Numbered from the stretch's first letter, positions 1 to 35,903 are shown. The stretch: DNA of 35,903 bases from a virus (IMGVR_UViG_3300045747_000060:1-35903); one strand, 5' to 3'. The notes: generated by a model from the letters alone, not told the origin. Translations and numbers: made by a program.

Positions 1-355
1 CATAGTCCTTCGACAGCGACAGCGCCGCTGCATATGGGTCAAGCCCGAAGCTGATCTGCTTGCGGTACGCCTGCACCTCTGCCCACTCACGGAATGCGGA
101 GGATGCGGTGTAGAGCAAGTCTTTCAGGGCTAGGGACAAGATGGCGATGGGTGCCCACTGCGACATACTCAGCGCCATCAGGGCGAAGTAGACAGGTATG
201 CCGAGCAGGGACAGCGCGAGCCATTGCTTAACGTGTGTAAGTTCATGCGCGAGCAACCCTGCGTCGTCTTTCAGATCGGTGCGCAGTTGGATGAACGGGC
301 CGATTGACGAGCCCACGGGTCCGGTAGCAGAGTAAGTGACGAGGGGGTACTTCAT
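1..355 (-). CDS. HEXXH zinc metallopeptidase-like membrane protein, C-terminus outside the window
   Basis: The gene runs off the left edge; 118 residues are visible. The start is ATG at 355, immediately after the TAA of the S74 fibre gene (TAAATG), with AGGA a few bases upstream. Residues 34-45 read GLLAHELTHVKQW-like, a clear HEXXH zinc-binding motif (HELTH at 37-41). A downstream WAEVQAYRKQ segment (91-100) supplies a glutamate that could be the third zinc ligand of a gluzincin. Between them lies one strongly hydrophobic stretch, about 46-78, long enough for one or two membrane helices. Known of the fold: such motifs hydrolyse peptide bonds using zinc. Its substrate is unknown. As the last gene of the structural operon it could act in virion maturation, host entry or lysis; that is inference. 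Confidence 0.65.
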   Translation of the reverse strand, partial: MKYPLVTYSATGPVGSSIGPFIQLRTDLKDDAGLLAHELTHVKQWLALSLLGIPVYFALMALSMSQWAPIAILSLALKDLLYTASSAFREWAEVQAYRKQISFGLDPYAAALSLSKDY

Positions 356-2842
356 TTATATTCCTGCTGCGGTGAGTCGGGCGCGAAGTGATTTGATTTC
401 AGCTACAAGGTCAGCAATAACCTCAGAACTACCTGCTTGCATGGCTTGGTAGATGGGATTGCCATCAGCATCCACTGCGTCTTTGGCTCCGCTCACGCTG
501 CCTGCGTAGACTTCTTGGAACTGGTGAGCAAGGAAGCCGCAAGTAACAGATGCATCTGAGTTCCATGCATAGTTAACAGGGTTAAGTCTGTCTATGCGTG
601 CGCCGTGACCAGTTACCGGACCGATAACCGTTTTCAGACGGTAGTCAGAAGTCGTGTTGTAGAGAACTGCTGTGGTGCCGGATTGGGTGATGGAGCCAAT
701 AACGGCACCGTTATATGAAAAGTAACCGTAGGACGCACCGGATGCCGTGCCATTTGTGTGCGTTATAACAGCCGTACCCTTGCCGAGTTGGGAACTGTCG
801 GCATTCACCGTATTCCCTGCTGTTGTTGCCCCAACCAGCAAATTCCCACTAGAATCCACGCGTACTAATGGAGTACCCCACGTTGTGCAGATGTCGAATG
901 AGTTTGTAGCATTGCCTGAACCCACATTCCATCCGCCAAAGGTAGAGTTATCGAAGGATATATATGGGCCAGTGGATGTGACTCCACCCATCCAGTTTGA
1001 TAAATTTAGTGCAGGACATGCTTGATTTGCTGTATTAACGACAACGACTCCGACAACACCGTCATTCCCTGACCCAGCTATTAACTTCGTATTGACTGAA
1101 GTAGTATTTGTACTAAAGAGTTTCAACGAACCGGCATCCAGCATCATCGCCGTTGTTGGTGTGAATACCGTTGCAGCAGTCAACCCGCTATTTGTGGACC
1201 AGTAGTGCTTACCGGCAGACTGTGCGTATGATGAAGCTTGCCCCGCTTGTATAGCTACTTGCTGGTTGCTGGTGTTGCGGTACTGATTTGAATATAGTGT
1301 TGCTGCGAGTCCGCTGTAGTTTTCCAGTGCAGCATAACCACTAGCGCCAATCTGGTGCACTTTGGATGTGATATGCCAAGCACTAGGCGTAACACCAAGG
1401 CCGAGGTTGCCTGCTGCATCTTCTTTTAGGCTCGCTGTGGTCAAGGCCCCCGTCGCACTCAGCGTGCCAGTGACTGCGAGGCCACCCCCAACAGTCGCAG
1501 CACCACTCGCCGACAGCGTAGTGAATGCGCCTGTGGAGGGGGTGGTGGAGCCGATGGGGGTGGGGGATGCCATGAGTGCAGTGACACCCGCACCGGATAC
1601 AGCACCACTCGCCGACAAGGTGGTTACGGCAGCAGCCGCAGGGGTATCACCGCCGAGGCGCCCGTTCACTCCGTTTCCACTGAACGTCACTGAAGCAACA
1701 CCACCAGCAGTTACGGCAATGGTAGAGCTTGTAGGAGCGTAAAGCCCATTGCCCGAGGCTGAAATGGCGAGCGACGGAGTGCTTACTGAGCCAGCAGCAA
1801 GCAGCAGAGCAGTAATACCTGCAACTGAGGTCGACGCGTTAATCACATTAACGCCATCACAGAACACAACGGCATTTTGGCCGTATGGCAAAACAAGAGT
1901 AGATCCAGGTGTTGGGCTCTGAATAGTGAAGTTGAAGCCACCAAGAACTTGGTTGCTGATGTAGTATACTTGCACGACTGACGGGATCACTATCACATTG
2001 GGGCTTGTAGCAGTCCCTGAGTAAGTCTGCACTACATTGCTAGCCTCAGTCAGACTCAAAGTCGTGGTGCCGCCAGTTACCGTTTTCAACAGCTGGGTGA
2101 AGTTGAACGACGTATTACGGCCTCTTCCAACTGTGTACCACGCGCCAGTTCCTGCATGGAGGAAGCAGCTTTCGTTAACTTGCAGGACAACTGAAGCGCT
2201 TCCATCCACTGTTTCGCCGCCAATCGGGGCTACTGTGACTGTGCCAGTTCCCTGGTTGCGAAGCTCAAGGAAGAAGTCATTAGATGCCGTCGAGGTCAGA
2301 GGAAGCGTGCATGTGATAGCGCCTCCTGTGTTGACAAAGACCTTGGCCCTGTCTGATACGCCAAAGGTTGTATTGGCTGAGATGGTAGACGTTGTTGCTG
2401 ACTGGTTCAGCGTGGCCCCAATTGCTTTCAACCCATATCCTACTAGAGCGGACGCGTCTGGTGCCGATGCGCCGACTCCAAACAGAGTAACTCTCCAAGT
2501 TCCATTGCTAGTAGAGTTATCCGATAGGTAGAGGTACTTCTGCTGTCCTGCAGAGACTGTTGCTATAACATTGCCGCCAGAGTCCTGCACTGTAAAGGTG
2601 TTAGACCCTGGATTGTTGAAGAACACGTCTTGGCCTGGGCCAGCTAACGTAGCGTCTGGCAGGTTGATGGTGAGCCCGCTAGACACTGCTATAACATCCA
2701 TCAAACGGGCAAGAGGCTGCTGAGTGCCAGTCACGTATGGAGGCCAGTAAGTCAGTATGCTAGCAGACAGCGCCACTGAGGCGTAGGCAACATTGGACGG
2801 CTGTACGGTGCTGCCTCCAAAGACGTCGGTAAAGCCTGTCAT
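356..2842 (-). CDS. Tail fibre or tailspike protein with C-terminal S74 intramolecular chaperone
   Basis: This 828-residue protein is rich in Ser, Thr, Gly and Ala, with many short beta-type repeats (ANTTF, ATVSAG, LSASGA), as in trimeric beta-helical fibres. Residues about 732-828 form a peptidase S74 / intramolecular chaperone domain: SDYRLK carries the candidate catalytic Ser732-Lys737 pair, followed by LNPVNYAWN and CGFLAHQFQEVYAG. A C-terminal coiled coil (VIADLVAEIKSLRARL) follows. In this family the chaperone directs trimerisation and then cuts itself off. The LLVGATTAGN-like segment before the domain is common in S74 fibres. The protein is probably the receptor-binding fibre. Its ribosome site is weak, so translation may be coupled to the small gene just upstream. 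Confidence 0.88.
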   Translation of the reverse strand: MTGFTDVFGGSTVQPSNVAYASVALSASILTYWPPYVTGTQQPLARLMDVIAVSSGLTINLPDATLAGPGQDVFFNNPGSNTFTVQDSGGNVIATVSAGQQKYLYLSDNSTSNGTWRVTLFGVGASAPDASALVGYGLKAIGATLNQSATTSTISANTTFGVSDRAKVFVNTGGAITCTLPLTSTASNDFFLELRNQGTGTVTVAPIGGETVDGSASVVLQVNESCFLHAGTGAWYTVGRGRNTSFNFTQLLKTVTGGTTTLSLTEASNVVQTYSGTATSPNVIVIPSVVQVYYISNQVLGGFNFTIQSPTPGSTLVLPYGQNAVVFCDGVNVINASTSVAGITALLLAAGSVSTPSLAISASGNGLYAPTSSTIAVTAGGVASVTFSGNGVNGRLGGDTPAAAAVTTLSASGAVSGAGVTALMASPTPIGSTTPSTGAFTTLSASGAATVGGGLAVTGTLSATGALTTASLKEDAAGNLGLGVTPSAWHITSKVHQIGASGYAALENYSGLAATLYSNQYRNTSNQQVAIQAGQASSYAQSAGKHYWSTNSGLTAATVFTPTTAMMLDAGSLKLFSTNTTSVNTKLIAGSGNDGVVGVVVVNTANQACPALNLSNWMGGVTSTGPYISFDNSTFGGWNVGSGNATNSFDICTTWGTPLVRVDSSGNLLVGATTAGNTVNADSSQLGKGTAVITHTNGTASGASYGYFSYNGAVIGSITQSGTTAVLYNTTSDYRLKTVIGPVTGHGARIDRLNPVNYAWNSDASVTCGFLAHQFQEVYAGSVSGAKDAVDADGNPIYQAMQAGSSEVIADLVAEIKSLRARLTAAGI

Positions 2843-2846
2843 GATC

Positions 2847-3167
2847 TTACAATCCCAGGCCTTGGATAACCGTCATTTTGATGCCAGAGCCAGCAGCTAC
2901 TGTGACCGTGAGGCGAACAGCTCTGATAGGCGCAGTCAGAAACTGGTCCTTGTTGGCAGTAGAGCCGGCAGGCATGTTGGTTAGCTGGCCAAACACAACC
3001 GGAGTTGTTGTCGTGTCAAATGGGTCGTCGTACGTGTAGTCAACCTGGTAAGTGGACCCAGTAAGAACCCGGCATCCAACAGAGCAGCTAAACGGATTTT
3101 GTGTGATGTCGAGCGGAATCCACGCACCCGACGAGACTGTATTGACGGTTTGATTCACTGGGCGCAT
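2847..3167 (-). CDS. Small virion-associated protein, function unknown
   Basis: This 106-residue protein begins MRPVNQTVNTVSSGAWIPLD and ends in an RAVRLTVTVAAGSG beta-rich segment. It has no membrane helix or catalytic motif. The composition (many Thr, Val and Asp, little Lys) and predicted beta character resemble small structural or tail-surface proteins. It lies between the adaptor genes and the fibre, four bases before the fibre start, which suggests a role in tail or fibre attachment. I recognise no family. Confidence 0.6.
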   Translation of the reverse strand: MRPVNQTVNTVSSGAWIPLDITQNPFSCSVGCRVLTGSTYQVDYTYDDPFDTTTTPVVFGQLTNMPAGSTANKDQFLTAPIRAVRLTVTVAAGSGIKMTVIQGLGL

Positions 3168-3190
3168 GACTAACTCCTAAATTTGTGTTA

Positions 3191-3454
3191 CTAAGTCCAA
3201 TTTTCCGGATCGTTATAAGGATCGTCAGGCACTACCAGAGGAACTTCCGGTCTTGGATACTCGACCGTGATCTTGTCCTGAGACCTGGCAGGAAGGCGCC
3301 AAGGATCAAACTCATCTGCGCAATGTGCATGCACTCTGAGTCCTGGAGCATTTGGGTCGCTCACCAGGTCTATAGACTTCGCCTTCATTTTGCAGCGATC
3401 ACAAACAGCAATAGTCAACACCTTTTCGCCTAAGGTGTTCAGGTAGACACTCAC
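3191..3454 (-). CDS. Small CxxC/HxHC putative zinc-binding phage protein
   Basis: This 87-residue protein starts with GTG at 3454, overlapping the adaptor stop codon (GTGA), so it is probably translationally coupled. Visible potential metal ligands are CDRC at about 18-21 and HAHC at about 43-46, spaced as in a small treble-clef or zinc ribbon. The C-terminus is proline- and aspartate-rich (PEVPLVVPDDPYNDPENW). Position among head and tail genes suggests a virion or assembly role, but the function is unknown. A GAGG lies about 10 bases upstream of the start. Confidence 0.62.
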   Translation of the reverse strand: MSVYLNTLGEKVLTIAVCDRCKMKAKSIDLVSDPNAPGLRVHAHCADEFDPWRLPARSQDKITVEYPRPEVPLVVPDDPYNDPENWT

Positions 3455-4458
3455 TTTGTGTAACCTCTGATTGCAGGCTGCAGTCTGATTGGGGCTCCAT
3501 CAGACTCACCGTCTGCGGCTCTCTGCAGGTGATACTCTGCCTTGCTCTCCAAGTAGGGCAGACGGTCAGCTGGAAGTTCTCCTGGCGGTAGCTCAACAGC
3601 AACTCTGCAGGCAAGGCCAAATATCACGTACTCGTACCACCGCTGAGGGACCTCTATCAGATTGTTCAGAGACCCTACGTCTTGAATCTGGCGGTGGTAC
3701 TCAATTGCCAGCTGGTCAGCGGCGCTGGGAACAGGCCATAGCCATATTTGTGGAGCTATTTGCTTGTCAAACCAGTATTGAAGACTCTTAGTAGCTTGGA
3801 ACGTTTTGTTCGGCAAGCTAAAGTAGTCATCGCGGTTCATCTGGGTCATTGGAACCTCAGATGGGCCGTAATTAAACGTCAGTGCCGATACCGCTGCAAG
3901 TGTTCCAGAAGTGTCTCTGACTCTCCAGTAAGTTGCTGCGGCTGAGTTATCCACGTCTGCAGAGATTGAGTCTCCAGCGGCCAATGAAGTTTGCCGTCTA
4001 TCAAAAGCTGCTGCTTGGATCCAAGTAACACCGGAGTCCAATGAGTACTCAATGACAAGAGTCGGCGTGCAAGCAATTGAGAACGTGATCTGTGCGTTTG
4101 TCGGAATGACTGCAGACACAAATGATAGGCCCCTCCAACCAGCAGCTGCAATCTCTGATCCGTTGGTTTCTGCCGTCTGAGTTCTGTAGTTGCATGAGAT
4201 TACGTCACTTGTTCCTGGCGGCATGACATAAACTGTCTGAGCTGCCACCAACGGAATGACTGACTTCTGTATGCACCACAGACTGACCCCGTCATTGACA
4301 AGGTCAGTCAGCAAGAAGAACAGGCTCTCCATGGCCCCTGTTTGCTGCTCTCCAGAGATTGTCGAAGGCATCTTCCCACACCGGCGAAACGCATGCTCTA
4401 TGAGCGTTGTTACGTCAATGACAGTTGTGCCGACGGTTCCAGAAGTAGTTAGTGCCAT
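3451..4458 (-). CDS. Head-to-tail adaptor / tail tubular protein (gp11-like)
   Basis: This 335-residue protein looks like the connector or tubular adaptor of short-tailed phages. The N-terminal helical part (TTLIEHAFRRCGKMP...ESLFFLLTDLVNDG) and the C-terminal part (IWLWPVPSAADQLAIEYHR, then VPQRWYEYVIFGLACRVAVELP) resemble T7 gp11 / P22 gp4-type adaptors. Their last long helix packs against the portal. Residues about 95-195 form an apparent beta-sandwich insertion with VEYSLDSGVTW and YWRVRDTSG, typical of Ig/FN3-like decorations. It sits downstream of the capsid gene and upstream of the fibre, as expected for neck or tail genes. The family call rests on motifs only. Confidence 0.6.
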   Translation of the reverse strand: MALTTSGTVGTTVIDVTTLIEHAFRRCGKMPSTISGEQQTGAMESLFFLLTDLVNDGVSLWCIQKSVIPLVAAQTVYVMPPGTSDVISCNYRTQTAETNGSEIAAAGWRGLSFVSAVIPTNAQITFSIACTPTLVIEYSLDSGVTWIQAAAFDRRQTSLAAGDSISADVDNSAAATYWRVRDTSGTLAAVSALTFNYGPSEVPMTQMNRDDYFSLPNKTFQATKSLQYWFDKQIAPQIWLWPVPSAADQLAIEYHRQIQDVGSLNNLIEVPQRWYEYVIFGLACRVAVELPPGELPADRLPYLESKAEYHLQRAADGESDGAPIRLQPAIRGYTK

Positions 4459-4470
4459 GAAGAAGTCTCA

Positions 4471-5199
4471 TTACACTTGTGGCACGCCAGCAGCTCCCAC
4501 GCGAGTTGCGTTCGGGCCGACTGCAATTGCCGGCAAGCAGATTGTCACGACCAAGCGCTTGGTACCATTGGCAGCAGACGAAGGCGTGTAGCAACCACGA
4601 ACGTCGGTTGTTGAGGTTGTGGCTGGACTGGTCGTATCAGCTGCCACAAAGGTGCCGGCGTCAGTTGCCAAAGTGGCTGCCCACTTGACGGCAGACACGT
4701 AGGCTACGTCAGTCACTCGGAACGGGAGGCCGAGTTTGTCGTTGAAGCCTGCGGTAACAGCAGAACCAGCAGCGCCGGAGATGGCAATGCGACTCACTTG
4801 GCTGAAGGCCTTTGTCGTTGCCACAGTGCTGGTGGAAGGTGCCGCAATCAGTTGGCTCATGGCCTGACCGTATTGGTCGTAGCCGTAGATGGTGAACGTT
4901 GCGGTATTGGCGCCAGCAGCCGACACAGTAACACAACGAGGCACGTCCAACTGAACCACAACGGTACCGTCAGAACGGGTTACCGAAGTGGCTCCTGTTC
5001 CGGCAGTGAGCGTGAGGTTTCCAGCAGCCGCCGGAGTCTGTGAAGCTGCTACACCAGCAGCTTGCAGAGTGACTGGAACTGTGTCCCAGACGTAAACACG
5101 GCCCATAGGACCGACACCAAGCTCTTGCAGAGACGGGCCTGCATTGTCGGAGTTGGGGATAAAAACTGGGCCTAGACGGATGTCATCAGAGATTTGCAC
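4471..5199 (-). CDS. Structural protein of the capsid operon, unknown exact role
   Basis: I place the start at GTG 5199, because AAGGAG lies six bases upstream and a longer reading frame would run through the terminator hairpin and into the capsid gene. The 242-residue product begins VQISDDIRLGPVFIP and is rich in Ala, Thr, Val and Gly, with beta-type stretches (GNLTLTAGTGATSVTR, TFTIYGYDQYGQAM). It has no membrane segment or catalytic motif. Location just after the major capsid gene and before the adaptor suggests a minor capsid, decoration or neck protein. The family is not recognised. Confidence 0.68.
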   Translation of the reverse strand: MQISDDIRLGPVFIPNSDNAGPSLQELGVGPMGRVYVWDTVPVTLQAAGVAASQTPAAAGNLTLTAGTGATSVTRSDGTVVVQLDVPRCVTVSAAGANTATFTIYGYDQYGQAMSQLIAAPSTSTVATTKAFSQVSRIAISGAAGSAVTAGFNDKLGLPFRVTDVAYVSAVKWAATLATDAGTFVAADTTSPATTSTTDVRGCYTPSSAANGTKRLVVTICLPAIAVGPNATRVGAAGVPQV

Positions 5200-5226
5200 G
5201 GCCTGCTCCTTGAAAAGTTTGACCGG

Positions 5227-5262
5227 TGAATGAAGAACCTGGGCCGAAGCCCAGGGTTTTTT
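5227..5262 (-). terminator. UUCG-tetraloop hairpin terminator after the major capsid gene
   Basis: Positions 5238-5255 form CCTGGGC-TTCG-GCCCAGG on the minus strand. This is a seven-pair stem closed by an extra-stable C(UUCG)G loop, followed by TTCTTCATT. It lies between the capsid stop (5267) and the next gene's GTG (5199). On the plus strand the same hairpin is followed by TTTTTT, so it could also stop transcription entering from the other direction. Confidence 0.72.
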
Positions 5263-5266
5263 GGCT

Positions 5267-6316
5267 TTAGGCGCCTGGAGTACCGAACATGGCACGCGGA
5301 TCGGTCACACCTGGGATGTAACGCATCGTGGCCTTGTAACGCATGGAGTCAGTTTCGAAATCACCTTCCATGGACTTTTCCAGCCGGCGACGCATCATCA
5401 TGTTCATGCCACGAGGTGCGTTGGTCTGGATCCACCAAGCTGTCGGGCTTGTCAGACGAGACAGAACGGCCGGGTCAGCGTCCAGAACACCCATGGATTT
5501 CACAGGGTTGATGTCGTTGTTGTTGGTACCGGCACGCAGCACGGATTTCAACAGCACTTCAGCCTGGAAGATGTTGTCAGGAGCAACCACAAGTTTCTTG
5601 GGTTCCAGACGAACTTTCTTACCGGTGTTGTCAACAGCCTTGCGGATCTGAATCAACATCTGTTCCAGAGAAGTCTGGGACAGAGCAGCTGCAGTACCAA
5701 GCTGGTTGCTGAAAGAACCGCCGACGATCGGATGCGATGTGTTGCTCAGAGACACGCCGTCACCAAAGGTGTAGCTAGAGTTGAACGCGCGGTTCAAGAT
5801 GTTAGCTGCCAATGTTTCTTGCGTTTCCACCAACGACTGAGCCAGGTGCTCAGCAAAGATACGACCGATGCGGATGTGGTCACCGTCTTCAACCAGGACC
5901 TTGGTCAGGGCGTAAGCCAGGCCAAACACTTGGTAGTAGTAACGCTGATTGAACAACACACCGCCTTGTTGATAGGTGACTGCTTGGCCGTCAGGCAACT
6001 GAGGAGCAACTCCAAAACCGTACATCACAGGTTCTTCATGGTACGCCCGAGCGATGCCGTCGCGCTCCTTAAAGATCTGCTTCCACTCGTCTTTGCGTTG
6101 GTCGTAGACGCCGTCGAATGCCTCATTCAGAATGGGTTCGACGATGGCGCGGAAGTCGTTGGAGCGCATGGGTGCTGCCATACCGGCAAAGGCGACCAGT
6201 GCACCTGTCTCGTGGCCAAACAGTTGCGACGCGATAAACGCGAGGGCTACAACGAAAAGAGCCTTGAAGGCGAGTGCCATGTCTGAAGCACCGAAGAAAG
6301 TTTTGATAAATTTCAT
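5267..6316 (-). CDS. Major capsid protein (probable)
   Basis: This 349-residue protein has the size, position and composition of an HK97-fold major capsid protein. It has an extended N-terminal helix region (MRSNDFRAIVEPILNEAFDG), a middle with NQRYYYQVFGLAYALTKV and LVETQETLAANILNRAF, and a C-terminal RMIKP-type beta region (FEVDSMRYKA-like, MRYIPGVTDPRAMFG). The arrangement resembles Mu-like head subunits. It lies after scaffold and decoration-like genes and is followed by a strong terminator, suiting a highly expressed gene. The start at 6316 has AAGGAG seven bases upstream. Odd: residues 13-45 form a hydrophobic helix-like stretch ahead of the usual capsid N-terminus. Met46 and Met50 have no good ribosome site, so the extension is probably translated. 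Confidence 0.75.
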   Translation of the reverse strand: MKFIKTFFGASDMALAFKALFVVALAFIASQLFGHETGALVAFAGMAAPMRSNDFRAIVEPILNEAFDGVYDQRKDEWKQIFKERDGIARAYHEEPVMYGFGVAPQLPDGQAVTYQQGGVLFNQRYYYQVFGLAYALTKVLVEDGDHIRIGRIFAEHLAQSLVETQETLAANILNRAFNSSYTFGDGVSLSNTSHPIVGGSFSNQLGTAAALSQTSLEQMLIQIRKAVDNTGKKVRLEPKKLVVAPDNIFQAEVLLKSVLRAGTNNNDINPVKSMGVLDADPAVLSRLTSPTAWWIQTNAPRGMNMMMRRRLEKSMEGDFETDSMRYKATMRYIPGVTDPRAMFGTPGA

Positions 6317-6327
6317 GGTTGTGCTCC

Positions 6328-6894
6328 TTAGACGCTAACCTTGCTAGACACAAACTGATGGCGGGCAATACGGACTTGTAGGACCGTGAAGGCATCGCCG
6401 GCAGCATTCGTTGGTGCGAGACTGTAGTCAACAAGCTGCAGTTGACCTTGCGTAGTAGCCGCCAAGATGGCAGAAGCTGCCATGGCAGAGCTCAAACCAG
6501 TTGCCGCAGAGCCACTGCCGATTGAGCCAGAGTCCAGGTCGATTTGACGTCCTTGCAGGTTAGCCGCAATAGAGCCGTTGGCCTGAATTTCAAAGACCGT
6601 CAAAGGATCATCCCACACCCAGGCTGTGATGTTTGTGGCACCGGTCGTAGCACCAGGCCAGAAGTTGGCCACCGTAGGTTTACCGGTCGCGTCGGTGTAA
6701 GTAACACCGTCGAAAGAACCAAGGAAGTCAGCTTGGAATGCTGCCACATTGATCAGGTTAGACACCAAGGCAACAGGCGTATTCTTGTAAATAGCTGTGG
6801 CGTAGGATGCGGAAAGTGCGTATTCGCGTGCACGGTCCAATCCCGAAGGATGGTAAGCCGGCCGCAAACCAAACGGTGCGGAGGTTGCGCTCAT
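6328..6894 (-). CDS. Head decoration-like protein
   Basis: This 188-residue protein begins MSATSAPFGLRPAYHPSG, with AAGGAG seven bases upstream. The composition is rich in Ala, Ser, Thr and Gly with little charge. The segment FEIQANGSIAANLQGRQIDL and the following Gly/Ser run (GSIGSGSAATG) look like a compact beta barrel, as in decoration proteins. It is encoded immediately upstream of the major capsid gene with an 11-base gap, the usual place for decoration or stabilising proteins. No catalytic motifs are visible. The family call is by context. Confidence 0.55.
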   Translation of the reverse strand: MSATSAPFGLRPAYHPSGLDRAREYALSASYATAIYKNTPVALVSNLINVAAFQADFLGSFDGVTYTDATGKPTVANFWPGATTGATNITAWVWDDPLTVFEIQANGSIAANLQGRQIDLDSGSIGSGSAATGLSSAMAASAILAATTQGQLQLVDYSLAPTNAAGDAFTVLQVRIARHQFVSSKVSV

Positions 6895-6912
6895 AAGTCT
6901 GCTCCTTGCAGA

Positions 6913-7485
6913 TTAGGGTTTGAATGAAGGGGCGCCAAGTTTTGCCCGCTCAATGTTCTTACCCAGTTGTGTGAAACCGTCACCTTCTGGCTTACCCAGC
7001 GGGCGTCCGGAGCTGTCTTCCTCACTAGCAGTGGCTTGGATTCGCTCGTAGATGCTGTTCTCCTCATCCAACGGGCGTTGGTGGTGGAACATTTGCATGA
7101 TTGCCTGGTAACGCTGCTCTGTTATCTTGAACAGAACCATCTCGTTGCAAGTAATCGCACCTTCAAACTGGGCCGACGCCATACCACCAGTCTCGAAGCC
7201 AGGCACATCAGACGCAACCACAGGAATATATCCTAGCCGCTGTCGTTTTTGCACGCTGTCATACGTGGAACCAGTAGTCAACCAGCAAGTATGCCAACCC
7301 GGGATCTGAGGCGGCGTAGGCAACGCCACTTGATCAAATTCATTCGCAAGCAATTGGTTTAGCTCGCTCAAGTCTTCAACCAGTCCGGTCTCGTTTGTGC
7401 GCGCGGTATCTTCTTCGACACCTCGTTCCCCGCGCACGGTAGGAGCATTGTTTCGACGTAGACGATCATCAGTTTTTGCAGCCAT
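6913..7485 (-). CDS. Head-region protein of unknown function
   Basis: This 190-residue protein has a charged, probably disordered N-terminus (MAAKTDDRLRRNNAPTVRGE). A folded centre contains IPGWHTCWLTTGS and QKRQRLGYIPV, followed by a helical C-terminal part (YQAIMQMFHHQRPLDEENSIYERIQA). GGAG lies upstream of the ATG. It lies between scaffold and decoration-like genes, so a virion or head-assembly role is likely. I do not recognise a named family and see no enzyme motif. Confidence 0.6.
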   Translation of the reverse strand: MAAKTDDRLRRNNAPTVRGERGVEEDTARTNETGLVEDLSELNQLLANEFDQVALPTPPQIPGWHTCWLTTGSTYDSVQKRQRLGYIPVVASDVPGFETGGMASAQFEGAITCNEMVLFKITEQRYQAIMQMFHHQRPLDEENSIYERIQATASEEDSSGRPLGKPEGDGFTQLGKNIERAKLGAPSFKP

Positions 7486-7503
7486 ATTTACTCTCCAGAA
7501 GAT

Positions 7504-8487
7504 TTAGTTGGATTCACGATCGATTTTGCGATATTGAGCAATCATTTTTTGACGCCGTGTAGGATCGTCCCAAATGCCTGCTTCTTTCATCGCTTTCACA
7601 CGTTCAGTGGACAACTTAAATCCCCCTTCTGACTCTGAGGATCGGCTTTCGCGCTGACCGGCTCCACCAACTGGAGAACGCGGTCGGCGTTCAGTTGAGT
7701 CATTATAACCACCACTTTTCTCTGTCGTGGCGTTGAATCTGTGGGGCAAATACTTTTTGGCTCTGGACTCAAGTTCTTGCCAGTAGGTGTCTGAGGCTGG
7801 GTCAAAACCGTCTTTTGTGACGGCGTTATCCAGCATGGTCATGACCTGGCTGTCAGCATCAGCTGAACCTGGCCCTTGGTACCACTTGTTCTTGGCCGCA
7901 AACTCTGTGGCTGCCCGGCGTACCATAGGGTTAATGGGCGCAGGCTGTCGCGAGGCCTGAACCATACTGCCCTTAACGCCAAGTAGCTGTGTGTGGCGGT
8001 CACGGGCTTTCAGCATCAGATCTAAAGCCTGAGCGGCTGTGGTGCCGTCTGCCTTTGCTGTGGCGTCAGCCATAATGGCTTTGTAGTGATTGAACACTTG
8101 ATCAGCTTCTTTGATGGCGCCGTCAAGCTGGTCAAGTTTCGATGACGAATCACTTTGTGTGAGCCTCATCAGGTCTTCAGCCATCCGCTTGTTTTGGGCC
8201 GCTAGGCTTTCAACCGTGCGCTGCAGGGTCTCGACCTTTTCTACTCGGTTATGCTTGCGGCGCTGGCGTTCTTGGCGGCGGCGCTCTTTGATAGCATCGC
8301 GCTCGGCGTCATCTTCTGCGTCATCAAGTTCTTGATCGCCTTTGGCTGACCGTTCGTCGCTTTCGCTCTCGTCGTCATCGTCAGAGCGTGTGTTCTTATC
8401 ACCACCCAACTCTTTTTCAAGTTGTTCCTCTTCCGCTTCAGACGAAGACGCTAGGTCAGCGTCGCCTACTGTCGTTAGATCACTCAT
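7504..8487 (-). CDS. Scaffolding-like protein
   Basis: This 327-residue protein is highly charged. It has an acidic N-terminus (about 15-65, many Glu/Asp/Ser), then a basic coiled coil (KERRRQERQRRKHNRVEKVE, about 67-87) continuing to about 160. A helical C-terminal part ends TRRQKMIAQYRKI. Mostly helical, hydrophilic proteins encoded just upstream of the capsid gene are typically internal scaffolds that template procapsid assembly and are then lost. AAGGAG lies seven bases upstream of the ATG, and the gene overlaps the upstream stop by eight bases. No protease domain is visible here or next door. Confidence 0.6.
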   Translation of the reverse strand: MSDLTTVGDADLASSSEAEEEQLEKELGGDKNTRSDDDDESESDERSAKGDQELDDAEDDAERDAIKERRRQERQRRKHNRVEKVETLQRTVESLAAQNKRMAEDLMRLTQSDSSSKLDQLDGAIKEADQVFNHYKAIMADATAKADGTTAAQALDLMLKARDRHTQLLGVKGSMVQASRQPAPINPMVRRAATEFAAKNKWYQGPGSADADSQVMTMLDNAVTKDGFDPASDTYWQELESRAKKYLPHRFNATTEKSGGYNDSTERRPRSPVGGAGQRESRSSESEGGFKLSTERVKAMKEAGIWDDPTRRQKMIAQYRKIDRESN

Positions 8488-8803
8488 TCTTGTTCTCCTT
8501 CAGAGCATCGAGTGTTTTGAAAATGGCGGCATGCGCAGCCCCGTTTGTGATCATGTCGTTTGCCTGGAAGGCAAGAAGATCCATGAGTTTGGAGACAGCG
8601 TCCTTGCGGGCCCACTCCATACCGACTTTGATGTCAAACTCAGTTGTTGGCAGGCAAGCCGAATGCCCTGTCACTGCGTAGCCATTTTTCAGGCGTAGCG
8701 TGCAGTTCATCAGTGTCGTGCTGGGGACTAAGTAGTAGTCCAAACCAGCTATGAGCTCTTCTGCAAGAGCCGATGTAATGACAGGTCCTTTTCTAAAGAA
8801 CAT
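8480..8803 (-). CDS. N4 gp49 / Sf6 gp66 family protein
   Basis: This 107-residue protein contains, at about 32-75, the pattern MNCTLRLKNGYAVTGHSAC followed by FDIKVGMEWARKDAVSKLMDL. That matches the small Phage_gp49_66 family found in N4, Sf6 and many other phages. The biochemical role of the family is not established. The gene lies between the GroES-like gene, which it overlaps by 11 bases, and the scaffold gene. The tight packing implies co-translation with head-assembly genes. Confidence 0.72.
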   Translation of the reverse strand: MFFRKGPVITSALAEELIAGLDYYLVPSTTLMNCTLRLKNGYAVTGHSACLPTTEFDIKVGMEWARKDAVSKLMDLLAFQANDMITNGAAHAAIFKTLDALKENKNE

Positions 8804-9269
8804 AAGCCCGCACCTTCAGAGGGTCTCCGTCAACTCGGCCGATCAGCTCATGATCACTCAAAGTCAAGAAGACGATGTCAGATAAGGCATCATCCGCCTT
8901 CACAGACCAGCGGTCTCCGCCCCAACGAGGAACACGGACGTAGTCTCCGATCTTGGCCCAGATGCCTTCTGGCCAGGCTTCACCTGAATCTCGCTTCTTG
9001 AACGCAAGAGGCCCGACTTTAACAAGGCGGGCGACTTGAGTGTTCCAAGCCTCGGTTTCTTTCGTCCCCGTAGAAAGGATAATGCCGCTCTTGGTGGCAT
9101 TTTTGACGCGCCGCAGCTGGACGACAACTCGGCTCCCAAACGGCGTAAAGCCAGGGTCTATCCCATCTGGGAAGAATTCTTCCAAGGTGCCTTCGGCTTC
9201 GAATCCAGTGGAATAGGGGTTTACGCCTGGTAGCTGGTCTGTAATCTCAAGTGTATCTGCAAAGCTCAT
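8793..9269 (-). CDS. Phage GroES-like co-chaperonin
   Basis: Of 158 residues, about 40-145 read as a GroES/Cpn10 barrel. PFGSRVVVQLRRVKNATKSG opens the domain, GIILSTGTKET matches the mobile-loop region, and KIGDYVRVPRWGGDRW is followed by a C-terminal strand LTLSDHELIGRV. An N-terminal extension of about 40 residues is not part of the canonical fold. Known of the family: phage co-chaperonins such as T4 gp31 partner with host GroEL to fold the capsid protein. Its place just before scaffold and capsid genes fits that role. The ribosome site is GAAGGAG. I infer host GroEL is the partner, as no phage GroEL is visible. Confidence 0.8.
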   Translation of the reverse strand: MSFADTLEITDQLPGVNPYSTGFEAEGTLEEFFPDGIDPGFTPFGSRVVVQLRRVKNATKSGIILSTGTKETEAWNTQVARLVKVGPLAFKKRDSGEAWPEGIWAKIGDYVRVPRWGGDRWSVKADDALSDIVFLTLSDHELIGRVDGDPLKVRAYVL

Positions 9270-9327
9270 AATGCTCCTTCAGCAAAAGCTCTGTTGCCGG
9301 GAAGACAGTCCCGGAAGCTGGCAGTTG

Positions 9328-9549
9328 TTAAACTGCTGGTGTTTCACCCACAGGAATCTGCTCCTCGGCCTGGACCTCGACAACAGCTGCTTCGTTAGAA
9401 GAGCCAAGCAATTCGATGGTAGCGCCGTTCTCAGCAACAGTGGCCGCGTCAATGCCGAATTTGATACTGATGAAACTCTCAATGGAGTCAGCGTCAGATT
9501 GTTCAACTTCTTCAATCAGGCCAGACGCGTAAGTGATTTTGAATTTCAT
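9328..9549 (-). CDS. Small acidic protein, unknown function
   Basis: This 73-residue protein begins MKFKITYASGLIEEVEQSDA and ends in an acidic, alanine- and valine-rich tail. The first 50 residues look like a small alpha/beta fold. Its ATG overlaps the stop of the 57-residue gene upstream (ATGA), indicating translational coupling. No motif is recognised. A 6-pair hairpin (CCGGGA/TCCCGG) lies in the 58-base gap before the GroES-like gene but lacks a T-run. Confidence 0.6.
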   Translation of the reverse strand: MKFKITYASGLIEEVEQSDADSIESFISIKFGIDAATVAENGATIELLGSSNEAAVVEVQAEEQIPVGETPAV

Positions 9550-9719
9550 GTGTCGCTCTCTTTCATTTTGAAATGGACCTCAGCAATGAGCTCCGATAAC
9601 TCAGCCCAGCGGCCAAGACGGTTCTGGAATTCCTCCCAGTTAGACGGCGGATGCGTGAACACACCGGCCTCAGTAGCAAGTTTCCTCGCAGTGAGAAACT
9701 TGAGTAGCTGCTCGTCCAC
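9546..9719 (-). CDS. 57-residue GTG-start protein, unknown function
   Basis: A short frame starts with GTG at 9719, directly after the TAA of the upstream gene (TAAGTG), and stops with TGA that overlaps the next ATG. The product is predicted helical: VDEQLLKFLTARKLATEAG at the start, then WEEFQNRLGRWAELSELIAE. An AAAGG lies roughly ten bases before the GTG. The perfect head-to-tail fit between two genes and the coding-like composition support it as real. The function is unknown; a small assembly or scaffold helper is possible. Confidence 0.6.
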   Translation of the reverse strand: MDEQLLKFLTARKLATEAGVFTHPPSNWEEFQNRLGRWAELSELIAEVHFKMKESDT

Positions 9720-9914
9720 TTAGCACTTAGCCTTTCCGCCTTTTTTCATACCAGGAATTCCGTTTGCTCGCTTCACGTCAGTGATGGGGCTGGTGGGAAT
9801 GCCCTTGACAGAGCCACCGCGTGCATACTTGTCGGCGGCTCCGATGCCACCGACCTTGGGGTTTTGGCCCATGGCCAGTTGTTTGTGCTGACTGACGCCT
9901 TGAGTTTTTGCCAT
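9720..9914 (-). CDS. Small basic protein with YARGG motif
   Basis: This 64-residue protein is Lys/Gly-rich and has AGGAG upstream of its ATG. It contains DKYARGGSVKGIP at about 28-40 and ends MKKGGKAKC. The Y/F-A-x-GG motif also occurs in the 1489-residue and 440-residue polyvalent-type proteins of this phage. That suggests a shared linker, packaging or cleavage signal, though this is inference. No fold is recognised. Confidence 0.62.
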   Translation of the reverse strand: MAKTQGVSQHKQLAMGQNPKVGGIGAADKYARGGSVKGIPTSPITDVKRANGIPGMKKGGKAKC

Positions 9915-9923
9915 TGTTTACTC

Positions 9924-11216
9924 CTAGAGAACAAGTGAAAAGAGAAGAAGTTCCTGATTTTCTTTGTCTCTTTGCTTTTTGGCAAAGTCATTGAAGTCAG
10001 TCACAAGCAGGTTGAATTTTAGCGCCGTTTCCACTAAGTTTGCCACATCCACGTTTGACTTATTGGACAGAACCTTTTCAGCCTTCTCGATCAATTTGTC
10101 TATCTGTGGAACGTCGTCATGGTCTGGCAGCTTCTTGCCCGGCTTTGGCACTTTGGCTTTTGCAACGAGCTCAACAACTTCTGGCTTCTTGAATGCTTGC
10201 TCGTAATACTCAGTAAGCAGCTGCTTGACATAGAGGTTTGTGTGGCTCTTACCGTCGCCTACGACTGGCTGGACCGACAAAGTTCCTGCGCTGAACGTAG
10301 AACTATTGCCTAGCAGCGCAACCGTGATGTCGCCACCAACGCTAAGAGTTCCAGCACTGAAAGCGGAGGTATTCCCGGCAAGAGCCACCGTCAAAGATGG
10401 AGTTGCCTGGCCGGTGGAGAATGCGGAAGTGTTTCCGGTCAACTGAGCTGTTTGAGCAACTGACTGGGTCAGCGTGCCAGAAGTGGCAGTTGCTGTTTGG
10501 CCTGTCAATCCGACGCTAAGGTCTGCTGTGACTTGCCCAGTTGACGTCGTTGCAGTCTGAGCACTAAGCTGAGCTGCAGATGTGCCGGCCGGCGTGAGTA
10601 TATCTTGGCTGAACGTGGAAGTCTGGGCACTGAGTGCGACTGTCAGCTCCGGGGTTGGAGCGCTGGTACTTGAGGTCGCCGTTTGACCGGCCAAGCCAAG
10701 GCTTAGCACGGGAGGGACTGTTCCAGCGGCGAAGGTACTTGTCTGGCCAGTCAGCCCAAGGCTCACAGCAGCCGTCAAGCTGCCTTGAGACGCTGTTGCA
10801 CTTTGGCCAGACAGGGCGGTTGTAAGGCCACCGCCTGCCACACTTGAGGTTGGTGCGCTAACGCTGAACGTAGAGCTCTGTGCAGTAAGGGCAGCCGTTA
10901 TTCCAGGTGCAAGTGAACCTACGCTGGAAGCAGCTGTGGTACCGACGATGCCCAGGCTCAGAGCGGCAGTAACCGTGCCTTGCGTGAGGGTTGCACTGTT
11001 CCCGGTTATCCCTTTGCTGAGCGCGGCTGTCAGTGGGCTCAGGCTGAACGTGCTGCTCTGGGAGCTCAGTGCCGCCGTGAGCCCGCCGCCGGATACGCTG
11101 GAGGTCAGTGTGCCGACACCGAATGTTGCAGTCTGGGCACCTAATGTTGGGACGCCACCTCCAGCCGCCGGACTATCGGCAATTGACCCTGCTGCAATTG
11201 CGCCAAAGCCGAGCAT
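9924..11216 (-). CDS. Tandem-repeat virion protein (about 14 beta-type repeats)
   Basis: This 430-residue protein has residues about 22-325 made of roughly 14 degenerate repeats of 19-24 residues. The consensus is LS-GQ-T-A/S-T-F-S-x-G-x-LT, for example ALSAQTSTFSQDILTPAGTS and ALAGNTSAFSAGTLSVGG. Such repeats suggest an elongated beta-solenoid or fibre shaft. The last 105 residues differ: a charged, helical domain (YVKQLLTEYYEQAFKKPE, VLSNKSNVDVANLVETALKF) could anchor it to the particle or be a separate domain. Position among tail and surface genes supports a structural role. No enzymatic motif is visible. Confidence 0.62.
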   Translation of the reverse strand: MLGFGAIAAGSIADSPAAGGGVPTLGAQTATFGVGTLTSSVSGGGLTAALSSQSSTFSLSPLTAALSKGITGNSATLTQGTVTAALSLGIVGTTAASSVGSLAPGITAALTAQSSTFSVSAPTSSVAGGGLTTALSGQSATASQGSLTAAVSLGLTGQTSTFAAGTVPPVLSLGLAGQTATSSTSAPTPELTVALSAQTSTFSQDILTPAGTSAAQLSAQTATTSTGQVTADLSVGLTGQTATATSGTLTQSVAQTAQLTGNTSAFSTGQATPSLTVALAGNTSAFSAGTLSVGGDITVALLGNSSTFSAGTLSVQPVVGDGKSHTNLYVKQLLTEYYEQAFKKPEVVELVAKAKVPKPGKKLPDHDDVPQIDKLIEKAEKVLSNKSNVDVANLVETALKFNLLVTDFNDFAKKQRDKENQELLLFSLVL

Positions 11217-11222
11217 GACGCG

Positions 11223-12173
11223 CTACCAGCAGACGATAAGGCAGTAAGCAGGACCGCCCTTGCCGACTGCGCCAACGGTCGAACCTGTGAGCGCGCCACC
11301 CATGCCGCCGCCGCCACAGCCAATAGCCCCATCGCCGCCGGAGGATTGAACCAGTCCTGTAGTTGTGGCGGTGCCGTGCGTAGAGCCACCGCCTGTGCCG
11401 CCCATCCAGTAGCCCATGTTTTGCACTGGTCTGAAGCCGGGGTTTCCGACGCCGGGAGGTGTAGTTGCCACGGCAGTACCAAGACCGCCTGGGTTCGTTG
11501 GGAACGCGCCAGCACCCGTGATAGCACCACCGGCGGTACCAACAGCGGCAGCGGCTCCAAGGCCTGCGCCGCCAGTTCCGCCTGTGACGATGGCCCCGGT
11601 TACTGGGAGCGCCAGAGCGACACCAGCGACGGCTGCGCCGCCTGCACTGCCGACATGCCCAACCACAGAAGTTGCCCGCCCCCATCCAAGGGGCATGGTA
11701 GCCGCCGAGCCAACGGCACCGGCAGTGCCAGCAGCACCAGCGACGCCAGCAGCGCCGTTACCTCCGCGCCCGCCGCCTCCAGCAGTAGCCAGCACGTTGT
11801 TCACAATGGGGGCGCCCCCACCTGCGGTCAGTGGGGGCGCGACAGTGACGTAATTAGCCAAGCCAGATGCTGCATTGCTACCGGCGAGAAGCGAAATGAA
11901 AAGCGTATCAGGCAACAGCCCAATGGGCATAGTCACGGTAGTCACAGCACCAGAGCCGCCGCCACCTCCGCCAGCGGACACCGAGTTGGCACCGACCACA
12001 CCCGTTCCGCCGTTGGCCCCGTTGCCGATCAGCAAGATGCTGCACATGGACTTGCCGCGTGGCTTGGTCCATGTCTCCCACATCACGCCATTGGTGATGG
12101 CGTCCGACTTGCCGATGAACTCCTGCACATCTGCGGAGCCGTAGCCCGTGGGCAGGTGCGAAAAGTCAAGCAC
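11223..12173 (-). CDS. Glycine-rich surface protein or adhesin-like tip
   Basis: This 316-residue protein has a small folded N-terminus (MLDFSHLPTGYGSADVQEF, then VMWETWTKPRGKSMCSILLIG). The rest is very rich in Gly and Ala, with repeated GGGGGGSG, GGGGRGGNG and GGTGGG runs separated by short hydrophobic stretches. The ending is PAYCLIVCW. Known analogues such as the S16 gp38 adhesin use polyglycine sandwiches to display receptor-binding loops. Similar use here is inferred. The segment ILLIGNGANGGTG is common at the start of glycine-rich phage tail domains. Confidence 0.58.
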   Translation of the reverse strand: MLDFSHLPTGYGSADVQEFIGKSDAITNGVMWETWTKPRGKSMCSILLIGNGANGGTGVVGANSVSAGGGGGGSGAVTTVTMPIGLLPDTLFISLLAGSNAASGLANYVTVAPPLTAGGGAPIVNNVLATAGGGGRGGNGAAGVAGAAGTAGAVGSAATMPLGWGRATSVVGHVGSAGGAAVAGVALALPVTGAIVTGGTGGAGLGAAAAVGTAGGAITGAGAFPTNPGGLGTAVATTPPGVGNPGFRPVQNMGYWMGGTGGGSTHGTATTTGLVQSSGGDGAIGCGGGGMGGALTGSTVGAVGKGGPAYCLIVCW

Positions 12174-12914
12174 TTAGTAGTCCCCAGCAATCGCAGTGAC
12201 GACCCAGCCAGCAGCCACGGTTGTGCCAAGGCCAACATACACCTCCCAGCCCGGAGGCAGCGCGATGTTCATCTGGTAGTCGATGTCCACTGTTGCGGCG
12301 GCGGGGGCCGCAGTCATTGCGGGCAGTGCAACTTCGCCATACAGCTTGGTGTTACCAATCAGCGGGTCGTCAAACGTACCTGACGCGGGCGGCGTAGTCA
12401 TCGTGTAGCTGGCGGTCGCGCTGGTGAAATAACGCACCGCGTTGCCTGCTGTCGCATTGTTTGTCACGTAGATGCGGTACGACACTGCGCCCGCCACTGC
12501 AGCCCATGTCCAAGGGATTGAGCCAGTCGGGCCGGTAACTACGACACCAGCGGACAGTGCGCCGACCGTAGACTGTTGGCCTGTGGCGTCGATGGCAATG
12601 ACCTGTGCGTAGTAGGTGCCGGACAGCAGCGTGCCGCCAGCAGCAGACGGCGTTGGGACGTTGACCGCAGGACCAGTACCAAAGTTCTGGTTGGGACCGC
12701 CATTGTTCAGGAAGACGCGGGCTACCGTGGCCACGTTTGTACCGACCGCCTTGAACCGAAGTTTCTGGATATACGAGCCGTTGGTCGGGTCGGATGAGAA
12801 GACTTCCTTGTTGAACTCACTGGTACCGAAGTAGTCAGCGGAAGCAGTCTTGAGCAGTACGGCACGTGTGATAGCGCCACGGCGAGAATATATGGGGTCT
12901 GAATTTCCAGCCAT
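12174..12914 (-). CDS. Tail or surface protein with FN3-like domain
   Basis: This 246-residue protein is mostly beta, with good ribosome site AAAGGA upstream of its ATG. Residues about 95-170 contain GTYYAQVIAIDATGQQSTVG and AVSYRIYVTNNATAGN, which read like fibronectin type III strands. The C-terminus LPPGWEVYVGLGTTVAAGWVVTA resembles the last strand pair of many phage surface proteins. It lies one base beyond the glycine-rich gene's start and was probably acquired with it as a receptor-contact module. Confidence 0.6.
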   Translation of the reverse strand: MAGNSDPIYSRRGAITRAVLLKTASADYFGTSEFNKEVFSSDPTNGSYIQKLRFKAVGTNVATVARVFLNNGGPNQNFGTGPAVNVPTPSAAGGTLLSGTYYAQVIAIDATGQQSTVGALSAGVVVTGPTGSIPWTWAAVAGAVSYRIYVTNNATAGNAVRYFTSATASYTMTTPPASGTFDDPLIGNTKLYGEVALPAMTAAPAAATVDIDYQMNIALPPGWEVYVGLGTTVAAGWVVTAIAGDY

Positions 12915-12923
12915 GATGTTCCT

Positions 12924-13280
12924 TTACGGGAGCGCGAAGCCGCGCATTTGGGCTAGTTGCAGCCCGATGTTTGCGTTGTCCAGAAGCTCTGCGCTTGCCG
13001 TACAGTACACATTAGATGTACCGGACAACGTTATCAGCGCACTGGCATTGCTGCTGGATCGGATGTTGTCGCGAGTCAGCGTGGTGCCGGTGGAGTTCAG
13101 AGTCCCCTTGCCCACTTCCCAAGAGGTGCCACTGACGATCAGGTAGCCAATAACGCAGGGCATGTTCGACGCGAACCCAGAGGCGAACGACTGGTACCCC
13201 GCCACCGCGCCAGCAAGAGTTACCGCGCCGGTGCCAGTGGTAGCAGTCGTTTCCTGAACACGGTCAGCGAGGTAGGGCAT
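12924..13280 (-). CDS. Small structural protein, unknown
   Basis: This 118-residue protein begins MPYLADRVQETTATTGTGAV and continues in a beta-rich pattern (VIGYLIVSGTSWEVGKGTLN). The segment STGTTLTRDNIRSSSNA is typical of small phage proteins found next to tail fibre genes. There is no strong ribosome site, so it may depend on readthrough from the gene upstream, only four bases away. It is probably a virion component, but the role is unknown. Confidence 0.58.
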   Translation of the reverse strand: MPYLADRVQETTATTGTGAVTLAGAVAGYQSFASGFASNMPCVIGYLIVSGTSWEVGKGTLNSTGTTLTRDNIRSSSNASALITLSGTSNVYCTASAELLDNANIGLQLAQMRGFALP

Positions 13281-13284
13281 GTGT

Positions 13285-13773
13285 TTACGCCAGATTGATC
13301 AGAGACGTACCGGCTCCGCCTGCCGGCATGGTTAAGGTCAGGGTGGCTGCTACTGGAGTCTGCGCAGTGAAGGTGCAGACCTCGATGGCCTTGTTCAACT
13401 GTGTGTTGTTGAAGATCAGTGCGCAGTCAACAGGACCAATACTCACTGTCGTGTAGACAAGAGAAGCCGAAGGTGTCCAGGTACCGGTCGATGTCTGTGT
13501 CGTCGGAGGATTGGCGTTTGTCACAACCACGCCGCCTGCCGTGTAACCAGTACCAGTAGCTTCACCAGTATCTGCAACAGAACCTACGGTGCCTCCGTAT
13601 GTGGCCTTGGTAGGACCCACGGTAGCAGACGACAGATAGAGAGCTGCCCGGACCACGTCAGTCGTAGGTGCTGTCAATGACGTTCGACTCACAATGGTTG
13701 CAGCACCAAGTTGGTGATACCCCATCATGACCTCAGACTTAAACGAATTACTTACGCCAGCTGTATTCGGCAT
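13285..13773 (-). CDS. Structural protein, unknown
   Basis: This 162-residue protein has AAGGAC upstream of its ATG. It is beta-rich with Thr/Val/Ala content: AALYLSSATVGPTKATYG and SLVYTTVSIGPVDCALIF. It ends PAGGAGTSLINLA. It sits in the run of tail or surface genes between portal and FN3-like genes. No family is recognised and no membrane or catalytic features are visible. Confidence 0.6.
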   Translation of the reverse strand: MPNTAGVSNSFKSEVMMGYHQLGAATIVSRTSLTAPTTDVVRAALYLSSATVGPTKATYGGTVGSVADTGEATGTGYTAGGVVVTNANPPTTQTSTGTWTPSASLVYTTVSIGPVDCALIFNNTQLNKAIEVCTFTAQTPVAATLTLTMPAGGAGTSLINLA

Positions 13774-13782
13774 GATTTGTCC

Positions 13783-13983
13783 TTAAAGTTGACCGACGGC
13801 ACCAAGAACTGAGTTCCCAGTGCGTTTCATGATGTTGACTTGACGACGAACACACTCTTCGCCCAACCAGTGCTCTACAGCACAAATGGTCTCATCAGCA
13901 TTATCGGTCCACACGACTTTTTCGGTCAGCGACTCGATCGGGACATTGCCCTTAGATGTGAAGATCAGTGGAATTTCGTTCAT
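13783..13983 (-). CDS. Small protein, unknown
   Basis: This 66-residue protein begins MNEIPLIFTSKGNVPIESL and contains WTDNADETICAVEHWLGEECVRR. It overlaps the portal stop by four bases, which suggests coupling to portal translation. It is a compact alpha/beta-looking sequence of unknown function. Small proteins at this place often are chaperones or plugs for neighbouring virion proteins, but nothing in the sequence proves this. Confidence 0.6.
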   Translation of the reverse strand: MNEIPLIFTSKGNVPIESLTEKVVWTDNADETICAVEHWLGEECVRRQVNIMKRTGNSVLGAVGQL

Positions 13984-16928
13984 TCTTGGCTTTCAATTGT
14001 GGATTTTACTCCGAGTACGTTCCCCAGTTGGTCCTTAATATACTGCGCCACTCGTGGGGCCGAGTGTGATTTGTGAAGCGCCGTCATTCCTTCTGCTAAC
14101 TGGCCTAGCGTTTCAGCAGTCATCTTGCTGTTTTCTGTCATGTACATGGCAAGTTCTTGACTGTTTTGCTGGACTGACTGCAAAAGCGGTTTGATGATGG
14201 AAGAAAGGTCTGGCTTAGCGGCTTCCTTCTGGTCAGTAGCAGCTGCTTGCTGTTCCAGCATTGCTTTAAGAACCACAAGAGCCTGGTCGCTCTCTTCCTT
14301 CATCTTGGCAAGGATTCTCTTGTTCTCTTCACCTGACTCCATTTGCTGGTTCTGAACTTGCAGCGTGAGTTCTGCAATACGGTTCTCGTTTTCTGCCTGC
14401 ATCTTCTCGATGTTTGCAGCAAGAAGGGCTGTTCCTTTGGTAAGCTCGCGGTCGAGAGCTTCACGCTTGAATTCAGCATCAAGTTCCATTTTGCGGATAG
14501 CAAATTTGTACTGACGTTCCTTATCAGCTTCTTGAGTCTTATAAGCAAGTTCTGCCTGCAGACGCTTGTCTTCTACCTGGCTAGTCAGCACGAGCTTCTG
14601 CTGCTCAGCCTGGTAACCAGACATAGCTATTTGTGTCTGGGCGGCAAGCGACGCTGTTGTGTTTCCATCAGCCGGCGGCTTCGGTGCCATTTGCTGCATC
14701 AGTTGCATTGCATGCTGAAGTCCTGGTGCCACCATCTGACTTAGCTGGGTAGCCATTGCCTTATCTGCAAAAGCGTGACCCTTGGACTGAGCTTGCTCAG
14801 GTGTCAGGTCAAAGCCCTGCATCTTAGAAACTACGTCAATGGCCTTGGCTGCAGCCTTATGGTGCTTTCGGTAGTAGGCAACCATGTGTTCTTTGCAGTG
14901 GACAATCAACTTCGGCAGGGCAGTTGTTCCTATCATTGGGCTGGCACCCAGCAAAGGACTGGTCATGAAAGTCACGTGGCTTTCAAGGTGGCTTAAGTCA
15001 TCTTGCTCTTCGTAGACTTTGAGAGGTGTTCCGTCGTCGAGGGCGGCTGCTGCGTTCTCATCAACGGGGTCCAATCGCTTGGGGTCTCGGGGCAAGTTGG
15101 CAATGTCTTCGGCGTAAGGTACTTGGAGAAGGCGCAGTGCTCTAATGAGCAGTTTTTCTGGCTTGAAGAATGGCTTGAACTCAGGCATTGCTTCCAGTTG
15201 CATGACTGCTTGGAGTTGCGCATAGCGCTGAGCCTCACTAAAGATATTGGGGTCAGAGACAGGCAAGATGTCCATAGGACCCTTGAAGTCATCGCGGTAA
15301 ACAATGAGTTCACCCAGTTCTTCTACCGTCTCTTCGTCTTGCAGGTACACCGCATTCAGACGGTGGAGAATTTCCAGTTCACGGCGTGCAGAGTGGTGCA
15401 GCCGCGCGTGAATGGCCGAGAAGTTTGTGCTGCCGCCTTCTATGAGGGCGAGAGCTGTGCCCATAGGCATGTTGGCTCCGGCGTCTGCAATCTTTTCAGA
15501 GGCTGTGGAAACCACCATTTCAGCTTGTTGCGTGAGCCACTCCATCAACTGGTACAGGACGTTCGATGGCCCGTTGAATGGGAAGGGCATAACAAGCTTG
15601 CGGATGTCGTCTACCCCTGGCGGCGCGTCAATTTCGCGTAGCTCTGTTGCATTGACAGTGATTGATTGCCCAGAAGACCTTCCGCCCTTGAGTTTCAACC
15701 CACCTGGGAAGTTGTTGATATGTGCAGAGTCAAGCAAGGCGTTGAGTGCTCCGGTAGACGCCGTGCTCATGGACCCAATAAGATGGGCCAAGCCGATGGC
15801 GTAAGCACCTCGCCAAGGAATGAAGTTGTATTCAACAATCCAGTGAAGCTTTAGCTGCTTTTCGTCTTTTTCCTTCCAGTTACGGTAAATGCCAAGCACT
15901 TTGCTGCCGAACTCTTCAACGTGAATGATGTACGGGGCGACTTCACCTTTGGTCAATGGGTCAGACTCAAATGCCAAGTCAGCGTACACCGTGTAGACTT
16001 CCCGTGTCCCGCCTGTTTTGTCGTACGCGGCTGAGTCGTCTGTAACGCCTTCAACTTCACGGGACGCTTTAGCAGAGTCTGAGCGCTCAGGTGACTCTCC
16101 TGCGTGGGCGCCGTCAGGAGACTCGTACAGGCCAGAATCTACCCGACTTTGGAACTCAGTGATACCGATAAATTCTCGGTGGGTTAGTCGTGGCGTTGTG
16201 TAGAAGTCGTTCTGATCAAAAGGCAAGAAGATGTCATCAATATAGACGGCCATGGTTCTAGCGCGCGCCAACTTCTGGTCGTACCACCAGCGTTTGTACT
16301 GACTGCCACCAAGTGGCAGTTGGCTCAGCATCTTTTCGAACTCAGGGCGGTGTTCTGGAATCTGGCTAGTCAGTTGCCAGTTCATGTACGTCTTCTTGCG
16401 CTCAGCTCTGTCTATCTTGGCATCAGTTTGGTCACCCATGATCTGAGTGCGAACAGGACCTGCCGAAGGAAAGAGTTCTTTCACGGCCTTAGAGGCAAAG
16501 TCCACGCAGCCTTTTGCGAGCATTGGGTGGACGACAGAACTAGCGCCGTCAAAGTCAGCACCAACGTTCTTGTTGTTTGCAAGACCTGTTTTCTTGATTC
16601 CCTCTGCGTATTGCTTATCGCGTTCTGTGCGCGCTTCCTTATCGGCCTCGATCAATTCACAAAGTTCGCGTCCCAATCCAGAAACTTCAAAGCTGTCAAA
16701 GTATTCCACCAAGTTTTCATCGAACTCAGACTCTTCCTTGTCTTCCGGCTTCTTTTTGTCGTGAATGATAACTGAGCCATCTTCAAGTTCCTCGATGTCG
16801 TTGTCGTTGACTTCTAGCTCGTCGGTCTCAGAGCCAAGCAGTTTGGTGTCTGCGCCAATGGTATCTTCATCGTCCAGCGACGCGTTCGGCGGCAGATCTG
16901 CCATAGGGTAACTTGTATTTGGTGTCAT
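13980..16928 (-). CDS. Portal protein (probable), unusually long with C-terminal coiled coil
   Basis: This 982-residue protein has an acidic N-terminus (about 17-70), then a large helical body. Portal-like features include FDGASSVVHPMLAKG, LPLGGSQYKRWWYD (about 200-215), and SDPNIFSEAQRYAQLQAVMQ with helices before it. It is the only gene of suitable size between the terminase and capsid genes. Residues about 765-910 form a long charged coiled coil (VEDKRLQAELAYKTQEADKE), an extended barrel or crown-like tail not needed in a minimal portal. A C-terminal helical region with a glutamine-rich segment follows. Portals form the dodecameric DNA channel and bind the terminase. The ATG overlaps the stop of the upstream gene. 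Confidence 0.75.
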   Translation of the reverse strand: MTPNTSYPMADLPPNASLDDEDTIGADTKLLGSETDELEVNDNDIEELEDGSVIIHDKKKPEDKEESEFDENLVEYFDSFEVSGLGRELCELIEADKEARTERDKQYAEGIKKTGLANNKNVGADFDGASSVVHPMLAKGCVDFASKAVKELFPSAGPVRTQIMGDQTDAKIDRAERKKTYMNWQLTSQIPEHRPEFEKMLSQLPLGGSQYKRWWYDQKLARARTMAVYIDDIFLPFDQNDFYTTPRLTHREFIGITEFQSRVDSGLYESPDGAHAGESPERSDSAKASREVEGVTDDSAAYDKTGGTREVYTVYADLAFESDPLTKGEVAPYIIHVEEFGSKVLGIYRNWKEKDEKQLKLHWIVEYNFIPWRGAYAIGLAHLIGSMSTASTGALNALLDSAHINNFPGGLKLKGGRSSGQSITVNATELREIDAPPGVDDIRKLVMPFPFNGPSNVLYQLMEWLTQQAEMVVSTASEKIADAGANMPMGTALALIEGGSTNFSAIHARLHHSARRELEILHRLNAVYLQDEETVEELGELIVYRDDFKGPMDILPVSDPNIFSEAQRYAQLQAVMQLEAMPEFKPFFKPEKLLIRALRLLQVPYAEDIANLPRDPKRLDPVDENAAAALDDGTPLKVYEEQDDLSHLESHVTFMTSPLLGASPMIGTTALPKLIVHCKEHMVAYYRKHHKAAAKAIDVVSKMQGFDLTPEQAQSKGHAFADKAMATQLSQMVAPGLQHAMQLMQQMAPKPPADGNTTASLAAQTQIAMSGYQAEQQKLVLTSQVEDKRLQAELAYKTQEADKERQYKFAIRKMELDAEFKREALDRELTKGTALLAANIEKMQAENENRIAELTLQVQNQQMESGEENKRILAKMKEESDQALVVLKAMLEQQAAATDQKEAAKPDLSSIIKPLLQSVQQNSQELAMYMTENSKMTAETLGQLAEGMTALHKSHSAPRVAQYIKDQLGNVLGVKSTIESQE

Positions 16929-18460
16929 GCTGTTAAACCTTGTCGGAAGACTGAATCTGACCCGTAAACTTTCTGTTCGTGTTTACCTAGTGCCATTGGA
17001 TCGTAGGCTCCTGGCATCGTGAATGGATTATTACTCGCTGGTGTGGTAGTGGAGGCGTCAGACGTTGTGGTAAGAGGACCGGGCGTGTTAGAGCCACTAT
17101 GGAATGGGTTCGAATTGGCATCTGGCATGCCGCTTATCTGTGTTCCATCTGGCATGGTCTGCCCGGTACTTCCGTTGGCCCCAATTCCAGGAACACCGAT
17201 AGAGTTTGGCAGTCCGCTCCACTTGGAGTCGGTCCATCCCTGGTCTTTTGCAAATGTGTTTGCCTGATCTTTCACCCAGTTTGTGGCAAGAGCCCCTGCA
17301 TTGAAACCAGGAAGTGTGTCTGGGCTAAATGTGTTGGCTAGAGACGCAATATTGTTGTAATCACCAAGCGCTTTGACTCCGTCTGGTCCGATAATATTGT
17401 TGAATACTTTGTTGACGTCTTTTGCTAGGTAACCGCTTCCAATATCGACTGCTGCGTTTCCAAGCACGTCAGTTAACGGCATTCCGTTGTTGTAAGCAGA
17501 CACTCCATTGACAAGGGGACGAATGAAGTTTGCGCCAGGTATTGAGTTCAAACCTACGTTGATCGCAAGATTTCCTGCCTGGCCTATAACTCTTGATACG
17601 TTATTAGCCGCGATCATGTTGTCAACGTTCTGACCTGTCAGATTGTTAGGATTTACACCTTCTAAGCTTCCAAAGCCGTTTTCCGTAAGTGCTTTCAACT
17701 GATTGTAGGTTGGCTCGGTACCGGAGGCTCCCCCAAACAAACCTTGCTGCATCTTCTGAGTGTCAGACAAACCTAGGCCTAACATCGAACTCAGCGGAAC
17801 ACCAGCTTCAATCGAAGCCTTCGCCATGTCGGTGATAGACGCAGGTGTTACCTGGCTCTGAGCCTGAGCTTGGTTGTCCTCACCAGGCTTTTGGTTTGCC
17901 AGCGGCGTAGGGCCTGGAGAAGGTTCTGGCGTAGGTGCAACAGGTTCTGGCGTAGGTGCAACAGGTTCTGGCGTAGGTGCAACAGGTTCTGGCGTAGGTG
18001 CAACAGGTTCTGGCGTAAGTGCAACAGGTTCTGGCGTAAGTGTTATTGGGGCATTGCCGGCAGATCCTTTTCCTCCGCCAGAGCTTGACGCCTCAGGTGA
18101 TGGTGATGGATCTACGGCCGGTGCTGGAGCTGCCGGTGCTTCAGTTGGTGCTGGCCCCTGATAGTCGTAATAGCCCTCGTTATTCATGATATACAAGGCG
18201 CCATTTGCCGTTACCACACGGCCATCTGCGTAGTGTGTGTCTCCATCGGAGCCCGTCCAGGTGTTGTACCCGTTAGCATCGTATCCGACAGCGCCGCTTT
18301 CGTTAAAAACTGAGTTACCACCGCCTCCGCCTCCCCAAGTGGCACCTCCTTGGCCGTCAGTTGTTACTGAGCCACTAGAATCTGACCATGTAGCACCAGA
18401 GCTGCCTTCACCGCGAAACATACGGCCGTTGAGCCGCGTCTTTTGATACAGGATATTCAT
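16925..18460 (-). CDS. Low-complexity virion or ejected protein with TPEPVA repeats
   Basis: This 511-residue protein has a Gly/Ser-rich N-terminus (about 18-60) with GGGGGG and alternating Trp/Tyr. A Pro/Ala linker follows, with six PTPEPVA-type heptads at about 139-180. A C-terminal 300 residues contain hydrophobic, helical stretches (LAINVGLNSIPGANFIRPLV) that could insert into membranes. The order (polyvalent proteins, GNAT-like, this, portal) resembles clusters of proteins carried inside the head and ejected with DNA. The function is otherwise unknown. Confidence 0.6.
   Translation of the reverse strand: MNILYQKTRLNGRMFRGEGSSGATWSDSSGSVTTDGQGGATWGGGGGGNSVFNESGAVGYDANGYNTWTGSDGDTHYADGRVVTANGALYIMNNEGYYDYQGPAPTEAPAAPAPAVDPSPSPEASSSGGGKGSAGNAPITLTPEPVALTPEPVAPTPEPVAPTPEPVAPTPEPVAPTPEPSPGPTPLANQKPGEDNQAQAQSQVTPASITDMAKASIEAGVPLSSMLGLGLSDTQKMQQGLFGGASGTEPTYNQLKALTENGFGSLEGVNPNNLTGQNVDNMIAANNVSRVIGQAGNLAINVGLNSIPGANFIRPLVNGVSAYNNGMPLTDVLGNAAVDIGSGYLAKDVNKVFNNIIGPDGVKALGDYNNIASLANTFSPDTLPGFNAGALATNWVKDQANTFAKDQGWTDSKWSGLPNSIGVPGIGANGSTGQTMPDGTQISGMPDANSNPFHSGSNTPGPLTTTSDASTTTPASNNPFTMPGAYDPMALGKHEQKVYGSDSVFRQGLTA
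17921..18046 (-). repeat. 21-base tandem repeat, six units, in-frame
   Basis: Six head-to-tail 21-base units, each encoding one PTPEPVA-like heptad on the minus strand. Units 1-4 are identical, unit 5 differs by one base, and unit 6 diverges in its last bases. The period keeps frame, so copy number could vary without breaking the gene. Confidence 0.92.
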
Positions 18461-18870
18461 ATCTTCGCCCCGATTACTTGATGTTTGATCTCAAACCCAA
18501 GACGCCTCCAAAGTCTAGCAACCGAGGGCCTGACAGCAGCCTCAACGGTCGTAGCACCTTCGATCTTGAGCATCTCTTTGAGTTGCTTCCAGTTTTCTGC
18601 AGTCGTGATCCCATTACCACCTAAAGCAGCAAGAAAAGCAGCCCGTTCATTGCGCCTGTTGTGCATTTGATAGGCCACGGCACCTATGCATACATAATGA
18701 TGCCAAGCAGCTATTACTGCGTACCGACCCTGTAAGATGTCTGACTTAAACTGATCGTCTGTCCACTCGCCACCGACAAAAGGTGTTACTTTCGCGAAGT
18801 GAGGAGCAAGATCGGGCCAGTATTGCGCACACTTCCATGTAGGAAGACGTTCAAGGCGGTGTGGGTTCAT
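18457..18870 (-). CDS. GNAT-fold acetyltransferase-like protein
   Basis: This 137-residue protein has helical N-terminal and beta central parts: ILQGRYAVIAAWHHYVCIGA has the strand order of a GNAT core. It ends with VRPSVARLWRRLGFEIKHQV, which matches the usual GNAT C-terminal substrate-side motif (LYxKLGF). The acetyl-CoA loop is not obvious, so activity is uncertain. GNAT-like internal virion proteins are known next to portal or ejection genes in short-tailed phages. It overlaps the genes on each side by four bases. Confidence 0.6.
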   Translation of the reverse strand: MNPHRLERLPTWKCAQYWPDLAPHFAKVTPFVGGEWTDDQFKSDILQGRYAVIAAWHHYVCIGAVAYQMHNRRNERAAFLAALGGNGITTAENWKQLKEMLKIEGATTVEAAVRPSVARLWRRLGFEIKHQVIGAKI

Positions 18871-21800
18871 ACGTGACTCATGGCCCAGTCAACTAACTTC
18901 TTCTTAGTCGCGTAGGAGTGACCTCCGTTGGCTTCTTTCTTGAAGGTATCAAGGACTGAGCGCATAGTGAGATGAGGTCCAAAACGTTTTACCAAGGCCT
19001 TGATAACGTGGTCGGGGATCTGCTCTTTATGCTCGTAAGTATCTACATTGATAAGACCTGTCACGTGACCTCCTTTTGCAAAATCTTGGTTTGGCCAACC
19101 TTTAATTTCACCGGAATTATCTGGCCATACCTGATCATTCATCGCTTTTATTTCTTCTACGGTGTGGTATTCTCCAGGTTTGACACCCTTACCCATCATG
19201 TGATCAAGCTCAGAGTTGTTCCAAACGTCAGACGTCTTACGAAGCCCTGTGTTCTGCATGTCTCCAATCTTGCCCCAGTTGCCAGACTTGACGAAGTCTT
19301 GAACAGCAGCCATGTCCTCAGGATCTGGCCTGCCGTTGCGGCGACCTTTGATTTCCTGGATAGACGGAGTCAGTGACTCTTTATCCATCCATTGCTTAGC
19401 CTCAGGATTCCACTTCCAGTTTTGAGCTAACGTATAACGTCTATTGATATCAGAAGACCCAAAGTGATCAAATATGGCGTTGATCTCTTCTGGCGCCATG
19501 TCTTGGGCATTCTTAAAAGGTGCATCACTTTGCTCGGTAAACTTAGGTGGCTTCACGGCGATCTGCACCTTTGGCTTTCCTGCGGCATCGTGCAAAATGT
19601 AGAGCTGGTTGCCATTACCTCCATAGTGCTGAGCCAAGCGGTTGACTTGAGTGCACCAGCCAGCATCCTTGCCAGCTCCCATGCAAAAGTTTAGTGCGTC
19701 GTCATTAGTCGCAGTGTCGGGAACTGCTTTCCAAGAGTGGCCTGAGTCATAGGTCTTGTGTGTTGGTACGTTGGTCTGGGCCCGAAGTGTCTTTGTCTGT
19801 TCTAGAATTTTGTTCCATTCGCCGGTCTTAGCTGCGATGTCAGAGACTGAAGACCTTGCGATGTCTGCATCTGTCAGATGCAAGTTGCGCTCGACTAAAG
19901 GAATGAAGTCATGGATGGGGGCATTTGGTTGCGCATTGGCGGCGGCAGCCCGCATGGCCTCAATGGATCCATGGTGCTCAAAGGCAATTCCTGCGTCATT
20001 GGCTTGGCCCATGTAGTCCATCATGTGCTGGAAGCCAAGACCTTGAGGGTCACCAAGACCGTAGATCTTTGTCTTTGGGTCAGTCTTATCAAGCCATTGA
20101 CGGCGCTTCAGGTACTCGACTTCACTGTTGATGCCGGCTGCCTCTTCTGGCTTTATGCCAGTGATTCCGCTGAGCTCGTCGATAGCACCACCAATCGTAT
20201 TGGTCTCTGGGCTGGCTCCTGTAGACCCAAGGTGCCAGTTGACTTCTTCGCCGGGCGTGTGGGTTCTAATGGCATTGTCTGAGAGGTTTTCCCAAGGGGT
20301 GCGATAATTGCGTCCGGTCGTCTCGTAGTGGAACTTGTCCGCCTTGCTGCTGTTTGGACGGATGCGGTACGCCGTGTTGCCGTCTCCGGCAGACGGATAG
20401 GGGGCTGCGCCGTACTCCTGTGCATTCAATTCCATCTGGTCCGGCGTCATGTGGAGACGACCTTCTTGCTCGAGTTTCAGAAGAGGGTCGTCTGCAGTAC
20501 CCATCTGGTTCCTGATGTAGTTCATAAGCTGCTTGTCGCGCCAGTTGTTAGGTGCCGTGTTGCTAGATCCAATTTCGTAGAGGTCCATGGCCTGTACTGG
20601 GTCGTGCTCGATCATCTCGGTCCAATTCCCGCCCTTAGGCTTCACTGCAAAAGCAGGCTGTGCAGGAGCAAGGACCTTGGCCAGAGCCCCTTCACCATGC
20701 ATACCAGCGTTCAGAATGTTTCCTGCGTGTCGGACAAGTGGGGCCCCTGCCTTTTCCACAAGCTTTCCGGCCGCTTTGAGCGGGGCTCCTACTCCGAGGC
20801 CACCGGCGTATGACGCCACATCAGCTGCCGCCTGTAATCTGGGGTCCTCAGAGGCTCCTGGGAGCCATTCCTTATAGAAGTCACTCGTAGGCAAAAACGG
20901 AGTGTTGCTGACACCAGGGATTAAGCTCCTGGCCAGTCCCTCAAGGTCTCCGGGCATACCCACTGTGCCGGCGAGCCAGCCGCGAGCCATTTGCTTCATG
21001 ACCTGTGTGGAATGCTCGTTCTGAAGGCGCTGTTGGCGGTCTCGGTCGACCTGACTTGTGGTCACTGCGCCACCTCCTGCGAAGCTCTGAGCTGCTGGCT
21101 TTGTGGTGTTCTTGCTGTCTGTCACCCACTCCTTGAAGTCATCGACGTGCATTGCAGTGACCGCTTTGGCTCCGTCCCAGCCGTTGCGGTAGTTGCCGTG
21201 GTACGCAGCCTTGGCTTCCTCAGGAGTTTTGAACCCCATCATGACTTTGTGCTCATCGAACTTGCCGTCTGTATCGTGCTGGTCGATGACATGGACTGGG
21301 ACTGTGCGGTCTTTGTAATCAGGGCCTAAGAACACGTCAACGTGATCTTTGTCAGCCCCTTTAGTGCCGCGAATGTAGCCGTAATCGTGCTGCATGCGAG
21401 TGTGCCACTCATCTCCGTCCTTGGACTTGCCGCTACGGACCGAATCTGCTGGGTTTTCGATGGAAATGTTGAGGCCGTGGGCCCAGACATGATCCTTCTT
21501 GTAGTTGCCGGCAGCTGCTTGAGCCTCAGTTGGTTGCACGCGGCCTCCTTGGGCGAAGTTGGGCTCTTCTGGACGCGGCGTAGTTGGTAGGTCAAGCAAG
21601 CCTTGATAGTCACCAACATGCCTACGAGCTTGGATTGTTGGAACACCTTGAGCTTCTAAAAATTGTGATGCTTCGCGTGGAGTCATATAGCCGGAAGGCA
21701 TGTCAAGGTTCTCGCCGTAGTTTTGGCCGCCCTCTCTGATATTGGTTTTCCCGCCTCTGAATTTTACAAGCCCGGTGTTCTGAAGGTCACCGACGTCTGC

Positions 21801-23336
21801 CCATTGACCTGACTTGACAAAGTCCTGGGCAAAAGGCTTGTAGCGGTCAGCAGGTGCAGCATTGCCTTTGCCTTTGATTTGGACGATACGGTCAGGACGA
21901 CCAGTATTGGATTCGCCACCATATTTACCGTAGTCAGGGGCTGTCTCGATTGTGACGTGAGGTTCTCCGGTCTTGGAATCGCGCAGACTGAAGATGCGAC
22001 TCCGTCCTGAGGCTACGTCGTCGCAGTAGCCACCAACGCAGTGGCCCATAGTGTCACCTTCGTATTTCAAAGCGTCTTTGAGGGTTTTATCTGAATACTC
22101 CGGGCGATGCCTGAAGAATCTGTCGATAGCTTCCTGTTCTGAGTCTGCAGACCATGATGTGCCATCACCCACAACTGCGTGTGTGCCAAGTGCTCCTTCG
22201 CCGCGCTTTTCTACTGTGAATCCAGGCGGTAACTCGCGCTTTGGAGCCTTCAACTCCACCCACTTGAAGCCCTTGTCGCCGTAGTCCTTGTGCAGAACTG
22301 TGGCCGCGTTGTTGGCCTTGGCAGCGTCTGCCGCCACCTTCTGCTCTTGGCGCCACGCATTGATCTTTGCCACGTGCTCAACGGCTTGAGGCATAGAGAC
22401 ACGATCAAGACTTTCAGGCCTCAACTGCAAATGTGCAGGCAGCCCGGAGGCTGGGTCTGTGGCATTGCGAAGTTCGTCTATGAGGTGCCTGAAACCTAGG
22501 TCTTGGCCCTCAGTCATGAGCGGAGAGATGCTGTGAACTTTGTCAGTCGGCCCTAGCTTTCCAAGCCATGGATTGGCAGAAGCCACTCTTTCTGCTTCGC
22601 GTTTACCAAAGTACTCAGTTAAATTACTGTGGTCTGGAGTGTCTATCACAGCGTCAGACGTGTTCTCCCACCGCCTGGCCAAATCAGAAACGGCTAGCTT
22701 CTGTGGTCCATCACCACTAGGGTGAACCATTCTGCCAGGGCTTAGCAGTTCTTCAGGGTTCACGTGCAGAGTTCCACGTTCAGCAAGGGCGCGGATGGGG
22801 TCTGTCGGTGTTGCCATCTCGTTCTTGATGTAGCGGGTCAGCTGCTTGTCAATGAAGCTGTTGACGGCTCTAGGAGCCTTCATGCCTTCTGCTTGGGCGG
22901 CAGTAAAGATCTCGCCAGAGGTTTGGTCTAAGAACCTGCCTCCTTCGTAGGGCTCAAGCACAGATGGAACTGGGTGGTACCCTTTCAGGCTTTTAAGTGA
23001 GTCCTCCACGCTTCCACTCAGCCAGTTCCCGCCCTTCATTTTGATAACGCCACGCTGGGCAGCACGCCCTCCGGACACTGGGCCTGGCATTTGTGCTACC
23101 TTGCTCAAAGGTCCTAGCAGCGGAGCCACCTGTGCGGCGATGCCAAGTGGGAAGCCGGCGCGTGCTCCAGCCTGGCGGTCAGCGGTCAGCGGATCCAGCA
23201 CGGAAGCATCGGACAGCTCGTCTGGTGCTGAGCCTGTCAACATAGACTCCAAGAACCCACTGACCTTAGGGTACTGCTTGGTCAGTTCATTGTGACCTTG
23301 GCCTGATGGCAGGATCTTGGCTTTACGTTTGTCCAT
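18867..23336 (-). CDS. Giant polyvalent protein: two PcfJ-like halves around an inorganic-pyrophosphatase-like domain
   Basis: This 1489-residue protein is built of parts. A first half (about 98-530) has KGGNW, DKQLTRYIKNEM, RRWENTSDAVI, LGFRHLIDELR and a PcfJ-like domain (MGHCVGGYCDD, RIFSLRDSKTGEPHVTIE, AQDFVKSGQW). Then comes a linker NFAQGGRV and a pyrophosphatase-like domain (about 605-745: NYKKDHVWAHGLNISIENP, HVDVFLGPDY, DEHKVMMGF). After a second linker (SFAGGGAV), a second divergent copy of the first half (899-1370) repeats the same order with LYILHDAAGKPKVQIAV and VQDFVKSGNWGKIGDMQNTG. A short tail follows FAKGGHV. Known of the class: polyvalent proteins of phages and conjugative elements enter the host with DNA and counter defences. 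Its exact targets are unknown. Confidence 0.78.
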   Translation of the reverse strand: MDKRKAKILPSGQGHNELTKQYPKVSGFLESMLTGSAPDELSDASVLDPLTADRQAGARAGFPLGIAAQVAPLLGPLSKVAQMPGPVSGGRAAQRGVIKMKGGNWLSGSVEDSLKSLKGYHPVPSVLEPYEGGRFLDQTSGEIFTAAQAEGMKAPRAVNSFIDKQLTRYIKNEMATPTDPIRALAERGTLHVNPEELLSPGRMVHPSGDGPQKLAVSDLARRWENTSDAVIDTPDHSNLTEYFGKREAERVASANPWLGKLGPTDKVHSISPLMTEGQDLGFRHLIDELRNATDPASGLPAHLQLRPESLDRVSMPQAVEHVAKINAWRQEQKVAADAAKANNAATVLHKDYGDKGFKWVELKAPKRELPPGFTVEKRGEGALGTHAVVGDGTSWSADSEQEAIDRFFRHRPEYSDKTLKDALKYEGDTMGHCVGGYCDDVASGRSRIFSLRDSKTGEPHVTIETAPDYGKYGGESNTGRPDRIVQIKGKGNAAPADRYKPFAQDFVKSGQWADVGDLQNTGLVKFRGGKTNIREGGQNYGENLDMPSGYMTPREASQFLEAQGVPTIQARRHVGDYQGLLDLPTTPRPEEPNFAQGGRVQPTEAQAAAGNYKKDHVWAHGLNISIENPADSVRSGKSKDGDEWHTRMQHDYGYIRGTKGADKDHVDVFLGPDYKDRTVPVHVIDQHDTDGKFDEHKVMMGFKTPEEAKAAYHGNYRNGWDGAKAVTAMHVDDFKEWVTDSKNTTKPAAQSFAGGGAVTTSQVDRDRQQRLQNEHSTQVMKQMARGWLAGTVGMPGDLEGLARSLIPGVSNTPFLPTSDFYKEWLPGASEDPRLQAAADVASYAGGLGVGAPLKAAGKLVEKAGAPLVRHAGNILNAGMHGEGALAKVLAPAQPAFAVKPKGGNWTEMIEHDPVQAMDLYEIGSSNTAPNNWRDKQLMNYIRNQMGTADDPLLKLEQEGRLHMTPDQMELNAQEYGAAPYPSAGDGNTAYRIRPNSSKADKFHYETTGRNYRTPWENLSDNAIRTHTPGEEVNWHLGSTGASPETNTIGGAIDELSGITGIKPEEAAGINSEVEYLKRRQWLDKTDPKTKIYGLGDPQGLGFQHMMDYMGQANDAGIAFEHHGSIEAMRAAAANAQPNAPIHDFIPLVERNLHLTDADIARSSVSDIAAKTGEWNKILEQTKTLRAQTNVPTHKTYDSGHSWKAVPDTATNDDALNFCMGAGKDAGWCTQVNRLAQHYGGNGNQLYILHDAAGKPKVQIAVKPPKFTEQSDAPFKNAQDMAPEEINAIFDHFGSSDINRRYTLAQNWKWNPEAKQWMDKESLTPSIQEIKGRRNGRPDPEDMAAVQDFVKSGNWGKIGDMQNTGLRKTSDVWNNSELDHMMGKGVKPGEYHTVEEIKAMNDQVWPDNSGEIKGWPNQDFAKGGHVTGLINVDTYEHKEQIPDHVIKALVKRFGPHLTMRSVLDTFKKEANGGHSYATKKKLVDWAMSHV

Positions 23337-24658
23337 TAGACTTTACCTCCGCGTGCGTAGTGATCTGCCACTTTGGGCAAGTTATTCGGGTCTGTCGTCC
23401 AGCTTCTGAGAACGTCTGGAAGCGACATTGCTGTGTGGCCATCAACATCAGGACCCAGGCTTTCAATGTAGTCTGCTAGATCCACGCGCGATGGCTTCTG
23501 CTTGACAAAAGCGTTGACCTTGGCTAATGGATTGTCAGGCTGGGCTGCCGGGACGTATTCTATGCCTAGGTTCTTCAGCTTCTTTTCTGTTGCTGTTGAT
23601 GGGTTGATGCCGTAGTCGTACACGCGGCCTATGTCCTGTGTTGTCAGCCCATGGCCCTGAGTCTCTACGTACCCAAACCCAGGGTTTCCGTTGATCATCT
23701 TTGGAATGTTTGGGATGTGCGCCTCTTCGTACGGTGCCAGCGGCAAGCCTTGCTCACCGAACCTGCGAGGTATCAGCCGTGCAAAGGACTCAACTGGTGT
23801 TCCACCGCGCGTCCTGCCACTTTCAATGCCGCGATAGCCTTGGTGGTTGATGAACTGAGAAAAGTCTGGGAACTCGTCTCTGAGCTGATCCATCAATTCA
23901 CGCTCCTGTGTGTTAGCCGCATACCGTTGTTCGTTAGTCCACCCAGTTTTGTCCTGTGGCTTAGCGTACCAACCACCGTACGGGTCGCTGCTGTGACACA
24001 GACCAAGCTCATCTGCTCTTTGGGCCTTCAGTTGTTTGAAGTGGTCGGTAAGGGCACCGATGGCTGAGTTCTCTTGATGGGCTCCATAGAACTCAGGCTG
24101 CCCTATGTTCTCAGACAGTTGATGCCATCTGCTACTGTCTAGGCTATCGCCCAGCGTGTAGGTCAACTTGCTCTTGTCGCGTGGCTCGAAGCCGTAGCGG
24201 CCATACTGAGAGATCATTGCATCAGGTTTGATGATGGTCCCACTGTCAGGATAGCTTAGTTCCAGCTTCCGCTTGGCGGGGGCAAACGGGTCTTCGCTCA
24301 GATGCCCGTATGTGGGGTTGCCACCGAACATGCTGGGCTCTGTCTGGCTGCGGAGTTCGATTGAAGGCTTTGCACCTGCTCTGGCACCTGTTCGCCCTGA
24401 CGTGTGGACGGTCTGCAACTCGCCGTTGGCTAAGAGATCTGTCAGGCTACGGCGACGCATGATTGCTGGCGCACTGCTGAGACGCTCAATCATCTGTGGG
24501 CTGAGATGTTCACCAACAGCTTGGCCCTCAGGCCCATGAGTTGATAACGCAAAGAGCTTTTGAAGTTGCGGATTGACTCCTAAGCTCTCACCAAGTGCAG
24601 GCAGCTTAGCTTCAAAAGCTTTGAGCATCGCACGTAGTGCCTCAAGAGGAAGAGGCAT
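23336..24658 (-). CDS. Probable ejected effector, polyvalent-protein associated, unknown fold
   Basis: The start chosen is ATG at 24658, with GGAG seven bases upstream; a GTG directly before it is too close. The 440-residue product has a helical N-terminus and a central segment (about 115-175) with TYGHLSEDPF and LTYTLGDSLDSSRWH. That segment recalls the ADP-ribosyltransferase-like / DUF3626 pattern YG...LTxGDS, though this likeness is weak. The C-terminus ends DHYARGGKV, sharing the A-x-GG motif of the 1489-residue protein. The stop overlaps that gene's ATG (TAATG). It is therefore probably co-made and co-delivered with the polyvalent protein. Confidence 0.5.
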   Translation of the reverse strand: MPLPLEALRAMLKAFEAKLPALGESLGVNPQLQKLFALSTHGPEGQAVGEHLSPQMIERLSSAPAIMRRRSLTDLLANGELQTVHTSGRTGARAGAKPSIELRSQTEPSMFGGNPTYGHLSEDPFAPAKRKLELSYPDSGTIIKPDAMISQYGRYGFEPRDKSKLTYTLGDSLDSSRWHQLSENIGQPEFYGAHQENSAIGALTDHFKQLKAQRADELGLCHSSDPYGGWYAKPQDKTGWTNEQRYAANTQERELMDQLRDEFPDFSQFINHQGYRGIESGRTRGGTPVESFARLIPRRFGEQGLPLAPYEEAHIPNIPKMINGNPGFGYVETQGHGLTTQDIGRVYDYGINPSTATEKKLKNLGIEYVPAAQPDNPLAKVNAFVKQKPSRVDLADYIESLGPDVDGHTAMSLPDVLRSWTTDPNNLPKVADHYARGGKV

Positions 24659-24671
24659 CACTGAACTCCAA

Positions 24672-24705
24672 GAGAAAAAGCCCCGGGCTTTAAGGGCTCG
24701 GGGCT
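24672..24705 (-). terminator. Rho-independent terminator after the large terminase gene
   Basis: A stem pairs 24679-24690 with 24694-24705: seven perfect outer pairs (AGCCCCG/CGGGGCT), then mostly GC or GU pairs and a three-base loop. On the minus strand it is followed by TTTTTCTC. It sits before the 440-residue gene and partly next to that gene's ribosome site, so it may partially attenuate rather than fully stop transcription. Confidence 0.78.
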
Positions 24706-24751
24706 AAGAGGCGGGCAACTGCACTGAAGCCACTCTGGAGACGAGTCCATT

Positions 24752-26425
24752 CTAGCGCCCGTAGGGATTCTGACGGCCGTGTTTTTGTGCATAGTAATCA
24801 ACCTCATCGACGGGATCTTCGGGTACCGCTTCAAGCTCTAAGAACCCAGAGTCACGCATGTAGATGCAAGCCTGTGTGAATGTATCCACAAGGTCGTCGT
24901 GTTCCCCGTTCGGAAACTCGTCGCACTGCGTGAGCAGTGGCCTTGCCCAAGTGACTGCCTGCCCAGGATCGCGCTTCGACTCAAGCACATAGAACATATC
25001 TGCTTCCAGGAATGGAGCTGTCATATGGGCTCGTGCGATCTTGTCGGCACGTCCTGGGTTGTAAGCCACAATTGGTAGGTTTATATCACGTAGGTCTTGG
25101 ATGATGGATTGTCCGCTGGCCTTTTGCTCCACGAGTATGACGTCTGGCTTACGGCTTGGGTGCAGCGGATCGTCTTTAACCCCACCGTAAGGGGCCTTCC
25201 AGTCGTCCATGAGCTTCTTCTTGAGCTTCCCGTACTTCAGATGATCGGTCCAAGCGTCTAGCAAGATGGCGAACTTCTTGCCCTTGGAGTCTCCGAACTC
25301 GTGCTCACCGATGCCCCACACGGTCCCAGCACTGGGATCACCCTCCACCTTCTCAGTGAACGCTGTGTCATAGGACTGCAGCACGAAGAAGAGGTCTGGG
25401 AGCCTAGCCTTGGCCGGCCAGAATACGAAGTGGCCTGACTGCAGGATGCCGCCACCGGCTGGAGAAGGTCTTTGCGCCAACTGACCTGCTGCTCCATAGT
25501 CGCCGAGACTCCTCTTGAGCGTCTTGACGGTTGGCGCGTCAAACCGAGCTGGCCACAAGAGTTCACCCTCTTCACGCCTAGGATCTTTGAACCCGAGCTT
25601 AGTGACACAGGCTCTAGCCTTCTCATACTCCATTGGGAGCATCAAGTGTGTCCAACCACCTTGCTCAAGTACGTGGCCGCTCAGATCCTTCTGGTGGAGC
25701 CTCTGCATGATGATGGCCATAGCACCAGTAATCGGATCGTTGAGACGAGAGATGATGCCTTCGTCGAACGTGGTGAGAGCAGCTTCGCGCTCAGCCTCAG
25801 AGTGTGCGCCGTTGCGGTCGTGCGGGTCATCGATGAGCACAGTGTCGCCGCCGTCGCCCATCACGCCACCCGTCATACCGAAGGCGATGCGGTAACCCAT
25901 CTCGCTGTTCTGGAACCTGATCTTCTCATTCTGGTCTGAGGCCAGCGTGAACTTGTGACCCCAATGCTTCTTGAACCACGCCGATGTGACTAGGCGCCGC
26001 ATCTTCAAGTTGTCTCTGATGGCGAGCTTGGCAGCATAGGACCCACACAACCACTGATGGCTCGGGTCGTGGATCCAGGTCCATGCCGGCCACGCCACTG
26101 ATGTGATGGTTGACTTCGAGGTTCGGAAGGGCACGTTGATCAGCAGCCGAGTGATCTCGCGGCGGCTCACTGCTTCCAAGTGTTCTGAGATGGCCCTGAG
26201 ATGCCAGTTGTCGACGAACTCACGGCCTGGCTCGATGATGGGCCAAGCGCACTGAAGGAAGGCGTGGAGCGAGGACTCACACAGACGGCGCTCGATCTCG
26301 TCGAGCATGTTGTACACACCCAGCTTGGTATCACGGCTAATGGGGCCACCTGTGAGAGCCTGGATCTTAGGAATCTTGAAGTTCGGCTTAGTCTTAGTCC
26401 CCTGCAGCGATGTGGGGATCTTCAT
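24752..26425 (-). CDS. terL: Terminase large subunit
   Basis: This 557-residue motor protein packages DNA into proheads. The N-terminal ATPase has an unusual Walker A (NVPFRTSKST, about 97-106), where most relatives have a GKS/T loop ending, and a Walker B-like TVLIDDPH (about 196-203). The C-terminal RNase-H-type nuclease shows SYDTAFTE (Asp353), FAILLDAWTD, DVILVEQKASG (Glu433) and GEHDDLVDTF (Asp510/511), the expected acidic metal ligands. Its ATG overlaps the stop of the small subunit (ATGA), and a weak ribosome site supports coupling. Confidence 0.93.
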   Translation of the reverse strand: MKIPTSLQGTKTKPNFKIPKIQALTGGPISRDTKLGVYNMLDEIERRLCESSLHAFLQCAWPIIEPGREFVDNWHLRAISEHLEAVSRREITRLLINVPFRTSKSTITSVAWPAWTWIHDPSHQWLCGSYAAKLAIRDNLKMRRLVTSAWFKKHWGHKFTLASDQNEKIRFQNSEMGYRIAFGMTGGVMGDGGDTVLIDDPHDRNGAHSEAEREAALTTFDEGIISRLNDPITGAMAIIMQRLHQKDLSGHVLEQGGWTHLMLPMEYEKARACVTKLGFKDPRREEGELLWPARFDAPTVKTLKRSLGDYGAAGQLAQRPSPAGGGILQSGHFVFWPAKARLPDLFFVLQSYDTAFTEKVEGDPSAGTVWGIGEHEFGDSKGKKFAILLDAWTDHLKYGKLKKKLMDDWKAPYGGVKDDPLHPSRKPDVILVEQKASGQSIIQDLRDINLPIVAYNPGRADKIARAHMTAPFLEADMFYVLESKRDPGQAVTWARPLLTQCDEFPNGEHDDLVDTFTQACIYMRDSGFLELEAVPEDPVDEVDYYAQKHGRQNPYGR

Positions 26426-27216
26426 ATATCTGTGCCGGTCTTCTTTGTTGATGCCGCAATGACACCTAGCAGGTTGATGCGGTTGGTCAGGGCATCGTTG
26501 ATCTCTTCCTCAGTCTTGCCTGCAAAGAGACCACCAACTGGGCTTGACCCCATCGGGCCCAGCTCCATGCGGCTCCTGTCTTGGAAGTGTTCTGGGTCTG
26601 CAGCCTTCAGCAAGGCTAGAGCCAGCGTATCACTGAACTGGCGCTCAGCACCAACCTGCAAGCCTTGCTGGAAGATGGGCCTCTCCCAACCTTGAAATGC
26701 TCTGCGTGCCGCCTCGTCCTTCCACGCCTCAACACCAAGCAGTAGGGCCTCGTTGAGAGCCGCACAGAAGCTGGCGTTCTCCTTTTTGAAGGCGTAGACG
26801 GACAGCCTGCTCATGTTGAGTTCTTCGCAGGCCAGTGTCAAGTTCCCAGTCGAGGCCACAGCGCCAAGCAAGGCTGGGATGGTGACAGAGGTCAGTGGTG
26901 TGTACGCTTGGACGCCGTGGATCATCCAACTGTCTTTGTGAATGATCACGTCTTGGACCCCAGTTGTGGATCCTTTGCCAGGACGCACCTTGACCTTTGT
27001 CCCATCAGGCATGGAGCGCTCAACAACAGCTTGGCGGATGACCCTAGTGCTTTGCCGTGATGCGTAGGGTCCGGATGCCGCCTTATAACCATCTGGAAAT
27101 GGCTTCTTAGGTGGAGCTTGAGGCGCCTTGTCTGCCTGCACTGCTCTTGGTTTCCTAGGCTGTGATGCTGGCTTGGCCGCTGGCTGTGCAGCCTGCTGCT
27201 TTGTCTTTGTTGCCAC
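26422..27216 (-). CDS. terS: Terminase small subunit (probable)
   Basis: I place the start at GTG 27216, with GAGG eight bases upstream. The longer frame would add 55 residues with no clear site. The 264-residue protein has a Lys/Pro/Gln-rich disordered N-terminus (residues 1-50), then a conserved body. Residues about 124-145 (GNLTLACEELNMSRLSVYAF) form a helix-turn-helix, and EAWKDEAARRAFQGWERPIF is the pattern typical of small-terminase-like DNA-recognition proteins. It precedes the large terminase in an overlapping pair. It would recognise the packaging site and regulate the motor. Confidence 0.78.
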   Translation of the reverse strand: MATKTKQQAAQPAAKPASQPRKPRAVQADKAPQAPPKKPFPDGYKAASGPYASRQSTRVIRQAVVERSMPDGTKVKVRPGKGSTTGVQDVIIHKDSWMIHGVQAYTPLTSVTIPALLGAVASTGNLTLACEELNMSRLSVYAFKKENASFCAALNEALLLGVEAWKDEAARRAFQGWERPIFQQGLQVGAERQFSDTLALALLKAADPEHFQDRSRMELGPMGSSPVGGLFAGKTEEEINDALTNRINLLGVIAASTKKTGTDI

Positions 27217-27633
27217 GTGTGAATCCTCGTGTTGTGATGGACAGGTGGCATTGTACTTGGCGCCCACCACTATGAGGGTGGATGTGCTCAAGGAAGATCT
27301 GTGGTGCACGAGCAAAGAAACTAAGTGCAACGCGCTAAGTTTATGGTGTGGAGCCGCTCTAATGGCCTCCAATATCCACAAATATCGGTAAAAGCAGAGC
27401 CAAAGCGCAAAAACGCGCGATCTCAGAATAAGCGTGTTCTCTTCTCTTTAAAAAGGGTACCTTTTCAAAGTTCTCTATATAGAGTAATAGATTGAGAAGG
27501 TACCCTTTACATTGGGTTGCCACGCTTGTATTGCGTTATTGCGCTACGCGTTTTAGCCAAAAGAACCCGGCCCATTTAATCGAAAGCACTCTAGAATACA
27601 GCCCTACAACCTAATTTAAGAAAGGATGGGGCC
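27217..27633. other. Non-coding divergent hub between packaging and replication operons
   Basis: A stretch of 417 bases with no convincing gene. It separates the leftward terminase operon from the rightward primase operon. It holds nested inverted repeats (27404-27545), described separately, and a TAGAAT -10-like box at 27592-27597 about 40 bases before the GTG of the right operon. A TTTACA hexamer at 27506-27511 is followed 17 bases later by TATTGC, a poor -10. No perfect promoter pair is seen on either strand. The segment 27217-27380 shows nothing I can identify. Confidence 0.65.
27404..27545. promoter_or_regulatory. Nested dyad: candidate replication origin or bidirectional operator
   Basis: Four inverted pairs lie around nearly one centre. 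AGCGCAAAAACGC (27404-27416) pairs with 27533-27545, 12/13 matches, centre 27474.5. AAGCGTG (27430-27436) pairs with CACGCTT (27521-27527), perfect, centre 27478.5. A 15-base arm with KpnI-like GGTACC (27452-27466) pairs with 27494-27508, 14/15, centre 27480. The palindrome CTCTATATAGAG (27473-27484), perfect, also has centre 27478.5. The core is AT-rich. Its place beside an HTH-like gene and a primase-helicase suits an origin or a divergent operator; I cannot tell which. Confidence 0.6.
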
Positions 27634-28143
27634 GTGGACAAAGTTCCTTCTCAATCGTTCGAGGATCTGCTGAAAGCGATCCCACTACAGAAGCGCAAAG
27701 AATTATCAACACAGATTGAGGACCTTTGCACTCACTTCCAAATCCCCAACACCTTCCTCGTGAACCAACTCACGCTCAGTGGCAGGCGCCGGGCAGAAGC
27801 CACAAAGGCAACAGCGCTGCTCAAGAAGAATTACGTTCCGCGTTACTGGGTCGAAATCGTCGGCATTTACGACCCAAAACCCTGTACTCTGGCCGAAGCC
27901 GCCAAGCTCATGCGGGTCACCGAGACGTCCTTAAAAGTCCGCGTCTCTACGCACAGAAGCTTCGAGAAGGAAATTACTGCTGGCTTTTCGGGCAAAGACC
28001 GTGGTCATGTGGACGGCTATTACATCTGTTCAAAGATGACTGAAGAAGAGGCCGATCACTTCCGAGACGAATTCACAAAAAGCCTCCAACAACGAACCCT
28101 GACCGGCTTCGACATACAATCGGTTTCGCCAGCGCGTCCGTAA
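27634..28143 (+). CDS. HTH-like protein at the head of the replication operon, unknown
   Basis: This 169-residue protein starts with GTG at 27634, with GAAAGGA about seven bases upstream; no in-frame ATG is nearby. Residues about 87-109 (CTLAEAAKLMRVTETSLKVR) look like a helix-turn-helix. The rest is charged and helical (PLQKRKELSTQIEDLC, ATKATALLKKNYV). It is the first gene to the right of the nested dyad, so a repressor, origin-binding or replication-initiator role is plausible but unproven. No known family is recognised. Confidence 0.6.
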   Translation: MDKVPSQSFEDLLKAIPLQKRKELSTQIEDLCTHFQIPNTFLVNQLTLSGRRRAEATKATALLKKNYVPRYWVEIVGIYDPKPCTLAEAAKLMRVTETSLKVRVSTHRSFEKEITAGFSGKDRGHVDGYYICSKMTEEEADHFRDEFTKSLQQRTLTGFDIQSVSPARP

Positions 28144-28235
28144 CGGCGGTCCTTCGATTTACCTCTTAGCAGCCGCCTGAACAGGTGGTCCTCAGCAAAT
28201 TGCCGACGCGCTGGCACCCAATTCCACCAATATAA

Positions 28236-30281
28236 ATGTCTGATGCAAAGACCCTAGCAGCTGAAAAGCTAGAATCGTCTGGTCTCACCTTGGCTGATGC
28301 CAAGCTTCTTAACATCACGTGGGCCGAGAATGGGCAGAAGCTCGACGCTAGCTACCCAACTGTTCCGGTCCTCGTCTTCCACTACATGGACCCAGCCACT
28401 GGGAAGCCATTCCAGTATGCTCCAGAGTGGCCCGAGTACACGCGGATTCGGACTCTCAAAGATCCTGCAGGGTTTGCATCACAGACCAAGCAGAAGCCCT
28501 TGAGGTACAAGCAGCCTCCGGACTCAGGGCTTGCCGCATACTTCCCGTCCAATATCAATTGGAAGAAGATCCTAGATGATCCTAGTGAGCCCATCATCAT
28601 CACTGAGGGTGAACTCAAAGCCTCCAAGGCCTGCAAAGAAGGGTTTGCCACCATAGGCCTTGGCGGTGTCAACTCATTTACCGGTGCCAAGCACGGCATC
28701 GGGTTCTTGAAGGAATTGGACTCTGTCAACTGGGTCAAGCGCCGAGTCACCATCTGCTACGATTCAGATACCCAGACCAACGAGAACGTGGCAAATGCTA
28801 CCAACACGCTTGCTGAGCGCCTTGCTGCAAGAGGTGCCGTTGTTCAAGTCCTCCCCATGCCAGGTCTTGAAGGCTACGAGAAAACTGGTCTTGACGACTT
28901 CCTTCTGGAACAAAAGGCTGATGGCTTGACTGCACTCATGGATGCATCAGTGAAGTCGCTAACCGCAGTCCGCCAGTTGTGGAGTCTCAACGACCTCTAC
29001 GTCTACATCCAAAACCCTGGGATAATTTTCAAAAAACCCACTGGCCAGAAGATCAGCCCGTCGCTGTTCATGGCGTCTGAGATACCGATGGACTTCTCAG
29101 AGCAGTACATGACTACGAACGGGGTTGCACTGAGGCAGGTATCCTTATCTACTGCTTGGCTGAAGTGGCCACTGCGCCATAAGGTTGAAACACTGACCTA
29201 TGCGCCTGGAAAAGAGCAGCTGATTGAACCCGGATCCTACCGGTCTGCTTGGAACACATGGCCTGGTTGGGGTATCGAGCCCACCAAGGGGTCAGTGAAA
29301 CCGTTCATTGAACTTATCGACCACCTCTTTACCGGAGCTTCGCGCGAAGCAAAGCAGTGGTTTCTTCAATGGCTCGCCTATCCTCTTCAGCACCCAGGAA
29401 CTAAGCTCTTCACTTCGGTGCTCCTTTGGGGTGTTCGTCACGGAACAGGAAAGTCCATCATTGGATACACCATGGGAAAGATCTATGGAAAGAATTTCAC
29501 GGAACTCAACCAGCAAAATATTGACGGAAATTTCAATGAGTGGGCGGAGAATAAGCAGTTTGTCATGGGAGACGACATCACAGGAACTGATAAACGCCAC
29601 GATAGCGACCGCCTTAAGAAGCTCATCACACAAAAAGAGATTCGGCTCAACATCAAGCACGTTCAGTCATTTGTCATCCCAGACTGCATCAATTATTATT
29701 TCACGGCTAACGGACCAACCACACTCTTCCTTGAAGACGATGACCGACGCTCTTTCGTCCATGAAATTACTGCAGACCCATTAGGTGAAGCCTTCTACAA
29801 GAAGTACGATGCGTGGTTACACGGTGATGGTCCTGCCGCTCTCTTCCACTACCTAGTCAACGAGGTGGACTGCTCAGCGTTCAACCCAGCTGCACCGGCA
29901 CTCCGCACAGAGGCCAAAGAACGGATGATCGCAGACGTACGGTCTGACATCGGTGAATGGGTGAACATGCTGCTCACCAACCCAGAAGAGATCCTTAAGG
30001 TTGGGCAAATTTCACTCCACCATGACATGTTCACTAATAAGGAGCTGCTTGCCCTCTACGACCCAGAAGGCAGGAGCAAGGTGACGGCCAACGGCTTGGG
30101 TCGGGAACTCCGCCGTGTTGGTGTCCACTACGCACTGGGTGGCAACACCATCAAGACCAAGAAAGAAGTGAACCGTTTCTATATAGTGCGCAACAAAGAG
30201 AAGTGGGAAGGTTCTAAGCTGGCTGAGATCCAGACCCACTTGAATGATGCACCAACACCAATGGCCAAGAAGAAGTATTGA
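28236..30281 (+). CDS. Primase-helicase: TOPRIM-like N-terminus plus SF3 / DUF5906 helicase
   Basis: This 681-residue protein has an N-terminal half (about 90-235) with IIITEGELKASKACKEG, ATIGLGGVNSFTG and RRVTICYDSD, a DUF3854/TOPRIM-like fold. The C-terminal half is an SF3-type helicase: Walker A GVRHGTGKS (398-406), Walker B QFVMGDDI (about 443-450), YYFTANGPTT (about 486-495) and the DDDRRSF arginine region (about 502-508). It probably unwinds and primes the phage genome. The ATG (28236) lacks an obvious ribosome site (ACCAATATAAATG), which is odd for so important a gene. The 92-base gap before it contains only GGCGG/CCGCC complementary pieces. Confidence 0.85.
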   Translation: MSDAKTLAAEKLESSGLTLADAKLLNITWAENGQKLDASYPTVPVLVFHYMDPATGKPFQYAPEWPEYTRIRTLKDPAGFASQTKQKPLRYKQPPDSGLAAYFPSNINWKKILDDPSEPIIITEGELKASKACKEGFATIGLGGVNSFTGAKHGIGFLKELDSVNWVKRRVTICYDSDTQTNENVANATNTLAERLAARGAVVQVLPMPGLEGYEKTGLDDFLLEQKADGLTALMDASVKSLTAVRQLWSLNDLYVYIQNPGIIFKKPTGQKISPSLFMASEIPMDFSEQYMTTNGVALRQVSLSTAWLKWPLRHKVETLTYAPGKEQLIEPGSYRSAWNTWPGWGIEPTKGSVKPFIELIDHLFTGASREAKQWFLQWLAYPLQHPGTKLFTSVLLWGVRHGTGKSIIGYTMGKIYGKNFTELNQQNIDGNFNEWAENKQFVMGDDITGTDKRHDSDRLKKLITQKEIRLNIKHVQSFVIPDCINYYFTANGPTTLFLEDDDRRSFVHEITADPLGEAFYKKYDAWLHGDGPAALFHYLVNEVDCSAFNPAAPALRTEAKERMIADVRSDIGEWVNMLLTNPEEILKVGQISLHHDMFTNKELLALYDPEGRSKVTANGLGRELRRVGVHYALGGNTIKTKKEVNRFYIVRNKEKWEGSKLAEIQTHLNDAPTPMAKKKY

Positions 30282-30284
30282 TGT

Positions 30285-30312
30285 TGTGACTGCGGCACAA
30301 TTTGCAGTCACA
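30285..30312 (+). terminator. Nine-pair hairpin after the primase-helicase
   Basis: TGTGACTGC (30285-30293) pairs perfectly with GCAGTCACA (30304-30312), with a ten-base loop. It lies directly after the TGA stop and directly before the TTGCAAATA element of the first early promoter. Only a very short T stretch follows, so it may be a weak terminator or an insulator rather than a full one. Confidence 0.5.
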
Positions 30313-30354
30313 TTGCAAATAGTTGTTTACAAGCATCAATTTACCCACTATAAT
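30313..30354 (+). promoter_or_regulatory. Early promoter copy 1
   Basis: TTGCAAATA at 30313-30321, then four bases, -35 TTTACA at 30326-30331, a 17-base spacer and -10 TATAAT at 30349-30354. It drives the 136-residue gene through a leader ending in GCTGAGGA. This is the best-formed member of a four-copy family. A TTTGCA/TGCAAA inverted pair overlaps it. Confidence 0.85.
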
Positions 30355-30412
30355 TCATACATGCACAAACAATCCTGAATGTGCAAACCACCTAAACGCT
30401 GAGGACCTTATC

Positions 30413-30823
30413 ATGAACATGTCAAACGCCGCCAAGTACACCGCCCGCGACTCTGCAACAGCAGCTCTCCGTAAAATCGGGGTTTTCAAATGCGACTACG
30501 ATGACTTCATCATCAAGCGCGACGGTACCTTCTACTGCGACATCGAAGGTGCTAAGATCTTCGTCTCCAAGCAGAATGCCACGGCACCTGTGATTGCCCC
30601 CATCGCCGTGGCACCAGCCCCTGTTGTTAAGGCGGCTAAGGTCAAAGTCGAAGGTAAAGTGTCAGTGTCTAACCTGATCCGGACGGCCATCTTGGAAGGC
30701 AAGTCTAACCAGGAAATTTGGGATGCCATGGGCCCCAACGGTTCTGGCCTGATTGAGCAGAAGCACCACCACTATGCTTCTTGGTATCGTTGCGAACTGC
30801 GTCGCAAAGGTCACAACGTCTAA
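30413..30823 (+). CDS. Early phage protein with SNLIRTAI-type C-terminal domain, unknown function
   Basis: The start is ATG 30413; a longer frame would begin inside the promoter, and GCTGAGGA lies upstream of this ATG. The 136-residue product has a helical N-terminus (ARDSATAALRKIGVF), an Ala/Pro/Val linker (about 57-80, APVIAPIAVAPAPV), then VSNLIRTAILEGKSNQEIWDAM and HHYASWYRCELRRKG. The C-terminal piece recurs in many phage early proteins and may bind DNA or RNA. The role is unknown. Confidence 0.75.
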   Translation: MNMSNAAKYTARDSATAALRKIGVFKCDYDDFIIKRDGTFYCDIEGAKIFVSKQNATAPVIAPIAVAPAPVVKAAKVKVEGKVSVSNLIRTAILEGKSNQEIWDAMGPNGSGLIEQKHHHYASWYRCELRRKGHNV

Positions 30824-30941
30824 GAGCCAAGTGGGAAGACCCTGGGAACAGGGCTCTTCGATGAAAGAACTGTGGGTGAGTACACCTTAAACAAGGCGAC
30901 CGCGAATGAGTGGAGTGGCCAGCAGTTCTTTCACCGAAGAG
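30822..30941 (+). other. Structured non-coding segment with 19-base inverted arms
   Basis: After the stop, CCCTG-GGAA-CAGGG (30840-30853) forms a GNRA-type hairpin, with an outer AAGAGCC/GGCTCTT pair (30822-30828 with 30852-30858). Then CTCTTCGATGAAAGAACTG (30854-30872) pairs with 30923-30941 with one mismatch over a 50-base loop that itself contains GGTG-AGTA-CACC. No tRNA-like T-loop and no open frame are present. It ends one base before the next promoter's TTGCAAATA. It could be a terminator lacking a T-run, a small RNA or an RNA-level regulator. Confidence 0.55.
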
Positions 30942-30942
30942 A

Positions 30943-30984
30943 TTGCAAATAAGTGTTTACATCCACCTGAAAGCTTGGTATAAT
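30943..30984 (+). promoter_or_regulatory. Early promoter copy 2
   Basis: TTGCAAATA (30943-30951), four bases, TTTACA (30956-30961), 17 bases, TATAAT (30979-30984). It drives the DUF2786 gene. The transcript leader begins with TCAATCTTACCAACC, nearly the same as in copy 3, and ends GCTGAGGACCATT before ATG 31021. Confidence 0.88.
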
Positions 30985-31020
30985 TCAATCTTACCAACCA
31001 ACCTTATGCTGAGGACCATT

Positions 31021-31710
31021 ATGACAAATACCCCTGACGAAAAGATCCTGAACAAAATCAAGAAGTGCTTGGCACTGTCTGCATCTTCTGAACCGCACGA
31101 AGCAGCTGCTGCAATGCGCCAAGCTCAGAAGCTCATGGAGATGCACGGCATCAGCCAAATCGACGTGCAACGCTCGGACATCGGTGAAGCTAACGTGAGC
31201 AGCAAGGTTTCTGTGAGCAAGGTGAACCCTTGGGAGCTGAAGCTCATGGCAACTGTGGCAGATGCCTTTGGTTGCAAGCTGTTGTGGATCCCTAGCTACA
31301 GCTGGTCCTCGGATGTTTATGGCCGCTATACTTTCATTGGTCTGAAGAGCCAGATTGAGCTGGCGCAGTACACGGCTGAAGTCATGCAGCGGAAGCTCAT
31401 GAAGTCTCGTGCTGCTTTCGCCAAGAGCCTTCCATCCTCTGCGTCTCGCGCGTTCAAGAGTGCCCAGCTCGACGGCTTCTGCCTTGGCTGGACGGTCGAA
31501 GTTAAGAAGACCGTGCATGCATTTGCCCTGTCCAAAGAGACCGAGCAGATGATCACTGAGTACGTCAAAGAGAAGTCCACTGGTAAGGCCAAGTCCAGCA
31601 GCAAGCAGTACGGGACCTCTGGTATGGCTGCTGGCCGTGAAGCAGGAGCCAACGAATCTATCCACCGTCCCATGGGCCAGCGTGCGGCAAACCTCATGAT
31701 TGGAGCCTGA
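31021..31710 (+). CDS. DUF2786 protein
   Basis: The start is ATG 31021, behind the GCTGAGGA leader; an upstream ATG in the same frame lies before the promoter. The 229-residue protein has a DUF2786 motif at about 6-44 (ILNKIKKCLALSASSEPHEA followed by AMRQAQKLMEMHG). A longer region contains FGCKLLWIPSY, RYTFIGLKSQIELAQYT and KSAQLDGFCLGWTVEVKK. It matches the architecture of many phage and bacterial DUF2786 proteins. The function is not established; DNA-related roles have been suggested by its common place in replication modules. Confidence 0.85.
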   Translation: MTNTPDEKILNKIKKCLALSASSEPHEAAAAMRQAQKLMEMHGISQIDVQRSDIGEANVSSKVSVSKVNPWELKLMATVADAFGCKLLWIPSYSWSSDVYGRYTFIGLKSQIELAQYTAEVMQRKLMKSRAAFAKSLPSSASRAFKSAQLDGFCLGWTVEVKKTVHAFALSKETEQMITEYVKEKSTGKAKSSSKQYGTSGMAAGREAGANESIHRPMGQRAANLMIGA

Positions 31711-31711
31711 T

Positions 31712-31906
31712 ATGAAGAAACGCCAGTTCACAGAGGGCCAAATCATGAACTGGGTTCTTTATGAACTCATTCGGTCTGGAAGCGTGTACAACATGTTAGA
31801 CCCGCGCGCCATCAAAATGTCTGGCCTGTCTAAGGAAGACTACATGTTCGTACTGAAGAATTACAGTGAATTGAAAGAAGCTTACAACACTACGAAGGCA
31901 AAATAG
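31712..31906 (+). CDS. Small early protein, unknown
   Basis: ATG at 31712 has GGAG six bases upstream, just after the TGA of the DUF2786 gene. The 64-residue product begins MKKRQFTEGQIMNWVLYELI and is mostly helical and basic, ending YNTTKAK. It is likely translated from the same transcript as DUF2786. No recognised motif, but its HTH-like size and charge make nucleic-acid binding possible. Confidence 0.62.
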   Translation: MKKRQFTEGQIMNWVLYELIRSGSVYNMLDPRAIKMSGLSKEDYMFVLKNYSELKEAYNTTKAK

Positions 31907-31907
31907 C

Positions 31908-31949
31908 CTGCAAATAGGTGTTTACAAATCGCCTTAGCCACAGTATAAC
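31908..31949 (+). promoter_or_regulatory. Early promoter copy 3
   Basis: CTGCAAATA (31908-31916), four bases, TTTACA (31921-31926), 17 bases, TATAAC (31944-31949). Upstream element and -10 each have one change from the consensus. It begins right after the TAG of the previous gene and drives the 96-residue gene via GCTGAGGATTATC before ATG 31980. Confidence 0.85.
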
Positions 31950-31979
31950 TGAATCTTACCAACCACGCTGAGGATTATC

Positions 31980-32270
31980 ATGATTACACCTGCACACCGC
32001 CGAGCCTCCAGGGTCAGCAATGCTCTGGAAGCCACAATCTGTGGAATCCCTTGCTTGATTGAGGTCGAGACCTGCAACGTAGTTCAAGGCAGCTACAGCT
32101 ACAACGCTGCTTCTGACATGGACTACCTAGGCTACTATGAAATTGAGTTCACTGTCCTAGACCGTAAGGGCTATCCGGCCCGCTGGCTCGAGGGCAAGCT
32201 CACGGACTCTGGACGCGCAGACATCGAGGCCCTTATCTTGGAAAACCACGAGGAACAACTTGAAGACTAA
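31980..32270 (+). CDS. Early protein, unknown
   Basis: This 96-residue protein begins MITPAHRRASRVSNALEATI and has a beta-rich middle (GIPCLIEVETCNVVQGSY, MDYLGYYEIEFTVLDRKG). The end is acidic (LILENHEEQLED). ATG follows a GCTGAGGA ribosome site in the repeated early leader. No family is recognised. Alternation of strands and a short helix suggests a small alpha/beta domain. Confidence 0.7.
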   Translation: MITPAHRRASRVSNALEATICGIPCLIEVETCNVVQGSYSYNAASDMDYLGYYEIEFTVLDRKGYPARWLEGKLTDSGRADIEALILENHEEQLED

Positions 32271-32357
32271 CAAGCAGGAGGATCCCAGCTTTGCCAAGCT
32301 GCCAAGCTGCAGGGCGGGGAACCTTACACTGGGAACCAACAATATAAAGGCAGCGGA

Positions 32358-32474
32358 ATGGTCCAGTGGTGTGCCCTGTGCGGCGTACACCGCGGCCAAC
32401 TAGGAGGCTCTGTCCGTCGCATGATGGGTGGAAGGTTCTGGGTCTGCAAAATGCACTCAAAGGAAACCAAATGA
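32358..32474 (+). CDS. 38-residue zinc-ribbon-like peptide
   Basis: A short frame with AAAGG about seven bases upstream starts MVQWCALCGVHRGQLGG and contains WVCKMH. CALC plus CKMH would give a C-x2-C...C-x2-H zinc site in a very small fold. The TGA stop overlaps the next gene's ATG at 32471 (ATGA). This coupling, a ribosome site and the spaced ligands support it as a real gene. The role is unknown; tiny zinc peptides often bind host proteins. Confidence 0.58.
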   Translation: MVQWCALCGVHRGQLGGSVRRMMGGRFWVCKMHSKETK

Positions 32475-32704
32475 CTTACTCAATACAAAAGCACGTTGAC
32501 CCATACTATCCCTCTATTGAGGGCTTGGAGTTGATTGTAAACGACTGCGTTCAGGCGGTCATCAAGACCAAGGGCCAGAAGACAGATTTGGTATTTGCCA
32601 TGAAGGGCCCTCTTGATTTGGAGCTAGCCAGACCTATCATAGTAGGTCTCCTTGACCTGCTCGTGCATTACGACAAAATGGCCCATAAACGTGGAAAAAG
32701 CTAA
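32471..32704 (+). CDS. Small early protein, unknown
   Basis: ATG at 32471 is chosen over a longer frame because it overlaps the TGA of the zinc-ribbon-like peptide (ATGA), and GGAAACCAA stands before it. The 77-residue product begins MTYSIQKHVDPYYPSIEG and has helical LIVNDCVQAVIKTKGQ and IIVGLLDLLVHYDKM. It is of unknown function and may be translated with its upstream neighbour. Confidence 0.6.
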   Translation: MTYSIQKHVDPYYPSIEGLELIVNDCVQAVIKTKGQKTDLVFAMKGPLDLELARPIIVGLLDLLVHYDKMAHKRGKS

Positions 32705-32755
32705 TCTGCTGCGGCGTAGAATACGATTCTCTTAACTGATCTTGAAAGGATCAAC

Positions 32756-33001
32756 ATGCGCTGCTACTTAGTTACCGCTAAAGCCAACGACGATCAAGTG
32801 CTTGGGCGCCGAATTGCTTCGACAAACGCCGATGCTCGTGCTGTTCGTGAAGACCTCATGGAGACGTTTGGCGTTAAGAAGAAGGACGTCGAGATCGAAA
32901 ACCATGAGGTGCCTGTGGCCAAGCCGGACCTCCTGTCCTACATCAACGACCTCCTGGCTCACAACGACATTACCATTGAGGAACAAGAAGCCGATGACTA
33001 A
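32756..33001 (+). CDS. Small early protein, unknown
   Basis: AAAGGA lies seven bases before the ATG. The 81-residue product begins MRCYLVTAKANDDQVLGRRI and has helical STNADARAVREDLMETFGVK, ending acidic (TIEEQEADD). It overlaps the J-domain gene by eight bases. A TAGAATAC -10-like box about 40 bases upstream (near 32717) resembles the one before the 27634 gene, though no matching -35 is seen. No family is recognised. Confidence 0.68.
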   Translation: MRCYLVTAKANDDQVLGRRIASTNADARAVREDLMETFGVKKKDVEIENHEVPVAKPDLLSYINDLLAHNDITIEEQEADD

Positions 33002-33269
33002 GCACCACGCTATTCTTGACGCCGCACCAGGGTGCGGCACAGAAAAGCTCAAGGCCCGTTGGAGGGCTTTGGCTAGCCAACATCATCCAGACCGTGGAGG
33101 AAACCCATTGGAGTTCAGCACCTTCAGGAACGCTTATCAGGCAGCACTCAAGTACGAAGCTACTGAAGAAGCCAAGTGCAAGAAGTGCGGCGGAACTGGG
33201 AAAGTCTTGTTTGGCAATGGGTTCAACAAGATCAGTATGGTTTGCCCGCTGTGTAAGGGCACCAAATGA
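32994..33269 (+). CDS. Mini J-domain protein with C-terminal DnaJ-type zinc finger
   Basis: ATG at 32994 overlaps the upstream stop; 91 residues. A truncated J-domain has KARWRALASQHHPDRGGNP (the HPD loop between helices II and III), then FRNAYQAALKYE. The C-terminus carries CKKCGGTGK...CPLCKGTK, a single CxxCxGxG zinc finger pair as in DnaJ. The order is J-domain, then zinc finger, without the usual Gly/Phe linker or substrate-binding domains. In the family the HPD loop activates Hsp70 ATPase; it probably redirects host DnaK to phage proteins or replication complexes. Confidence 0.8.
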   Translation: MTKHHAILDAAPGCGTEKLKARWRALASQHHPDRGGNPLEFSTFRNAYQAALKYEATEEAKCKKCGGTGKVLFGNGFNKISMVCPLCKGTK

Positions 33270-33358
33270 GTGGCTACAGAAAAGCTATGCTTATACTTTA
33301 TGTGGCATGCTTTTAGGGTCTATAGTTACTTTCTATGACGTCTTTATCTGGAGGCCAA

Positions 33359-34243
33359 ATGATATTCAAACCAATGCTAGCGGCAACAATCGAAGATACC
33401 TCGACTCTGAAATACCCACTCATTGTCAGTCCGAAGCTGGACGGAATCAGGGCAATGATTCACGGGTCGGACGTCGTTTCAAGGAACCTAAAGCTAATTC
33501 CAAATAGGGCAATTCAAGAGATATTTGGACACATCCAAATGGACGGGTGGGATGGTGAATTGGTTGTTGGGAGCCCTACAGATAAAAACTGCTTCAATAC
33601 AACGTCTAGTGGCATTATGAGCAGGGACGGCGAGCCAGAGGCCGTACTGTACGTCTTCGACATCTTCATTGAAAACGTGGGCTTCCAAGATCGCTATAGC
33701 AGGCTGCTGTCAGAGGTTGACAAAATCAAGCACAACTACGTAAAGGCTGTTCCTCACATGGTCTGCATTAGCCAGAAGGACCTCAGGGACTCAGAAAACG
33801 TCTTCCTAAAGCAGGGTTATGAGGGCCTTATGGTAAGGTCGTCGGACGGGTTGTACAAGCAAGGAAGATCTACTGCTAAGCAGGGTTGGCTCATGAAGCT
33901 GAAGCAGTTTGCTGATGCTGAGGCCGAGATAATAGGTATCGAGGAGCAGCTCCACAATGGTAACACAGCAATTAAAAATGCGCTCGGGCAGCTTGAAAGA
34001 TCTTCTAAAAAGGAGGGCCTTACCGGAAAGAACACTCTGGGTGCTCTCAAAGTCCGCGGAATTAATGGGGCTTTCAAAGGAGTGGAATTCAGCATTGGAA
34101 CAGGTTTTGACGACGACCTTAGAGCCGTCATCTGGGGAGATAAAAACTTAATCGGTAAAATAGTCACCTACAAGTATTTTCCAATTGGGTGCCTTGAGGC
34201 TCCGCGCTTTCCAGTATTTTTGAGGTTTCGAAATGACCTTTAG
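33359..34243 (+). CDS. ATP-dependent DNA ligase (T7-like)
   Basis: The 294-residue product from ATG 33359 has GGAGG four to five bases upstream; an in-frame ATG 24 bases earlier lacks one. Motif I SPKLDGIRA holds the nucleophile Lys26. DGELVVG (motif III), VLYVFDIF (IIIa), EGLMVRSS (IV) and GWLMKLKQF (V) follow in order. A C-terminal OB-like part (GALKVRG, VEFSIGTGF, VTYKYFP) completes the minimal ligase. It seals nicks during phage replication or repair. Size and order match short viral ATP ligases such as T7 gp1.3. Confidence 0.94.
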   Translation: MIFKPMLAATIEDTSTLKYPLIVSPKLDGIRAMIHGSDVVSRNLKLIPNRAIQEIFGHIQMDGWDGELVVGSPTDKNCFNTTSSGIMSRDGEPEAVLYVFDIFIENVGFQDRYSRLLSEVDKIKHNYVKAVPHMVCISQKDLRDSENVFLKQGYEGLMVRSSDGLYKQGRSTAKQGWLMKLKQFADAEAEIIGIEEQLHNGNTAIKNALGQLERSSKKEGLTGKNTLGALKVRGINGAFKGVEFSIGTGFDDDLRAVIWGDKNLIGKIVTYKYFPIGCLEAPRFPVFLRFRNDL

Positions 34244-34403
34244 ATGGCCAGAACTTCCTCAGCCGCGCAGTCGCGCAACTGTTCTTGTGAAGCTGCCTAA
34301 GGAGTATCCAACTCCAAAGACAAAGCCGCCAAGACCTACGTACATGACCACAAAGAAAACCCTTGCTAAAAAGGCGCACTTGTTTTGTGAGTCTTGCAAA
34401 TAA
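34233..34403 (+). CDS. 56-residue basic proline/lysine-rich peptide
   Basis: The frame starts ATG 34233, GAGG seven bases upstream, and overlaps the ligase end by 11 bases. Its product, MTFRWPELPQPRSRATVLV then KPPRPTYMTTKKTLAKK, ends LFCESCK with a CxxC. The TAA stop lies inside the TTGCAAATA element of promoter copy 4. High Lys/Pro content suggests nucleic-acid or host-protein binding, but this is speculation. Overlap and ribosome site support it. Confidence 0.58.
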   Translation: MTFRWPELPQPRSRATVLVKLPKEYPTPKTKPPRPTYMTTKKTLAKKAHLFCESCK

Positions 34404-34435
34404 CTATTTACAAATACCTGAAAGCTCAGTATAAT
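34394..34435 (+). promoter_or_regulatory. Early promoter copy 4
   Basis: TTGCAAATA (34394-34402), four bases, TTTACA (34407-34412), 17 bases, TATAAT (34430-34435). It drives the DUF932 gene through a longer leader (about 55 bases) ending GCTGAGGATCATT before ATG 34491. The element overlaps the previous gene's stop. Confidence 0.88.
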
Positions 34436-34490
34436 CTAACCATACCGCGGCAATAGTGCAACGGTCAACTTAAGAAAGCTGAGGATCATT

Positions 34491-35462
34491 ATGGTAGCTG
34501 CAGTAACAACCCGCAAGAATGGCTTCGCTGAGATGGCCTACGTTGGCGAAACTCCATGGCACGGTCTGGGCCAAGCCCTGGCTGCTGGTGCTGACATCGA
34601 GACCTGGAAGCAAGCGGCCGGCATGGACTGGAAGATCGGCCGCAGCCGTGTCCGTTACGGTGAAGGCGCCAACCAGCAGATCTTCGAAGATGCTCACGTT
34701 CTGTTCCGCTCGGACACAAAGTCTGCCCTGGGCATTGTTAGCCCCAAGTACAAAACCGTCCAGCCTGGCGAAGTGCTGGAGTTCTTCCGCGACCTTACTG
34801 AAAGCCAAGGCTATGTCCTCAATACTGCGGGCACTCTTTTCGACGGCAAGCGCTTTTGGGCGCTGGCTAAGGTTGGTGACGACGCTGTGGTTGTTGGTGA
34901 TGATCGGGTCGGTGGTTATCTTCTTCTTTCTACTAGCTGTGACGGCACACTCGCTACAACGGCTAAGTTCACGACTGTTCGTGTGGTTTGCAACAACACA
35001 TTGTCGATGGCTTTAAGCAAGAGCCTGTCTAACAAAGGTAGCTTCACCCTGAAGCACACCAGCAAGTTTGACCCTCGCGAGGCTAAGGACACGCTTGGCT
35101 TGGCTACCGGCCAATTTGCTGAGTTCATGGCTGCGGCCCGGACCCTGTCCAAGAAGACGGTGACAGCTGCCAGGGCCGCTGAGTTTGTCGAGTCCTTGCT
35201 GATTGACACTAAGACGGTCCTAGGCGAAGATGCCCGCAAGAGCCGGCAGTTCAACAAGATTATGGACCTCTTCAAAGGCTCCGCAATGGGCGGTACTTTG
35301 ATGGGAGCCGAAGGCACAATGTGGGGCGTCCTGAACAGCGTGACTGAGTTCGTGGATCACAATGCGCGGTCTCAGACTGTAGATGCTCGCCTGGCCTCTG
35401 CTTGGTTTGGCCGCGGCGATGCTTTGAAAACCGAGACGTTAGAACGTGCGCTGGCTGTCTAA
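34491..35462 (+). CDS. DUF932 phage/plasmid-like protein
   Basis: The 323-residue protein matches the DUF932 (TIGR03299-type) family along most of its length. Marks are AYVGETPWHGLGQAL (about 16-30), GIVSPKYKTVQPGEVLEFF (about 82-100), GYLLLSTSCDGTLATTAKFT, then RVVCNNTLSMAL (about 165-176). This family is common in phages and plasmids; its function is unknown, though links to DNA replication or recombination are often proposed. It is expressed from its own early promoter. Confidence 0.92.
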   Translation: MVAAVTTRKNGFAEMAYVGETPWHGLGQALAAGADIETWKQAAGMDWKIGRSRVRYGEGANQQIFEDAHVLFRSDTKSALGIVSPKYKTVQPGEVLEFFRDLTESQGYVLNTAGTLFDGKRFWALAKVGDDAVVVGDDRVGGYLLLSTSCDGTLATTAKFTTVRVVCNNTLSMALSKSLSNKGSFTLKHTSKFDPREAKDTLGLATGQFAEFMAAARTLSKKTVTAARAAEFVESLLIDTKTVLGEDARKSRQFNKIMDLFKGSAMGGTLMGAEGTMWGVLNSVTEFVDHNARSQTVDARLASAWFGRGDALKTETLERALAV

Positions 35463-35478
35463 AGCATGGCTCAAAGCT

Positions 35479-35533
35479 AAGGCTCTATGGAGGAGCCTTG
35501 GCAACTGGTGTGAGAAGTATCTATCAGCTCACA
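35479..35533 (+). other. Two small hairpins before the RHH gene
   Basis: AAGGCTC (35479-35485) pairs with GAGCCTT (35493-35499), and TGTGAG (35509-35514) with CTCACA (35528-35533). They lie between the DUF932 gene and the GTG of the RHH gene. No T-run follows either, so they could be weak stops, an operator for the RHH protein, or processing sites. Confidence 0.4.
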
Positions 35534-35555
35534 AACCGTATCAGGGAGACTAAGA

Positions 35556-35714
35556 GTGAAGCGCATCACCGTGCCAGTCCACGAGGACATCGACAAGATC
35601 AGAGAGCAGATTCTGCTCGACACCGGCATCAAGATGACCTACGGCCAGGTCTTCAACTGGTTGATTCATTTTTACAAGCAGCACAAGACGCTGACTACGT
35701 GGAGAGCGAAATGA
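35556..35714 (+). CDS. Ribbon-helix-helix (Arc/CopG-like) DNA-binding protein
   Basis: The GTG start at 35556 has GGGAG about eight bases upstream. The 52-residue product has KRITVPVHEDIDKIREQI (strand then helix) and MTYGQVFNWLIHFYKQH (second helix), the strand-helix-helix pattern of Arc/CopG dimers. Its stop overlaps the next ATG (ATGA). Small RHH proteins commonly repress their own operon; hairpin arms just upstream could be its site, which is inference. Confidence 0.68.
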   Translation: MKRITVPVHEDIDKIREQILLDTGIKMTYGQVFNWLIHFYKQHKTLTTWRAK

Positions 35715-35872
35715 AAGCAAACGAACTGACCGGCCCCACCGCCACCCAAATGCACGACTACGCCGCCCGAGTGCGCGCGCACCCGGTGTGGGCTATCTAC
35801 CTCGAGGCTCTGGTGTTTTTCGTGGGGGTTGTGATGTTCTACGTGACCATCGTTACTTGGGGTAATGAATGA
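35711..35872 (+). CDS. Small single-pass membrane protein
   Basis: The 53-residue product starts at ATG 35711, overlapping the RHH stop. Residues 28-50 (VWAIYLEALVFFVGVVMF and following TIVTW) are a clear membrane helix, preceded by a polar N-terminus (MKANELTGPTATQMHDYAA). No signal peptide. It may be a membrane effector or holin-like peptide; nothing proves either. Stop overlaps the next ATG. Confidence 0.66.
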   Translation: MKANELTGPTATQMHDYAARVRAHPVWAIYLEALVFFVGVVMFYVTIVTWGNE

Positions 35873-35903
35873 GCCACACAACTACCCAACTCAACTGGCA
35901 TCT
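35869..35903 (+). CDS. Start of an unknown gene running off the window
   Basis: ATG at 35869 overlaps the TGA of the membrane protein gene and opens a frame MSHTTTQLNWH with no stop before the edge. Only 11 residues are visible. The overlap style matches its neighbours, so it is probably the next gene of the same run. No function can be given. Confidence 0.45.
   Translation, partial: MSHTTTQLNWH

Follow-up and report, generated by a model that had tools for sequence, protein, structure and literature searches.

Likely sigma-70-type early promoters with an AAATA block and a TTTACA -35 box in a virus fragment and its relatives

We analyzed a 35,903-nucleotide (35.9-kb) virus fragment, hereafter the window, in which four sites of common layout are likely to be sigma-70-type early promoters for the host RNA polymerase, with AAATA at -44..-40 as a proximal UP element. 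In the proposed mechanism, AAATA would be contacted by the C-terminal domain of the alpha subunit, TTTACA would serve as the -35 box and TATAAT as the -10 box, and the leader would provide a strong ribosome site, GCTGAGGA. Each unit would turn on a small cassette of early genes, and no phage regulator would be required. Such an array would explain how the early programme starts with neither a phage polymerase nor an obvious regulator, and its layout is a ready search pattern for the early genes of this phage group.

The positions and spacings given for the four sites by the initial annotation proved to be exact (Table 1). When both strands of the window were searched with the composite pattern (upstream element, TTTACA, spacer and -10 box) allowing up to three mismatches, only these four sites were retrieved and no fifth copy was present; no match appeared in 100 dinucleotide shuffles of the window. 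Every copy is followed by GCTGAGGA 5-7 nt upstream of an ATG, and the ATGs at 30413, 31021, 31980 and 34491 open real ORFs. As had also been noticed, ATCTTACCAACC follows the -10 box in copies 2 and 3. The statement that the spacers differ held only in part, as copies 2 and 4 have ACCTGAAAGCT in the same register. This points to a common origin, so that any case for selection must rest on relatives: selection on the boxes cannot be argued from the window copies themselves, and is borne out by the related genomes.

Table 1. Promoters, leader features and the first early gene in the window
Feature	Positions	Strand	Details
Early promoter P1	30313..30354	+	TTGCAAATA; TTTACA 30326-30331; 17 bp; TATAAT 30349-30354; predicted +1 30361
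Early promoter P2	30943..30984	+	-35 30956-30961; -10 30979-30984; predicted +1 30991
Early promoter P3	31908..31949	+	CTGCAAATA; -35 31921-31926; TATAAC -10 31944-31949; predicted +1 31956
Early promoter P4	34394..34435	+	-35 34407-34412; -10 34430-34435; predicted +1 34442
P1 leader hairpin, TGCACA...TGTGCA	30362..30385	+	from predicted +2; z -3.4
P4 leader hairpin, ACCG...CGGT	34444..34465	+	z -2.1
Ribosome-binding sequence GCTGAGGA	30398..30405	+	gene 1
Ribosome-binding sequence GCTGAGGA	31008..31015	+	DUF2786/DUF7168 gene (ATG 31021)
Ribosome-binding sequence GCTGAGGA	31967..31974	+	YuA_Gp49-family gene (ATG 31980)
Ribosome-binding sequence GCTGAGGA	34478..34485	+	DUF932 gene (34491-35462)
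Gene 1	30413..30823	+	136 aa; conserved orphan early gene

The minus-strand ORFs, which extend up to 27.4 kb, include those for the small subunit of terminase and for what appear to be virion proteins, and the plus-strand side carries a primase and small early genes (DUF2786/DUF7168, YuA_Gp49-family, DnaJ-like, ATP-dependent ligase and DUF932). The late gene block also encodes a 1489-aa protein with PcfJ-like and InPase domains (18867-23336, minus strand). The closest relatives are the IMG/VR contigs G001 (DUF932 protein 89% identical), G002 and G003, and the named relatives are Stenotrophomonas phage AXL_3 (Axeltriavirus AXL3), Pseudoxanthomonas phage PW916, which is filed under Mesyanzhinovviridae, and MW202621. 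Megablast of the window against named phages gave no direct match, and Rfam and tRNA scans returned no matches.

Conservation was examined in 14 related genomes or fragments by a Shine-Dalgarno-anchored search (CTGAGGA, start codon and ORF), in which candidates were scored by TTNACA/TATAAT with a cut-off of at least 9 of 11, the upstream element and the third -35 base (-33) being neutral. A total of 53 promoters passed; T was present at -33 in all 53, and the spacer was 17 bp in 49. Position counts were taken from 40 non-redundant sites with the 17-bp spacer. In the upstream block, A occurs 40 times at -44, 40 at -43, 33 at -42 and 37 at -40, and T 40 times at -41. The other columns gave T34 at -37, G31/A9 at -36, A20/C13/T7 at -45, G26 at -46, C30 at -1 and A27 at +1. 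TTTAC is almost invariant and the -35 box is never TTGACA. Thus, AAATA, the T-R dinucleotide (TG/TA) at -37/-36, TTTACA, the 17-bp spacing and TATAAT are strongly kept in the relatives, TTG (-48..-46) is weakly kept, and the C of TTGC is not kept. Since AAATA alone persists across the 40 sites, the whole of TTGCAAATA was rejected as a conserved unit, and the suggestion that a regulator binds it is not supported in that form.

When the collection was scanned with TTTACA-N17-TATAAT-N20-50-GCTGAGGA, an A/T block was found at every promoter-like match of this phage family, and the TTGACA version of the scan gave no match from the family. A looser rule applied to the clade genomes yielded T at -33 in 47 cases and G in 0. 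In the 14 related genomes or fragments, it is early genes that such promoters precede; no promoter scoring at least 9 lies in the mapped late genes (assigned by homology in G001, G002, G003 and G018, and by inspection in the window). The reading of the four sites as coordinated early promoters is thereby supported. In a low-GC phage contig (G005, 19.7-34 kb), several promoters have a common spacer TCACCAATCAATAACA and leader GGTCCTACACAC and are apparently recent promoter duplications.

The proximal subsite of UP elements, from -45 to -37, is bound through the minor groove (PMC2613000). A/T-rich sequence is present within this interval at the 40 sites and, as in the proximal UP element of host sigma-70 promoters (Estrem, Ross, Gourse), adjoins the -35 box (PMC2613000). 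Compared with a generic UP element, the phage sequence is stricter and its logo has no strong distal subsite; the T at -41, invariant in 40/40 sites, counts against the UP reading. The T4-like early promoters offer a closer parallel, with an A-rich block at -44..-40 that resembles a UP element and GTTTAC at -36..-31 (PMC1524935); those of T4 itself have been described as strong UP/-35/TGn/-10 promoters (PMC2988021). The 40 sites share with T4 and the T4-likes (Straboviridae) the A-rich block, the G at -36 within GTTTAC, and TATAAT at 17 bp. They share TTTAC with T4 and most hydroxymethylase-bearing T4-likes, as well as the occurrence of many copies before small early genes and, in the mapped genomes, siting before early genes rather than in the late module. 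It is this layout (A-rich -44..-40, GTTTAC) that makes a UP element the best reading of AAATA. Unlike T4, the present phages belong to another group, carry AAATA with the invariant T at -41, lack the extended -10 TGn (C in 21/40 at -15, G in 14/40 at -14), and have a 5'-terminal hairpin and a GCTGAGGA leader. Inverted repeats occur in many early promoters of 44RR, CC31 and RB49, lying inside the spacer in RB49 (GGGGATC..GATCCCC) and flanking the -10 box in 44RR and CC31.

The fixed T at -33, where the consensus has G, and the near-pure A/T spelling of these promoters probably reflect cytosine-modified phage DNA. At a -33 G:C pair, sigma residue E585 contacts the template C; the template base at -31 is contacted by R584 (PMC2613000). 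With G at -33, the template C read by E585 would be a modified one, and at -31 sigma would read an unmodified template G; the modified-cytosine model accounts both for the C kept at -31 and for the G avoided at -33. Of the 13 relatives, only the G004 fragment lacks a thymidylate-synthase-family protein; for the window, whose contig ends before the hydroxymethylase gene, we infer the enzyme from the 12 others. In this family, Asp marks dCMP enzymes and Asn marks dUMP enzymes (T4 gp42, thymidylate synthase). The residue aligned with D179 of T4 gp42 is Asp in all 12 clade enzymes, which would make them of the dCMP type; it is likewise Asp in T4, CC31, STML-198 and 44RR, and Asn in SPO1, ViI and YuA. 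On this ground, hypermodified thymine was rejected as the cause. The AXL3 enzyme (L091, 24942-25751) and its PW916 equivalent are annotated as thymidylate synthase or dUMP hydroxymethyltransferase, yet they carry the dCMP-typical Asp.

Among the T4-likes, the T:G ratio at -33 is 88:16 in phages with a dCMP hydroxymethylase (T4 26:6, RB69 21:1, CC31 14:1, STML-198 13:3, 44RR 14:5) and 10:84 in those without one, that is, with no over-threshold second thymidylate-synthase-family member (RB49 2:55, RB43 4:9, Aeh1 4:18, KVP40 0:2). The pooled Fisher p of 1e-27 is descriptive only, because the compared phages share ancestry and their counts are not independent. Acinetobacter phage AB1I1T, which has the enzyme, shows T at 19 sites and G at 1. 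The preference for T therefore holds in T4, RB69, CC31, STML-198, 44RR, AB1I1T and the AXL3/PW916 clade; it fails as a strict rule for all hydroxymethylase phages, as G predominates at -33 in Pseudoalteromonas phage XG4 despite a D-type enzyme. Two unrelated contigs (G005 and G011) combine an Asp enzyme with T at -33, although they are not a random sample because they were recruited by a search for TGCAAATA. YuA, ViI, RDJL2, Elanor and 83-24 had too few promoter-like matches for this comparison.

AXL3 DNA was cut by 2 of 37 enzymes, TasI and Tru1I, whose sites (AATT and TTAA) contain A/T only; its authors left the modified base unnamed and called gp28 a thymidylate synthase (PMC7504290). The digest fits modified G/C pairs. 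That modification can shape how promoters are spelled has a precedent in the silenced GATT MotA boxes of T4 (PMC2988021). No statement of a link between -33 and modification was found in the accessible literature on early promoters and hydroxymethylcytosine or on AXL3 promoters, a scope outside which many subscription papers fall, including the original T4 early-promoter papers. We tentatively propose, as a plausible idea that stops short of being probable, that unrelated cytosine-modifying phages converged on a near A/T-only code, AAATA-nnTG-TTTACA-N17-TATAAT, in which a bulky cytosine group would block E585 at -33 and minor-groove UP contacts would compensate. If such convergence is true, cytosine hypermodification could be recognised in the sequence from position -33. 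Should the -33 link hold, the odd TTTACA of T4-like early promoters and modified cytosines become one testable rule, and modified-DNA phages could be guessed from promoter spelling alone.

The same promoters could instead owe TTTACA to a modified RNA polymerase, such as T4 Alt produces, or to shared ancestry rather than to DNA modification, an explanation that we consider rather unlikely. T at -33 has earlier been tied to the ADP-ribosylated alpha subunit in T4, but RB49 and Aeh1 carry alt-like genes and yet use G (PMC1524935), and the window proteins that were compared with Pfam included no ADP-ribosyltransferase. Ancestry is common to many of the compared phages, and XG4, with G at -33 despite its D-type hydroxymethylase, speaks for this explanation; against it, T at -33 also occurs in phages without evident T4 relation (the AXL3/PW916 clade, G005 and G011).

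It is improbable, in our view, that the upstream element and the -35 box form an operator through which a dimeric phage or host regulator switches all early cassettes. The consensus, being imperfectly palindromic, leaves room for a regulator: the dyad TTGnAAATA-NN-TRTTTnCAA, centred at -38.5, is the most self-complementary of 38 centres (0.60; next 0.43), two features outside the sigma-70 boxes fit it (the TTG of -48..-46 and the A found at -29), and T at -41 never varies. Four unrelated phage contigs with TGCAAATA-N4-TTTACA (L005, L008, L013 and L035) have, over the -35 box, the perfect palindrome TGTTTACA-TT-TGTAAACA. However, pairing at -45/-32 is seen in only 17% of sites and at -41/-36 in only 23%, and the dyad matches are at the level of independent columns (0.60 observed, 0.61 expected), with no covariation beyond composition. 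Moreover, TGC is gone in most relatives, and T4-likes share the block without such a regulator. The initial annotation had called for a protein bound to the element; our sequence search returned no clade-wide candidate with a recognisable DNA-binding domain. The sole RHH-like candidate (RITVPV...; ORF 35556-35714, and 24651-24848 in G001) occurs in only two genomes, the window and G001, has no Pfam or PHROG match and was rejected as a clade-wide regulator; gene 1, with no detectable DNA-binding match, was rejected as well. The TyrR box is TGTAAA-N6-TTTACA. The window sites have equal spacing and are one mismatch away (TGCAAA), but TGT is not kept in the relatives (see column -45 above) and TG only partly, and the TyrR dyad is not present.

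Recognition by an alternative sigma factor, or by one that the phage encodes, is very unlikely: the -35 box differs from TTGACA at all 40 sites, but the -10 box, the 17-bp spacing and the CA start are ordinary sigma-70 features, and the scanned proteins, a minority of those in the window, included nothing sigma-like. The least probable explanation, that the copies are recent duplications of one promoter whose conservation means little, could draw on the ACCTGAAAGCT and ATCTTACCAACC shared among window copies, but as a sole cause it is refuted by cross-genome conservation, since the boxes are retained in diverged relatives (for example AXL3 and PW916, whose primases are ~49% identical) with unrelated spacers and leaders.

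The leaders behind these presumed host-read promoters fall into two classes, as P1 and P4 start with a hairpin and P2 and P3 have short unstructured leaders. A 5'-end hairpin (stem of at least 5 pairs, at least 3 of them G-C, starting within the first nucleotides) was found in 18 of 33 non-redundant leaders of sufficient length, versus 3.2 expected from shuffles. In the gene 1 leader, two pairs are changed on both sides across four phages, a result equalled by 29 of 500 shuffles; with four sequences, such covariation would be supportive rather than conclusive for the hairpin. Structure at the 5' end of an RNA hinders RppH and RNase E (reviewed in PMC3997798), which makes mRNA protection a likely role, and the P1 and P4 hairpins probably protect the RNA. 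As in known 5'-terminal stabilising stem-loops, the stem starts at +2, right where the 5' end is predicted (PMC3997798); in contrast to them, it is repeated over a phage early regulon, its sequence changes, and the P2/P3 class does without it.

In 12 of 13 related genomes, a relative of gene 1 was detected downstream of a promoter-like site, which is a full-strength promoter (score of at least 9) in 8. The protein has an N-terminal RDSAT..LRK..DY domain and a C-terminal LILDGKTN.EVW...YP.WYR domain, and had no match in Pfam or PHROG, no convincing one among PDB sequences and none by fold (model pTM 0.38). A conserved structured RNA or cruciform follows gene 1 at 30835-30941 (plus strand) and also its orthologs in G001, G002 and G003 (L066, L067 and L079); it has no Rfam match. 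It consists of a GAAGA-CCCT..AGGG hairpin and then CTCTTCG-[long stem]-CGAAGAG, in which the sequence of the long stem varies by phage and the pairing is kept, with 9 of 19 pairs changed on both sides. Its covariation score was matched by 0 of 500 shuffles, and the folding z ranged from -5.6 to -6.6 in the four phages. GAAGACCCT could alternatively pair with AGGGCTCTTC, which suggests a possible switch.
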